The notes under the pieces are model-generated. The model was not told the origin of the DNA, searched no databases, and worked only from the letters and a program-made list of their open reading frames with translations. 64,000 nucleotides of DNA from assembly GCA_021648445.1 (NCBI GenBank), contig JAKISU010000001.1, forward strand, positions 1 through 64,000, read 5' to 3'. Position numbers and translations under genes: made by a program. This DNA is from Flavobacteriaceae bacterium. GTDB lineage: Bacteria; Bacteroidota; Bacteroidia; Flavobacteriales; Flavobacteriaceae. Positions 1-64,000 of this stretch are shown piece by piece (within the stretch, counting starts at the first letter, position 1; each line of letters begins with the position of its first letter).

Positions 1-87
1 CAATATGATAATCACATTTATAGATCACATGGCTAAGTTTCTTATATTTGCTCATAATACAAATATAGGCATAGCCCTTAGAACATG

Positions 88-111
88 ACCACCTGCAAAG
101 CAGGTGGTTTT
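88..111 (+). terminator. Hairpin ACCACCTGC-AAA-GCAGGTGGT followed by T-tract
   Basis: Perfect 9-bp stem, 3-nt loop. Confidence 0.5.
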
Positions 112-126
112 ATAAGATGAAATAAA

Positions 127-1631
127 ATTAAAGACATTAAAGTTTTAAAAGGAACTAATGCTACCTCTTTATATGGTAGCAAAGGCGCAAACGGAGTTAT
201 TCTTATCAATACAAAAGCAAGCAACTATCAAAATGAGAATGAAAGCTATGAAGAAATTAAAGAAAATCAATTTGAACATGTTGCTTTTTCACCGCTTTCA
301 ACTTTTTCTATCGATGTAGATAAAGCAGCTTATAGTAATATCAGACGATTTATCAATAACGGGCAAGCAGTTCCAACAGATGCCGTTAAAATTGAAGAAA
401 TGATCAATTACTTTAATTATAATTATACGCAACCAACAGATCAATTCAAACAGAAGTTGCCGCTTCTCCTTGGAATAATCAAACAAAAATTGTAAAAATT
501 GGTTTACAAGGTAAAAAAATAGCAACTGATAAAATTCCTGCTTCCAACCTAGTATTTTTAATTGACGTTTCAGGTTCTATGAGTAGTTATAATAAGTTGC
601 CTTTATTAAAATCAGCCTTTAAATTATTGGTAAAACAATTACGCAATAAAGATAAGGTTTCAATAGTTGTTTATGCAGGTGCAGCAGGTGTAGTTTTAAA
701 ACCGACTTCAGGCGATGATAAAAATAAAATTTTAGAAGCACTTACCAATTTAGAAGCCGGTGGCTCTACTGCCGGTGGAGAAGGTATTGAGTTGGCTTAT
801 AAAATTGCGCAAAAGAATTTCATTAAAAATGGAAATAATAGAATAATCCTTGCAACGGATGGCGATTTTAACGTAGGAGCATCAAGTGATAGATCAATGA
901 AAGAATTGATTGTTGAAAAAAGAAAAACGGGAGTGTTTTTAACCGTTCTAGGATTCGGAATGGGTAATTATAAAGATTCCAAGCTAGAAACATTAGCAAA
1001 TAAAGGAAACGGAAATCACGCATATATAGACACCATGCAAGAAGCAAAACGTGTATTAGGTACTGAATTTGGCGGAACATTATACACCATTGCAAAAGAT
1101 GTGAAGATTCAAGTGGAATTCAACCCTAAAAAAGTTCAAGCATATCGTTTAATTGGTTATGAAAACAGAATGTTAGAAGTTGAAGACTTTAAAGATGACA
1201 AAAAAGATGCGGGCGAGTTGGGTAGTAATCATAGTGTTACTGCTTTATATGAGATAATTCCTGTAGGTGTAAAAAGCAAATATTTAAAGAATATGGATGC
1301 GCTAAAATACACAAGCACTAAAGCAAATAATGACTTTAATGATGAATTATTAACTGTAAAGTTTCGTTATAAAAAACCAACTAAAAAAACGAGTATCGAA
1401 ATGATTCATGTCATAAAAGGTACTGAAACTACATTTGAAAATGCTAGTGTCGACTTTAAATTTGCAACTTCAGTGGCTATATTTGGAATGAAATTACGGA
1501 ATTCAAAATTTGCTAAAAAAATGAACTATGATGATATTGCAGTCATAGCACGTCAATCAAAAGGAAGTGATATAAATGGCTATCGATCAGAATTTATCCG
1601 ATTGGTTGAAATGGTTGAAGCTTTTAATTGA
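127..1631 (+). pseudogene. VWA-domain protein with TonB-plug-like N-terminal fragment; 5'-truncated and frameshifted
   Basis: Frame 1 from ~127 reads IKDIKVLKGTNATSLYGSKGANGVILINTK...FSIDVDKAAYSNIRRFINNGQAVPTDAVKIEEMINYFNYNYTQPTDQF then terminates at 493-495; frame 3 resumes IQTEVAASPWNNQTKIVKIGLQGK...NLVFLIDVSGSM through the 350-aa ORF. Confidence 0.75.
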
Positions 1632-1640
1632 TCTAATTGA

Positions 1641-1672
1641 AAACCGTTCTGTATTGGAACGGTTTTTGTTTT
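1641..1672 (+). terminator. Rho-independent terminator downstream of VWA gene
   Basis: AACCGTTC-N7-GAACGGTT followed by TTTGTTTT. Confidence 0.75.
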
Positions 1673-1709
1673 AAAGTTTATATCTTTATAAACAAAAAAC
1701 TAAAATCAA

Positions 1710-2072
1710 ATGAAGAAAATTATTTCAATTCTTTTTATCAGCCTATTATTTATTAGCTACACCAATGCTCAAGACACAAAAGAGAAACAAAAGTGGAAAT
1801 TCGGTTTGCATTTCGATAATTTAAGTGATTCTCAAAGAGCTTTTAATGCAGAAACGAATGGTGTAATTATCAATAAAGTTTCTAAAAATCATCCTGCTGA
1901 AGCTGCCGGTGTTATGGTTGGTGATATTTTAACACATATTGATACTACAGAAATTATTGATCAAAAACAATGTATTCAAGTAATGAAAGATTTTGATACA
2001 TCTTCAGGAAAAGCAATTCTTAAGATTATCCGTAATGGTGTTAAAATGGATATTACAGTTAAATTTGAATGA
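1710..2072 (+). CDS. Secreted PDZ-domain protein
   Basis: Signal peptide; GVIINKVSKNHPAEAAGVMVGDILTHID PDZ core. Confidence 0.75.
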   Translation: MKKIISILFISLLFISYTNAQDTKEKQKWKFGLHFDNLSDSQRAFNAETNGVIINKVSKNHPAEAAGVMVGDILTHIDTTEIIDQKQCIQVMKDFDTSSGKAILKIIRNGVKMDITVKFE

Positions 2073-2228
2073 AAATTAATATCTAAATACGATGAGCTTA
2101 TCCTATTTCTGTATTTTGACTAAATTTATTTATATGAAACGAGCATGTTAATCCCGACGCTTCGGGAGCGAACCAGCCTGCGGCGGGCAGGCAGCATGTG
2201 ACCAATAAAAAACAATAAATATAAGCAT

Positions 2229-2729
2229 ATGAAAAAGTATTTTTTTTTACTTAGTTTATTAATTATCATTTGTTCTTCCTACGCACAAGAAAATACAACA
2301 TCTACTTATTATTTAATCCGCCATGCAGAAAAAGACAGAAGTGATACAACCAATAAAAACCCTAGTTTAACCGAAAATGGTCAACAAAGAGCTGAAAAAT
2401 GGAGTCAATTATTTGAACAATTTCAAATTGATGCAGTGTATTCAACTAACTATAAAAGGACTCAAAATACAGCCTTACCAACCGCTAAAAAAAATAATCT
2501 AACTATCAAAACATATCATCCGTTTAAGATTGACATGAAACAATTCTTAAAAGATACCAAAGGTACAAGTGTATTGATAGTCGGACATAGTAATACTACA
2601 CCTAGTTTTGTTAATAAACTAATCGGCAAAGAAGTTTATAAAGATATTGATGATACCAACAATGCTAATCTATATATTGTTACCATCAAAGGTGAGCAAA
2701 TATCGCATGTGTTGGTTAAGATAAAATAA
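2229..2729 (+). CDS. Histidine phosphatase family protein (SixA/phosphoglycerate mutase-like)
   Basis: YYLIRHAEKDRSD RHG-like motif and VLIVGHSNTTP. Confidence 0.8.
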   Translation: MKKYFFLLSLLIIICSSYAQENTTSTYYLIRHAEKDRSDTTNKNPSLTENGQQRAEKWSQLFEQFQIDAVYSTNYKRTQNTALPTAKKNNLTIKTYHPFKIDMKQFLKDTKGTSVLIVGHSNTTPSFVNKLIGKEVYKDIDDTNNANLYIVTIKGEQISHVLVKIK

Positions 2730-2948
2730 TCTATATAATATGCCATTTGCGAAGCATCTGCCAGAGGCGATGCTGTGGCAATCTCATGAAGTTTTTTTTA
2801 ATTTTCAAGAATCACCATACTGAAACTCCCGAAGATTCGGGACAGCACAGGCTATATTCGTACCTCATTCCTCGTGAAGACATTTCTATTTTAATTTTTA
2901 AAACCAATAAACCAACAATTCTCTTTTAAAATTTATAATTTTGCAACA

Positions 2949-3407
2949 ATGCAACCAAAAATTAACATACGGAATAAAAAAGCACGGTTTGAGTATGAAA
3001 TACTGGATACTTATACTGCCGGAATTCAGTTAACCGGAACAGAAATTAAATCTATCCGTGCAAGTAAAGCTCGTATTACCGAAAGCTTTTGTGAATTTAA
3101 CGATACAGGAGAGCTTTTTGTCATTAATATGTTTATTGAAGAATATATCAATGGCAATATCTACAATCACAAACCCAAAAGTGAGCGCAGACTTTTATTG
3201 AATAAACGTGAACTAAAAAAATTACAGAAAGAACTTCAAAATGTTGGTTTGACTATTATTCCGCTTAAACTCTTTTTAACTGGTAAAGGTTGGGCAAAAC
3301 TAGAAATAGCTTTGTGTAAAGGAAAAAAACTATATGATAAAAGAGAATCATTAAAAGATAAAGATAATAAGCGAAATTTAGATAGAATAAAAAAGAATTT
3401 TAAATGA
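2949..3407 (+). CDS. smpB: SsrA-binding protein SmpB
   Basis: NKKARFEYEILDTYTAGIQLTGTEIKSIR; C-terminal basic tail. Confidence 0.95.
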   Translation: MQPKINIRNKKARFEYEILDTYTAGIQLTGTEIKSIRASKARITESFCEFNDTGELFVINMFIEEYINGNIYNHKPKSERRLLLNKRELKKLQKELQNVGLTIIPLKLFLTGKGWAKLEIALCKGKKLYDKRESLKDKDNKRNLDRIKKNFK

Positions 3408-4333
3408 TAGTTATTGCTTTTTTGCAACTCATACGATGGAAAAATCTTGTGATGATTGTGTGTATTCAACTATTATTCAAATATATTTACTTTTCTGTTT
3501 TTTCAGTTGCAACTACACTTTCAGGCTTTGATTTTAGTATATTATTACTAGCTACAATAACTATTGCCGCTGCAGGGTATATTATCAATGACATTTATGA
3601 TGTTGAAGCTGATAAGATAAATAAACCCAACAAAGTTATTATTGGAAAAAAGATCAGTAAAAAACAAGGATATAACTACTATTATCTATTAAATAGTATT
3701 GGACTCATAGCCGGGCTTTATGTTGCTTATCGAATAAATAAACTTTCTTTCATCGCTATTTTTATTATTACTGCATTATTGCTAAAAGTTTATAATTCTG
3801 ACTTTAAAAAAAGACCATTGACAGGAAATATTATTGTTTCCTTATTGGTATCACTAAGTATATTAATTGTTGGTGTTTTTGATGTAATTCCTGCTATTAC
3901 CGATGAAAATGTTGTTGAACAGTATCATGCCTTTAGAGTACTCATTGATTATTCAGTTTTTGCTTTTATGTTTATGCTCTTACGTGAAATAGTTAAAGAT
4001 ATTGAAGATGTAAATGGAGATAAAAAATTAAAAATGAAAACATTACCTATTTTATTAGGAAGAAGAAGAGCTAAAAATATTGTCTTTGCTTTAAGTTTTG
4101 TTCCCTTGATTTTAGTAACACTTTACAGTTTTAATAATTTCTCTAATGTCCCTTTTATATTAGCATATATGCTCATTATTGTAATGTTACCACTACTCCA
4201 CTTTATGACTAAAATAATTTATGCAAAAACGAAAAAAGATTATACTTACGCCAGTAATTTACTTAAATTCATCATGCTTTTGGGTATGCTTTCAATCTTA
4301 ATTATATCATTAAATATTCATTATGCTAAATAA
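3404..4333 (+). CDS. UbiA-family prenyltransferase (geranylgeranylglycerol-phosphate geranylgeranyltransferase-like)
   Basis: Multi-TM; NDIYDVEADKINKPNK and REIVKDIEDVNGDKK Asp-rich motifs; overlaps smpB by 4 nt. Confidence 0.8.
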   Translation: MIVIAFLQLIRWKNLVMIVCIQLLFKYIYFSVFSVATTLSGFDFSILLLATITIAAAGYIINDIYDVEADKINKPNKVIIGKKISKKQGYNYYYLLNSIGLIAGLYVAYRINKLSFIAIFIITALLLKVYNSDFKKRPLTGNIIVSLLVSLSILIVGVFDVIPAITDENVVEQYHAFRVLIDYSVFAFMFMLLREIVKDIEDVNGDKKLKMKTLPILLGRRRAKNIVFALSFVPLILVTLYSFNNFSNVPFILAYMLIIVMLPLLHFMTKIIYAKTKKDYTYASNLLKFIMLLGMLSILIISLNIHYAK

Positions 4334-4904
4334 AAAATTAGAAAATTACAATATCATATTAGCTTCCGGTTCACCGAGAAGACAACAGTTTTTAAAAGAT
4401 TTAGGATTGAATTTTACTGTAAGATCTATTGGTGTAGAAGAAGTCTACCCAAAATACTTACACGGAAATGAAATTACAAGCTTTTTAGCACAACTTAAAG
4501 CAGATGCGTATGAAAAAACACTCAATGAAAATGATATTTTAATCACGGCAGATACAGTCGTCCGTTTTAACGGAAGAATTTTTGGTAAACCTAAAGATGC
4601 CGATAATGCAAAAAAAATGCTAACTGAACTGTCAAATAATGAACATGAAGTAATTACTTCAATATGTATAAAAACGAATGAGAGCACAAAAATAATTAAT
4701 GATACAACTGTTGTACATCTTGAAAAGTTAAGTGAAGAAGAAATTGAATTTTATATTAATAAATATGCCCCTTATGATAAAGCAGGGAGTTATGGCATAC
4801 AAGAATGGTTAGGATATATTGCTGTTAAAAAAATTGAAGGTAGTTTTTTTAATGTAATGGGGTTTCCTGTTCATAAGTTCTATAAAGAAATGATGAAATT
4901 TTAG
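4323..4904 (+). CDS. Maf family nucleotide pyrophosphatase
   Basis: ILASGSPRRQQFLKDLGL; ITADTVV. Confidence 0.92.
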   Translation: MLNKKLENYNIILASGSPRRQQFLKDLGLNFTVRSIGVEEVYPKYLHGNEITSFLAQLKADAYEKTLNENDILITADTVVRFNGRIFGKPKDADNAKKMLTELSNNEHEVITSICIKTNESTKIINDTTVVHLEKLSEEEIEFYINKYAPYDKAGSYGIQEWLGYIAVKKIEGSFFNVMGFPVHKFYKEMMKF

Positions 4905-4989
4905 AAAATATCATCTCACAATTTTTATTTTTACCACTTCTATAAATAATATTTGAATACAAAATTTTGCGCCTTTGCGCCTTTGCAAG

Positions 4990-5943
4990 ATGAAAAAATA
5001 TACATACACAGAAAAAAAAGATACCCGCTCTGGTTTTGGTGCCGGTTTAACAGAATTAGGTAAAACTAACCCTAATGTTGTAGCACTTTGCGCAGACTTG
5101 ATCGGTTCGTTAAAAATGGATGATTTTAAAAATAATCATCCTGAACGTTTTTTTCAGATAGGTATTGCTGAAGCCAATATGATGTGTATCGCTGCCGGTT
5201 TAACTATTGGCGGAAAAATTCCATTTACAGGAACCTTTGCTAACTTTTCTACTGGTAGAGTTTATGATCAAATTCGTCAATCGATTGCCTATTCTGATAA
5301 AAATGTAAAAATATGTGCTTCACATGCCGGACTAACTTTGGGTGAAGATGGTGCAACACATCAAATTTTAGAAGATATTGGTTTGATGAAGATGCTACCG
5401 GGTATGACCGTTATCAATACCTGTGATTATAATCAGACCAAAGCTGCAACTATTGCTATTGCTGACCATATTGGTCCTGTTTATTTACGTTTCGGGAGAC
5501 CAAAAGTACCTGTGTTTACTGATGTAAATCAAAAGTTTGAAATCGGTAAAGCGGTACAACTTACCGAAGGTACTGATGTTACTATTGTTGCTACCGGACA
5601 TTTAGTTTGGGAAGCATTACAAGCTTCTGAGGCTTTAGAAACTAAAGGTATTTCTGCTGAAGTTATTAATATTCACACTATAAAACCTTTAGATAGTGAA
5701 GCTATACTTAAATCAGTTACCAAAACAGGCTGTATAGTTACTGCTGAAGAACATAATTATTATGGTGGACTTGGCGAAAGTGTTGCCAGGGTTTTAGCAC
5801 AACACAACCCCACTCCACAAGAATTTATTGCCACCAACGATACTTTTGGCGAATCTGGTACACCGGAACAATTGATGGAAAAATACAGATTGAATAGTAA
5901 TGCAATTGTAAAAGCTACAGAAAAGGTTGTAAAAAGAAAATAA
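4990..5943 (+). CDS. Transketolase C-terminal subunit
   Basis: Pyrimidine-binding domain and C-terminal domain; ORF track start 4975 is a TTG, ATG at 4990. Confidence 0.9.
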   Translation: MKKYTYTEKKDTRSGFGAGLTELGKTNPNVVALCADLIGSLKMDDFKNNHPERFFQIGIAEANMMCIAAGLTIGGKIPFTGTFANFSTGRVYDQIRQSIAYSDKNVKICASHAGLTLGEDGATHQILEDIGLMKMLPGMTVINTCDYNQTKAATIAIADHIGPVYLRFGRPKVPVFTDVNQKFEIGKAVQLTEGTDVTIVATGHLVWEALQASEALETKGISAEVINIHTIKPLDSEAILKSVTKTGCIVTAEEHNYYGGLGESVARVLAQHNPTPQEFIATNDTFGESGTPEQLMEKYRLNSNAIVKATEKVVKRK

Positions 5944-5956
5944 TATATCCTATTAG

Positions 5957-6399
5957 TAACTATTCAGTACCTAAAGTATTTAGAGTTATAAGTGCCTTAA
6001 GTTAGCGTTTATAGATAGCATAAAATTTGACAAAAAAAGACAAAAACCCTGATGCACTGAGCCTTTCAACTAGTGTTAAGTTAAGTGTACTGTGTTGTAG
6101 TAGGTCGCAAGTATTTTTGTTCTCAGGCGATGCGAAAAATATGCGCCTAGCCATGTTACGCAAGTATTTTTTAAAGAAGTATGGGGCAAAGAATCTCGAA
6201 ATTTCGGGAGTACAGCTAAAGTATGATTAACTTAACACTAGAAGTTTATATTGAGTCTAGTCGAAATACTCAAGGCAGGCTTGTCGAAATAAGCGAAATA
6301 AGTAAAGCGTGAAAAATCAGAAATAAAAAGTTAATAATTAGCGCAAAGTAAAACTTTAGACACTTTAAGTACTTATTAACTCTAAGTACTGAATAGTTA
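5957..6399. repeat. Candidate MITE-like inverted-repeat element (~440 bp)
   Basis: Perfect TAACTATTCAGTAC / GTACTGAATAGTTA termini with further imperfect complementarity inward; TCCTAT at 5948-5953 and 6401-6406. Confidence 0.55.
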
Positions 6400-6500
6400 T
6401 TCCTATCAAATAAATTAACATTCAAAAAAGAATATTGGCATTACTTTTGCGTTTGATAAACAATTAATAACAGGGGTTTCCCCTTTAAAAATCATTTATC

Positions 6501-7130
6501 ATGAAAAAATTAGTATTAACCATACTAACCCTTACCTTAATTAATGTATCATTCGCTCAAAAAATTGACTTTGGCGCTAAAGCCGGACTCAATTATAATT
6601 TTGGAGGCGATTTATCTGAAGTAGTTCAACAAACTGGTAACAGTTTTGAAAACTTAATAGCCGGTGCTGATAATAAAGCTGGTTTTCACGTTGGTCTTTG
6701 GACTAAGTTTAATATTTTAGGATTGTATATTAGACCTGAATTGGTATACACTCAATTAAACAATTCTTATAACAATACTACCGAGAATGTAAACACTGAT
6801 TTTAAAACAAGTAAGATAGATATTCCAATTCTAATCGGTGTAAAAGTTGTAGGTCCGTTGCACGTTTTTGCAGGCCCTTCTTTTCAATACATCACAAAGT
6901 CAGATTTTAGCCAAAATGAATTTCAAAATATTAAAACGAAAGACTTTACTGCCGGCTTACAGATTGGTGCAGGATTAGAATTTGGTAAACTAGGCTTTGA
7001 TGTACGTTGGGAGAAAGGTTTTGCTAATGATGTAGATGGTGAATTTGCTTCAACAAATATCAATGTTGACAATAGACCTAATCAAATTATTTTCGGACTA
7101 TCATACAGGCTTAATGAAAGAAGAAATTAA
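6501..7130 (+). CDS. PorT-family outer-membrane beta-barrel protein
   Basis: Signal peptide; KIDFGAKAGLNYNFGG..., alternating beta-strand pattern. Confidence 0.75.
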   Translation: MKKLVLTILTLTLINVSFAQKIDFGAKAGLNYNFGGDLSEVVQQTGNSFENLIAGADNKAGFHVGLWTKFNILGLYIRPELVYTQLNNSYNNTTENVNTDFKTSKIDIPILIGVKVVGPLHVFAGPSFQYITKSDFSQNEFQNIKTKDFTAGLQIGAGLEFGKLGFDVRWEKGFANDVDGEFASTNINVDNRPNQIIFGLSYRLNERRN

Positions 7131-7153
7131 ATAAGTTAGAAATTAGAATAAAA

Positions 7154-7200
7154 AGACCGAAGTTGGAAGTTTTTTCTTTTAGCTTCGGTCTTCTTTTATA
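7154..7200. terminator. Bidirectional terminator between convergent genes
   Basis: AAGACCGAAG...CTTCGGTCTT. Confidence 0.75.
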
Positions 7201-7235
7201 ACTATGTTTCATCAAAACCCTTATAAAATTACTTT

Positions 7236-8234
7236 TTAACTATCGGCATCCAGATAATCTGGTGTTCCATCACCATCTGTATCATCATTTGTAGGGTCAC
7301 CATCTTCATTTGCATCTTCATCTTTAGTTAATATACCATCATTATCATCATCAGGATCAAGATAATTAGGTATTTCATCATTGTCTGTATCATCATTTAC
7401 AGGGTTACCATCACCATCAACATCTTCATCTCTAGTTAAAACACCATCATCATCATCATCAGGATCAACAAAATTGGGAAAACCATCTCCATCTGTATCA
7501 TCATCAGTAACTTCTCCATCTTCATTTAAGTCTTCATATTTATTTATAGCACCATCATTATCATTATCAGCTTCTATAACTTGTGCTAACTCTATATGAA
7601 ATAACAAAGGTTCATTACTGGGAATACCACCGGTTCCTCGATTACCATATGCCAATCCTGAAGGAAAGAACAGTACTCCTACCCCAGTATCTTCATAAGT
7701 TATCGGATCATTAGGCATTGTGATATTTACACCACTTTTAAAATATGGCATGCCATATTTCCAACCCTGAATAACACCAGTACTTATTGCACCATTAAAA
7801 ATACCACCTGACATATTTTGCCACCCTCTAAGGGTTAAAAAGTTTACATTTTCATCAAATTTAGTACTATCTAATAAAAACCCTCTATATTTAACAAAAA
7901 CCGAGTCATAACGTGTTGGATTCTCATTTACACCTTGATTAACTGCCAAATAATATAGTTTGTAACTAATATCTTCATGAGATATATTTTGGGTCTCTAA
8001 TCGATCATCATCAAACAACGAAGTTTCATTATTTAAAATAGTATCAATAGTACCAAAAGGTTTCTCTTGTGCTGCCGGAATATAGTAATGCGTTTTTAAA
8101 TATTCTATTAATGTTGTATCATCAATCAATGCCTGTGCAGCAGCATCAAAATTATCTGTAGCATCATCATCTTTATTACATGATAAAAATATTATGCTAA
8201 GAGTAAAAATTGGAATTATATATTTTAACTTCAT
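7236..8234 (-). CDS. FKBP-type peptidyl-prolyl isomerase lipoprotein with C-terminal thrombospondin-3-like repeats
   Basis: Lipobox LSCNKD; FKBP core GWKYGMPYFKSG...FFPSGLAYGNRGTGGIPSNEPLLFHIEL; Asp-rich repeats. Confidence 0.85.
   Translation of the reverse strand: MKLKYIIPIFTLSIIFLSCNKDDDATDNFDAAAQALIDDTTLIEYLKTHYYIPAAQEKPFGTIDTILNNETSLFDDDRLETQNISHEDISYKLYYLAVNQGVNENPTRYDSVFVKYRGFLLDSTKFDENVNFLTLRGWQNMSGGIFNGAISTGVIQGWKYGMPYFKSGVNITMPNDPITYEDTGVGVLFFPSGLAYGNRGTGGIPSNEPLLFHIELAQVIEADNDNDGAINKYEDLNEDGEVTDDDTDGDGFPNFVDPDDDDDGVLTRDEDVDGDGNPVNDDTDNDEIPNYLDPDDDNDGILTKDEDANEDGDPTNDDTDGDGTPDYLDADS
7251..7574 (-). repeat. Three 36-aa (108-nt) Ca2+-binding-type Asp-rich repeats
   Basis: DPDDDDDGVLTRDEDVDGDGNPVNDDTDNDEIPNYL and two related units in tandem. 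Confidence 0.85.
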
Positions 8235-8420
8235 AAGTAATTTTTATTTTAGGGCGCAATTTACAGCTATTTTCTATAAAATTTAGAATCAAATGTATTT
8301 TAACAAATTTTTATTATGCCTCACCCAAAATCGCTTTGGGCAATTTTGACCTCTCCAAAGGAGAGGTAAATCGGTAACCTCAATATTAATTGTACAAAGA
8401 AGTTCTGTTCAATTTAAGAG

Positions 8421-9161
8421 TTACTGACCAACAAGCCCTTCTAAAAAATCACCAACATAGTAAGCAACAAGGGCTGCTACAATTCCCATTAGTATTGTTG
8501 ATATTGTACTTGTTAATTTGTTTTTATGATTAACAACACCTTTTAAGTAGCCTATAACTCCAAATGCAGCTAAAGTCAATATAGATGACCAAACCAATAA
8601 ATTGACATCTTGTTTTTTAAAATAATCTAATACATAGATCAATAATGGAACAAAGCCTAAAACTATAAAAGAGATAAATGTTATTGCTCCTATTTTAAAA
8701 GGCGATTTATCACTTTCAATCATTCCTAATTCTTCTTTCATCATAACATCAACCCAACGGTCATCATCTGCAATGATAACTTGAACTACTTGTTCTAAAA
8801 GCTCGCCTTCAAAACCTTTTGCCTGATAAATTTCTCGAATTTCTTCTATTTCTTTTTCACGCAAATTCTCTATTTCCCAATATTCAATCTTTTTATGCTT
8901 TTCATAGTTATCTTTTTCAGATTTTGAAGACAAATATGCTCCTATTGACATGGCAAAACCATCTGCAAAAAGATTGGCAAAACCTAAGATTATAATAATA
9001 GAAGAGTCTAATCCTGCTCCGGCTGCTCCGGCAACAACAGCAAAGGTTGTAATGCTGCCATCTATACCTCCATAAACAAATTCGCCTAGGTAATCTTGGA
9101 ATTTTTCTACAAAAGGATTTGTAGTACCGTGAGCTTGACTTTCAGAAATTTCTTTAGACAT
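8421..9161 (-). CDS. VIT1/CCC1-family transporter
   Basis: GGIDGSITTFAVVAGAAGAGLDSSIIIILGFANLFADGFAMSIGAYLSSKSE; start assigned to MSKEIS to remove overlap with the cupin ORF. Confidence 0.85.
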   Translation of the reverse strand: MSKEISESQAHGTTNPFVEKFQDYLGEFVYGGIDGSITTFAVVAGAAGAGLDSSIIIILGFANLFADGFAMSIGAYLSSKSEKDNYEKHKKIEYWEIENLREKEIEEIREIYQAKGFEGELLEQVVQVIIADDDRWVDVMMKEELGMIESDKSPFKIGAITFISFIVLGFVPLLIYVLDYFKKQDVNLLVWSSILTLAAFGVIGYLKGVVNHKNKLTSTISTILMGIVAALVAYYVGDFLEGLVGQ

Positions 9162-9163
9162 AA

Positions 9164-9466
9164 CTACCTTGTTAATAACATTCTTACATCCATTGTTTTT
9201 GCCCAAACTTCATGGATCTCTCCTTTAGGTAATACAATGGCATCATTTGTTTTGAGAATATATGTATTCCCATTCATGGTCAGTTCACATTCGCCTTCTA
9301 TGACTTGTAAAAGCGCATCAATTGGTGTTGTATGTTCAGGTAAACCTTGCCCTTTTTTAAAAACTAGTTGTAAAATTGTACAATTATCATTTTTAAAAAT
9401 AGGTTTTATTTGCCTTTTATCAGAATAAGCTAAACTTTTAGGTATATTTATTACAGTGTGATTCAT
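9164..9466 (-). CDS. Cupin-domain protein
   Basis: GLPEHTTPIDALLQVIEGECELTMNGNTYILKTNDAIVLPKGEIHEV. Confidence 0.8.
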   Translation of the reverse strand: MNHTVINIPKSLAYSDKRQIKPIFKNDNCTILQLVFKKGQGLPEHTTPIDALLQVIEGECELTMNGNTYILKTNDAIVLPKGEIHEVWAKTMDVRMLLTR

Positions 9467-9517
9467 TATTATAAGTAAATTAAAACCCTGTCAAAGATAA
9501 GAAACTTCAAAACAAAA

Positions 9518-9554
9518 AACCTCAAAATAATTCATTTCTGATTACCTTGAGGTT
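9518..9554 (-). terminator. Terminator downstream of typA
   Basis: AACCTCAA...TTGAGGTT with T-tract on minus strand. Confidence 0.7.
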
Positions 9555-9598
9555 CAATATATTGAACTCATCTTGAATTTCTCTTTTACCTATCTAAA

Positions 9599-11371
9599 TT
9601 ATGGTCTGAAATTTATTTTACGCATTCGTAAACTTTTCGGTGTAACTTCTAAATATTCATCATCTCTAATATATTCCATACACTCTTCTAATGAAAAATC
9701 TACTTTTGGAAATATTTTTGCAGCTTCATCAGTACCAGAAGATCGAACATTAGATAACTTTTTCCCTTTTATTAAATTTACGCCCATATCATCACTCTTA
9801 CTATTTTCACCAACAACTTGACCTATATAGATTTCATCATTAGGGTCAATAAAAAACTTTCCTCTATCTTGTAAACGATCAATTGCATATGCTGTAGCTT
9901 TTCCAGCAGCAGCAGAGACAATAGCTCCTTTAATATCATCTGCAAAGTCACCTTTATATGGTTCATACTCATTAAATCTATGATTGATAATAGCAGCACC
10001 CGCAGTGGCAGTCAATATTTTATTACGCAATCCTATCAATCCTCTTGAGGGAATATTGAATTCTAAATGTTGAAGGTCTCCTTTAGGCTCCATTACTAAT
10101 AAATCTCCCTTACGTAAAGACACTAAGTTAATTGCTTTAGAAGCAACGCCTTCAGGAATATCAATTACCAACGTTTCAAAAGGTTCACATTTAACACCAT
10201 CAATTTCCTTGATGATCACTTGTGGTCTTCCTACTTGCAATTCGTATCCTTCACGTCTCATTGTTTCTATCAATACAGACAAATGTAAAACACCACGTCC
10301 AAAAACATTAAATTTATCTTCAGAATCTGTAGTATCTACTCTTAAAGCCAAATTCTTTTCTGTTTCTTTAAATAAACGATCACGTAAATGACGAGAGGTT
10401 ACAAATTTACCTTCTTTGCCAAAAAATGGCGAATTATTAATTGTAAATAACATACTCATTGTAGGCTGATCTACTTCAATTCTTGGCAATGCTTCAGGTT
10501 CTGTCAAATCAGCAATTGTATCACCAATTTCAAATCCCTCAACACCTGTTATTGCGCAAATATCACCTGCCCGAACTTTTTCAACTGAAGCCTTACCCAT
10601 ACCTTCAAACACATGTAATTCTTTAATACGAACTTTCTTAGTTGTTCCATCAGCTTTACACAGCATATAGTCTTTTGCAATTTCTAAATCACCTCTATAC
10701 ACTCTACCAATAGCTAATCTTCCTGTAAAAGAAGAAAAGTCTAAGGAAGTAATTTGCATCTGCGGTGTTCCTTCATTATAAGGAGCCTCAGGTATTACTT
10801 CAATAACTGCATCTAATAACGGAATGATATTATCAGTAGGTTCTTGCCAATCTGTACTCATCCAAGCATTTTTAGCTGAACCATAAATTGTTGTAAAATC
10901 TAGTTGTTCTTCAGTTGCATCTAAAGCAAACATCAAATCAAATACTTTTTCATGCACCAGATCGGGTGTACAATTCTCTTTATCAACTTTATTGACAACT
11001 ACAATAGGAATCAATCCCAATTCTAGAGCTTTACCTAACACAAAACGCGTTTGAGGCATTGGTCCTTCAAAGGCATCTACCAATAATAAAACACCATCAG
11101 CCATTTTTAGTACACGTTCAACCTCACCTCCAAAATCAGCATGCCCGGGCGTATCAATTACATTTATCTTGACATCTTTATAATTAATCGATACATTTTT
11201 AGAAAGTATGGTAATACCACGTTCACGTTCTAAGTCATTATTGTCTAATAATAATTCAGTACGCACCTTACGATCATCTAAAATTTTCGCTTGATCAATA
11301 ATTTTATCAACTAAGGTAGTTTTACCATGGTCAACATGTGCTATAATAGCTATATTTCTAATAGATTGCAT
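9599..11371 (-). CDS. typA: Translational GTPase TypA/BipA
   Basis: [34 protein letters not shown]. Confidence 0.97.
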
Positions 11372-11458
11372 ATCTTCTAATTTTGCCTCAATTAATTCGC
11401 GTGCAAAAGTAGTTGTTTTAGATTTAATGGAAGTCCATAAGTTAGAATAATATTAAGC

Positions 11459-11737
11459 TTAATCTTCTCTAAAAGAACTAGGTAAAATATCCGGAATCAA
11501 CTTGATCAATAAAGGCAGTAATAAGGCTCCTCCTGGTAACATAAATACCGCAAAAGCAGGAATTCCTTTTAAAATGTCTAATAGCTGAGCTTTTACTTTC
11601 TCTTTTTCTTCTTCAGATAATTTTTTACGTGTCGCTTTTTTTAAGAGAATAACCAACTCTTTACTTTGGTGGAGTTCTTTTATTAATCGCTTTTTGTTTT
11701 TAGCTAGTAGCTCTTTTATTTCTTCAACTGTTGTCAT
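11459..11737 (-). CDS. LETM1-like domain small protein
   Basis: LLDILKGIPAFAVFMLPGGALLLPLLIKLIPDILPSSF. Confidence 0.65.
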   Translation of the reverse strand: MTTVEEIKELLAKNKKRLIKELHQSKELVILLKKATRKKLSEEEKEKVKAQLLDILKGIPAFAVFMLPGGALLLPLLIKLIPDILPSSFRED

Positions 11738-11815
11738 TTTTAGGTTTGGACTTGTAAGTTTATGTTTAATATAATCTTTATTAAAAACGGAATTTTAAAT
11801 CTTAAATTTTGAATA

Positions 11816-12979
11816 TTATAATTTTCTACGTTTTCTTTCTGTTTTTAATAAACTTAGTTCTCTACTTGTTTGTCCCGATACTGAAGTATTCTCTTCTGCC
11901 CTACGTATTAAATAAGGCATTACATCTCTTACCGGACCATAAGGTAAATATTTTGCGACATTATAACCTTGAGTCGCTAAATTATAACTTATATGATCGC
12001 TCATTCCGTACAGTTGTCCAAACCATAAACGCTTATCATTTTTTGATATTCCTTTTTCAATAGCTAATTCCATTAATTTATAAGTACTTTCTTCATTATG
12101 TGTTCCAGCAAATAAGGCTAGTTTTTCATGCTCCATCATATAGGTTATTCCGGCATCAAAATTAACATCAGTAGCTTGTTTGTTTTCACAAATGGGTGAA
12201 GGGTAGTCTCTTTCTTCAGCTCTTTCTCTTTCTTTTTCCATATAGGCGCCTCGCACTAATTTTAATCCCACATAAAATTCTTTTTGCTGAGCTCTTTTAT
12301 GTAATGCTTTTAAATAATCAAGTCTATCATGTCTATACAGCTGTAGCGTATTGAATACAATTGCTTTTTTTTGATTATAGATTGACATCATTTGCTCGGT
12401 TAAATCATCGGCTGCTCCTTGCATCCAACTCTCTTCTGCATCAATCAGTAAAGGAACATCTTTATCATGTGCCGTTTTACATACGGTATCAAAGCGTTTG
12501 ATTACTGTATTCCATTCTTCTTTTTCTTCATTTGATAATGCTTTATTTTCTGTTATTTTTTGATATAGACCCAAACGACCAAAACCGGTAGGTTTAAATA
12601 CTGCAAACGGAATACTCAGTTTCTCCTGCGCGAAATCAATGTTCTGTAATGTTTTTTCCAACGCCAAATTAAACTGGCTTTCTTCTTCTTTGCCTTCAAC
12701 GGAATAATCTAAAATTGCATGTACATTTTTAGTAAACATACTAGCAATGGTTGGTAAACAATCCTCTTCGGTGATACCACCACAAAAATGATCAAAAACA
12801 GAAGCTCTGATTAAATGTTCTACAGGCATATGAGCTTTCAATGCAAAGTTTGTAATGGCCGTACCTATACGTACCAGCGGTTCGTTTTGAATCATTTTAA
12901 ATAAAAAATAAGCTCTATCTAACTCTGTATCAGATTTTAAAGCAAAGGCTGTTTGTGTATCTTCAAATATTTTATGCAT
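11816..12979 (-). CDS. Proline dehydrogenase family protein
   Basis: KLVRGAYMEKERERA; AGTHNEES; PYGPVRDVMPYLIRRAEENTSV. Confidence 0.93.
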   Translation of the reverse strand: MHKIFEDTQTAFALKSDTELDRAYFLFKMIQNEPLVRIGTAITNFALKAHMPVEHLIRASVFDHFCGGITEEDCLPTIASMFTKNVHAILDYSVEGKEEESQFNLALEKTLQNIDFAQEKLSIPFAVFKPTGFGRLGLYQKITENKALSNEEKEEWNTVIKRFDTVCKTAHDKDVPLLIDAEESWMQGAADDLTEQMMSIYNQKKAIVFNTLQLYRHDRLDYLKALHKRAQQKEFYVGLKLVRGAYMEKERERAEERDYPSPICENKQATDVNFDAGITYMMEHEKLALFAGTHNEESTYKLMELAIEKGISKNDKRLWFGQLYGMSDHISYNLATQGYNVAKYLPYGPVRDVMPYLIRRAEENTSVSGQTSRELSLLKTERKRRKL

Positions 12980-13064
12980 TCCTAATTAATCTTTTAACAA
13001 AGATAGTTAAGCAAACTATTTTTTCAATAAATTCGCAATAATAATTTAATACTAAATTTAGTAC

Positions 13065-14135
13065 ATGACTTCTATTCAATCAACAGGCTATTCCATCCAT
13101 TTTAATGAAGATGCATATCAGCAATTAAATCATTATCTATCTAATGATCAGATATCTACAGTTTTTATATTGGTTGATGAAAATACACATAGACATTGTC
13201 ATAGTGCCTTTAAAAATAAAATCTCTTATAAAAAAGAGATTGTTACCATTGAAATTAAGGCAGGTGAAACGCATAAAAATATTATGACCTGTGTTGCTTT
13301 ATGGAGGAAATTAACTGAATTAGGTGCTGATAGAAAAAGTATATTGATCAATCTTGGTGGTGGTATGGTAACAGATCTTGGTGGTTTTGTAGCCTCTACT
13401 TTTAAAAGAGGTATCAAATTTATCAATATTCCCACTACACTGTTAAGTATGGTTGATGCTTCTGTTGGAAGTAAAACCGGAGTGGATCTAGATAGTTTAA
13501 AGAATTTAATTGGTATGTTCTCAAATCCGGAAATGGTACTGATCGATAATAATTATTTACAAACATTATCAGATCGGGAAATGTGTTCGGGAGTAGCTGA
13601 AATTATCAAATATGGATTGACTTTTGACGGTAAACTCTTAAATGAGATAAAACAAGATAACTGGAAAAATATCAATAAGTTAAATGATATTATTTATAAA
13701 TCTATTACTATAAAGAATAATATAGTTTTACAAGACCCAAAAGAAGAAAATTTACGAAAAGTATTAAACTATGGGCATACTGTTGGGCATGCTATTGAAT
13801 CATACTTTTTAGAGCATGATACATTAGAAAATTTAACACATGGTGAAGCAATTGCAATTGGGATGGTGATTGAAGCATATTTATCACATAAGCTATATGG
13901 TTTTCCTTTAACAGAGTTGACTACTTTGAAAGAATATATTCATAAAACATTTGGGAAAACTACCATCGCTACCGAACATTATACTGCTATCTTAGATTTG
14001 ATGAAACACGATAAAAAGAATATCAATGGTTCTATTCGGTATATTTTGTTAAAAGATGTCTCTGATTTTATTATCAATGCTACTGCACCTATTGAGTTAG
14101 TTGTTGAAGGGTTAAATTATTATAATACTTTGTAA
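13065..14135 (+). CDS. aroB: 3-dehydroquinate synthase
   Basis: NLGGGMVTDLGGFVASTFKRGIKFINIPTTLLSMVDASVGSKTGVD. Confidence 0.95.
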   Translation: MTSIQSTGYSIHFNEDAYQQLNHYLSNDQISTVFILVDENTHRHCHSAFKNKISYKKEIVTIEIKAGETHKNIMTCVALWRKLTELGADRKSILINLGGGMVTDLGGFVASTFKRGIKFINIPTTLLSMVDASVGSKTGVDLDSLKNLIGMFSNPEMVLIDNNYLQTLSDREMCSGVAEIIKYGLTFDGKLLNEIKQDNWKNINKLNDIIYKSITIKNNIVLQDPKEENLRKVLNYGHTVGHAIESYFLEHDTLENLTHGEAIAIGMVIEAYLSHKLYGFPLTELTTLKEYIHKTFGKTTIATEHYTAILDLMKHDKKNINGSIRYILLKDVSDFIINATAPIELVVEGLNYYNTL

Positions 14136-14161
14136 GTTGCCTAAAACAAACTAAGTAATAG

Positions 14162-14181
14162 ATTCCTGCCTGCGCAGGAAT
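14162..14181. repeat. GC-rich palindrome ATTCCTGC-CTGC-GCAGGAAT between convergent genes
   Basis: Perfect 8-bp arms. Confidence 0.6.
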
Positions 14182-14194
14182 GACAACTCTTAAA

Positions 14195-15328
14195 TCAACA
14201 ACACCCAACTTTAATTGTTCTATAAACTTCTTCGTATAAAGGCAATACATTCTCAATAGAAAATTGTTTTGCAAATTCTTGTGCTTTAGCCTTAAACTCC
14301 TGTAAACGTATATCTCCTTCCAATATATAAATAGCATTCTTTGCCATATCATCAGTATCGCCAACATTACTTGTGAATCCGGTTACAGAATGTACATTTA
14401 CTTCTGGTAAACCACCTGAGTTTGAAGAAATAACAGGTGTTCTTGCTGCCATGGCTTCCAAAGCTGCCAGTCCGAAGCTTTCAGTTTCTGAAGGCAATAA
14501 AAACAGATCGGCATAACATAAAATTTTATTTACTTCATTACTGTTTCCTAAGAAAACTATCTGATCTCTAACTCCTAATTGTTTGGCCAATAGATCGGCG
14601 CTTTCACGTTCAGGACCATCACCGACCATTAATAATTTGGAAGGTATTTCTTTTTGAATCTTAGCAAAAATGGTAATAACATCCTTGATTCGTTTTACGG
14701 GTCTAAAGTTACTTACATGTACAATAATTCTTTCGCCATCTTTTGCCAGTGTACCTCGTTTACAATCAACATCATCAATACTTGGATATTTATCAAAATC
14801 AATAAAATTATATATAACCTCAATTTCTTTTTTAATATCAAATAAACGCAAGGTATCATTCCGTAAACTTTCAGATACTGCAGTAACCACATCTGAATTA
14901 TTGATACTGAACTCTACTGCAGGTTTGTAAAAAGGGTGACTACCAACCAATGTAATATCTGTACCATGTAAGGTAGTAACGATAGGTATTTCAATCCCTT
15001 TTTCTTTCAACATTTGCTTTGCCATATAAGCTGCATATGCATGTGGTATGGCATAATGTACATGTAAAATATCTAGTCCGTAACGTTCAACAATTGCGAC
15101 TAACTTACTAGATAGTGCTAACTCATAAGGTTGAAAATGAAATAAGGGATATTCTTCTACAAATACTTCATGGAAATGAATATTATTTGTTAAAGCGTTC
15201 AAACGAACGGGCTGTTTAGAAGTTATAAAATGTACTTCATGTCCTTTTTTTCCTAAGGCAATTCCTAGTTCGGTGGCAACTACACCACTTCCACCAAATG
15301 TTGGGTAACATACTATTCCTATTTTCAT
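14195..15328 (-). CDS. bshA: N-acetyl-alpha-D-glucosaminyl L-malate synthase (bacillithiol biosynthesis)
   Basis: MKIGIVCYPTFGGSGVVATELGIALGKKGHEVHFITS; GT4 fold. Confidence 0.93.
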   Translation of the reverse strand: MKIGIVCYPTFGGSGVVATELGIALGKKGHEVHFITSKQPVRLNALTNNIHFHEVFVEEYPLFHFQPYELALSSKLVAIVERYGLDILHVHYAIPHAYAAYMAKQMLKEKGIEIPIVTTLHGTDITLVGSHPFYKPAVEFSINNSDVVTAVSESLRNDTLRLFDIKKEIEVIYNFIDFDKYPSIDDVDCKRGTLAKDGERIIVHVSNFRPVKRIKDVITIFAKIQKEIPSKLLMVGDGPERESADLLAKQLGVRDQIVFLGNSNEVNKILCYADLFLLPSETESFGLAALEAMAARTPVISSNSGGLPEVNVHSVTGFTSNVGDTDDMAKNAIYILEGDIRLQEFKAKAQEFAKQFSIENVLPLYEEVYRTIKVGCC

Positions 15329-15426
15329 TTATTAATTTTTGTGATTATTTGTCAATATATAAACGTCCCTCAAGTCCCCTCAAGGAGACAATCCTCTCAA
15401 TAGACGTTTATTTTCCGTAAAACTTT

Positions 15427-16605
15427 CTACTCTTTAGGTAAATTCTTAAGCATAAAACGTTTTACATTGCCGCCCATTACTTTACGAATATCTTCTTCAG
15501 AAATTCCCAATTTAAGCATTTCTTCTACATATAAAGGTAAACCCGTAATATCTGTATGAATTTCAATAGCACCATCAAAATCAGAACCCAAAGCTACATA
15601 ATCTGCTCCTATTAGATCAATACAATATTTTATAGCCTTTGCGGATGAAGCAACTGTACTATCACAAGTTGCAGGTTTAAACATAGCGATACTTATCAAG
15701 CCACCGGATGCTGCAATTTTTTTAAGATTCTTGTCTGATAGATTCCGTACGGTCTTACAAGTGCCTTGTACTCCTGTGTGTGATGATACGACAGGTTTAG
15801 TAGATATTTTAAAAATATTATCTAGCATTTTTGGTGAACTATGAGCAATATCTATAATCATATTTTTTTCTTGCATCTTTTTTATGACTTGCTTACCAAA
15901 ATCGGTCAATCCATCTTTAGAAACTCCATGTGCAGAACCACCCAATTTATTATCGAAAAAATGTACCGGAGCCATCATTCTAACACCTGCATCATATAGT
16001 TTATCTACATTTTCTAATTTTCCGCTTAAAGCATGCATTCCTTCAATACCTAAAAACCCGGCAGTGATAGCATGATTATTTTCTTTATCCGACAAGTATT
16101 GTTGCAGATCAGATACTGATTCAATTACCCTAAACTTACCTTTTGATCTTTTTTCGAATTGATGCAATGCTTTACATTGTGCCAAAGCTCTACCTGTCAG
16201 ATTAAACCAAGAATTTATAGGTCTTCTTTGTAAAATATACGGAATTGTAATTTGATCAGTCTCTCCTGTATTATTATCAAAATTCATATTCTTTGGCGCC
16301 TTAGTAACAATGGTAAAAGCCTGTAATGTCACATTAGCTGCTATCATTCTAGGAATATCAACTGAACCTTGAGTATTCTTTTTTAACAAATCACGTTTCC
16401 ATAACAAGGCGTCACAATGCATATCAGCAATAAAATCTAATGAATTATATAATTGTTGTGCTTTTTGTGAAACCATATAAGGCGGTTCTAAAGTTACTGT
16501 ATTGTATTTTTTGTCCAGATCTTTAGGGATTATAATCGTTGTAGCTGTAATAATAATTGCAAGTATAAACAACATACTTAATAAGATTTTTTTAGAACGT
16601 TTCAT
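15427..16605 (-). CDS. Membrane dipeptidase (peptidase M19)
   Basis: DMHCDALLW; DIAHSSPKML; SSHTGVQGTCKTVRNLSD; LGSDFDGA. Confidence 0.9.
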   Translation of the reverse strand: MKRSKKILLSMLFILAIIITATTIIIPKDLDKKYNTVTLEPPYMVSQKAQQLYNSLDFIADMHCDALLWKRDLLKKNTQGSVDIPRMIAANVTLQAFTIVTKAPKNMNFDNNTGETDQITIPYILQRRPINSWFNLTGRALAQCKALHQFEKRSKGKFRVIESVSDLQQYLSDKENNHAITAGFLGIEGMHALSGKLENVDKLYDAGVRMMAPVHFFDNKLGGSAHGVSKDGLTDFGKQVIKKMQEKNMIIDIAHSSPKMLDNIFKISTKPVVSSHTGVQGTCKTVRNLSDKNLKKIAASGGLISIAMFKPATCDSTVASSAKAIKYCIDLIGADYVALGSDFDGAIEIHTDITGLPLYVEEMLKLGISEEDIRKVMGGNVKRFMLKNLPKE

Positions 16606-16803
16606 GACTATTGGGGGAACTTTTAATTTGTGGTTTAAAAGTACAAGAAATATTTTAAAGGTTCATTAAATTATACACAGACTTAAATTGTTAATTTTAT
16701 ACGTAGTTGACAGTATATACCCAAGTAACTTTTTTATCTTATATCATAATGCACAACGGGTTACTTTATTATATTTGCAAAACTTTGATAACCAAATTTA
16801 TGA

Positions 16804-17175
16804 ATGCGAATAGATAAGTATTTATGGACCATACGTTATTTTAAAACACGTAACCAAGCTACAGAAGCTTGTAAGAAAGGTCATATAAAAATTAATGCCA
16901 TCAACGTAAAACCTTCAAAAGAAGTGTTTATTGGTGAAAAAGTGAGTGTTCGTAAAAATCAGATCAATTATGAATTAGAAGTATTAGGCATACCTTTAAG
17001 TCGTGTTGGCGCTAAGCTGGTTGATTTATATAGAAAGGATATTACGCCTAAAGAAGCATTTGAAAATCAAGAAATACTAAAAGCTTCAAAAGATTATTAC
17101 CGTAAAAAAGGAACTGGAAGACCTACTAAGAAAGATAGACGGAATATAGAAGATTACACCGATGACTATGAATGA
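16804..17175 (+). CDS. S4-domain RNA-binding protein (HslR-like)
   Basis: MRIDKYLWTIRYFKTRNQATEACKKGHIKINAINVKPSKEV. Confidence 0.9.
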   Translation: MRIDKYLWTIRYFKTRNQATEACKKGHIKINAINVKPSKEVFIGEKVSVRKNQINYELEVLGIPLSRVGAKLVDLYRKDITPKEAFENQEILKASKDYYRKKGTGRPTKKDRRNIEDYTDDYE

Positions 17176-17752
17176 TTTTAATGTTAATTCCTGGAAAGAT
17201 AAGTATCTAAATAATGCTACAGGGTGGGATATCGGACATATCTCTACACCTCTTAAAGAATATTTTGAACAGTTAGAGAATGAAGATCTTTCAATTTTAA
17301 TTCCTGGTTGTGGCAATGGTTATGAAGCAGAGTTTTTACATAACTTGGGGTTTAAAAATGTATCTATATTAGATATTGCCGAACAACCACTAGAGAACTT
17401 CAACAAAAGAGTTCCTTATTTCCCTAAGGAAAACCTAATACATGGTGATTTTTTTAGTCATAATGGTACTTATGATTTAATTATTGAACAAACTTTTTTC
17501 TGCGCTTTAAATCCAATATTAAGAAAAAATTATGTCAAAAAAATAAGCCAATTATTAGTCGATAATGGAAAATTGGTTGGGCTACTTTTTGATTTCCCTT
17601 TAACTGAACAAGGTCCACCTTTTGGAGGAAGTATAAAAGAATACATTAAAACATTTTCTCAATTTTTCAAAATCAAAACCTTAGAAAGGTCATATAATTC
17701 TATCGATGATCGTCAAGGGAAAGAACTATTTATTATATTTGAAAAAAGATAA
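17168..17752 (+). CDS. Thiopurine methyltransferase-like SAM methyltransferase
   Basis: TGWDIGHISTPLKEYF; ILIPGCGNGYEAEFL; start assigned to second ATG. Confidence 0.85.
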   Translation: MNDFNVNSWKDKYLNNATGWDIGHISTPLKEYFEQLENEDLSILIPGCGNGYEAEFLHNLGFKNVSILDIAEQPLENFNKRVPYFPKENLIHGDFFSHNGTYDLIIEQTFFCALNPILRKNYVKKISQLLVDNGKLVGLLFDFPLTEQGPPFGGSIKEYIKTFSQFFKIKTLERSYNSIDDRQGKELFIIFEKR

Positions 17753-17754
17753 AT

Positions 17755-18252
17755 ATGAAGCGTTCAATTATACTTACCAATACTGAAATTCAACATAAAA
17801 TCAAACGAATTGCATTTCAGATATATGAGAATAACAGCAATCAAAAAGAAGTAGTTATAGCCGGTATTGCTAACAATGGCTTTCTACTGGCAAAGAAGTT
17901 AAAAACTGCTTTAGAAAAAATATCTTCAATTAAAATTACTATTTGTGAAGTAATGATCGACAAGAAAAATCCATTAAATCCGATAGAAACTTCAATAAAA
18001 ACTAATGAATATAAAAACAAGTCATTAGTACTAGTAGATGATGTGTTAAATTCAGGAACAACATTAATGTATGGAGTACGTCACTTTTTAGCCGTACCAT
18101 TAAAACAATTTAATACCGCAGTATTGGTAAATAGAAACCATAAAAAGTATCCGGTTAAGGCAGATTTTAAAGGCATTTCATTGTCAACCTCTTTACAAGA
18201 ACACATTACAGTAGAAGTAGCTGATAATAAAATTATTGCATATTTAAATTAA
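17755..18252 (+). CDS. Phosphoribosyltransferase family protein (PyrR-like)
   Basis: LVLVDDVLNSGTTLMYG PRPP loop. Confidence 0.85.
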   Translation: MKRSIILTNTEIQHKIKRIAFQIYENNSNQKEVVIAGIANNGFLLAKKLKTALEKISSIKITICEVMIDKKNPLNPIETSIKTNEYKNKSLVLVDDVLNSGTTLMYGVRHFLAVPLKQFNTAVLVNRNHKKYPVKADFKGISLSTSLQEHITVEVADNKIIAYLN

Positions 18253-18751
18253 TCTCTTCCACAATTTCAGTTTTGGTTTTATTATCAATAACAATAGTGA
18301 AATCAGCTTGCTCATAGTATGATGCCCGCTCAAATAAATGCTTCGCAATAAATTCTTTTAAATCTTTGTCTGCAATATTAGAAATCAAAGGTCTTTTATG
18401 TTTGTTTTTTGGTTTAGATAATTTAGTATAAATAGTATTTATAGACCCCTTCAAGTATATGCTTTTAGCATTTATATTTATAAGTTCCATATTATTTCCA
18501 TAACAAGGTGTACCACCTCCTACAGCTAAAATAAAATCTTTATTCTGATGAAGCAATTCGTTTAAAGCTTCTGTTTCTTTTTTTCTAAAGTATATTTCAC
18601 CTTTCTTTTTAAATATTTCGGGTATACTAATTACCTCTTTTTTAGCAATATAATCATCTAGATCTACAAATTTATAGTTGGTTTTTTTGGCTAATTTCTT
18701 ACCTATTGATGACTTACCACTTGCCATATACCCTATCAATACTAATACCAT
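18233..18751 (-). CDS. aroK: Shikimate kinase
   Basis: LIGYMASGKSSIGKKLAKKTNYKFVDLDDYI; VGGGTPCY. Confidence 0.93.
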   Translation of the reverse strand: MVLVLIGYMASGKSSIGKKLAKKTNYKFVDLDDYIAKKEVISIPEIFKKKGEIYFRKKETEALNELLHQNKDFILAVGGGTPCYGNNMELININAKSIYLKGSINTIYTKLSKPKNKHKRPLISNIADKDLKEFIAKHLFERASYYEQADFTIVIDNKTKTEIVEEINLNMQ

Positions 18752-18817
18752 AAAAAATTGATTTTTAACACACTAAATTTTATAGCAAATATCGTAGAAA
18801 ATTTTTTAAAAAATAAG

Positions 18818-18847
18818 TTGGTAAATAAATATTTGATAGTATATTTG
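18818..18847 (+). promoter_or_regulatory. Bacteroidota-type promoter for tRNA-Lys
   Basis: TTG (18818-18820)-N19-TATATTTG (18840-18847) matches the TTG-N19-TAnnTTTG consensus. Confidence 0.8.
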
Positions 18848-18862
18848 CATCCGAAATTGATT

Positions 18863-18935
18863 GACCTGGTAGCTCAGTTGGTAGAGCATCTCCCTTTTAA
18901 GGAGAGGGTCCTGGGTTCGAGCCCCAGCCAGGTCA
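18863..18935 (+). tRNA. tRNA-Lys (anticodon TTT)
   Basis: GACCTGG...CCAGGTC acceptor; anticodon loop CTTTTAA; TGGGTTCGAGCCCCA T-arm; CCA not encoded. Confidence 0.97.
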
Positions 18936-18949
18936 CCTAGTGAAACGGA

Positions 18950-18977
18950 AAACCTACCTTTTGAGGTAGGTTTTTTT
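18950..18977 (+). terminator. Terminator after tRNA-Lys
   Basis: AACCTACCT...AGGTAGGTTTTTTT. Confidence 0.85.
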
Positions 18978-19056
18978 ATGCAATAATTTAGTTTATATAG
19001 ATTGAGCTAAGTAACCCCAATACAAGGTCTTTTAGTACTATTAGAATTAGTTAAAT

Positions 19057-20613
19057 TTATTTAAACTCTTTAGCTAAACCAGCTTTTACATTTATCCAAA
19101 TATAATTAAAAAATGATTTTGTTTTATCAGGCTTTACAGTAGCAATAACCTCTTTAAACTCTTTATTTTTCTTTTTACTATTTGATGAAATTAGTGTGTT
19201 TAATATTCCTGAAATAAGTTTTCGCTTTTTGTGTTTTTTATTTAATAGAACAATTTTAAAATGTTCGTATTTTGCTCTCATATTTATAGTAGATCTATAC
19301 TTGTTACCATCTATAGTAAAGTAAATTTTATCTAATTGTCCTTTTGATTGCATATTAAGATTTGGTTCTGTAAATAAATTCAAGTCATTAGCGTGAAGCA
19401 TTCCTATATCAGCACTAAAATTGAATTGGTCATTTATGTTATGAACATCAAATGACCATGATGCTTTAAACGGAGTATTTTTCATAAACGTGGCATTAAT
19501 ATCAATTTTAGCAGGTAGTGACTTTGCATACGTATTTCCTAAATTTTTTATTTTAGCATCTAAGTTTGAAAACAAAATTTCTCCTGCTTTTCCATTTGAC
19601 TTTACTTTCTCTTCATATACAATAGCTGCATTTGTAATATGCAAAGAGTCTATAGATAAATCAAAAGATAAATCTCTGAGTATTTTACTATAAAGCGGTT
19701 TTATAGATTGGTCATCACTAACTAATTTATCTCTATAGATTATTAATTTTAGATTATCTGACATAACTTTTGGTGTTTTTGCATAGAATCGTTCATTGAT
19801 AAATCTAACATCAAACTCCATAATTTTTAATTCACTCATGGAAATATTATAATGATCGCGCTCAGCACTAATAATTTTTGACAATCCTTTTTTTGAATAT
19901 TTAGTGTCAATATTTAATCTGCTAAAAATCAGATTCTTATTATGGCTTTTTACTTTGTTAATTCTTAGTGTTTCATAGCTTCCTAGTTTGCTATAAAGTG
20001 AATCTGCTTCAATTGAAAAACTACTAAAATTGGCAGGAATTATATTCTTTACTGTTTCATTATCAATTAAAATATCTGACAAACTAAAATCCATATTAGT
20101 AACACTAAACAAAAGGGAATCTCGTGTGGTATCATAAAAACGTACATCAGTATTTTTTAAATTGATAGCACCTATAAATATCTTTTTTGAAAATGTTTGC
20201 TGTTTAGATCCAGGCTGTAAAGTATCAGAATTTGTTTTAACTATTTTTGGTCTAACAAAATAGTTAAGTTGAACTTTGTCTAAATTAATAGCATCTAACT
20301 TAATAGTATTTTTTATAAAATAATTCCAATAACTTAAATTATCAATTTTAAAGTCTTCAAGCTGTACAGACATATTTATAACTTTAGAATCGGGATAATA
20401 AAAAATAATAGTTGGCTTTATAATACTAACGCTGCCTTTCAAAGAACTTACTTTAACTGATTCAAAAGACTGCTTAAAACCAGAAAAAACTTGTGAGTTT
20501 AATATGGTTTTAATCTTATTTTCAATAATCATATTTGAAATAAATGACATACCCACTATTAATAAAGTTAAAATGGAAATTGAAATTAATAGTTTTCTAA
20601 TTAGTTTATTCAT
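19057..20613 (-). CDS. Large membrane-anchored protein, AsmA/DUF748-like
   Basis: N-terminal TM then long beta-rich region; start assigned to MNKLIRK. Confidence 0.5.
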   Translation of the reverse strand: MNKLIRKLLISISILTLLIVGMSFISNMIIENKIKTILNSQVFSGFKQSFESVKVSSLKGSVSIIKPTIIFYYPDSKVINMSVQLEDFKIDNLSYWNYFIKNTIKLDAINLDKVQLNYFVRPKIVKTNSDTLQPGSKQQTFSKKIFIGAINLKNTDVRFYDTTRDSLLFSVTNMDFSLSDILIDNETVKNIIPANFSSFSIEADSLYSKLGSYETLRINKVKSHNKNLIFSRLNIDTKYSKKGLSKIISAERDHYNISMSELKIMEFDVRFINERFYAKTPKVMSDNLKLIIYRDKLVSDDQSIKPLYSKILRDLSFDLSIDSLHITNAAIVYEEKVKSNGKAGEILFSNLDAKIKNLGNTYAKSLPAKIDINATFMKNTPFKASWSFDVHNINDQFNFSADIGMLHANDLNLFTEPNLNMQSKGQLDKIYFTIDGNKYRSTINMRAKYEHFKIVLLNKKHKKRKLISGILNTLISSNSKKKNKEFKEVIATVKPDKTKSFFNYIWINVKAGLAKEFK

Positions 20614-20684
20614 TTTATAAAAATAGATTACAAATTTATACAAAAAGTAGTTGCAATGCGAATAACTTTTTTAATTTTGCGGCT

Positions 20685-20849
20685 TATACCAAATTAACTT
20701 TGTAATGACATATTATACTGCTTCTTTTTCACAATATCTTTGTAAAAATATTTTACCATAACCAAGGCTATTCTAAAATATTTTTACTTCAATCTTGCAA
20801 AAAATAGTTCAATATAATTATACGCCATTACAAAATCAAATTGGTATTA
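20685..20849. repeat. MITE-like long hairpin element immediately upstream of tRNA-Leu
   Basis: Imperfect ~36-bp termini (TATACCAAATTAACTTTGTAATGAC / GCCATTACAAAATCAAATTGGTAT) plus perfect 14-bp internal arms 20742-20755 and 20774-20787. Confidence 0.65.
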
Positions 20850-20852
20850 TTT

Positions 20853-20936
20853 GCACACGTGGCGGAATTGGTAGACGCGCTAGCTTGAGGGGCTAGTATT
20901 CATTAGAATGTGGAAGTTCGAATCTTCTCGTGTGCA
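20853..20936 (+). tRNA. tRNA-Leu (anticodon GAG)
   Basis: GCACACG...CGTGTGC acceptor; anticodon stem CTAGC-TTGAGGG-GCTAG; long variable arm; CCA not encoded. Confidence 0.95.
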
Positions 20937-21004
20937 CATTTTTAAAAATTCCAAATAACACAACCCAAATTCCAAAATAGAAATATGATAAAAATATATA
21001 AATC

Positions 21005-21235
21005 ATTGTTGTCCGATTAAAATCAGTAATAATCTATAAGTATCAATAAAATAGATTGATGTAGCAATATTTTAAAAAGAGACCTTACTTTTAAGAATAA
21101 AAAAAATTGAGGAATAATGAAAAAATATAATTCTTTTACTTGATTATTTGTCAGGCAGTTAGAGTTTAGTCTTAGGTCTAATATCTAAACAGTCCCGAGG
21201 TTTCGGGAATCTTTTGTCTTTTACCGGACAACAAT
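21005..21235. mobile_element. MITE-like element with terminal inverted repeats and flanking 11-bp direct repeats
   Basis: ATTGTTGTCCG / CGGACAACAAT termini; AATATATAAAT at 20993-21003 and 21236-21246. Confidence 0.7.
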
Positions 21236-21345
21236 AATATATAAATATTGGAGTTTGTTATTTATAATATGGAGTTTATTATATTTTGGTATCCTTTTTG
21301 TAATATTTTAACAAAAAATTACTCAATTATTAGTATCATTGCCAC

Positions 21346-22182
21346 ATGCAAAGAATAGTTTATACATTATTAACATTTATGCTTGTAAGCTCAGTTTTTT
21401 CACAAGAAAAAGTATCTAGCCTTGCTATACAAGATTCTATCAAAAATTTAAAAGGTAGAATAATCAATGTCAATGATAAAAAACCTCTACAAAGTGCTCA
21501 CATAATTAATTTAAATTCTGTAGAAGGTACTATTACTAATAGTAAAGGAGAATTTCAAATTCCTGCACAAGCTAATGATACTATCTTTATTTCTTATATT
21601 GGTTACCAATCAATTAAATTAAGAGTAACTAAAGATTTATTGAAAGGAAATGAATTAGAAATAGCCATACATGAAAAAACAATTAATATAAATGAAGTTA
21701 CAGTTAAAGCCCATAATTTAATTGGAGTGCTTGTGATTGATGCAAAAAATGTCCCTAGTGATCAATTTGCCAGAATTCATATTGACGGACTGCCTCAAGC
21801 TTATGAAGTTGGTAGACCACAAACAAAAGATTATACTTCGGTAGCCGGTGCTTTTTTTAATCCGCTTGATTTTTGGTATCAAAAATTCGGAAAAAAACCT
21901 AAAGAACTTAAAAAATTAAGAAAACTAAAAAAAGAGGATAGGTTAAGGGATATCATGGAGGAAAAATTTAGTAGAGAGATTTTGATGGATTATATGGATA
22001 TGAGTCGTAAAGAACTAAATGACCTCTTAAAAGAATGTAATTATTCTAATAATTTTATAAGGAAGGCCAGCGATTTGCAGGTAATAGAAGCTGTATTAGA
22101 ATGTTATGAAAACTATAGAGCTATTAAAAAAGGAAAAGTATCTAAAGACAAAATTAGAATAAATGATAGAGATAAAAACTAA
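21346..22182 (+). CDS. Carboxypeptidase-like regulatory domain protein
   Basis: Signal peptide; LKGRIINVNDKKPLQSAHIINLNSVEGTITNSKGEFQI. Confidence 0.75.
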   Translation: MQRIVYTLLTFMLVSSVFSQEKVSSLAIQDSIKNLKGRIINVNDKKPLQSAHIINLNSVEGTITNSKGEFQIPAQANDTIFISYIGYQSIKLRVTKDLLKGNELEIAIHEKTININEVTVKAHNLIGVLVIDAKNVPSDQFARIHIDGLPQAYEVGRPQTKDYTSVAGAFFNPLDFWYQKFGKKPKELKKLRKLKKEDRLRDIMEEKFSREILMDYMDMSRKELNDLLKECNYSNNFIRKASDLQVIEAVLECYENYRAIKKGKVSKDKIRINDRDKN

Positions 22183-22213
22183 AAAAAAAGCCAGTTAAAC
22201 ACTGGCTTTTTTT
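22183..22213. terminator. Bidirectional terminator
   Basis: AAAAAAAGCCAGT-TAAAC-ACTGGCTTTTTTT. Confidence 0.9.
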
Positions 22214-22236
22214 AGTTTTAGATAATTTCTTTAATA

Positions 22237-23064
22237 TTAATTATTCCCTAAGATCAGTGGCATACCGTCTTTATCACCAACAATAACTATTTTTGTATTA
22301 GGAGATTCTGATAATTTTAAGGTCGCTTCAATACCTTTATCTCTTAATATTTTATCTGTCAATGATGCACTTAAAATTCTATTAGCATCTGCTTTACCTT
22401 TTGCTTCGATACGTTGTTTTTCGGCTTCTTTTGTGGCTTTCTCTAATCTAAACTCGTATTCTAAAGACTCTTGTTCTTGACGTAATTTACGCTCAATAGC
22501 GTCTTTAATAGTTGGTGGCAAGGTAACATCACGTACCAAAATATCATTAATTTGAACATGCTGCCTTATAGCTTTTTTTAATACTTCATCAAAAATTTCT
22601 TTTTGAATGACATCTCTTTTGCTTGAATACAACTGTTCTGGTGTATAACGTCCAACAATACTTCTTCCTGCTGAACGTACTTCAGGTATTATAACTACAT
22701 CTAAATAATTTTCACCTCTGGTTTTGTGTAATAAGCCTAATTCATCAATTTTAGGTTGATATAGCACAGATACATCTAACTTAATTTCTAATCCGTTAGA
22801 TGATAATACTTCCATATCTTTTATAAACATGTTTTGCTGACGAACGTTATAAATATCTACGCGATTCCAAGGTGCTACTACATGAAATCCTTCTCCCAAT
22901 GGAGGTTGATCTATAACAACGCCACCGCCAAAGCGTTTCCATAATACACCTGCTTCACCTCTATCAACTGTGACAAATGATTTTGAAAATAGTATTATTG
23001 CAATAACGGCTAAAAAAACCATTGGTAAAATTGCTTTAGGTAATTGTAATTGATTGTTACTCAT
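22237..23064 (-). CDS. Prohibitin/SPFH-family protein
   Basis: SFVTVDRGEAGVLWKRFGGGV; C-terminal coiled-coil EKATKEAEKQRIEAKGKADANRI. Confidence 0.88.
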   Translation of the reverse strand: MSNNQLQLPKAILPMVFLAVIAIILFSKSFVTVDRGEAGVLWKRFGGGVVIDQPPLGEGFHVVAPWNRVDIYNVRQQNMFIKDMEVLSSNGLEIKLDVSVLYQPKIDELGLLHKTRGENYLDVVIIPEVRSAGRSIVGRYTPEQLYSSKRDVIQKEIFDEVLKKAIRQHVQINDILVRDVTLPPTIKDAIERKLRQEQESLEYEFRLEKATKEAEKQRIEAKGKADANRILSASLTDKILRDKGIEATLKLSESPNTKIVIVGDKDGMPLILGNN

Positions 23065-23086
23065 TTTATTAAAATTTAATTGATTA

Positions 23087-25114
23087 TTATATTAGTCCTC
23101 TGTACTTTCTTATGAACCATTCTAAACTAAAAAACAGAATGATCATACTTAGTAACCATTTCCATTCGATTAAAGATACAATTTTTTCTGTACTTTTTTG
23201 AACTGAAACATACCTTTTATCAGATAATAGATCTGTAAGTAATCTATCAGTCTCATTTATATAAAAAAAGTTACCCTCAGAAGCATTTGCAATCTTTCTT
23301 AAATCGCTAGTATTAGCTGTAACAAACTGTTGTTCAATATCGTACTGAGAAACTGTAAAATTACCTCTTTTAGATAAATTGTGTTTATCAACAGAAACCA
23401 TAAAATTATAGTTTCCCGGATTTAAATTATTTAAAACCACTTCAAAAGCATTGTTTTTTAAAGTGAATGGCAGTTTTTTAATTTCTTTAGTTGTTTTATT
23501 AGTAAGTGTTAAAAGTAAACTAGCCGAACTATCAAATGTATAAGTAGCATCAAAAAATTGTGCGCCAATTATTATATCATTATTATTATAAATAAATGGT
23601 TTATATGTTATCTCTAATTGATTTGAGCGTTTATTTGACGATAGGTATTGGATTAATTTATTAAAAAAAATGTCAAATTTTTCAAATGATTGTTGCTCAA
23701 CATTAGTAAACATACGCCATTTCCAACTGTTCTCGCCAAATAATACAGCACCTCTCCTATTATTATCAGTAAATGTTACCAATAAAGGGTTCTCAGTACT
23801 ATAACTAGAAATACTTTGATATAATATGGTTTTATAAGGAACAGAAAAAGTGACTTCACCAAAATAATCTTCTAAAGGATAAAAATCATTAAAACCAATA
23901 TCTTCAGTTATAAATTCATCATAACTAGGATTAAATACTGCTGAATAATTTTCGTTTTTGTTAATTTTATTTTTAGTGAAAAATTGTTGTGAAGCATTTA
24001 AAAAATCCCAATCCGTTTGAGTTCCTGTTATCACAAACAAGTTGGTAGAGCTATCTTTGATTGTATTAAATATTTTGGTGAATTTTTTTGTCGGTTGATA
24101 CAATATAACCAATTGATAATCTTTTAATTGAAGCTTCTTACTTAAATTGTTTTCAACAAATACTTTACGTTGCTTATTACTTTCAATTGAACGTTTTAAC
24201 ATACTTATGTCTGGGTGATTTATATCACTAACTATTAAAATTTTTGCTTGCTCATCTATTACTTCTACACTAAAGTTTTTTACGTTATTTATAGTGTTCT
24301 TTTCATTTTCAAGTGTACTGATAGTACATTTATAGTTTTGCATTCCCACAGTGTTTGCCGGTAAATGAAATAATATCTTGTGTGAGTTATCTTGATTAGA
24401 AAATTCAATTTGTTTTTTAAATACTACGTTATTACGCTGTTTTACAGTAAGTATCTTATTGATGGTTTCATTCCCATCATATTCTAAAAAAACTTCTACC
24501 GGAAATTTATTAGTTAAGCTAGTATATGAATTTACATTGATTTGATTGATCTTCAAATCATCATAATTCAAAGTGTCACCTACAGCCACAGGATATAATT
24601 GTTGATTCGATTTATAGAATTCATAACTAGAGCCATAGGTTTGATTTCCGTCAGTAATCAAAATTGTTGGCGCAATGTTCTCTCTATTAAATGAAGCCAG
24701 CGTTTGAAGTGCTTTTAATATGTTCGTTTTTGAATTATCAAAACTAAAAGTGTCCTGTTTATATAAATCATCAGTAAGCACATAATAATTAACATCAAAT
24801 TTTTTATTGATTGTTGTATTATTTTTCAACTCCTCTACAAGTTTAGTGATCTTGTCCCCTTGTTTCGTATATGCAATTGATGATGAATTATCTACAACTA
24901 CATTGAGTGTAGGTAATGTTTCTATTAATTGTTGTGATTTTATTTTCGGATTGATCAACAATAACAATAAAGTAAAAACAGCAAAAAAACGCAATATAGC
25001 TAATAATATATTTCCTGCATTTCTGTATTTATTTTTATAGAAATACTGAAAAAAAGCCACCATAAATGCAATGATGACTGCTAAAACAATATATAAAATT
25101 GTTAATAATGACAT
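23087..25114 (-). CDS. Membrane-anchored VWA-like domain protein
   Basis: Two N-terminal TMs; LNVVVDNSSSI; C-terminal TM. Confidence 0.65.
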   Translation of the reverse strand: MSLLTILYIVLAVIIAFMVAFFQYFYKNKYRNAGNILLAILRFFAVFTLLLLLINPKIKSQQLIETLPTLNVVVDNSSSIAYTKQGDKITKLVEELKNNTTINKKFDVNYYVLTDDLYKQDTFSFDNSKTNILKALQTLASFNRENIAPTILITDGNQTYGSSYEFYKSNQQLYPVAVGDTLNYDDLKINQINVNSYTSLTNKFPVEVFLEYDGNETINKILTVKQRNNVVFKKQIEFSNQDNSHKILFHLPANTVGMQNYKCTISTLENEKNTINNVKNFSVEVIDEQAKILIVSDINHPDISMLKRSIESNKQRKVFVENNLSKKLQLKDYQLVILYQPTKKFTKIFNTIKDSSTNLFVITGTQTDWDFLNASQQFFTKNKINKNENYSAVFNPSYDEFITEDIGFNDFYPLEDYFGEVTFSVPYKTILYQSISSYSTENPLLVTFTDNNRRGAVLFGENSWKWRMFTNVEQQSFEKFDIFFNKLIQYLSSNKRSNQLEITYKPFIYNNNDIIIGAQFFDATYTFDSSASLLLTLTNKTTKEIKKLPFTLKNNAFEVVLNNLNPGNYNFMVSVDKHNLSKRGNFTVSQYDIEQQFVTANTSDLRKIANASEGNFFYINETDRLLTDLLSDKRYVSVQKSTEKIVSLIEWKWLLSMIILFFSLEWFIRKYRGLI

Positions 25115-25169
25115 TAAACGATGTACGAGTTATGAATTACGATTACAACACGGAATAAAAATTCTAAAA

Positions 25170-25916
25170 TTAGGTAAGCATTCCACCATCAACATTTAAA
25201 GTTTGCCCTGTAATATATGCTGACATATCAGATGCTAAAAAAACACAAGCATTTGCTATATCCTCAGGAGATCCACCACGTTTTAAAGGAATGGCATCTC
25301 TCCACCCTTTTACAGTATCTTCAGGTAACGAAGCTGTCATTTCAGTTTCAATAAATCCAGGTGCAATTGCATTACACCTTATGTTTCTAGAACCCAATTC
25401 TAAGGCTACAGATTTAGTAAATCCTAATATTCCGGCTTTTGAAGCTGCATAATTTGTTTGACCGGCATTACCCTTTACGCCTACTACAGAGCTCATATTG
25501 ATAATCGATCCTTTACGCTGTTTCATCATCGGTCTGATTACTGCTTTTGTCAAATTAAAAACCGATTTTAGATTGATCTCAATTACTTTATCAAAATCTT
25601 CTTCAGAAATACGCATTAATAAATTATCTTTTGTGATTCCTGCATTATTGACTAAAATATCAATTGACCCAAATTCTTCCAATACATTTTTAGCCAACTC
25701 TTGAGCCGCATCAAAATTCGCAGCATTCGATTGATATCCTTTAGCTTTTACTCCATAAGAGTTCAATTCTTTTTCTAAAGCATTAGCGGCATCAACAGAC
25801 GAGTTGTATGTAAAAGCAACATTGGCTCCTTGTTTTGCAAAAAATTCAGCAATACCTTTACCAATTCCTCTTGTTGCACCTGTAATTATTGCTGTTTTAT
25901 TTTCTAAAAGCTTCAT
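25170..25916 (-). CDS. fabG: 3-oxoacyl-ACP reductase
   Basis: AIITGATRGIGKGIA; NNAGITKDNLLMRI; YAASKAGILGFTKS. Confidence 0.95.
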   Translation of the reverse strand: MKLLENKTAIITGATRGIGKGIAEFFAKQGANVAFTYNSSVDAANALEKELNSYGVKAKGYQSNAANFDAAQELAKNVLEEFGSIDILVNNAGITKDNLLMRISEEDFDKVIEINLKSVFNLTKAVIRPMMKQRKGSIINMSSVVGVKGNAGQTNYAASKAGILGFTKSVALELGSRNIRCNAIAPGFIETEMTASLPEDTVKGWRDAIPLKRGGSPEDIANACVFLASDMSAYITGQTLNVDGGMLT

Positions 25917-26024
25917 CTGTTTTTAAATTTTATGAGCTACCAAAGGTAATAAATAATCTTCCATTTGAATTTCTGAAAAATAAAATTCAAATGGAAGATG
26001 GTTTTGTTGAGTTTATAAATAAAA

Positions 26025-26056
26025 AAGCCATTATTATAATCATGCAATAATGGCTT
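26025..26056 (-). terminator. Terminator downstream of M16 peptidase
   Basis: AAGCCATTATT...AATAATGGCTT; T-run on minus strand. Confidence 0.8.
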
Positions 26057-26072
26057 AACAACTAAAATTGGA

Positions 26073-29072
26073 TTATTGTTTTACCTTTGTACTTTTATAA
26101 TTGAATAAATAATCAACATCAAGCTCTGTAATCTTTCCTAATTTCTTTAAAGCTTCAACCTTAAGGTCTTTTTTATTTCCAATAACTAAGGTTGTATAGT
26201 TACTTCCTTTAATGTTTTCATTAAAGAAATTAGATAAATCATCAAGAGTTATATTTTGCACTTCATTGTAAATTTCTTCTCTGTTATCATTGTCTATTCC
26301 TCTATTTTTAAGACTCTCATAAGTCCAAAAAATATTTGATTTTGTAATTCGTTCAGCAGCAATTTTTTTCAACACAGATTCTTTTGCAGCTTGAAATTGT
26401 TTTTCAGCTTTAGGCATATCAGTCATGAGTTCTAACATAGCATCAACTGCTTCCGGTAACTTATTAGCTTGTGTACCCACATAAGCATATACATAATTTG
26501 AATCATCTTTTCTTCTGGCATTCGAGTAGGCTGCAAAAGCTGAATATGCTAATGATTTTGATTCTCTAATTTCTTGAAAAACAATTGACGATAATCCACT
26601 ACCAAAATAAGCATTAAAAACTCTTGATAATGCTAATTTCTTTGCATCAAATTGTTCTCCTTTTGATACAAATATTAATTCTGACTGCACCATGTCATAA
26701 TTTGTGAAATACACCTGATCTCCAGTTTCTTTTTCTGCATATTTTATAGGATTAGGGTATTCTTTTAAATCGTCGGGTAATATATGAGAAATGTTCATAG
26801 CTGTTATTGCAGCGTCAACATCATTCCCATAATAAAAAACACGTTGTTTATAGTTCTTCAAATCTTTGATTAAAGCTACTAAATCAACCGGGTCGATAGC
26901 ATTTAATTCATCGGCAGTATAGGTATTTCTTAAACGAGAATTTTCGCCATATTTACCATAATTAAATAAACCACTCCAAAGGATATTTCCTTTTTGGGTT
27001 TTATTATCTTCTCTGTCTTTTAAAACTTTGGCGACATATTTATCATATGTTTCTTGATCTGCTTTAGCGTTTTCCCATAATTCTTCTAATAATTCAAGTC
27101 CTTTATCTAAATTTTCTTTTAATCCTGAGATATACACATATGATTTGTCTCCTTGTGCCTGAACACCATAAGAGATTCCCAGTTTATAAAACTCTTTTTT
27201 TACATCTTCCGGAGATAGTTTATCAGTACCTAAATAATCCAAATAACCAACAGCTAACGAAAGTTGCTTATTATGATCTCTACCCATATCAAAAATAATA
27301 TTCAAATTAAAAAGATCATTATTTTTATTATTTACATAGGCTACTTCTAGTCCATTCTTTAAATTTTTCTTTTTTATTTCATTTTTGTAATCAATAAAAA
27401 GAGGTTTTAATTCTTCTGATGTTTGTGCATTAAATTGTACTACAAATTCAGATTGAGAATCTCTATTTACTTTTATTGGGGTAATACCCGGGTTTTCTAC
27501 TTTAACAATATTTTTGTCTTCACCTTGTTTTTTATAAACTACTACATAATTATCTTTATAAAATTCATTAGCAAAATCTATAACTTCTTGCTTGGTTATT
27601 TTTTTTAGATCGTCTAAAAATTGAACTCTATCTTTCCAATTTTGATGATGGATAAAAGCACTATAATAAGAACTGGCTAAGGCTGTGCTATTTTCGTATT
27701 GACGTAATTGAGTTAATTTCAAATCGTTAATAACTGCATCTAACATCCAATCTTCAAACTCTCCTTTTTTAATTTTATCTATTTGTTCTAACATTAAATC
27801 TTTTACTTCTTCTAGAGACTGTCCTGCTTTTGGATTACCATTCATATTATGTAAACCATATTCAGTAAAGAAAATAGTAAATGAACTTGCCTTTTGTACT
27901 TTTTGCTTTTGATTTAAGTTTAGATCAAATAATCCTGCTTGACTATTAGCCAACATCATATCAATTAGGGTCACAATTTTCTCATCTTTACTACCCATTT
28001 TATCTGTACGGAATGTAAGTGACATATTTTCTGCTGTAGGTCCAAATACTTCTTTAACAACAGGTGCTGTTATTGGTTTTTCAACAGGCAATGTAGGATG
28101 TACAACTTCTTTTCTCTTTAATTTCCCAAAAGTGTTATCAACCATCTTTATAGTTTTATCAAAATCGATATCACCAACCAATACCATTGCCATATTATTG
28201 GGCACATAATATTTATTAAAATAATTATGAATGGCAATCATTGAAGGGTTTTTTAAATGTTCGGATGTACCAATGGTGTTTTGCTGCCCATAAGGATGTG
28301 TTGGAAAAAGCCCATCTAGCATAGCTGCAAATTTTTTACGGAAATCATTATCTTGACCTCTGTTAAACTCCTCATATACAGCTTCTAACTCTGTATGGAA
28401 AAGGCGTAATACTAATTGATCAAACCGTTCTCCTTCTAATCTCAGCCACTTATTCAATTCATTTGCCGGTATTTTATTATGATATACTGTTTCTTCTACC
28501 CATGTATGTGCATTTGTACCTTCTGCACCTAATGAGGCTGTCATCTTATCATATTCATTTGCAATAGAATATGTTGAAGCTTCTAAAGAAACTTTATCAA
28601 TTTCTTTATAGATTTCTTTTTTCTTAGCAATATCCGTTTCTGATTTGTGTTGTTCATATAAATCAGAAATTTTTGCTAAATATTCTTTTTCTTTTTTCCA
28701 ATCTGAGCTTCCAAATTCATCAGTACCTTTAAATAACATATGTTCTAGGTAATGTGCTAAGCCGGTGGTTTCTTTAGGGTCGTAATTTGAACCCGCTCTT
28801 ACAGCAATGTAGGTTTGAATTTTTGGTTCATCATTATTTTTACTTAAATAAACTTTGAGTCCATTATCTAAGGTATATAAACGCAACCCTGTTGGATCAT
28901 TAGTAACAGTTTCATAAGAATAACCGTTTGCGTCAATAGTTGTTTCAGCTATAAATCCTTTTTTGCCCGAGTCAGTTTTACAACTTATAAAAGTTACTAA
29001 AAAACCAACCATAAAAAGTATTTGTATTTTTTTCATTAGAAATGAATTTGAGTTTGTTAATAGTTTTTTCAA
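26073..29072 (-). CDS. M16 family (pitrilysin/insulinase-like) metallopeptidase, lipoprotein
   Basis: HYLEHMLFKGTDEFG HXXEH motif. Confidence 0.93.
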   Translation of the reverse strand: MKKLLTNSNSFLMKKIQILFMVGFLVTFISCKTDSGKKGFIAETTIDANGYSYETVTNDPTGLRLYTLDNGLKVYLSKNNDEPKIQTYIAVRAGSNYDPKETTGLAHYLEHMLFKGTDEFGSSDWKKEKEYLAKISDLYEQHKSETDIAKKKEIYKEIDKVSLEASTYSIANEYDKMTASLGAEGTNAHTWVEETVYHNKIPANELNKWLRLEGERFDQLVLRLFHTELEAVYEEFNRGQDNDFRKKFAAMLDGLFPTHPYGQQNTIGTSEHLKNPSMIAIHNYFNKYYVPNNMAMVLVGDIDFDKTIKMVDNTFGKLKRKEVVHPTLPVEKPITAPVVKEVFGPTAENMSLTFRTDKMGSKDEKIVTLIDMMLANSQAGLFDLNLNQKQKVQKASSFTIFFTEYGLHNMNGNPKAGQSLEEVKDLMLEQIDKIKKGEFEDWMLDAVINDLKLTQLRQYENSTALASSYYSAFIHHQNWKDRVQFLDDLKKITKQEVIDFANEFYKDNYVVVYKKQGEDKNIVKVENPGITPIKVNRDSQSEFVVQFNAQTSEELKPLFIDYKNEIKKKNLKNGLEVAYVNNKNNDLFNLNIIFDMGRDHNKQLSLAVGYLDYLGTDKLSPEDVKKEFYKLGISYGVQAQGDKSYVYISGLKENLDKGLELLEELWENAKADQETYDKYVAKVLKDREDNKTQKGNILWSGLFNYGKYGENSRLRNTYTADELNAIDPVDLVALIKDLKNYKQRVFYYGNDVDAAITAMNISHILPDDLKEYPNPIKYAEKETGDQVYFTNYDMVQSELIFVSKGEQFDAKKLALSRVFNAYFGSGLSSIVFQEIRESKSLAYSAFAAYSNARRKDDSNYVYAYVGTQANKLPEAVDAMLELMTDMPKAEKQFQAAKESVLKKIAAERITKSNIFWTYESLKNRGIDNDNREEIYNEVQNITLDDLSNFFNENIKGSNYTTLVIGNKKDLKVEALKKLGKITELDVDYLFNYKSTKVKQ

Positions 29073-29146
29073 ATATAAACAACACTACTATTTATTTACT
29101 ATTTTTTAACTATAATTAATATAATTTTAACATTCTTTCAATTAGT

Positions 29147-29187
29147 AAAAAAAAGCCTGTCAAATTTTAAATTTGACAGGCTTTTTT
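29147..29187 (-). terminator. Terminator downstream of sucD
   Basis: AAAGCCTGTCAAATTT..AAATTTGACAGGCTTTTTT. Confidence 0.85.
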
Positions 29188-29206
29188 ATTTGTTATTATA
29201 TATTTA

Positions 29207-30079
29207 TCATCCTAAAACTTCTGCTACCTTTTTACCAATTTCTGCAGGAGAATTAACTACATGAATTCCATTTTCGGCAAGGATTTTCATTTTAGCTTGC
29301 GCAGTATCATCATCACCGCCAACAATAGCGCCGGCATGCCCCATAGTTCTTCCTTTTGGTGCAGTTTGTCCGGCAATAAATCCTACAACCGGTTTTCTAT
29401 TACCATCAGCTTTTATCCATTTTGCAGCGTCAGCTTCTAACTGACCTCCTATCTCACCAATCATAACGATACATTCAGTTTCATCATCATTCATTAATAA
29501 TTCAACAGCGTCTTTTGTTGTAGTACCGATAATAGGATCACCACCAATACCAATTGCAGTAGTAATACCTAATCCTTGTTTTACGACCTGATCTGCTGCT
29601 TCGTATGTTAAGGTACCTGATTTTGAAATGATACCGACTTTCCCTTTTTTGAATACAAAACCCGGCATAATGCCAACTTTAGCTTCGTCCGGAGTAATTA
29701 CACCCGGACAATTAGGACCAATCAATCGGCAATCTTTATCTGCAATATAAGCTTTTACTTTAACCATATCAGCTACCGGAATGCCTTCAGTAATACATAT
29801 GATTACTTTAATTCCTCCATCTGCAGCTTCCATAATGGCATCGGCAGCAAAAGCCGGTGGCACAAAAATGATACTTGTATCTGCACCTGATTTTTCAACA
29901 GCTTCAGCAACAGTATTAAAAACCGGTTTCTCTAAATGTGTTTGTCCACCTTTACCCGGAGTAACACCACCTACTACATTTGTACCATATTCAATCATCT
30001 GAGTTGCATGAAAAGTACCTTCACTTCCTGTAAAACCTTGAACAATTATTTTTGAATTTTTATTTACTAAAACACTCAT
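29207..30079 (-). CDS. sucD: Succinyl-CoA synthetase alpha subunit
   Basis: [40 protein letters not shown]. Confidence 0.96.
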
Positions 30080-30170
30080 ATTTACTTTTTGTTTAATCGT
30101 TTATCTGTTGATTTGTTAAATTGAAAACCTAATACAAAAGTACTCTAAATTTAATTATCAAATTTTACTT

Positions 30171-31091
30171 TTATTTTTTCTCTTTTGTCAATCGTTTAAG
30201 CATTGCTAATTCTTTTAATTTTTGACGTGACTCAGTAATTGGAGTTCCAAAATATGACTTTCCTCCTTCAACAGATTTTGTAACACCGGTCTGACCTAAG
30301 ATCACTGCTCCTTTTCCAATAGTAATTCCACTATTAGTGCCTACTTGCCCCCAAATGGTAACTTCATCTTCAATAACACAACACCCTGCAATACCAACTT
30401 GTGATGCTATCAAACATTTTTCGCCAATAATAGTGTCATGCCCCACTTGTATCTGATTGTCGAGTTTTGATCCCATTTTAATCGTTGTATTACCCGTAAC
30501 ACCTCTATCTATTGTACAGCCAGCTCCTATTTCAACATTGTCTTCAATAGTTACACTTCCGCAGGAAGTTAACCTATCGTAACCTTCTTCTCTTTTTTTA
30601 TAATAAAATGCATCTGCACCTAAGATTGTACCAGCATGAATAATAACATTGTTACCAATATTACAATTATCATAAATAGACACATTTGAATGGATAATAC
30701 AATGATTACCAATGGTTACATTGTTACCTATAAAAACATTTGGCTGAATAACTGTATTAATGCCTATACTTGCTGATGAACTTATAGATTTTTCAGATAA
30801 TTTAAAAGGATTAAAGTGTGTTGAAAGCTTATTAAAATCTCTAAAAGGATCATCAGAAATCAATAATGCTTTCCCTTTTGGGCATTCAACATCTTTATTT
30901 ATTAAAATAACAGTAGCGGCTGAATTCAATGCTTTATCATAATATTTAGGATGGTCAACAAAAACAATATCTCCTTTTTCAACAACATGGATTTCATTCA
31001 TTCCAAATACAGGGAAATTATCTTCTCCAATGTATTCAGAATCAATAAGTTTAGAAACTTCTTGTAAAGTATATGTTCTAGGAAATTTCAT
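30171..31091 (-). CDS. LpxD-like UDP-3-O-acylglucosamine N-acyltransferase paralog
   Basis: Hexapeptide left-handed beta-helix repeats; LDNQIQVGHDTIIGEKCLIASQVGIAG. Confidence 0.85.
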   Translation of the reverse strand: MKFPRTYTLQEVSKLIDSEYIGEDNFPVFGMNEIHVVEKGDIVFVDHPKYYDKALNSAATVILINKDVECPKGKALLISDDPFRDFNKLSTHFNPFKLSEKSISSSASIGINTVIQPNVFIGNNVTIGNHCIIHSNVSIYDNCNIGNNVIIHAGTILGADAFYYKKREEGYDRLTSCGSVTIEDNVEIGAGCTIDRGVTGNTTIKMGSKLDNQIQVGHDTIIGEKCLIASQVGIAGCCVIEDEVTIWGQVGTNSGITIGKGAVILGQTGVTKSVEGGKSYFGTPITESRQKLKELAMLKRLTKEKK

Positions 31092-31186
31092 GTGTTTAAA
31101 TTTTATTTTTTAGCGGTAACACATGCTGTTCGCTCTTAATCATTCCCTTGGGTGTCAAAAATTTACATGCTCGTTTCATATAAAAA

Positions 31187-31735
31187 CTACTTTTGAATTA
31201 GTTTAAATGAACCATTAATATCATTAAACTCACTTTCTAATTTATCAAATTTATCTAAAGGTGTCCAATTCATAATCATAAATAAATCAGTTTCGGTTTC
31301 AATATAAGCAATTAAATATGCCATTTTATAATGATTTACTCTATGTTCAATTCTAAATTGATGCGCATTATAATTGTTTATTTCTGTTAAATCATATTGT
31401 TCAATTTTAGTAGCTTTCATTTCTTCTCTGAAATAATTGACTTGAGCAGCTGCATAATTTTTAATAACTGATAGTTCTTCATTATACACCCCTATCTGAC
31501 GAAAATAAACAATAAAATCTTTTTTATCTTCATTAATTACTACCGTATAAGCATCTTTAATACGACTTCCATATTGTAATGATGCTTGATTATACAAGCT
31601 ATTCATTATCTCCATATCTTTTGGCACTTCTAGTGTATACAGGCTATCAACAGTTACTATATTAAAATTACTAACAGGTTCAAGGTTTTTATCTTTACAG
31701 GAAATAAAGAATAAATATAAAAATATAAGTCTCAT
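31187..31735 (-). CDS. Hypothetical lipoprotein
   Basis: N-terminal hydrophobic segment with FFISCKD lipobox; adjacent to efp. Confidence 0.55.
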   Translation of the reverse strand: MRLIFLYLFFISCKDKNLEPVSNFNIVTVDSLYTLEVPKDMEIMNSLYNQASLQYGSRIKDAYTVVINEDKKDFIVYFRQIGVYNEELSVIKNYAAAQVNYFREEMKATKIEQYDLTEINNYNAHQFRIEHRVNHYKMAYLIAYIETETDLFMIMNWTPLDKFDKLESEFNDINGSFKLIQK

Positions 31736-31743
31736 ATATGGTG

Positions 31744-32310
31744 TTATCCTTTAACACGCTCTTGATAAGTACCTTTTTCAGTTTCCACTTTTATTTTATC
31801 GCCTTCATTGATAAATAAAGGAACATTTACACTAGCTCCCGTTTCAACAGTTGCCGGTTTGGTAGCATTTGTTGCAGTATTCCCTTTTACACCCGGTTCA
31901 GTATGGGTGACTTCTAAAATAACACTTGCAGGCATTTCAACTGCCAGAGGCAATTCGTCAGCAGCTCTTATGATAATAGTTAGCGTTTCACCTTCTTTCA
32001 TTAAACCCGGTGCATCTAAAATTTCTTCTTGCAATTGTATCTGTGTATAATCATCATTATTCATAAAGTGATATGTATCAGCATCCTTATACAAATATTG
32101 ATATTTTCTGGTTTCTACACGTACTTCTTCAATTTTATGACCGGCAGAGAACGTATTATCTAACACTTTACCGGTTGTCAAACTCTTTAATTTTGTACGT
32201 ACAAAAGCAGGTCCTTTTCCGGGTTTTACATGTTGAAATTCAATAATTTTATAGGTGTCATTGTTGTATTTTATACACAATCCTTTTTTAATATCTGATG
32301 TATTTGCCAT
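31744..32310 (-). CDS. efp: Elongation factor P
   Basis: NTSDIKKGLCIKYNNDTYKIIEFQHVKPGKGPAFVRTKLK. Confidence 0.96.
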   Translation of the reverse strand: MANTSDIKKGLCIKYNNDTYKIIEFQHVKPGKGPAFVRTKLKSLTTGKVLDNTFSAGHKIEEVRVETRKYQYLYKDADTYHFMNNDDYTQIQLQEEILDAPGLMKEGETLTIIIRAADELPLAVEMPASVILEVTHTEPGVKGNTATNATKPATVETGASVNVPLFINEGDKIKVETEKGTYQERVKG

Positions 32311-32417
32311 TTTTAGCTTTTTATTTATCGTTCTGCCTCTATATGTACTTAGTGTCTGTTAAAAACACAATTATATTCGATTTATTACCTTAAGATAGCG
32401 TATAACTATCTTTTTTA

Positions 32418-33326
32418 TTAATAAGACCTTTTATTTTCACACTTATGTATGTTCCATCTTTTAGTTAGGAAATCTTTTAATTTTTTATTATTTACTAAAT
32501 TCTCGCTTGGTCTGAATTTACCTCCATAAGAATCTTCACCAATACAAAACATTGTTGAGCCCGTCAAAGCGTATTTAGTATTATTTTCATACATAATTAT
32601 CTTCATTATTCCGGGATCCATTCCACCTCTGCAAATCAAAACATAAGGAATACTAATTTCAGTTATTCCATCATTATTTACATCTGTTATGGTAGTTGCT
32701 TTCTGTATAAACCCTGTGTACCAATCTACGCCAAAACATTCATTATAATCATAAATTTTCCATTTTTCAGTAAATTTTTTTTCTCTCTTTTTCTTTTGGA
32801 AAAGATATACATAAAGCTCAGATTTATCTTGTATTATATAAGAAGTAGAGTCTTTATGATAATTTTTCCAATTAAACCGCCCTGTGACGGATTGTACTAA
32901 AATATTTTCTCCTAGAGAATCTGTCCATTTTAGAGCTTCAATAACTATTCCTCTAAAGTTTAAATATTTAGGAATATCATCATAACTTAAAGAATCAATT
33001 TTTATTGATTTGTCAGAATTTTCTTTGTCCCAAATTCCCAGTAAAATACTCGGTTCAAGTTGTTTGAATTTTTCAGAATTAATTTGATTTTGACTAAATA
33101 CTGAATTACAAATTAGAATCAAAAACATATACCCAAACCACACAGTCTTTCGGTTTTTTGACTCGTTCTTTCTCCCTTTAAATGTGTTAAAAAATAAAAC
33201 CATAACAAAGGCTATGGTTGAACTTTTCGCCTTTTTAAAGAAAAAAATAACTTTCGCCAAAACTCCCGAAAACCTAAATGGTTTGGGTATATTAACGATG
33301 TGTTTCATTTTAATTGCCAACGCCAC
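32418..33326 (-). CDS. Secreted protein resembling the M949_RS01915 surface polysaccharide family; true start probably internal
   Basis: MFLILICNSVFSQ signal-like segment; ITDVNNDGITEISIPYVLICRGGMDPGIMKIIMYENNTKYALTG. Confidence 0.5.
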   Translation of the reverse strand: MALAIKMKHIVNIPKPFRFSGVLAKVIFFFKKAKSSTIAFVMVLFFNTFKGRKNESKNRKTVWFGYMFLILICNSVFSQNQINSEKFKQLEPSILLGIWDKENSDKSIKIDSLSYDDIPKYLNFRGIVIEALKWTDSLGENILVQSVTGRFNWKNYHKDSTSYIIQDKSELYVYLFQKKKREKKFTEKWKIYDYNECFGVDWYTGFIQKATTITDVNNDGITEISIPYVLICRGGMDPGIMKIIMYENNTKYALTGSTMFCIGEDSYGGKFRPSENLVNNKKLKDFLTKRWNIHKCENKRSY

Positions 33327-34101
33327 TGGTATAACCTTTCATGATACCACGTTGCGAATTTTTGATAAATGTTAATACTTCATCTCTTTCTGGTGTTGCA
33401 TCTAACTCTGCTTCTAAAATTCGTGTTGCTTGTGTGGTATTATTATTATTTTGAAATAATATTCTATATATATTTTGAATCTCATTAATTTTTTCAGGTG
33501 TAAAACCTCTTCGGCGTAAGCCAATAGAATTAATCCCTACATAAGACAATGGTTCTTTTGCAGCTTTGGTATAAGGTGGTATATCTTTTCTTACTAAAGA
33601 TCCGCCTGAAACCATCACGTGTTTACCAATATGTATAAATTGATGTATTCCTGATAATCCGCCTATAATAGCATATTCTCCAATTTCAACATGCCCACCC
33701 AATGTAACGCCATTTACAATGATAACATTATTTTTTATAATGCAATCATGCGCAATATGAGCTGTTGCCATTATCAAACAATCTTTACCAATAACGGTTT
33801 TACCATAAGCTTTTGTTCCTCTATTGATAGTAACACATTCTCTAATAGTAACGTTATCTCCAATAACAACTAATGAATCTTCGTCTTCAAATTTCAGGTC
33901 TTGAGGAATTGCTGAAATAACGGCTCCGGGAAAAATTCTACAATTTTTTCCAATACGAGCACCTTCCATGATGGTAACATTTGAACCAATCCATGTACCT
34001 GAACCAATTTTTACATTATTATTAATAGTAGTAAATGGTTCTACAACTACATTGGTTGCTATTTTAGCGCCGGGATGTATATATGCAAGTGGTTGGTTCA
34101 T
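33310..34101 (-). CDS. lpxA: Acyl-ACP--UDP-N-acetylglucosamine O-acyltransferase
   Basis: IHPGAKIATNVVVEPFTTINNNVKIGSGTWIGSNVTI; YVGINSIGLRRRGF. Confidence 0.95.
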   Translation of the reverse strand: MNQPLAYIHPGAKIATNVVVEPFTTINNNVKIGSGTWIGSNVTIMEGARIGKNCRIFPGAVISAIPQDLKFEDEDSLVVIGDNVTIRECVTINRGTKAYGKTVIGKDCLIMATAHIAHDCIIKNNVIIVNGVTLGGHVEIGEYAIIGGLSGIHQFIHIGKHVMVSGGSLVRKDIPPYTKAAKEPLSYVGINSIGLRRRGFTPEKINEIQNIYRILFQNNNNTTQATRILEAELDATPERDEVLTFIKNSQRGIMKGYTSGVGN

Positions 34102-34102
34102 A

Positions 34103-35497
34103 TTATTCTGATTTTTTACTTATAAGAGCCATTAATTGAGCTTCAACAACCAATTTATTATTGGCATATCCATAGGCTTGCATATGACAAATACCCCTTC
34201 TGATAGGTTCCATCAATTCGGCTTTAAAAATTAAAGTATCACCGGGTAACACTTTTTGTTTAAACTTAACATTATCCATTTTCATAAAATATGTTAAATA
34301 GTTTTCAGGATCCGGCACGGTACTCAACACTAAAATTCCACCACATTGAGCCATCGCTTCCACTTGTAAGACTCCGGGCATCACTGGAGCTCCCGGGAAA
34401 TGTCCTACAAAGAAAGGTTCATTCATTGTTACATTTTTCACCCCAACTACGTGTTTATCAGAAAGTTCTAATACTTTATCAATTAGTAAAAATGGAGGTC
34501 TATGCGGTAAAATATCCATAATTTTATGAATATCCATTAATGGTGGTAGACTCAAATCATATTGAGGTACATTATTACGTTTCTCTATCTTAATTATTTT
34601 TGCTAATTTTTTTGCAAATTGAGTGTTGATACTATGTCCCGGTTTATTGGCAATAACTTTACCTCGTATTTTTATACCAACCAAAGCTAAATCTCCAATA
34701 ACATCTAATAATTTATGTCTCGCAGCTTCATTAGGCCAATGTAGAGTTAAGTTATCTAAAATTCCATTTGGTTTTATCTTAACGCTATCTTTCTTAAAAG
34801 CCGTACTTAATTTTTTCATAGTTTCAGGAGATAAAGGCTTATCTACATAAACTATGGCATTATTCAAATCGCCCCCTTTAATTAGATCATTATCGAGTAA
34901 CATTTCAATTTCATGCAAAAAGCTAAAAGTCCTAGCTTCAGAAATTTCTTTTTTAAATTCAGAAATATGTTTTAATGTTGCATTTTGAGTACCTAACACT
35001 TTAGTACCAAAATCAACCATAGTTGTTATTTCATAGGTATCAGAAGGCATAATGATAATTTCACTTCCTGAGTCTTCATCTTTAAATGATATAATATCTT
35101 TTACAATATATTCATTTATTTCAGCTTCTTGTTCTTCTAAACCTGCTTCTTCTAATGCTTTAATAAAATATTTAGAAGAACCATCCATAATAGGCGGTTC
35201 AGCTGCATTTAATTCAATACAAATATTATCAATATCTAATCCTACTATTGCAGCCAACACATGTTCAGAAGTATTAATCTTTACTCCATTCTTTTCAAGG
35301 TTAGTACCTCTTTGGGTGTCTACAACATAATCTGCTCTTGCTTCAATAATAGGGTTTCCTTCTAAATCTATTCTGGTAAATGTATATCCATCATTTATGG
35401 GTGCAGGTTTGAAAGTTAATATAACTTTTCTTCCTGTGTGTAACCCCACACCTGAAAGTGAAATTTCTTTTTTTATAGTTTTTTGCTTAGTACTCAT
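34103..35497 (-). CDS. lpxC/fabZ: Bifunctional UDP-3-O-acyl-GlcNAc deacetylase / (3R)-hydroxyacyl-ACP dehydratase
   Basis: N-terminal LpxC ([19 protein letters not shown]); C-terminal FabZ ([33 protein letters not shown]). Confidence 0.96.
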
Positions 35498-36531
35498 CTA
35501 TTTTCCTTTTGAGTAGTTAATTTTTTTTCCAATTCATTAACCTTATCAACTAATTTTGATAAATTTTTAAAATGAACATAAGACTTATTATAGTCAGAAT
35601 ACGGTAAAGCAGGACTGCCTTGAACAGTTGCGCTATCTTCTAAACTTCTTCCAATACCTGATTGCGCTTGAATACGCACATTATCACCTATAGTAATATG
35701 TCCAACAATACCTACCTGACCTCCTATTTGACAATTTTTACCAATTTTGGTTGAACCTGCTATTCCTGTTTGCGCAGCAATTACTGTATTTTTTCCCACT
35801 TCTACATTATGAGCAATTTGGATTTGATTGTCAAGCTTTACTCCTTTTCTAATAATAGTTGAACCTAAAGTTGCCCTATCAATTGTAGTTGCGGCACCAA
35901 TATCAACATTATCTTCTATAATTACATTGCCCGTTTGTGGTACAGATTTATACACTCCATTCTCATCTAATACAAAACCAAAACCATCACATCCAATGAT
36001 AACACCTGAATGCAGAGTACAATTTTTACCTATAATAGATTCTGAATAAACCTTAACACCTGCAAAAAGTGTCACATCATTATTGATGCTTACATTATCA
36101 CCTATATAAACATTTGGGTATATTTTTACATTATTACCAATAATTACATTATCACCAATATAAGAAAAGGCTCCAATATATATATCAGTACCAATGATAG
36201 CTGATTCACTTATAAAATGAGGCTTTTCAATGCCTGTTTTGTTCAATTTTACTTGATTATAGTATTCTAATAATGTTGAAAAAGCTTTATAGGAATCATC
36301 AACTTTAATTAGTGTAGTTGAAATTTCTTTTTCAGGAATAAAACTTTTATTTACAATTGCAACAGAAGCATTTGTTGTATATAAGAAAGAAGTGTATTTA
36401 GGATTCGATAAAAAAGTTAAAGATCCTTTTTCACCTTCCTCAATTTTAGAAAGCTTAAAAACTTCTTCATTTGGATTCCCTTCTACTTCTCCTTCAAGTA
36501 TATCCGAGATTTGTTTAGCTGTAAATTTCAT
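35494..36531 (-). CDS. lpxD: UDP-3-O-(3-hydroxymyristoyl)glucosamine N-acyltransferase
   Basis: LpxD N-domain plus hexapeptide repeats; [48 protein letters not shown]. Confidence 0.95.
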
Positions 36532-36672
36532 ATGTTTAAATTCTATTTTTTACTGGTAATCCGATCCCGAATCCTCGGGACGAGACCGTTTGCTATTAAT
36601 CATTCCTTTTTGTTCTCAAATTTCACATACTTGTTTCATTCCTGCAAAAGTATAAAAAAAAATTGTGTTAAT

Positions 36673-37908
36673 TTATTTAGGATAATATACAAAATGTTTA
36701 ACAACAGGTTTTGTCAATGCCATTAAGTTTAAATGATCTGAAGCATTGATAATATCTTTTATCTTTCCTGACTTATATAATATGTTTATGGAACTATGAT
36801 TTAAGTTATATGCTTGATTTTCAATAACTCCTGACTTGACAAAATAATCAACTTGGGTATCATCTAAATTTAATCGTTTAGATGTTTTCTTTTTAATTGC
36901 AACTATTTCTTCAATAGAAAATTCTGAGTCTTGAACTCTAATTTTTGGAAAATTCCTGTAAATTACTGCTTTAGACAGCTTAGATAAAACATAGTCTGAG
37001 TGATTCATCCATTGTTTTATAGCCATTATAATATCATAATCATCTATTTCAGAAAACTTTTGGAGAATAACTTCATCAAAATGCTTAATCTCTTTATTTG
37101 ATAAAAAATATTTTAATGGAGTGCTACAATCAATTTCAATACCTTTATTGATCAATTCTTTAGCTCTTTTTAATATATTAATTAATATATAATCAGCTAC
37201 TAAGCTGGTTTTATGTAAATAGACCTGCCAATACATTAAACGTCTTGATACAATAAATTTTTCAACAGAATAAATGCCTTTTTCTTCAACAACTAAATTA
37301 TCATCAATAACTGTAAGCATCGAAATAATTCTCTCTGTATTAATATTACCTTCTGTAACGCCCGTATAAAAACTATCTCTTTTTAAATAATCTAATCTAT
37401 CAATATCTAACTGACTTGAAACTAGTTGATTAAAAAATAGTCTATGGTATTTTCCTTTAAAAATTTCAATAGCCAAAGTTAACTTACCGTCAAATTCTTT
37501 ATTAAGTTTTTGCATAAACAACAATGATATATCTTCATGTTTATTATTATTTATCAAACTATGCTCTAAAGTATGTGAAAACGGACCATGACCTATATCA
37601 TGTAGCAAAATGGCCAATAATAATGCTTCTTCTTCTTTATTAGAAATTTGTATAGACTTAGTTTTTAAGACATGTATAGCTTTTTGCATTAAATGCATAG
37701 CTCCTAAAGCATGTTCAAATCGAGTATGATGTGCTCCAGGATATACAAAATAGGATAATCCCATCTGAGAAATGCGTCTTAAACGCTGAAAATAAGGATG
37801 TTCAATAATATCGAAAATTATTTCATTAGGTATGCTAATAAATCCGTAAATTGGATCGTTAAAAATTTTAAATTTGTTCAAGCAACTAATTTTTAAATTA
37901 CCATACAA
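36673..37908 (-). CDS. HD-domain phosphohydrolase
   Basis: RFEHALGAMHLM; LLHDIGHGPFSHTLEH. Confidence 0.9.
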   Translation of the reverse strand: MYGNLKISCLNKFKIFNDPIYGFISIPNEIIFDIIEHPYFQRLRRISQMGLSYFVYPGAHHTRFEHALGAMHLMQKAIHVLKTKSIQISNKEEEALLLAILLHDIGHGPFSHTLEHSLINNNKHEDISLLFMQKLNKEFDGKLTLAIEIFKGKYHRLFFNQLVSSQLDIDRLDYLKRDSFYTGVTEGNINTERIISMLTVIDDNLVVEEKGIYSVEKFIVSRRLMYWQVYLHKTSLVADYILINILKRAKELINKGIEIDCSTPLKYFLSNKEIKHFDEVILQKFSEIDDYDIIMAIKQWMNHSDYVLSKLSKAVIYRNFPKIRVQDSEFSIEEIVAIKKKTSKRLNLDDTQVDYFVKSGVIENQAYNLNHSSINILYKSGKIKDIINASDHLNLMALTKPVVKHFVYYPK

Positions 37909-37948
37909 AAATAGACGTTTAATTTTTAATTAATACAACCTAAAGGGA

Positions 37949-39496
37949 ATGAATGCAATAAAAATACTGTGGGTAGATGACGAAATTGAGTTATTAAAAC
38001 CACATCAACTATTTTTAGAAAAGAAAAACTATGAAGTATCTACTTGTAATAATGGCGCTGAAGCCATTGAAAAAGTAGACGATGGCAACTATGATATTGT
38101 TTTTTTAGATGAAAACATGCCTGGTCTATCCGGTATTGAAACATTGTCTGAAATAAAAGCGAAACTTCCTAATCTTCCAATAGTGATGATCACTAAGAGC
38201 GAAGAAGAATATATAATGGAAGAGGCTATAGGTGCTAAAATAGCCGATTATTTAATTAAACCGGTCAATCCTAATCAAATACTATTAAGTTTAAAGAAAA
38301 ATTTAGACCACTCACGTTTAATTTCTGAAAAGACTACTTCTACGTACCAACAAGAGTTTAGAAAAATTTCATTAGACCTAGCCATGGTCAATACTTTTGA
38401 TGAATGGGTTGATTTATATAAAAAATTAGTGCATTGGGAAATAGAATTAGAATCTATTGATGATGTAGGCATGTTAGAAATTTTAGAAAGCCAAAAGAAT
38501 GAAGCTAATTCGCAATTCTTTAAATTCATCCAAAAGAATTATCAAGGTTGGTTTGAAGGTGAAGATAAGCCTCTTTTATCTCATCATTTATTTAAAGAAG
38601 TAGTTGCTCCTCAAATTAATAAAGATAGAGGTACTTTATTAATAGTTATTGACAACTTAAGATATGACCAACTTAGAGTATTAGAGCCTATCATAAATAA
38701 TTACTATAAAAAAGAGGAAGAAATACCATTTTATAGTATTTTACCGACGGCCACCCAGTATGCAAGGAATGCTATTTTTTCAGGATTGACACCACTTGAA
38801 ATGGAAAAACAACACCCTAATTATTGGAAAAATGATACCGATGAAGGTGGTAAAAATTTATTTGAAAACGACTTTTTAACTGCCCAGTTAAAGCGATTGA
38901 ATTTAGACATCAAACATGAATATTATAAAATTACCAATATGCCAAAAGGGCGTGAACTTGCCGCTAATTTTAAAGGTATAAAAAATAATGATCTGACAGT
39001 AGTTGTCTATAATTTTGTTGATATGCTTTCGCATTCAAGAACTGAAATGGAAATGATCAAAGAATTGGCAAATGATGATAAAGCTTATCGTTCATTAACA
39101 TTGAGCTGGTTTAAAAATTCACCATTACTTGAAATGATACAAAAAGCACAAGAATATGGTTTAAAATTAATAATTACTACTGACCATGGCACAATCAATA
39201 CAAAAAATCCGACCAAAGTAATTGGTGAAAAGAATATCAGTGCAAATTTGAGGTATAAAACCGGTAGAAGTTTATCTTATGATGATAAAGATGTATATGC
39301 AGTAAAGAGTCCAAAAGATATTCAATTACCATCAGCACATATGACCAGCTCATTTATTTTTGCTAAAGAAGATTTATTTTTTGCTTACCCTAATAATTAC
39401 AACCATTATGTAAAGTACTTTAAAAATACCTATCAGCATGGTGGTATATCATTAGAAGAAATGATTATACCATGTGTAATTATGAAACCTAAATAA
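37949..39496 (+). CDS. porX: PorX-type response regulator with PglZ/alkaline-phosphatase-like domain (T9SS regulator)
   Basis: Receiver domain ILWVDDEIELLKPHQLFLE...VMITKSEEEYIMEEAIGAKIADYLIKPVNPNQIL plus PglZ-like C-terminus. Confidence 0.93.
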   Translation: MNAIKILWVDDEIELLKPHQLFLEKKNYEVSTCNNGAEAIEKVDDGNYDIVFLDENMPGLSGIETLSEIKAKLPNLPIVMITKSEEEYIMEEAIGAKIADYLIKPVNPNQILLSLKKNLDHSRLISEKTTSTYQQEFRKISLDLAMVNTFDEWVDLYKKLVHWEIELESIDDVGMLEILESQKNEANSQFFKFIQKNYQGWFEGEDKPLLSHHLFKEVVAPQINKDRGTLLIVIDNLRYDQLRVLEPIINNYYKKEEEIPFYSILPTATQYARNAIFSGLTPLEMEKQHPNYWKNDTDEGGKNLFENDFLTAQLKRLNLDIKHEYYKITNMPKGRELAANFKGIKNNDLTVVVYNFVDMLSHSRTEMEMIKELANDDKAYRSLTLSWFKNSPLLEMIQKAQEYGLKLIITTDHGTINTKNPTKVIGEKNISANLRYKTGRSLSYDDKDVYAVKSPKDIQLPSAHMTSSFIFAKEDLFFAYPNNYNHYVKYFKNTYQHGGISLEEMIIPCVIMKPK

Positions 39497-39503
39497 AGAA
39501 ACT

Positions 39504-39536
39504 TAGTGGGGTTTCACTTTAAGTGAAACCCCACTA
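39504..39536. repeat. Long palindrome TAGTGGGGTTTCACTT-T-AAGTGAAACCCCACTA
   Basis: Perfect 16-bp arms, 1-nt centre, no following T-tract. Confidence 0.8.
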
Positions 39537-39731
39537 GTAGAAATTTTCGAAAAATAAATTAAAAACTTCAGTTCATTCAATTTTACAATCTGGGAGTATG
39601 TTATAGACATAACCTATTCTATTTTAAATTTATAAATATTAACAACTTCCTAAATTTTGTTGTAAATTTTTAACAATTTGATAGCAATTATTAGTAATAA
39701 AATGCTGAAATTTGTGCCTTAATTTTTTACG

Positions 39732-40796
39732 ATGAAAAAGCATAATTTTAGCGCAGGACCATGTATTTTACCACAAGAGGTTCTTAAACAAGCTTCAGAA
39801 GCTATTTTAAATTTTAATAATGATGATTTATCATTAATAGAGATCTCTCACAGAAGTCCGGCCTTTGTTAAAGTGATGGAAAATGCCAGAAGTTTGGTTT
39901 TAGAACTACTAAACATAGAAAATAAAGGATATTCTGTATTATTTCTTCAAGGTGGCGCAAGTTTAGAGTTCTTAATGACTCCTTATAATTTCTTAAAAAC
40001 TAATGGAAAAGCGGCTTATTTAGATACCGGTACTTGGAGTTCTAAATCAATTAAAGAAGCAAAATTATTAGGCAATATTGAAATTGTTGCGTCTTCTAAA
40101 GATAAAAATTACAATTATATCCCTAAAGATTATCATATTCCTACTGATGCTGACTATTTTCATTGTACCAGTAATAATACTATTTTTGGTACACAAATGA
40201 AATCGTTTCCTAAGACTGATAGCTTACTGGTTTGCGATATGAGTTCTGATATTTTTTCACGTCAACTAGATTTTTCACAATTTGATTTGATCTATGCCGG
40301 AGCTCAAAAAAATATGGGACCGGCCGGAGCGACTCTCGTTGTAGTTAAGGAAGCTGCTTTGGGTAAAACTGGTAGAATCATTCCTTCGATGTTAGATTAT
40401 CAGGTACATATTTCTAAAGACAGTATGTTTAATACACCTTCTGTTTTTGCAGTATATGTTTCTATGTTGACTTTACAATGGTTAAAAAATTTAGGTGGTG
40501 TTGCTGCTATTGAAAAAATTAATAACGCTAAAGCGGAATTGCTTTATGGTGAGATTGACAGTAATCCCTTATTTCAGGGAGTAACAGAAAAAGAAGACAG
40601 ATCGTATATGAATGTTACTTTTACCTTAACGAATGAAAGCTTAAAAGACAAATTTGATATGATGTGGAAAGGAACCGGTATCAATGGTTTAGGTGGACAT
40701 CGTTCTGTAGGAGGTTATAGAGCAAGTATGTATAATGCATTACCCTTAGAAAGTGTTCAAGTATTGGTAGATGTGATGCGTAAATTAAACAATTAG
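39732..40796 (+). CDS. serC: 3-phosphoserine/phosphohydroxythreonine transaminase
   Basis: HNFSAGPCILPQEVL; ISHRSPAFVKVMENAR. Confidence 0.95.
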   Translation: MKKHNFSAGPCILPQEVLKQASEAILNFNNDDLSLIEISHRSPAFVKVMENARSLVLELLNIENKGYSVLFLQGGASLEFLMTPYNFLKTNGKAAYLDTGTWSSKSIKEAKLLGNIEIVASSKDKNYNYIPKDYHIPTDADYFHCTSNNTIFGTQMKSFPKTDSLLVCDMSSDIFSRQLDFSQFDLIYAGAQKNMGPAGATLVVVKEAALGKTGRIIPSMLDYQVHISKDSMFNTPSVFAVYVSMLTLQWLKNLGGVAAIEKINNAKAELLYGEIDSNPLFQGVTEKEDRSYMNVTFTLTNESLKDKFDMMWKGTGINGLGGHRSVGGYRASMYNALPLESVQVLVDVMRKLNN

Positions 40797-40813
40797 AACT
40801 TTAAAGTTATAGT

Positions 40814-41764
40814 ATGAAGATATTAGCTAATGACGGAATTGCAACCAGCGGTGTTATCGCTTTAGAAAATGCCGGTTTTGAAGTAGAATTAACAACAGTG
40901 GCTCAAGAGCAACTTATAGATTATATAAATCAACATGAAGTATCAGTACTTTTAGTACGAAGTGCTACTAAAGTGCGTAAAGATATTATTGATGCTTGTC
41001 CATCTTTAAAAATTATTGGTCGCGGTGGTGTTGGGATGGATAATATTGATGTGGAGTATGCCCGTAAAAAAGGGTTACATGTAATCAACACACCGGCTGC
41101 ATCTTCTCATTCAGTTGCTGAATTGGTATTTGCGCATCTTTATGGAATGGTTCGTTTTTTACATAATTCTAATAGAAATATGCCTTTAGATGGTGATTCA
41201 AAATTTAAAGATCTAAAAAAGGCATACGCTAAAGGTGTAGAATTAAAAGGCAAAACTTTAGGTATTTTAGGATTCGGACGCATAGGTCAAGCAACTGCAA
41301 AAGTGGCATTAGGTGCAGGAATGAAAGTCATTGCTTTTGATCCATTTTTAGATAGCGCGAATTTAGAATTAGACTTTTTTGATGGTCAAACAGTTAACTT
41401 TTCTATTGATACAATATCTAAAGATGATGTTTTAAAACAGGCTGATTTTATAACACTACATGTACCGGCACAAGATGACTATGTAATTTCTACCCAAGAA
41501 TTTGAAATAATGAAAGATGGTGCTTGTATTGTCAATGCTGCTCGTGGCGGAGTAATTGATGAAGTTGCTTTGGTTACTGCTTTAGATAGTGGTAAAATTT
41601 CAAAAGCAGCATTAGACGTTTTTGAAAATGAACCATCACCGGAAGTACAAATTTTAATGAATCCAAATATTTCTTTGACACCACATATTGGTGCTGCAAC
41701 AAGTGAAGCACAACATAGAATTGGAAGTGAACTGGCTGACCAAATTATTGAAATACTAAAATAA
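40814..41764 (+). CDS. D-2-hydroxyacid (3-phosphoglycerate) dehydrogenase
   Basis: GRGGVGMDNIDVEYA; LGILGFGRIGQATAKVA; NAARGGVIDE. Confidence 0.9.
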   Translation: MKILANDGIATSGVIALENAGFEVELTTVAQEQLIDYINQHEVSVLLVRSATKVRKDIIDACPSLKIIGRGGVGMDNIDVEYARKKGLHVINTPAASSHSVAELVFAHLYGMVRFLHNSNRNMPLDGDSKFKDLKKAYAKGVELKGKTLGILGFGRIGQATAKVALGAGMKVIAFDPFLDSANLELDFFDGQTVNFSIDTISKDDVLKQADFITLHVPAQDDYVISTQEFEIMKDGACIVNAARGGVIDEVALVTALDSGKISKAALDVFENEPSPEVQILMNPNISLTPHIGAATSEAQHRIGSELADQIIEILK

Positions 41765-41804
41765 TAAAAAATCCCTTCCCCCTTTGGGAAGGGTTAGGGA
41801 TGGG

Positions 41805-43040
41805 ATGGCTATAGTAAAACCTTTTTGTGCTGTACGAGCTTCACGCGATAAAGTTGCGTTGGTTTCTTCTCGTTCTTATGAAGCTTATTCACCAGCTGAA
41901 CTAGGTGCACAATTAGATTTTAATCCATTTTCATTTTTACATATTATCAGCCCTAGTTACAAACATCATGAAGAAATTTCAAGTGAACAACGTTTCCAAT
42001 TAATTCATGATAAATATATTGAGTTTAAAGAACTCAATCATTTTTCAAAAGATACTACGCCTTCATTCTATATCTATAAAAAGACAACTAGAAATTTTTC
42101 ATGTTGCGGTATTATCGCTGCTACTAGTACTCAAGATTATGTGAATAATATTATCAAAAAGCATGAAGAAACCTTGCATAAAAGAGAAGTGCTATTTGAA
42201 AAATATTTAAAAACCACAGGTTTTAATGCTGAGCCTGTGTTACTTACTTATCCTGATAATTTAAAGATTGCATCTGTTCTAAAAAAATATCAAAAAACAA
42301 GAGCAGAATATGAATTCACTACTGAAAATTATAAAACACATTATTTATGGAAAGTTGATAGTCCAGATGATATTTTGATTATTCAGGATGAATTTACCAA
42401 AATGAATGCGCTCTACATAGCGGACGGACACCACAGAACAGCTTCTTCATATCTGTTATCTGAAGATTTGAAAAGAAAAAATACTAATCATAATGGTAAT
42501 GAAGATTATAATTTTTTTATGAGTTATTTAATTCCGGAATCTGAATTACAAATATCTGAGTACAATAGATTGGTAAAAGATTTGAACGGGTTAACCAAAG
42601 AGCAATTGTTAGAGAAATTATCAGTTTTGTATACAATTCAAAATAGAGGTTCACAATTTTATAAACCTTCAAAAAAACATCATTTTAGTATGTATTTAGA
42701 TGGTGAATTTTATTCATTATATCTTAAAAAGGAGGAATTTGAAATTGACAATCCGTTAAGTGATCTAGATCCACAATTATTGTATAAAACAATATTAAAA
42801 CCTATTTTTGGAATTAACGATCTACGTAACGATAAACGATTGAGTTATTCGCACAGCGAACAAGGAGAGATCAATCTTAAAAACAGTGTAGATTCGGGTA
42901 AATTTGCCGTTGCTTTTGGTTTGGTACCTATTTCAGTAGCGCAATTAAAAGCTGTAGCCGATGCAGATTTAAAAATGCCACCAAAAAGCACTTATATTTT
43001 GCCAAAATTAAGAAGTGGATTAACCATTTATGAGTTTTAA
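41805..43040 (+). CDS. DUF1015 family protein
   Basis: MAIVKPFCAVRAS...; IADGHHRTASSYLL; track start at 41784 is TTG, ATG at 41805 preferred. Confidence 0.85.
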   Translation: MAIVKPFCAVRASRDKVALVSSRSYEAYSPAELGAQLDFNPFSFLHIISPSYKHHEEISSEQRFQLIHDKYIEFKELNHFSKDTTPSFYIYKKTTRNFSCCGIIAATSTQDYVNNIIKKHEETLHKREVLFEKYLKTTGFNAEPVLLTYPDNLKIASVLKKYQKTRAEYEFTTENYKTHYLWKVDSPDDILIIQDEFTKMNALYIADGHHRTASSYLLSEDLKRKNTNHNGNEDYNFFMSYLIPESELQISEYNRLVKDLNGLTKEQLLEKLSVLYTIQNRGSQFYKPSKKHHFSMYLDGEFYSLYLKKEEFEIDNPLSDLDPQLLYKTILKPIFGINDLRNDKRLSYSHSEQGEINLKNSVDSGKFAVAFGLVPISVAQLKAVADADLKMPPKSTYILPKLRSGLTIYEF

Positions 43041-43223
43041 ACTTATATCATTGCTATAATTTAATTAATGAGGATAAAGTTTTTTAGTCAAAAAAGATGA
43101 TTTAAATAATTGTCCCCTTGAGGATTATTGAGGAGAAAATATATTTTAAACGAAAATACAGAGCATAGCTCTTTAGGGGTGTTGTGAAAGTATCTTCAAA
43201 TATCTTGATTAATAAATTAAATT

Positions 43224-43874
43224 ATGAGCATAGCAAATAACCTCAACCATATCAAAAAACAACTCCCAGAACATATAACCTTAGTTGCTGTTTCTAAAAC
43301 AAAACCTATAGAAGCAATTTTAGAAGCTTATGATGCGGGTCAAACTATTTTTGGAGAAAACAAAATTCAGGAAATGGTTGATAAATATAATGTACTCCCA
43401 AAAGATATAAAATGGCATATGATAGGTCATTTACAACGAAATAAGGTAAAATACATGGCTCATTTTGTTGATTTGATCCATGGGGTTGATAGTTTTAAAA
43501 CCTTAAAAGAGATCAATAAACAAGCTAAAAAACATGAGAGAGTCATCAATTGTTTATTACAAGCTAAAATAGCAGAAGAAGATACTAAATTCGGACTTTC
43601 ATTTACTGATATTGAAAAAATATTGACTTCTGACGAATTAAAAGAATTAGAAAATGTAAATATTATCGGCTTAATGGGAATGGCAAGTTTTACTGATGAT
43701 ATGGATCAAATAAAAGATGAATTTAATAAGTTAAACGTTTTTTCAGATAGACTCAAGACTCAAGACCCAAGACTTAAGATTTTATCAATTGGAATGAGTA
43801 GTGATTATCCTTTAGCAATTGAATATGGTAGCACTATGGTACGTATTGGAAGTGCCATTTTTGGTGTACGGTAA
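43224..43874 (+). CDS. YggS-family PLP homeostasis protein
   Basis: LVAVSKTKPIEAI; FGENKIQEM; WHMIGHLQRNKVKYM; GMSSDYPLAIEYGSTMVRIG. Confidence 0.95.
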   Translation: MSIANNLNHIKKQLPEHITLVAVSKTKPIEAILEAYDAGQTIFGENKIQEMVDKYNVLPKDIKWHMIGHLQRNKVKYMAHFVDLIHGVDSFKTLKEINKQAKKHERVINCLLQAKIAEEDTKFGLSFTDIEKILTSDELKELENVNIIGLMGMASFTDDMDQIKDEFNKLNVFSDRLKTQDPRLKILSIGMSSDYPLAIEYGSTMVRIGSAIFGVR

Positions 43875-43890
43875 TTAATTATTATAAATT

Positions 43891-44451
43891 ATGGCATCAA
43901 TATTCGGACATGCACTTACATCAATTGCAATAGGAAATACTTTTTCAAAAACAGTACAGAATTGGAAATTTTGGATATTAGGAATACTCTGCTCAATAAT
44001 TCCTGATGCTGATGTGATTAGCTTTAAATTAGGAATACCATACGAAGCTTTTTGGGGTCATCGAGGGTTTACACATTCTTTTATGTTTGCACTGATTTTA
44101 GGTTCATTAATAACGATACTTTTTTACAGAAAACATTTAATGAGTCATAAAGGAATAATTTATGTTTTGTTTTTCACTGTTTGTACAGCTTCGCATAGTA
44201 TTTTAGATGCATTGACTGACGGAGGTCTAGGTGTCGCTTTTTTTTCTCCATTTGATAATACACGTTATTTCTTTCCATGGAGACCTATAAAAGTTTCTCC
44301 TATAGGTATTGCTAACTTTTTTAGTGAATGGGGTAAAACCGTACTTTTAAGTGAGTTGATTTGGATTGGAATTCCAAATTTGCTATATATACTTTTAGTT
44401 AAGGGCATCTCTATTAATTCATTTCTTTCAAAAAACAAAGAGAATGAATGA
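43891..44451 (+). CDS. YbcI/DUF457-type membrane-bound metal-dependent hydrolase
   Basis: MASIFGHALTSIAIG; IIPDADVISFKLGIPYEAFWGHRGFTHSF. Confidence 0.88.
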   Translation: MASIFGHALTSIAIGNTFSKTVQNWKFWILGILCSIIPDADVISFKLGIPYEAFWGHRGFTHSFMFALILGSLITILFYRKHLMSHKGIIYVLFFTVCTASHSILDALTDGGLGVAFFSPFDNTRYFFPWRPIKVSPIGIANFFSEWGKTVLLSELIWIGIPNLLYILLVKGISINSFLSKNKENE

Positions 44452-44622
44452 GATGTGAGGTATATTTTTTTTGGAATAGCCTTAGTTATTTCAAAAAAAA
44501 TAACAAAGTAGATTATTTATTATCTTTTTATGTCGAACTCACGTTAATATACCTACATAGTTTTGCAAACCGTCCAGGATTAGGTTATATTAAACTCGTG
44601 ATGTACTTATCTTAGCGAAAGT

Positions 44623-45864
44623 TCAAACATACTTTTCCTTTAATAAAGAAACCTGTTTATTGATAATTACATCTACTTTTTCAAAAGGCAGTGACATTTC
44701 ATTTTGTTTTACCAATTCTCTCATAATCCGGTTGGTAACAATTTTGGTGATTTTAGATTTAGGTTCTCTTGTAGTATCTGTTTCTAAATAACTTTTTACT
44801 TTTTGACTCACTACTATTTTATATTTTGCCAATAATGTCCTTAATGGCGCATCCTGAAGCCATCCACTATAGACTGAAAGTTCTTCAGCTATAATTTCAT
44901 CTACTTTACTAACAGCAGCAAGTCTTTTTTCTTTAGTGTCTTCTAGTTCTGTAGAAATAGCATCTAAATCGTAAAGCATTATATTTTCGTTATATAGTAA
45001 TGTTTTATCAATATTGCTTGGCAATGCCAAATCAATTAGTAATACCTTTTGTGAAGCAATAGGTATCTTTTTTATAAGATGATAACAATTGCTTGCAGCA
45101 CTAATAATTACATCAAAATCTTGAAAATCATTAGCAAGTACATTGTTCCAATCATACACTTTACATAGATATTTATTACTTAAAATTATAGCTTTTTCTA
45201 CAGTACGGTTGCTAATGTATATATTGTTAAAATTGAATTTTGAATTATACTTAAATAACTGTTTCACAATATCTCCGGCTCCGATAATTAATATTTTTTT
45301 ATTTTTCACGGTAGCTTTATCATACATATCATTTACAATTTTCAGAGATTTGTACGCAACTGAAGTAGTACCATCTCTAAAGTGCGTTTCATTACTTATA
45401 CGCTTATGACTTTTGAATACAGTCTGCAAAGCACGCTCTAATAAAGAGCCTTGTAATTGGTGGGCAATTGAAAATCGATGTGCTTTTTTTATCTGATGAA
45501 TAATTTCTGCATCTCCAAGTACTGAAGATGCTAACCCTGAGGAAACTTCTAAAAGATGTCTTGCCGTATCTTCTGTAGTATTGCTATAATTGAATAATTG
45601 TTTATTTACTTTAGTAATATTTGCTACTTTTAAATGTATCAAAAAATCACGTAGTTCGGTAGCAGGAGTAGTTGTGGCTTCAAAATAAATTTCTGTTCTA
45701 TTACAAGTAACTAAAAGAAATAATCCGATAATATCAGGAAAGGTAGTACAAATAAGTTCTACCAAATTGTCCTTTTCTTCTTCAGGAATATAATAGTCTT
45801 CCCTTTGAGTAGCTGAAGCCAATTTGTGTGAAATGCTTATATAACGCAGTGACTTATTCATCAT
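44623..45864 (-). CDS. hemA: Glutamyl-tRNA reductase
   Basis: LLVTCNRTEIYFE; SSVLGDAEIIHQIKKA; ILIIGAGDIVKQLF. Confidence 0.94.
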   Translation of the reverse strand: MMNKSLRYISISHKLASATQREDYYIPEEEKDNLVELICTTFPDIIGLFLLVTCNRTEIYFEATTTPATELRDFLIHLKVANITKVNKQLFNYSNTTEDTARHLLEVSSGLASSVLGDAEIIHQIKKAHRFSIAHQLQGSLLERALQTVFKSHKRISNETHFRDGTTSVAYKSLKIVNDMYDKATVKNKKILIIGAGDIVKQLFKYNSKFNFNNIYISNRTVEKAIILSNKYLCKVYDWNNVLANDFQDFDVIISAASNCYHLIKKIPIASQKVLLIDLALPSNIDKTLLYNENIMLYDLDAISTELEDTKEKRLAAVSKVDEIIAEELSVYSGWLQDAPLRTLLAKYKIVVSQKVKSYLETDTTREPKSKITKIVTNRIMRELVKQNEMSLPFEKVDVIINKQVSLLKEKYV

Positions 45865-46034
45865 AAAAGTGTAAAAAACAAAACATAAAAAAAAAATGAA
45901 TTCAATTAAGAAAATTCTTTCAAATAAATTATTCTAACTAAAGTTAGAACTCTAAAATTATATATTTTCTTTCTACTTACAAATTTCGTAATTTAAGAGT
46001 AAGTAAAATATGATTTTTGTCAGTTTCTATAATA

Positions 46035-49000
46035 CTATTTTTTAATTAACTTTTCTTTTACACCAGCGGCAATTATCAAAATTAATATTGAAAATATTAG
46101 TACCCATGCCCATATTGGAAAAACCGGAGTTTCACCGCTTGCATAACTGTGCAGACCTTTAGATAAATAGTAATTTACTCCAAAAAATGTCATCAATACA
46201 CTAGTAAAACCAACAACTGCGCCAATGTTAAAAACATATAGACTCTTCATTTTTGGTACCAATCTAAAGTGTAATATTATAGTATAGGTTAGTGTAATAA
46301 CCAGTGCCCATGTTTCTTTGGCGTCCCATCCCCAATATCTTCCCCATGATTCATTTGCCCATATACCACCGAGAAATGTTCCTATGGTTGCCAAAAAAAG
46401 ACCGATTGTTAAATTCATTTCATTGATATGTGTCAGTTCTTTTATGATTAGATCTATTCGTTTGGTATTCTTTGTGTTTTTAATTGTGTATAGAATTAAA
46501 TTCATTATGCCTAAAATAAATCCTAAGCCTAAAAAACCATAACTGATAGTAAGTGTTGCCACATGAATGATTAACCAATATGATTTTAAGACGGGCTGTA
46601 GATTTGTTAATTGCGGATCATAACTACTATGACTTGCTGTCATTAAAGTGAAAAATGCCAATAATGCTGTAGCAGCCAATGTAATTTTGGAATAACGTAT
46701 AAAACAGAATCCTGCCAGTAAACTTGCCCATGCAATGAGTATCAATGCTTCATAGCCATTACTCCAAGGTGCATGATCTGATAGATACCATCTTAAACCC
46801 ATACCGTAAGTATGATATATAAAAGCGAGACCTAACAATACTATAAAAAAGTTTAGTGTTAAACGCAGTATTTTACTCTTTTTGACTTCTAAATTATCAA
46901 TAAAAGTAAGTATCAATAATATGATGCTTAGTAAAGCATATACATTTTTCAGGTTAATAAATATTTTTGACTCATTATAGTGTACTTCTTTACTAACCCT
47001 TGATTTAGATGGCAATAATTCGGCAGCACTACTCTGCCTTTGCATACTTTCAATATATCCTAATATTTTATCTGCTCTTGAATAATCCCCTGATTTTGTT
47101 GCATTGAACACTTCTGTCAAATACAACCTCATTATATTTTTATAGTTTAATTTTTCTAATTGCAAATCGTCATTCAACATTTTTATAGCTCCGGTTAATG
47201 GAGTTTCTGCAAGAGGGTCGCTCCAATTGACCCATTTATTATTTGGTGAATCTTGTACAGGAAATATATTGAGTAGTTTTCCTTGAAACCCCATCATAAA
47301 AATCTCTATACGCTCATTTAGTTTAATAACTTCTTTGTCAAAAACATTCTGTTCTGATTGTTTTTTTCTAAATGCTGTTTCTGCAATTGCTTTAAGTTTA
47401 TAGGAGCCGTCTTGGTTAAAAAAATCGTTAAAAGTAGCATACTTACCTTCTAACCCGACAACAGACATTACCGCTTTTTCGCGAACATAAATTATTTTTT
47501 GCTGCTTCCAAAATTCACCATTTAAAGGCATATCCATAAATACCTGCATAGCATCCATCTTACCTCTACCGGGAATATCGAATTTATCTTTCCTTGAAAC
47601 TTTGTGTATTACATCATAAGCCAGTGTATTAACCGGTGCAAACCTACCTGCATAGGTTTGTGTAATTAAATGACCAAATTTTTCTGCATGTTCAACACTA
47701 ACAGGGTTTGGATTGACATCATGTACATGATTATGATCTATATCTTGTGAAAATATAGAGCCAACAGATAAAAATACAAAAACCAACATTACAACTACCG
47801 TTTTTCTTTTTGTACGCGTATTCCTTATCTTATGAATTAAATCTCGATATCTTGAACTTTTACTAAACAGGGTAAGTATAAAACCTAAGGTCATAAGGAA
47901 ATAACCAAAATAGGAAATCCATGTACCATAAAAATCATGATTTACAGATAATATAGTTCCTTTTTCGTCTTTATCATAAGAAGATTGAAAAAAACGATAT
48001 CCTCTATAATCTAACACATTGTTCATGAAAATTCTATGGTTTTCAACAATACCATTATTTTCATCCATTAAAGTTACTTCGCTGGCATACGATGAAGGAC
48101 TCTCTGAACCTGCATATCTTTCTAAGATAAACTCATTTAAACGCAGAGAAAAGGGGAGTTCTATTTTTTTTACGCCATAGGCAATTTCTAGATCTATACC
48201 GTCAAGCTTAACTTTCTGAAAATTATCGACATATCCCATACCTCCTAATATGGACACCTCTTGTTCTTTACCATTAAAGTTAACATCTATTAATAGCACA
48301 TCAGGACCTTTATTTTCTTCACCTCCCGGAACGTATTTTATCTTTGCATTCTTATATGTTTTTGTTAAGACAAATGCAATTCCTGACCCTTCCGGTTCAT
48401 ATAAGTACATTGGTTTAATTTCTGCGATGGAATCTTTTGCTATTTCACCTACTAGCATTTCAGGCATTTTGCTAGTTTTAATGGTTGCAGGATAGCTTAT
48501 AAATAATTTTTCATCTTTACTTATCAATTTTAAAGCATCATCTCTTTCATTATTATTATAGGCTATAGGGAAATCGTGAGTTACTTTAATATCTCCATCT
48601 TTTATGAGCAGTACATCTTTATGTCCCTCAACGCTTAAGGTTATCTCTACAATATCTATTCCGCCTTCACTACCTTCTTCATAGGTCTCTTTTGCATTTT
48701 TTATATAATCTTTATATTCAATATCTATTGTCCCTTTTTCTTTAGTATCAATACGAACATTGAATGAGTTATCAGTAATTGCTCCAAAAAGTAAAGGTCG
48801 TGAAACAGAATAATTTAGGTTGCTATCTTTTGTTTTTACAGTTAAATAGGGTTCAGAACTATACATAAAATTTGATGATTCTCCTTGGCGGATATGCATG
48901 CTTCCTTCAAAACCTATATATCTGGTAATACCTGCACCAATAATTATTATTATAAAGGCACAATGAAATAGGAATCCTGGCAATTTACCTTTTCTAAGCA

Positions 49001-49208
49001 GATGATATCTTTTAATACTTCCTATAAAATTAAGAACTAATAATAGCAATAAAAACTCAAACCATTTGGCATTGTAAATAAGTAATTTTGCGGTAACTGT
49101 ATCGTATTTGTCTTCTATAAATGTAGCGCTGGCTATGGCAATTGTAAAAATAATTAATAATACCAATGTTGTTTTTGAAGAGATAATTAGATGTATAATT
49201 TTTTTCAT
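46035..49208 (-). CDS. ccsBA: Cytochrome c biogenesis protein CcsBA fusion (ResB/ResC-like, system II)
   Basis: N-terminal ResB-like TMs; C-terminal CcsA with WANESWGRYWGWDAKETWALVITL tryptophan-rich motif. Confidence 0.94.
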   Translation of the reverse strand: MKKIIHLIISSKTTLVLLIIFTIAIASATFIEDKYDTVTAKLLIYNAKWFEFLLLLLVLNFIGSIKRYHLLRKGKLPGFLFHCAFIIIIIGAGITRYIGFEGSMHIRQGESSNFMYSSEPYLTVKTKDSNLNYSVSRPLLFGAITDNSFNVRIDTKEKGTIDIEYKDYIKNAKETYEEGSEGGIDIVEITLSVEGHKDVLLIKDGDIKVTHDFPIAYNNNERDDALKLISKDEKLFISYPATIKTSKMPEMLVGEIAKDSIAEIKPMYLYEPEGSGIAFVLTKTYKNAKIKYVPGGEENKGPDVLLIDVNFNGKEQEVSILGGMGYVDNFQKVKLDGIDLEIAYGVKKIELPFSLRLNEFILERYAGSESPSSYASEVTLMDENNGIVENHRIFMNNVLDYRGYRFFQSSYDKDEKGTILSVNHDFYGTWISYFGYFLMTLGFILTLFSKSSRYRDLIHKIRNTRTKRKTVVVMLVFVFLSVGSIFSQDIDHNHVHDVNPNPVSVEHAEKFGHLITQTYAGRFAPVNTLAYDVIHKVSRKDKFDIPGRGKMDAMQVFMDMPLNGEFWKQQKIIYVREKAVMSVVGLEGKYATFNDFFNQDGSYKLKAIAETAFRKKQSEQNVFDKEVIKLNERIEIFMMGFQGKLLNIFPVQDSPNNKWVNWSDPLAETPLTGAIKMLNDDLQLEKLNYKNIMRLYLTEVFNATKSGDYSRADKILGYIESMQRQSSAAELLPSKSRVSKEVHYNESKIFINLKNVYALLSIILLILTFIDNLEVKKSKILRLTLNFFIVLLGLAFIYHTYGMGLRWYLSDHAPWSNGYEALILIAWASLLAGFCFIRYSKITLAATALLAFFTLMTASHSSYDPQLTNLQPVLKSYWLIIHVATLTISYGFLGLGFILGIMNLILYTIKNTKNTKRIDLIIKELTHINEMNLTIGLFLATIGTFLGGIWANESWGRYWGWDAKETWALVITLTYTIILHFRLVPKMKSLYVFNIGAVVGFTSVLMTFFGVNYYLSKGLHSYASGETPVFPIWAWVLIFSILILIIAAGVKEKLIKK

Positions 49209-49280
49209 ATTTCAGTAAATTAATTATTATTTCTAATTCCATTTATCGGTCTAAATTAAAAATTCAAATCCATACTACTA

Positions 49281-49294
49281 ATGATATTTATCAT
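49281..49294. promoter_or_regulatory. Crp/Fnr-like palindrome ATGAT-ATTT-ATCAT
   Basis: Intergenic between divergent ccsBA and OB-fold gene. Confidence 0.5.
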
Positions 49295-49359
49295 CTTTTA
49301 ATTTCTGTTTTTTATTTAGATTTATACCTTATTTGTAATAAACATTAAAACAAATTAGT

Positions 49360-50097
49360 ATGAGAATATTTATAGGTTTAATTGTAATTATTGTCTTTAT
49401 TTCGGCTTGTCAATCAAATAAAAAATCGCAAGTTGAAAATCAATCAGATATTCATAAAGCTGTTGTTCAGAAAGTTTTACATGTAGATGAATATACGTAT
49501 TTACGTGTTTTAGAAGATACTACCGAAAAATGGCTTGCCGTTCCTTCCGTTCAAGCAAAAATTGGTGAAACGTATTATTTTAAAGAGGGTATGAAAATGT
49601 CAAATTTTGAAAGTAAAGAATTAAACAAAACTTTTGAAACTATTTATTTTATTGAAAAAATAGGTACAGAACCTAATCCTGATATAATTACCGAGACAGT
49701 AACATTGAATAATTTAAATTTATCTCAAGAGGATAAAATAAATTTAGCCAAACAAGCTACAAAACCGGTATTAGAAAAAGAAAATGTTAAAATTGAACAT
49801 GATAAAGGTATAATTACTGTTGCAGAATTATATAAAAATAAGAAAACACATGAAGGTGAAATTGTAATGATAAAAGGTAAAGTAACAAAATTTAACCCTG
49901 CAATTATGAAAAAAAATTGGATTCATCTTCAAGATGGTACTGATTATAATGGTGAATTTGATGTGACTGTAACTACAAATGATATCGTTGAAGTAGGAGA
50001 TGTTATTACCATAGAAGGGAAAGTTTCTTTAGACAAAGATTTTGGTGCAGGTTATGTTTATAAATTAATTATTGAAGATGCAGTATTGATAAAGTAA
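49360..50097 (+). CDS. Lipoprotein with C-terminal OB-fold-like domain
   Basis: VFISACQSN lipobox; EIVMIKGKVTKFNPAIMKKNWIHLQDGTDYNGEFDVTVTT; no CXXCH. Confidence 0.65.
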   Translation: MRIFIGLIVIIVFISACQSNKKSQVENQSDIHKAVVQKVLHVDEYTYLRVLEDTTEKWLAVPSVQAKIGETYYFKEGMKMSNFESKELNKTFETIYFIEKIGTEPNPDIITETVTLNNLNLSQEDKINLAKQATKPVLEKENVKIEHDKGIITVAELYKNKKTHEGEIVMIKGKVTKFNPAIMKKNWIHLQDGTDYNGEFDVTVTTNDIVEVGDVITIEGKVSLDKDFGAGYVYKLIIEDAVLIK

Positions 50098-50259
50098 ACA
50101 AATAGTATTAAAGATAAAAGACCGCTTCGCTTCAAGACATAAGAAGCTTTTTTTAACTAATTGATATTTATTATTAGCTTTAAAGTTAGTTCTATAATTA
50201 CTTTAGAATCATTCATAAAAGTTTAATCGGACAACGGCAACTATTTTAAAGAAACGGAC

Positions 50260-50964
50260 ATGAGTATATTTAATTTTTTTTTAGCCTTAACCTTATCAAT
50301 AACTTCTTTAACTATTGGTTATTGTCAGAAATCAGCATCTACTTTTCAAAAAGTTGAAGTGTTAGAAATTCTGCAAGTAAATTCATATACGTATTTATTT
50401 GTAAAAGAGAATGATATTAAAAGATGGCTTGCAGTTCCTAGTATTAAAGCAAAAATTGGTGAAACCTATTTTTATAAAAGCGGTATGAAAATGTCTAATT
50501 TTAATAGCGAAGCATTAAATAGAACTTTTGATTCAGTTCTTTTTTTAGGGTCAATTAGTAAAACTCCTAATAAAAAAGAAAAATCATCTTTTCAGCATTC
50601 CTCAACTATTAAATTGCAAAAGACTGTAAAGCCAGCTATAGAAAAACTTATCCTTACTATAAAACCTGTTAATGATGGAATTTCTATAGCTGAATTGCTT
50701 AAAAACAAAAAAAAATACGAAAACAAGACAGTTAAAGTCAAAGGACAGGTAACAAAGTTTAGCTCCCAGATTATGAGTAAAAACTGGATTCACCTGCAAG
50801 ATGGCACTGAATTTAATGACAAGTTTGATATAATCTTAACTACGAATACTGAGGTTAAGTTAGGAGATGTTATTATTATGGAAGGCAAAGTTTCTTTAGA
50901 TAGAGATTTTGGTTATGGTTACTTTTATGACTTAATCATTGAGAATTCTGTTCTTGTAAAATAG
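50260..50964 (+). CDS. Secreted OB-fold-like paralog of the preceding gene
   Basis: Shared KVKGQVTKFSSQIMSKNWIHLQDGTEFNDKFDIILTTN and RWLAVPSIKAKIGETYFYKSGMKMSNF. Confidence 0.65.
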   Translation: MSIFNFFLALTLSITSLTIGYCQKSASTFQKVEVLEILQVNSYTYLFVKENDIKRWLAVPSIKAKIGETYFYKSGMKMSNFNSEALNRTFDSVLFLGSISKTPNKKEKSSFQHSSTIKLQKTVKPAIEKLILTIKPVNDGISIAELLKNKKKYENKTVKVKGQVTKFSSQIMSKNWIHLQDGTEFNDKFDIILTTNTEVKLGDVIIMEGKVSLDRDFGYGYFYDLIIENSVLVK

Positions 50965-51023
50965 CTGACTAATCTTACAAGTTCTTAAAGAAACCGAACA
51001 CTTTTATAGATCATATCTACATT

Positions 51024-52106
51024 TTACCTCGTGTACTTTCTTTCTTCATGACATCCTTTGCAAGACCCTCCATTTTCTAATACTTTAAATTTTAACGGCA
51101 TATTCCAACTACCAAACTTTACTGTTTCCGGTATGAGATATTTTTCATTTGTACCATGAACATTATGGCAGTTGGCACAAGTTCTACCTTTTTCTTTATT
51201 GACATGTACATAATGTAGGTTGCGATCACCATCCCTGAACTCAGTAGCATATTTTGTTTTTTCCAATAATAAAAGGTCTGTATCATGGCATCCAAAACAT
51301 AATTCATAATTTTCTTCGGTACCCGGAGCATAATTTCCTAAAGGATATGGAATAGATAACAAATATTTGTTTTCTGAAGCATGTGGGTCATGACAAGAAT
51401 TACAGCTTTTTTTAAGTGCAGGATGTACAACTTTACTCTTTTTTAGTAGTTTGTCAATATTCGTAATTTTTCTATCACCTTTTGTAAGTGTTTTGTTGTG
51501 ACAACTTAGACATAAGGTTTTCGGATTAGATACTAACATCTTTTTTTCGGGAGAGGAATGTGGGGAATGACATCCAACACAACCTCCTTCTTCTGTAGCC
51601 GGTAAATGTACAACTGCTGATTTTTTGATAGATTTTTCAAGTTTGTCATGACAGAAATAGCATAGATCCGGCGATTTTGCAAAAATTAATTTAGGGTCAT
51701 TAGAACTGTGTACTTCATGACATTCTAAACATTCTCCTTTTGAGACCGGTTTGTGTACATATTTATTTCCGATAATAGCAGGTTTTTCTTCCTCATGGCA
51801 ACTAAAACATAAACTTGCTCCTTCTTCTAAAAATACAAAACCTTCAACATCTTCTAAAGGGTGTTCTTTTCCATTTGACTTATGACAACTTGTGCAATCT
51901 ACTGCCGGACCATGAAGAATATCTTTTTTTACTGCCCTTTTATGGCAGTCAATGCATGTTTTTTCGCTTGTTGTGTTTTGACTAAAAATAGTTACTTGTA
52001 TCAACAATAAACAAGTAAGTAGAATACCATTTTGAAACACCATAATATTAAATATAAAATTTCCGGTTGTTGCTTTTTTTGTAGTTTCCATTTTATTTTG
52101 TTTCAT
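51024..52106 (-). CDS. Multiheme c-type cytochrome, 11 CXXCH
   Basis: CIDCH, CTSCH, CFSCH, CLECH, CYFCH, CVGCH, CLSCH, CNSCH, CFGCH, CANCH, CKGCH; N-terminal hydrophobic segment. Confidence 0.93.
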   Translation of the reverse strand: MKQNKMETTKKATTGNFIFNIMVFQNGILLTCLLLIQVTIFSQNTTSEKTCIDCHKRAVKKDILHGPAVDCTSCHKSNGKEHPLEDVEGFVFLEEGASLCFSCHEEEKPAIIGNKYVHKPVSKGECLECHEVHSSNDPKLIFAKSPDLCYFCHDKLEKSIKKSAVVHLPATEEGGCVGCHSPHSSPEKKMLVSNPKTLCLSCHNKTLTKGDRKITNIDKLLKKSKVVHPALKKSCNSCHDPHASENKYLLSIPYPLGNYAPGTEENYELCFGCHDTDLLLLEKTKYATEFRDGDRNLHYVHVNKEKGRTCANCHNVHGTNEKYLIPETVKFGSWNMPLKFKVLENGGSCKGCHEERKYTR

Positions 52107-52114
52107 TTATATTT

Positions 52115-54094
52115 TTAAAATTTTCTTGAAATTTGAATTGTAACCTTTTTAAAATTCATTTTTTCATTAAACAGTTCATTTTCATATAGTTCAAAACCTG
52201 CTGTAACATACAATTGGCGAAAACGAGTAGTTAATTCTAATCTTGCGGTCAACAGGTCTAGATCAATTGCTTCTCCTTCTTGTTTTCGATAAGCTGTTTC
52301 AAGACTAAGTTTTGTTTTTGGATTAAAATTATAAGAAATATTACCTGAAACACTATAGTATTTTTGTTTCAACCCTTCTTCAACGATCATATGATAATTA
52401 CGAAAATCTCCATTTAATGTGTAATATAGTTTTTCCTTTATTTTCCCTTGTAAAACTAAATAGTATCTTGTTAATCGGTAAGGTATAACAGTACTTCTAT
52501 AGTTATCATGTTCTATACCTCCGCTAATAAAATCATATCTAAAACGACTTCCATAAACATTTTTATTAAAATAATTCAATGTTAAAAAATCTACATTTAC
52601 CGGATCTATATAATCTTGTTTAGAAATATTGTAATAGAATTCTATTTTATTTTTAAACAATGATATTCTTGCGCCAAAAAAATTGTTAATAGCATTAAAT
52701 TGATATGAAAGTGGTTGTATTGCTCCATAATCAATTAAAACAGTTGCATTATTTGCAATTTGACCTCCCGGAATACGTTGAATTTCCAAAAATTCATTTC
52801 TTTCGATCAATATATAATCAAAATTCAATCTATATATAATAGTATTTGTTACATCTCTAACTATTACAGAATTAACATCAGAATATTGATTGTTCAATAA
52901 TACTATTTGACCATCAGATATGGTATGTTCTTCATTTTGAATAAATAAAGAAGCTGCTTCACTTTCTCTATTTTGTTTGTTACTGTTTATCCTGTAGGAT
53001 AAAGACAATTGTCCGTTTAAAGGAATTTTTTTTACATATCTAATATTTAAACCAGTTCTTTTAAAAGTTTCTTTATATTGAGTATTATTGATATTATTAT
53101 ATTCAAAAGATACTCTTGTACGTAAACTTTTATAAAGTTGATGTGACAATATACCTCTTGCGTTATGTTGTTTTGAATTTTGAATATCTCCTTGAATATC
53201 ATAATAATTGTAGTTACCTGCAAAATTGAATTTTTTTGGCAGTTTAAAAAATATGTTTTCTAATATCTGAAATCTTTTGAAATTAAAATCTCCACGTTGA
53301 TCTTCATTTGATATTCTTGAGTTAAAACTATAATTCTTTTTAGAGTCAAAAAACAAGTTATTATTAAGGCTCCATGAAGTAATATTGTTTTTTATGATGT
53401 TACTATTCTGATTTTGTTCAGAAAACGAAAAAGTATCTTCATAAACATATTTATTATGAGAAAAAATGAATTGATGCCAATCATTCAAGCCAAACGTTTT
53501 GGTAGCCCTGCTTTCAAAATTGTTCTGTTCGGTTATATACCTTCTATCTGTTTGTAATTCTTTTTGTTCACCTTTTCCACGATTATAAGAAATGGTAAAA
53601 GGAAGATACTCATTAGTGTATGTTAGAACACTACCCCAATTTTCAAACTTTGATCTAAGGTTGGTTAAATTCTCTCTATTGTTATAGCTTTCATTAATGT
53701 TGGTAAACACATTAAAATTAAATGAATTATGTTGAAAAAAAGAGGCTTTTGCGTATAGCTTTTTTAATGTGTTTATTTCATTACGGTCTGGTGTTACTAA
53801 AGATAGTCGTTGTCCGGTTTCAGGGCTGTAACCTGCATTAACATCTAATGATAAAAAATTAGGATGCCAGAAAAAACTATTAGAATTTAAAAAAAGACCT
53901 CCAGATATAAATGAACTTTCTAAGCGTTCATTAAAATTACTTCTATCTGTTTTCTGATCCCAATAAGAACCATTTAAATTTAATTCACCACTTAACGATG
54001 TAAGCTTCCAAAATGTAGTTTCTGTAATTGATTTTTGAGAATAACCATACATTGTAAATAGTAAAATAATATATAGTAATCTAAATTCTTTCAT
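52115..54094 (-). CDS. Large outer-membrane beta-barrel-like protein (candidate porin partner of cytochromes)
   Basis: Signal peptide, 659 aa rich in alternating aromatic/polar strands, terminal KKVTIQISRKF ending in Phe; 5-heme and 11-heme neighbours. Confidence 0.75.
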   Translation of the reverse strand: MKEFRLLYIILLFTMYGYSQKSITETTFWKLTSLSGELNLNGSYWDQKTDRSNFNERLESSFISGGLFLNSNSFFWHPNFLSLDVNAGYSPETGQRLSLVTPDRNEINTLKKLYAKASFFQHNSFNFNVFTNINESYNNRENLTNLRSKFENWGSVLTYTNEYLPFTISYNRGKGEQKELQTDRRYITEQNNFESRATKTFGLNDWHQFIFSHNKYVYEDTFSFSEQNQNSNIIKNNITSWSLNNNLFFDSKKNYSFNSRISNEDQRGDFNFKRFQILENIFFKLPKKFNFAGNYNYYDIQGDIQNSKQHNARGILSHQLYKSLRTRVSFEYNNINNTQYKETFKRTGLNIRYVKKIPLNGQLSLSYRINSNKQNRESEAASLFIQNEEHTISDGQIVLLNNQYSDVNSVIVRDVTNTIIYRLNFDYILIERNEFLEIQRIPGGQIANNATVLIDYGAIQPLSYQFNAINNFFGARISLFKNKIEFYYNISKQDYIDPVNVDFLTLNYFNKNVYGSRFRYDFISGGIEHDNYRSTVIPYRLTRYYLVLQGKIKEKLYYTLNGDFRNYHMIVEEGLKQKYYSVSGNISYNFNPKTKLSLETAYRKQEGEAIDLDLLTARLELTTRFRQLYVTAGFELYENELFNEKMNFKKVTIQISRKF

Positions 54095-54100
54095 TAGTTT

Positions 54101-54685
54101 TCACTTCATTAAAAGAAACATATCATTGTTTCCACCATGAGGGTTGTGGCAACTGGTACAATTGGTGTTTTCAATATTATCATGGTCTTTATTTGCTAAA
54201 ACCAAAGGAGTGGTATGGCAATTGAGACAAAGTTCTTGTCCAGATCGTAAGAGTAAATTTTTTAATTTAGATTGATGTGGGCTATGACATTGTGTACAGT
54301 CTCCTGATGCTACAGGTCCGTGTAAAATCTTATACGTTTTATTGTAGTCTTCGTGACATTGATTACAAAGATCTGGTAAAGGCAACCTTGGCTTGTCCAT
54401 ATCATTTCTATCATGGCACTTTGCACATTCTCTTTTTCCATAAGGAGTGTGAAGGTTAAATTCATTTCTTACAAAAGATGTCATTGAAATTCCATTGACC
54501 AAAGTGCTATCTATTGTGTATAAAGAATCTTTAATAACAGTAACTTCAACTTCATATGGATTCGGAACACCATCAAATAAAAAAGACCTTACGCTATAAC
54601 TAAATTTAGGTGTGCATGCCCAGAGTAATAATAGAGCAATGATAAATAATAAATAATTTATATGTTTATGTTTATCCTGATGCAT
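54101..54685 (-). CDS. Pentaheme cytochrome c lipoprotein
   Basis: LLLWACTP lipobox; CAKCH, CNQCH, CTQCH, CLNCH, CTSCH. Confidence 0.92.
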   Translation of the reverse strand: MHQDKHKHINYLLFIIALLLLWACTPKFSYSVRSFLFDGVPNPYEVEVTVIKDSLYTIDSTLVNGISMTSFVRNEFNLHTPYGKRECAKCHDRNDMDKPRLPLPDLCNQCHEDYNKTYKILHGPVASGDCTQCHSPHQSKLKNLLLRSGQELCLNCHTTPLVLANKDHDNIENTNCTSCHNPHGGNNDMFLLMK

Positions 54686-54807
54686 GTAATTTTTTTTAGT
54701 TTAACATGGGTCTAAACATTTTTATTTCAGAAAGACATATTGGATTTAAATGAAACTCTTAAATGCATTAATTTTAATAATTCTTATTATCCTCGTTTTT
54801 TATCGCT

Positions 54808-55902
54808 TTACTCTTTTGAATTTTCAAGTTTTCCTTTTACTGGCACAATACGTCCATAAACACTTATTTTATCAGGACCAAACTGATTAGCAACAAAAAT
54901 TAAGTATTCTAACTTAAATTTAGGATCAACATATTTTTCAAAATATTTTAAATTATCATAATCTATAATCACTTTAGTGGGTAGCCACATATCTCCTGGG
55001 CCTTTATAACTACCACCAAAAAACAATAGCAATTCTCCGTCTTTGTTAAATATTTGTACATTCTCAAAACTGGCATCTACTACATATAAATTTTCTTCAC
55101 GATCAACAGCTATTCCTTTAGGGCGTACCAGTTCACCAATGTTTTTACCATATTTTCCAACAGTACTTAAATATTCACCTTTATGGGTAAATATTTTAAC
55201 AGTACCATTCCCCATATCACTTACATAAATCTTACCTTTCAATACAAAAATATTTGTAGGTTTATATAAAAAACTATCATCTCCTTTTTCAGATTTTGGA
55301 AAATAAAACTCAAACTCATGTGTGTCTTCTTTATACACATTTACTCTATTATTACCAGAATCTGGTACATATATTTTATTTTCGTAAACAAAGACATCAG
55401 TTGGTTTAATATTTTCTTTTTTACCAAACGATGTGATATATTTACCTATACTATCAAAGATAGCTATTTTTTGTAGATTAACATCTGCAACATATAGTTG
55501 GTCATTGGTGTCAACATAGCAATTAATAGGTAATTTTAATTGATACGGTCCTGTAGGAACAAAATAATTAAATTCTTTAGTTTCAAAATCAATAATTTCA
55601 AGCCCGCCTATAGAAACATCACATACATATAGTTTACCATTACGCATAAATATTCCATAAGGTTTTCTAATTGGCATCACCTGTTTTTTTCCAACAACAG
55701 ATGTTGCAAATGCTGATTGTTTACGAGCAATATCTTGTGAACTACTAATACGAGTGAGATATTGAATTCTTGCAGTATCTGGTGGAGGCGGATAGATAAT
55801 AATTTCTTTTGTAGATTTATTATGAATACGTGGAGAACATGAAGTAAAGAGCAATAAAAAAGTTGCAATTATAAAAAATCCGAAATAAAATTTAAACTTC
55901 AT
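54808..55902 (-). CDS. NHL-repeat (6-bladed propeller) lipoprotein
   Basis: LLFTSCSPR lipobox; repeated Y-x-x-D-x-x-x-x-x-x-V-x-I-F motifs, GELVRPKGIAVDREENLYVVDASFENVQIFNKDGELL. Confidence 0.85.
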   Translation of the reverse strand: MKFKFYFGFFIIATFLLLFTSCSPRIHNKSTKEIIIYPPPPDTARIQYLTRISSSQDIARKQSAFATSVVGKKQVMPIRKPYGIFMRNGKLYVCDVSIGGLEIIDFETKEFNYFVPTGPYQLKLPINCYVDTNDQLYVADVNLQKIAIFDSIGKYITSFGKKENIKPTDVFVYENKIYVPDSGNNRVNVYKEDTHEFEFYFPKSEKGDDSFLYKPTNIFVLKGKIYVSDMGNGTVKIFTHKGEYLSTVGKYGKNIGELVRPKGIAVDREENLYVVDASFENVQIFNKDGELLLFFGGSYKGPGDMWLPTKVIIDYDNLKYFEKYVDPKFKLEYLIFVANQFGPDKISVYGRIVPVKGKLENSKE

Positions 55903-55986
55903 TTTTATTAAATTTAATACTTGTTTAGTAAAATATTTTAATACATTAATATTTAGTGAAGGTATAAGAAATCACATCACTATTCT

Positions 55987-56000
55987 ATGATTAAAATCAG
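55987..56000. promoter_or_regulatory. Crp/Fnr-like palindrome ATGAT-TAAA-ATCAG
   Basis: Upstream of NHL lipoprotein gene. Confidence 0.4.
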
Positions 56001-56047
56001 GTTTTATATTGGCTAACCTTTGTAGTGTTTAATGTAAATATTGTCAT

Positions 56048-56081
56048 AATAAAGAAGGGGCAAAATAGCCCCTTCTTTATT
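56048..56081 (-). terminator. Strong terminator downstream of tetraheme gene
   Basis: AATAAAGAAGGGGC-N6-GCCCCTTCTTTATT, perfect 14-bp stem. Confidence 0.85.
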
Positions 56082-56104
56082 AAAATTGATTTAAGTCATC
56101 TCTA

Positions 56105-56743
56105 CTACATATTATGACAAGTTAAACAAAGGGCACTACCGGCATTAGATTTAACTAGTAGATTACCAACACCAGAACCATTATGTACATCATGACAAGA
56201 AGAGCATTGCACTTTACTACCAAGTAATAAATCAGCATCAATAGTACTTCCAAGTCCTGAACTTGCTGAAGTTGGGTCGAATAAACCGCCATCAAGCGTT
56301 GCTAAAGCAGCATCATAGGTAAAAGAAACAGGGTGTTCATTACTTAGATCAATTCCAAGAAGTTCACCACCGGTCATAAACTCAGTACCTCCGGTTTGCC
56401 CGCCAAAATTGTCAATAGCTACAGTACCATCGTGACAACTTAAGCATAATTTAGAAGACCCATCCGGCTGACTTGTTGTTGCATCAAAAGATGGTGAAAC
56501 TACATTTGTGTAAAGGTCAAAGGTAGCTGTTGTTACTTCATGATTCCATAAAGGAGCTGTTAAACCGGTAACCGCTCCGTGAGGAGTATGGCAAACCTGA
56601 CAAATCTCTCCTCCCGGATTCCATGTTTCAGTTGAAAAATCGTGATCAGAACCAGCTATATTTTGCCCAAAACTTACTGTTGACATTAATACAGCTAAAC
56701 TCAAAGTTAATACTAATTTTTTTGTTTTTTTCATGAGACTCAT
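56105..56743 (-). CDS. Secreted tetraheme cytochrome c
   Basis: Signal peptide; CQVCH, CLSCH, CSSCH, CLTCH. Confidence 0.93.
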   Translation of the reverse strand: MSLMKKTKKLVLTLSLAVLMSTVSFGQNIAGSDHDFSTETWNPGGEICQVCHTPHGAVTGLTAPLWNHEVTTATFDLYTNVVSPSFDATTSQPDGSSKLCLSCHDGTVAIDNFGGQTGGTEFMTGGELLGIDLSNEHPVSFTYDAALATLDGGLFDPTSASSGLGSTIDADLLLGSKVQCSSCHDVHNGSGVGNLLVKSNAGSALCLTCHNM

Positions 56744-56816
56744 ATTTACGTTAACTAAAAAGAAGATATATTCATATATATCGGTACGAATTTAAGAACA
56801 GAATTAATATAAAAGA

Positions 56817-56830
56817 ATGATTTTTATCAT
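56817..56830. promoter_or_regulatory. Crp/Fnr-like palindrome ATGAT-TTTT-ATCAT
   Basis: About 75 bp upstream of the tetraheme gene. Confidence 0.5.
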
Positions 56831-56882
56831 GTTTGATAGTATTTGTTACAATAAATTAATATTGTCGGATAAAACGTTAAAG

Positions 56883-58583
56883 TCAATCATTCATCATATT
56901 ATTATATGAATATGGATTATGATTCTCACCATGGCATGTCAAATAACAACTACCTCTGCCTACCCCTGTATCTTCATATCTTAAAATACCACTAGATGAA
57001 GGTGTAACAATTCCGGTTCTAAAATTTATCAGATTAGAATTATTGATACTGTTACCTTGCGTACTACTAATACCGTGCGGATCATGACAAACACTACATG
57101 AAGTTCTCTCATCAACAATATGCTTTTTATGTCCGTTAAAAGTATTCGTATCACTGATAATATTATCTCTATTATGACAGCTGTAGCAAAGCTCATAATT
57201 TGCTACAGACTCAGGAGTATTATTATCAGTTGAATATTGTAACTTTAACAGTTGAGGGTAAATTGATCCATGAGGGCCAGAAGCACCTCCTGTATCGTTA
57301 CTTGCATGACAATCTGTACAGTATAGAACAGTGCTTATAGTGTTTGGAGCTATAAGATTAGCTGTAACTTCAGTATTATTCCTCGGACCTACTACCGGAT
57401 GGTAAGAAGGGTTTGAAGTATCAAATTCCAATCGTACATTATTTTGATTAATTTGCCGTGAAACGGTAGGTGCCGGAGTCCAAGAATTTCCCGCATGGCA
57501 TTTATAGCATATTTCATAAGCATATGTTACTCTACTTACCTCATTACCTGCCTGATTAATTCCGTTTACGCCTTTATTAAATCCGTTTACAAACGGAGCA
57601 GTAGCTGTAGTTGCATTTGATGCATGTGGATTGTGACAGTCTTCACATTCAACATGTTTGGTTGCAACTGAGGCTGCTTCTATAGGATCATGAACTCCTG
57701 TATATCTATATATGTCATGCTTAAAGGTTTTAGCAAAATCTGCCTGAACATTTTTTGCGGCAACATTTCCATTATGGCAATCAAGGCAATTATTTTCTTC
57801 AGGAACATATTTTAATAATCTTGGTTTGCCATTTGCATTATGTGAATCATGACAATTAGCACATGCATTTTGCGAAACAGTAGCATAAGCAGATTCAATA
57901 TGTACCCAAGGATCTGCACCTGTTCCATTCCATGTATTTATAGAAGTACTATGACTACTATTTGTCCAATACGTTCTATCATGACACGTAAAGCATAAAG
58001 CAGAATATTCATTGGAAGCCACCAAAAATTTTGGATTGGTTTCTTTATGTGGATCATGACAAGAGGTACATTGTAATTTTGAATTATTATCTAACTCGGC
58101 AACTAATAACGGAGGTGTTTTTAATTGACCGTCTGATGCAGCTAAAGCAGCATCATATCTAAATGAAATAGGATGATCGTTTGATAAATCTGTTGTAAGG
58201 TTATTCTTAGAAGTTATTCTATTACCCATTGTCATAGCTATAGATTTAGATCGACTGACCAGATCTCCTAATGCTATGGTACCATCGTGGCATGACAGGC
58301 ATAAAATTGAACTGCCATCGGGTTGTCCGGGTACAGCATCTAAGGTTGAACTATTGTATAACAAATAAGTTGTACCGGTTATTTTTTTATTCCACATAGG
58401 CGATTTAGGATTACTACTATGGGGAGTGTGACAAAATATACAAATTTCAGATTCTGTAGTAGATTTAACCATTTTTGAGCTGCTTACAGATAAATTATGT
58501 TTTGAAGTAACAATAGATTGTGAGTTTACCAAAACGGGAAACCAGATTAAAATAACTGCTATTATAATTATTATTTTTTTCAT
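56883..58583 (-). CDS. Secreted multiheme cytochrome c, 11 CXXCH plus one CX3CH
   Basis: CIFCH, CLSCH, CTSCH, CFTCH, CANCH, CLDCH, CEDCH, CYKCH, CTDCH, CYSCH, CSVCH and C-terminal CYLTCH. Confidence 0.93.
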   Translation of the reverse strand: MKKIIIIIAVILIWFPVLVNSQSIVTSKHNLSVSSSKMVKSTTESEICIFCHTPHSSNPKSPMWNKKITGTTYLLYNSSTLDAVPGQPDGSSILCLSCHDGTIALGDLVSRSKSIAMTMGNRITSKNNLTTDLSNDHPISFRYDAALAASDGQLKTPPLLVAELDNNSKLQCTSCHDPHKETNPKFLVASNEYSALCFTCHDRTYWTNSSHSTSINTWNGTGADPWVHIESAYATVSQNACANCHDSHNANGKPRLLKYVPEENNCLDCHNGNVAAKNVQADFAKTFKHDIYRYTGVHDPIEAASVATKHVECEDCHNPHASNATTATAPFVNGFNKGVNGINQAGNEVSRVTYAYEICYKCHAGNSWTPAPTVSRQINQNNVRLEFDTSNPSYHPVVGPRNNTEVTANLIAPNTISTVLYCTDCHASNDTGGASGPHGSIYPQLLKLQYSTDNNTPESVANYELCYSCHNRDNIISDTNTFNGHKKHIVDERTSCSVCHDPHGISSTQGNSINNSNLINFRTGIVTPSSSGILRYEDTGVGRGSCYLTCHGENHNPYSYNNMMND

Positions 58584-59582
58584 TTATTTCTCATTGATGA
58601 GTTGAAATATTTGAATTCTAGAATTATAACTATCTGCTATATAAATATAGTTTTTTTCATCAATATAAATACCTGAGGGCATCCAAAATTGTTCCTTACC
58701 TCTACCCTGTTCACCAAATTGGTACAAGAAATTCCCTGAAATATCAAAGACCTGAACAGTATGATATAATGCATCAGTTATATAAATATTACCAAAAGAA
58801 TCTGTAGCAATACCTTTTGGTCTGGCAAAATAACCTGTTGCATTTCCCGCCTCACCAAATATGGAAATTACTTCTCCTGTTTTATTAAATACTTGTATTC
58901 TAAAATTCATTGCATCAATAACATACACATTACCTATTTTGTCAATCCAAATTGATGTAGGGAAATTAAATTCTCCTGAAGCGACTCCTCTCTTCCCTAT
59001 TGTTTTGATTAATTCTCCTTGTTCATTTAGTACAGAAATTCTATGAGCACCAGTATCAACTACCCAAACTTCTTTTGAGATTATAGAATAAGCAATTCCG
59101 GTTGGTTGTTGTAATTTGATATTTTCATTTAATACTTCTAGTTTCTTTTGACTTTCATTTAACTTAAAAATTTTGTTTAGACGAGAATCCGTAAATAAAA
59201 TTTCGTCATTCGTAAATGAACAAAAATTAACTAAAGAATTGAAACTAACCTTATTTTTCTTTAATACTTTGGGTATCTTTTTTTTACTTTCATTTATAGT
59301 AAAGATTGTACCAACTCCTTGATCTAAAATATAAAAGGAATCAGGATTTATTGCAATGATATCAATAGGTTTGATTATTTTAAAGGTATTCTTTTTACCA
59401 AAGATAAATTTAGCAAACCAACCTTTTTTTGAAACCTCTTTTTGCCCTTTGAATAAGGGAAATTGACTTACCCATTGAACCTTAAAAGTTTTAAAAGATT
59501 GCTCTTTATCTATGTTTATAATTTTTTGCGCTTCTCCTCTAACAAAAAGGAAAAGAAAAAAAACACCAATTAGTAACTTCAT
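58584..59582 (-). CDS. Secreted NHL-repeat propeller protein
   Basis: GEFNFPTSIWIDKIGNVYVIDAMNFRIQVFNKTGEVISIFGEAGNATGYFARPKGIATDSFGNIYITDALYHTVQVF. Confidence 0.9.
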   Translation of the reverse strand: MKLLIGVFFLFLFVRGEAQKIINIDKEQSFKTFKVQWVSQFPLFKGQKEVSKKGWFAKFIFGKKNTFKIIKPIDIIAINPDSFYILDQGVGTIFTINESKKKIPKVLKKNKVSFNSLVNFCSFTNDEILFTDSRLNKIFKLNESQKKLEVLNENIKLQQPTGIAYSIISKEVWVVDTGAHRISVLNEQGELIKTIGKRGVASGEFNFPTSIWIDKIGNVYVIDAMNFRIQVFNKTGEVISIFGEAGNATGYFARPKGIATDSFGNIYITDALYHTVQVFDISGNFLYQFGEQGRGKEQFWMPSGIYIDEKNYIYIADSYNSRIQIFQLINEK

Positions 59583-59616
59583 TCTTTTACCTTTTAACTT
59601 CTGCTTTTATGTTATA

Positions 59617-59683
59617 GAGGCTGCCTAAAAAATGATAATTGCACTTCGAACAGACAGTTTGATAACCCATTTTAGACAGCCTC
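59617..59683. repeat. Imperfect inverted repeat GAGGCTGcCTAAAA...TTTTAGaCAGCCTC
   Basis: Complementary arms at each end of a 67-bp intergenic segment. Confidence 0.6.
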
Positions 59684-59747
59684 ATCATTAAATAATATTC
59701 ACATAGACTTGATTTTCAAACCACAACTATTACTCATAGTTTTATTT

Positions 59748-60155
59748 CTATTCTTCTAAAGTTCTCATATAATTTACAATCAACCATCTATCTTCATCGC
59801 TAGAAACTTTTTTTTCAAATTTAGGCATGTCATCTCTGCCTTTAGTAACTTTATAAAATAATTCACCATCTGTTTGTACTTGAAATTCTGCAGAAGAAAA
59901 ATCGCCTAAATCGCCTTCTTGTTCATCTGCTTTCGGACCATCGCCAAAGCCTTCTTTACCATGACATGACTTACAATGCTTGTTGTATAATGATTTACCA
60001 ATTGCCTTATTTTCACCATCATTGGCATTTGTTGGATTTTTCATTGTTTTATACTCTTCTGGCACCACCCATTCATCTTGTGTAACAGCATTAAACGAAT
60101 ACAGTGTAAAAATAGCCAGACCTAATAATTGTAATACAATTTTAATTTTTTTCAT
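59748..60155 (-). CDS. Monoheme cytochrome c
   Basis: SLYNKHCKSCHGKEGFGDGPKA...WLIVNYMRTL class I cyt c. Confidence 0.9.
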   Translation of the reverse strand: MKKIKIVLQLLGLAIFTLYSFNAVTQDEWVVPEEYKTMKNPTNANDGENKAIGKSLYNKHCKSCHGKEGFGDGPKADEQEGDLGDFSSAEFQVQTDGELFYKVTKGRDDMPKFEKKVSSDEDRWLIVNYMRTLEE

Positions 60156-60158
60156 AAT

Positions 60159-61019
60159 TTATAAATTTTTGTGTTTAGAAATTCTAAAAAGGTTAAATAA
60201 TAAAATGAACAAATATGCCCAGACGCCAACTATTATTAAATTGGGCACAATTAGTAAAAATTTTGGCGTTTTATTTGGTGGAGACCACATAGTACGTTGA
60301 TCAAAAGTTGATAAATCTTTAATTGGTTCTCCAATATCTGTAAGTATGAATGTTTTTATTGTTCCGTAATCATCACTGTCTTCCAGTATAACTTCATAAT
60401 TCAATTTTCCATTCAAACCCGGCATTTTTTCTGTAATTGGCACATTAATCATGCCTTTTTCATTGGTAAAATAAACCTCTTTACCAATAGTAAGTGGAGC
60501 GAAGAAACGTTGTAAATTTACTTTTAATTCAGCATTTTCTATTGGAGTATCACCAGTATCTGTCAATTGAGCTACAATCACAGGTTCTTCGTTTTCAAAT
60601 TTTACTTCAGCTCTTAAATTTGCTAATTTAACAGTAGTACTTTTGGAGATTTTTTTAAAATTTGAGGATTCTTTATGAATAACTCTAAAAGTATATTGGT
60701 CTCGATTATCTTCAAATACTTTAGATAAATTAAATTCTCCTAACCCTTTTTTATTTAATGTTATGTCTCCTAAATAAACAAGGCTGTCATTTTCAAACTC
60801 GTTATAGATTTTAAAATCTAAACCTGCAGCTGGTTTATATTTTTTACCTTCTTTAAACTTCGCTGCAACCTTCAGGAATTTCAAATCATCTATTTTATTA
60901 AATTGTACTGAAACTCTGGCTTTTTGTTTTTTTGATTGTGCATTAATAGCAGCTATTGATAATACTATCAAAGTAAAACAAATAAAAACTAATAATTTAC
61001 TTCTTTTATTCCTCATCAT
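60159..61019 (-). CDS. Membrane-anchored Ig-like protein of unknown function in the NrfD operon
   Basis: N-terminal signal, beta-rich domain, C-terminal TM FLLIVPNLIIVGVWAYLFILLFNLF. Confidence 0.6.
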   Translation of the reverse strand: MMRNKRSKLLVFICFTLIVLSIAAINAQSKKQKARVSVQFNKIDDLKFLKVAAKFKEGKKYKPAAGLDFKIYNEFENDSLVYLGDITLNKKGLGEFNLSKVFEDNRDQYTFRVIHKESSNFKKISKSTTVKLANLRAEVKFENEEPVIVAQLTDTGDTPIENAELKVNLQRFFAPLTIGKEVYFTNEKGMINVPITEKMPGLNGKLNYEVILEDSDDYGTIKTFILTDIGEPIKDLSTFDQRTMWSPPNKTPKFLLIVPNLIIVGVWAYLFILLFNLFRISKHKNL

Positions 61020-62325
61020 TATCGGTATTTAAGGATTCTACTATATTATTTTCTTCAGCAGTTTCGTGGATTGGAATAATTGGCAGATATCTTACCAATA
61101 GTGTTACAATAAGGAGTGCTCCTGCCAAAGTACCCCAAGTAATTAACCATTCAAGATATGTTGGGTTATAGTGATGCCATGATTCAGGTACACCTTGAAT
61201 AGGTAAAAACGGATGTAATAATGTTGGTATGACTATAATGAACCGTTTCCACCAAGCAGCTATAACAACCACCAAAGCAATAATAAATAATGGTAATGGC
61301 TTACGCATTCTTTTGAATAATAAGGCAATGACCGGTAATACCAATCCGCCGATAATTACTGACCAAAATAACAATGCATCATGTCCAAAAAATAATTCTT
61401 TTAAGTGTTCTGCCTCTTTTTCTGTTGTTTTATAAGCTGGTACTAAATACTCATTTACATTAAAGTATATATAAATTAAGCATAACATTACTAAAAGTTT
61501 ACCCATCATATCAAAATGAAAATCTGTGATATAATCTTTCAGACGGTGGGTTTTTCTTAAGATGTACATTAAACTAATTACACCTCCTGCTCCTGCAACA
61601 AAAGCTCCTGCAATAAAATAAGGTCCAAAATTAGAGCTGTCCCATCCCGGTCTATACGTTGTTGCAAATAACCATGCCGTTACTGTATGAATACCAAAGG
61701 CAACGGGAATAATTAAAACAGATAATGTGTTTATAGACCACTTGTAAATATTTTTCTGTTTGGTATTTCCGTTCCAATTTAAAGAAAGTCTTCCATACCA
61801 TTTTGCAAGTATTTTATTATCTTTAAATTTCCTTCTTAAAATTTGAAAATCTGGCAATAAAGGGAAATAAAGAAGTAAAATGCTAATAACCAGATAAGTA
61901 GTAATGACTATTACGTCCCAAATTATAGGGGATTGTAACCTGCCATGTAAAAGGAGATTATAAATTCTATCTGGTCTCCCCATATCTATAATAATCGTTA
62001 AACCAGCCATGATTATTGCAGCTATGGCTATAATCTCTGAAATTCTAGTTAAGGGTGTAGCCCATTTAACTCCTGATAGCCTTAAAATAGCTGTAACCAG
62101 TGATCCAACCAAACTAATAGCTACAAAAAATACAAAGTTAGAAATATAGATACCCCAAAGGGCATAATCGCGCATATCAGTAATTACCAATCCTTCTTTA
62201 ATTTGGATAATATAAGCATAGATTGCGGCAATAATAGTTACAATTAATAATGCTACCCATATTTTTCCATAAATATTGAATTTTTTAGGAGCTAGATCCT
62301 TTGTTAATTGGTCAAAAGTTTTCAT
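61006..62325 (-). CDS. NrfD/PsrC-family quinone-interacting membrane subunit
   Basis: 439 aa, about 8-10 predicted TMs; MGRPDRIYNLLLHGRLQSPIIWDV motif typical of NrfD/PsrC. Confidence 0.9.
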   Translation of the reverse strand: MKTFDQLTKDLAPKKFNIYGKIWVALLIVTIIAAIYAYIIQIKEGLVITDMRDYALWGIYISNFVFFVAISLVGSLVTAILRLSGVKWATPLTRISEIIAIAAIIMAGLTIIIDMGRPDRIYNLLLHGRLQSPIIWDVIVITTYLVISILLLYFPLLPDFQILRRKFKDNKILAKWYGRLSLNWNGNTKQKNIYKWSINTLSVLIIPVAFGIHTVTAWLFATTYRPGWDSSNFGPYFIAGAFVAGAGGVISLMYILRKTHRLKDYITDFHFDMMGKLLVMLCLIYIYFNVNEYLVPAYKTTEKEAEHLKELFFGHDALLFWSVIIGGLVLPVIALLFKRMRKPLPLFIIALVVVIAAWWKRFIIVIPTLLHPFLPIQGVPESWHHYNPTYLEWLITWGTLAGALLIVTLLVRYLPIIPIHETAEENNIVESLNTDNDEE

Positions 62326-62327
62326 GG

Positions 62328-63287
62328 TTATTTGTTTTTTTCAACAGATTGAAATTCGGTATAGTATTTAAATCCTTCTTCAAAATTTTGCTGTCTGTTT
62401 TTAGGTGGCAAATAATATACACTTGGCATGGTTCCAAGATCTTCCATCAATCTATAACCCGCCTTATCTTCTAATAATTTACTTAGTTGAAAGGTTTCGT
62501 CACCATTGGTAACGGTATCTTCATATAAATCTCCAAAGAAATAAACGCCGTTAGGGCATGCTGAAACACAATGAGGTAATAGCTTTTGATCAATCATGTG
62601 TGGGCAGAAATCACATTTATCAACAGTTCCTTTAGTGCTTGGATTACCTGTATAATCTGGTGTGTATCCGGTATTATGATTCATCTGGTCTTCATGTTCC
62701 ATGACCATATTTGATTTAATTTCATCTTGTTCTGGTTCGCTCCAGTTAAAAACCCTTACAGAATACGGACAAGCTGCCATACAAAACCGGCAGCCAATAC
62801 AGCGGTTGGCATCTATAGAAACTATACCATCTCTGCGTTTAAAAGTAGCATCAACCGGACAAACTTTAACACAGGGCGGCTTATCACAATGCTGACAAAG
62901 GTTAGGCATCCAGTAAGGTGCAGTTTCTTCAGAATCTTGCATCTTATAAATTTTAAGCCATGCATTGTCACCTGAAATAAAATGATTTTTGTTACAAGAT
63001 TTAACACATTGTTTAGCATTTTTACAACGTGCTAAGTCTATAACCATAACAAATTTTTTGTTTGGATACCCCTCTCTAACATTATAGTCATCATCTTTTA
63101 AGCTAGAGTTTTCCTCAACTTTAGTAACGGGTACTTTTATCAAATTCCCATTGGTATCCATAAGCTCAACCATCTCTTCTTCTTCCAATGATTTTGCTAT
63201 TGCAACACCTCCTATAGCAGTAAGCAATCCGAGTTTTAATCCATTATTTAAAAACTTTCGTCGTGAATTTTTATCATTTGATTCCAT
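62328..63287 (-). CDS. Tat-secreted 4x[4Fe-4S] ferredoxin-type subunit (NrfC/HybA-like)
   Basis: SRRKFLNNGLKLGL Tat motif; 16 Cys in CKNAKQCVKSC, CQHCDKPPCVKVCP, CIGCRFCMAACP, CDFCPHM...CVSACP. Confidence 0.93.
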   Translation of the reverse strand: MESNDKNSRRKFLNNGLKLGLLTAIGGVAIAKSLEEEEMVELMDTNGNLIKVPVTKVEENSSLKDDDYNVREGYPNKKFVMVIDLARCKNAKQCVKSCNKNHFISGDNAWLKIYKMQDSEETAPYWMPNLCQHCDKPPCVKVCPVDATFKRRDGIVSIDANRCIGCRFCMAACPYSVRVFNWSEPEQDEIKSNMVMEHEDQMNHNTGYTPDYTGNPSTKGTVDKCDFCPHMIDQKLLPHCVSACPNGVYFFGDLYEDTVTNGDETFQLSKLLEDKAGYRLMEDLGTMPSVYYLPPKNRQQNFEEGFKYYTEFQSVEKNK

Positions 63288-63290
63288 GGT

Positions 63291-63560
63291 TTATCCTTTA
63301 AAATTTGGTTTTAGCCAACTTAACAATGTTTTATTAGAAACCTTTTTCTTAATTATTTTTGAACTTTTCAAAGTACTGATTTTGATTTTAACTGTTGTGC
63401 CATCAGGTTTTAGCAATGTTTCGTATTCTTCATCTGAGATTACTTTTTCGGGGTTTATAGATTTACCAAATCCGAGAAAAGGAATTAACAAGCTTCCTCC
63501 CAATACCGGCAAAAAACTTCTTCTGGAAATTTGTCTATTACTTTTAGGTATATTTTTCAT
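63291..63560 (-). CDS. Short Tat-signal protein related to N-terminus of the adjacent FeS subunit, lacking the FeS domain
   Basis: SRRSFLPVLGGSLLIPFLG; LLKPDGTTVKIKISTLKSSK parallels VELMDTNGNLIKVPVTKVEENSS. Confidence 0.65.
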   Translation of the reverse strand: MKNIPKSNRQISRRSFLPVLGGSLLIPFLGFGKSINPEKVISDEEYETLLKPDGTTVKIKISTLKSSKIIKKKVSNKTLLSWLKPNFKG

Positions 63561-63917
63561 AATCGTTTAAGTATTTTTAATTCAAACAATAAACAAGATT
63601 AAAGTAGAGATTCTTCTATTTCACTGCTTTTAGAGTTATTAATTGGATATAGTATTTGATATTCAACTGTTTACACTTTACTGCAAATAGAACTTACTAT
63701 AAACAATCATCTTTGTATGATGAAAAGTATGATTGTTTTATCAAGAACTCATCTCGACTTTTTATGATTACCTACATAAGTATTTCGAATACCTAGATTC
63801 GGTTAAATATAAAGTCAGAATGAATTCATGCATATTTCATGATAATATATTTTAGATATATAAAAGTTTTCATGATAAATTTCTGTATAAAATTATAAAG
63901 CAAATGTTATATAAAAT

Positions 63918-63931
63918 ATGATTTATATCAT
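63918..63931. promoter_or_regulatory. Crp/Fnr-like palindrome ATGAT-TTAT-ATCAT
   Basis: Intergenic region upstream of the FeS/NrfD operon. Confidence 0.45.
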
Positions 63932-64000
63932 AAAACTATATCTCTTGATAAATTATTTTTGTAATTATTTAGATAGTGAAAAACAACAAGCATATAAATA

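Follow-up and report, generated by a model that had tools for sequence, protein, structure and literature searches.

A candidate outward electron transfer cluster combining a non-MtrB barrel with OmcE-like cytochromes in a flavobacterial genome

Three adjacent genes at the end of a longer module

Can three adjacent genes of a flavobacterium, encoding a beta-barrel and the two multiheme cytochromes that flank it, account for the passage of electrons across the outer membrane, and what do the neighboring genes contribute? The genes lie on the minus strand of a 64,000-nucleotide stretch of DNA (the window) from contig JAKISU010000001.1 of a Flavobacteriaceae bacterium (GCA_021648445.1). In reading order they encode a 194-aa pentaheme lipoprotein cytochrome (MHC5; 54101..54685), a predicted 659-aa outer-membrane beta-barrel (OMP; 52115..54094) and a 360-aa undecaheme cytochrome (MHC11, also called C2; 51024..52106), with intergenic gaps of 6 nt (54095-54100) and 8 nt (52107-52114). 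A preliminary description of the window had presented them as a near-contiguous unit of a 5-heme lipoprotein, a barrel and an 11-heme cytochrome at 51024-54685, and its particulars hold. MHC5 contains 5 CXXCH motifs and MHC11 contains 11, far above chance since 2000 shuffles of the residues gave means of 0.035 and 0.087 (maxima 1 and 2), respectively. The lipobox of MHC5 is genuine, though it reads LLLLWA|C with tryptophan at position -2, and its cysteine is invariant in a seven-member alignment. The barrel has the expected cleavable-looking signal peptide (MYGYSQ) and ends in RKF; all of 15 orthologs keep the terminal phenylalanine, and in one of them a short tail follows it. The barrel contains no CXXCH, as had been noted, and indeed no cysteine at all.

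The portrayal of the trio as a free-standing unit proved incomplete: the three genes do form a group, but synteny places them at the 3' end of a conserved seven-gene module (51024-59582) in the order NHL2, c566, c212, NHL1, MHC5, barrel, MHC11. Judged by sequence features, which also supply the localizations, the trio and its orthologous loci fit the functional class of porin-cytochrome conduits, in which a porin-like protein is joined by two multiheme cytochromes, one periplasmic and one of the outer membrane (PMC4245776). The original reading as a transmembrane electron conduit is supported, but it was drawn too narrowly in omitting the larger OmcE-type cluster.

A beta-barrel outside the MtrB sequence family

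The barrel was modeled by AF2 from an alignment of 15 sequences (pLDDT 83.9, pTM 0.68). The strand count that had been proposed as a check gave approximately 30, with 30 strands of at least 10 residues, which begin at residue 29 with no plug domain before them; a small inserted domain (residues ~393-449) carries a conserved RIPGG motif. When the model was compared to the PDB with Foldseek, the first match was MtrB of the Mtr complex (6r2q_B, E = 1.8e-9), at a TM-score of only 0.46. Among the matches listed, TonB and SusC receptors ranked lower (TM at most 0.38, some with comparable E-values), as did the type 9 translocon (TM 0.35-0.37). Identity as a TonB receptor or adhesin, which had been named as one outcome that would overturn the conduit, was rejected on the AF2 model, the fold search and the family searches, the model being without a plug, the sequence having no Pfam match and the best fold match in the PDB being MtrB. 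A viral fold search returned nothing useful, and the plant leucine-rich extensin-like proteins that phmmer matched to the barrel were attributed to chance or composition.

The preliminary description had likened the barrel to MtrB-type porins for its lack of CXXCH; a wider likeness is suggestive at the level of fold and absent at the level of sequence. The barrel sequence matched no Pfam family and no solved porin; neither it nor any of the 15 aligned members matched the MtrB/PioB model TIGR03509; and hhalign gave a probability of 0.2% against an MtrB-like protein of the same phylum. Membership of the MtrB family by sequence was ruled out by TIGR03509, the sequence search of the PDB and hhalign. 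By these comparisons the barrel is a family separate from MtrB/PioB and the solved porins, and the model suggests that its mode of action is probably that of an MtrB-type porin, without membership of that sequence family. The missing homology to the MtrB family and the TM-score of 0.46 to MtrB are points against a conduit. A lead only is provided by the GSU2204 family (NF041027), which is the partner of the GSU2203 decaheme family: one relative of the barrel matches it over ~68 C-terminal residues with 19 bits, against a cut-off of 350.

Multiheme cytochromes of the trio

Orthologs of MHC5 have exactly 5 conserved histidines outside the 5 CXXCH motifs, and orthologs of MHC11 have exactly 11 beside the 11 motifs, of which 10 are invariant and one is conserved at 93%. 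In both proteins, the number of conserved distal histidines equals the number of hemes, which is the pattern expected if all hemes have bis-histidine ligation. MHC5 matches the doubled-CXXCH family PF09699 (E = 1.4e-25), and its counterparts in some relatives have 9 hemes instead of 5. No acidic surface-export motif was seen after the lipidated cysteine of this copy of MHC5, an observation counted against the conduit. MHC11 orthologs have 9-20 hemes, and several of 580-690 aa end in an OmpA domain (PF00691). The OmpA domain binds peptidoglycan in known proteins, which argues for a periplasmic location of MHC11. The best PDB match of an MHC11 profile was chain 6r2q_A (E = 6e-21) of the Mtr complex (PMC9473688); the entry file gives this chain another molecule name, yet its length fits MtrA. 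Scores against the DmsE/MtrA decaheme family (TIGR03508, cut-off 192) stayed below the cut-off, at 90 bits for MHC11 and 51 bits for MHC5. The AF2 model of MHC11 was unusable (pLDDT 43.6).

OmcE-like cytochromes and NHL-repeat proteins

On the same strand, upstream of the trio, follow NHL1, c212, c566, NHL2, a monoheme cytochrome c, p286, an NrfD-type protein and an iron-sulfur protein. The tetraheme cytochrome c212 (56105..56743) aligns over nearly its full length with OmcE (7tfs_A, E = 1.7e-20) and with a second solved multiheme cytochrome (9yuq_N, E = 3.5e-26), and a family profile built from 18 relatives reaches E = 2.5e-43 and 6.8e-43. It shows full-length homology, four CXXCH motifs and four distal histidines, as members of the OmcE family do, and its N-terminal histidine (H34) is invariant in the 18 relatives. 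On this sequence evidence c212 is related over almost its whole length to the Geobacter filament cytochrome OmcE, and is a putative filament subunit. Its phmmer matches to WD-40 designs were taken as due to chance or composition.

The 566-aa cytochrome c566 (56883..58583) combines an OmcE-like N-terminal domain (residues ~1-203) with a heme-rich C-terminal part, and contains 11 CXXCH motifs plus one invariant CX3CH. Residues 11-202 match 7tfs_A (E = 6.2e-32), and by hhalign the protein matches the c212 family with a probability of 100 (E = 9e-56). The NHL-repeat beta-propellers keep their positions in other loci; one is a 364-aa lipoprotein (NHL1, 54808..55902; PF01436 E = 1e-11, PF17170 E = 1.9e-11) and the other is a 332-aa secreted protein (NHL2, 58584..59582; PF01436 E = 5e-24).

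Putative quinone-side module and heme attachment

Beyond NHL2, the minus strand encodes the monoheme cytochrome c of a predicted inner-membrane module (59748..60155; PF13442 E = 7.8e-13), the secreted protein p286 with one C-terminal membrane anchor (60159..61019), which is kept beside NrfD in relatives, an NrfD-type membrane subunit of a putative quinol dehydrogenase (61006..62325; PF03916 E = 5.9e-32), and a TAT-exported iron-sulfur protein of the DsrO/NrfC kind (62328..63287; DsrO E = 1.3e-56 and NrfC E = 1.3e-34, both under the cut-off). In sequence this set resembles NrfCD-type quinol dehydrogenases. Orthologs of the NrfD protein with 56-85% identity occur in flavobacterial carriers of the cluster and in one related metagenome-assembled genome (MAG), and the family survey found them in 4 of 5 carriers versus 16 of 296 non-carriers (Fisher p = 7e-5). 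The module is enriched with the cluster, yet its presence in those 16 genomes weakens the case for it as a dedicated partner, and its occurrence in cluster-free genomes was also counted against the conduit.

On the other side of the trio, two plus-strand genes encode an OB-fold-like accessory lipoprotein (49360..50097), kept at the same place in flavobacterial clusters, and its paralog (50260..50964), likewise accessory. Next to these, a fused ResB-CcsA cytochrome c synthetase of system II (46035..49208, minus strand; PF01578 E = 1.1e-36, PF05140 E = 8.3e-20) is conserved beside the cluster. Heme-attachment genes adjoin the cluster in many relatives, as ResB-CcsA in flavobacteria and as a CcmF-like lyase in Ignavibacteria. 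All 11 doubled-CXXCH matches in the draft genome, which is 85% complete, fall within the cluster.

Conservation and distribution of the module

The order of the module recurs in Ignavibacteria, other Flavobacteriaceae and related MAGs. A survey of 396 Bacteroidota genomes yielded one further full-length barrel ortholog, 31% identical, in a different family and with the same neighbors; another match (L004) was rejected as a TonB receptor by its own sequence. A search of the order to which that ortholog's genome belongs found six genomes with a match. Five of these contain six loci in which the order NHL1-MHC5-OMP-C2 is the same, with c212-like and mostly also c566-like genes in front. A scan of named genomes found 14 loci titled Ignavibacteria, Kapaibacterium, Chlorobiota, Flavobacteriaceae, Bacteroidales, Bacteroidetes and KSB1, a set that overlaps the earlier one in that several are the same genomes. 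All seven genes are present in 10 of the 14; in the rest, contig ends truncate the module or it is split. One locus, L031, deviates in gene order. The search for orthologous triplets that had been suggested as a check thus succeeded: the order of the trio is retained in L012-L017, which are six loci from five other genomes of Bacteroidota, and in almost all 14 named loci. Barrel identities in a seven-locus comparison are mostly 26-37%. Correlations of evolutionary distance between the genes (r = 0.56-0.95) are values that shared species history alone could yield, and so are not evidence.

Within the family to which the window belongs, orthologs of the barrel and of c566 occur in the same 5 of 301 genomes and never one without the other, and a sampled genome of the same genus has neither. 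The distribution is therefore patchy, and the module appears to come and go as a single block.

Proposed pathway of electrons and alternatives

The trio is likely to be a porin-cytochrome conduit of a non-MtrB barrel family and to form one step of a pathway for outward (extracellular) electron transfer that a single cluster encodes. Menaquinol would be oxidized by the NrfD/iron-sulfur module (61006-63287), and the electrons would pass through the monoheme cytochrome c to MHC11, as a periplasmic multiheme wire, and to the lipoprotein MHC5. The barrel may hold MHC11, MHC5 or both, so that a chain of hemes would cross the outer membrane. Outside the cell, c566 and c212, the latter polymerized in the manner of OmcE, could pass electrons to an external acceptor, such as a mineral or a partner cell. 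Assembly or docking is the probable role of the NHL propellers. A more specific version, which is put forward tentatively and may well be wrong, makes c566 a dedicated coupler, whose OmcE-like N-terminal domain would attach to one end of a filament of c212 and whose heme-rich C-terminal part would dock on the barrel conduit; the cluster would then specify the entire circuit from quinone to filament, including a defined base for the filament, in a phylum from which little of the kind is known.

The same barrel might instead be a secretion pore that exports the extracellular cytochromes c212 and c566, or else the lipoproteins, with electrons leaving by another route. To our knowledge, the route by which OmcE-type cytochromes exit the cell is not settled, which counts in favor of such a pore, as does the presence of the barrel exactly where c566 is present. 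A barrel of ~30 strands would also be larger than the 26 strands reported for models of PioB and MtoB (PMC10654088). We nevertheless regard a secretion pore as unlikely: two cytochromes flank the barrel at distances of 6 and 8 nt and accompany it in other loci, MtrB is the top fold match with the type 9 translocon below it, and the barrel has neither a plug nor a periplasmic chaperone domain. It is less probable still that an ordinary transporter or receptor has come to lie between cytochrome genes by chance, as the barrel's lack of a family assignment by sequence and the many TonB receptors among its Foldseek matches might suggest, since the gene order has been kept while barrel identities have fallen mostly to 26-37%, and since the plug domain is absent and MtrB heads the list.

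Even if the trio is a conduit, its architecture is neutral with respect to direction, and electrons donated by Fe(II), metallic iron or a partner cell could run inward to respiration. In favor of this, reading of the ORFs assigns to the genome a cytochrome oxidase region and an alternative complex III (L052); however, the adjoining NrfD and NrfC/DsrO-like proteins resemble quinol-oxidizing modules that feed multiheme cytochromes, and no dedicated uptake enzyme was seen, so that inward flow is judged improbable.

Outward flow through the conduit would bear on the open question of how cytochrome filaments obtain electrons from an outer-membrane conduit. Genetic work on Geobacter is confused by the overlap of multiple filaments and multiple conduits. 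The cluster suggests that some flavobacteria and their relatives may own a compact outward electron pathway with a relative of OmcE, and as the draft genome shows one doubled-CXXCH cluster, with one barrel, one OmcE-like protein and one conserved protein with an OmcE-like domain, the link between filament and conduit could be tested by deleting genes one at a time in a culturable relative. Since the usual porin models miss this barrel family, surveys of outward electron transfer in Bacteroidota, including Flavobacteriaceae, would overlook the cluster.

Comparison with known systems

In the open-access literature, no description was found of this barrel together with an OmcE-type cluster in Bacteroidota, a scope that leaves out most subscription papers and does not establish priority. 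By analogy, the closest systems in function would be MtrCAB, the Pcc conduits, and OetABI with its OmcX/OmcS-like filaments. On the quinone side, the putative dehydrogenase shares with NrfCD an NrfD membrane protein and a TAT-exported iron-sulfur partner beside multiheme cytochromes, but it scores under the curated NrfC cut-off and has p286 and a monoheme cytochrome c in addition. The putative filament subunit c212 aligns almost end to end with OmcE of Geobacter (PDB 7tfs), including the four CXXCH motifs and four distal histidines, whereas the window adds in c566 a further, larger protein whose N-terminal domain is OmcE-like. In OetABI with OmcX/OmcS of syntrophic sulfate reducers (PMC10553843), conduit genes likewise adjoin genes of filament-type cytochromes, but the filaments are of the OmcS type and the organisms are Desulfobacterota, whereas the cluster of the window is of the OmcE type. 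MtrCAB of Shewanella (PDB 6r2q) similarly combines a barrel with a multiheme wire, its MtrB coming first in the fold search and its MtrA chain first for the MHC11 profile; the barrel of the window differs in being unrelated in sequence, free of cysteine and predicted to have ~30 strands rather than 26, and a small lipoprotein of 5 or 9 hemes stands where MtrCAB has the decaheme MtrC. In gene content the trio is like the Pcc (OmbB-OmaB-OmcB) conduits of Geobacter and Ignavibacterium (PMC4245776, PMC7399161), with a porin-like protein and two multiheme cytochromes, one of them a lipoprotein. Ignavibacteria already have OmbB- and MtrB-like conduits (PMC7399161); what the module described here adds to the Pcc plan is its OmcE-like and NHL genes.

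Genes of and around the cluster

The insertion in the predicted outer-membrane β-barrel protein (residues ~385-464; window ~52700-52940, minus strand) is well conserved and is perhaps a small β domain; among its relatives it is weakly similar to the phage tail-tube family NF052337 (E values of 0.002-0.009), and a second weak match is phrog_18315 (E value of 0.0044). Beside the cluster, tandem paralogs encoding secreted OB-fold-like proteins (paralog 1, 49360-50097; paralog 2, 50260-50964; both plus strand) are convergent with it in the window, and several flavobacterial clusters likewise have this pair between the multiheme cytochrome gene C2 and the fused cytochrome c synthetase gene ResB-CcsA.

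Sister Flavobacteriaceae genomes (L071:11625-18789, L073:3432-11049, L075:10800-18594) encode a cytochrome of 1549-1632 aa with 12-25 CXXCH motifs and an NHL-like protein of 836-965 aa, which in two of these genomes adjoin the cluster; neither was seen within the window. A second protein resembling the Geobacter filament cytochrome OmcE, with a fifth CXXCH motif, is encoded at L021:5999-6670 and L027:10210-10878, downstream of the 13- and 20-heme C2 genes. The record title of L026, "Chlorobiota", looks wrong: L026 genes share 62-85% identity with the flavobacterial window, and a genome from the window's family, Flavobacteriaceae, matches the L026 contig.

The L076 genome, which belongs to the order containing the Ignavibacteria-type carriers of the cluster, encodes an MtrAB-like pair (L076:456-3939) consisting of a multiheme cytochrome and an 847-aa MtrB-like porin, the latter unrelated in sequence to the window barrel.
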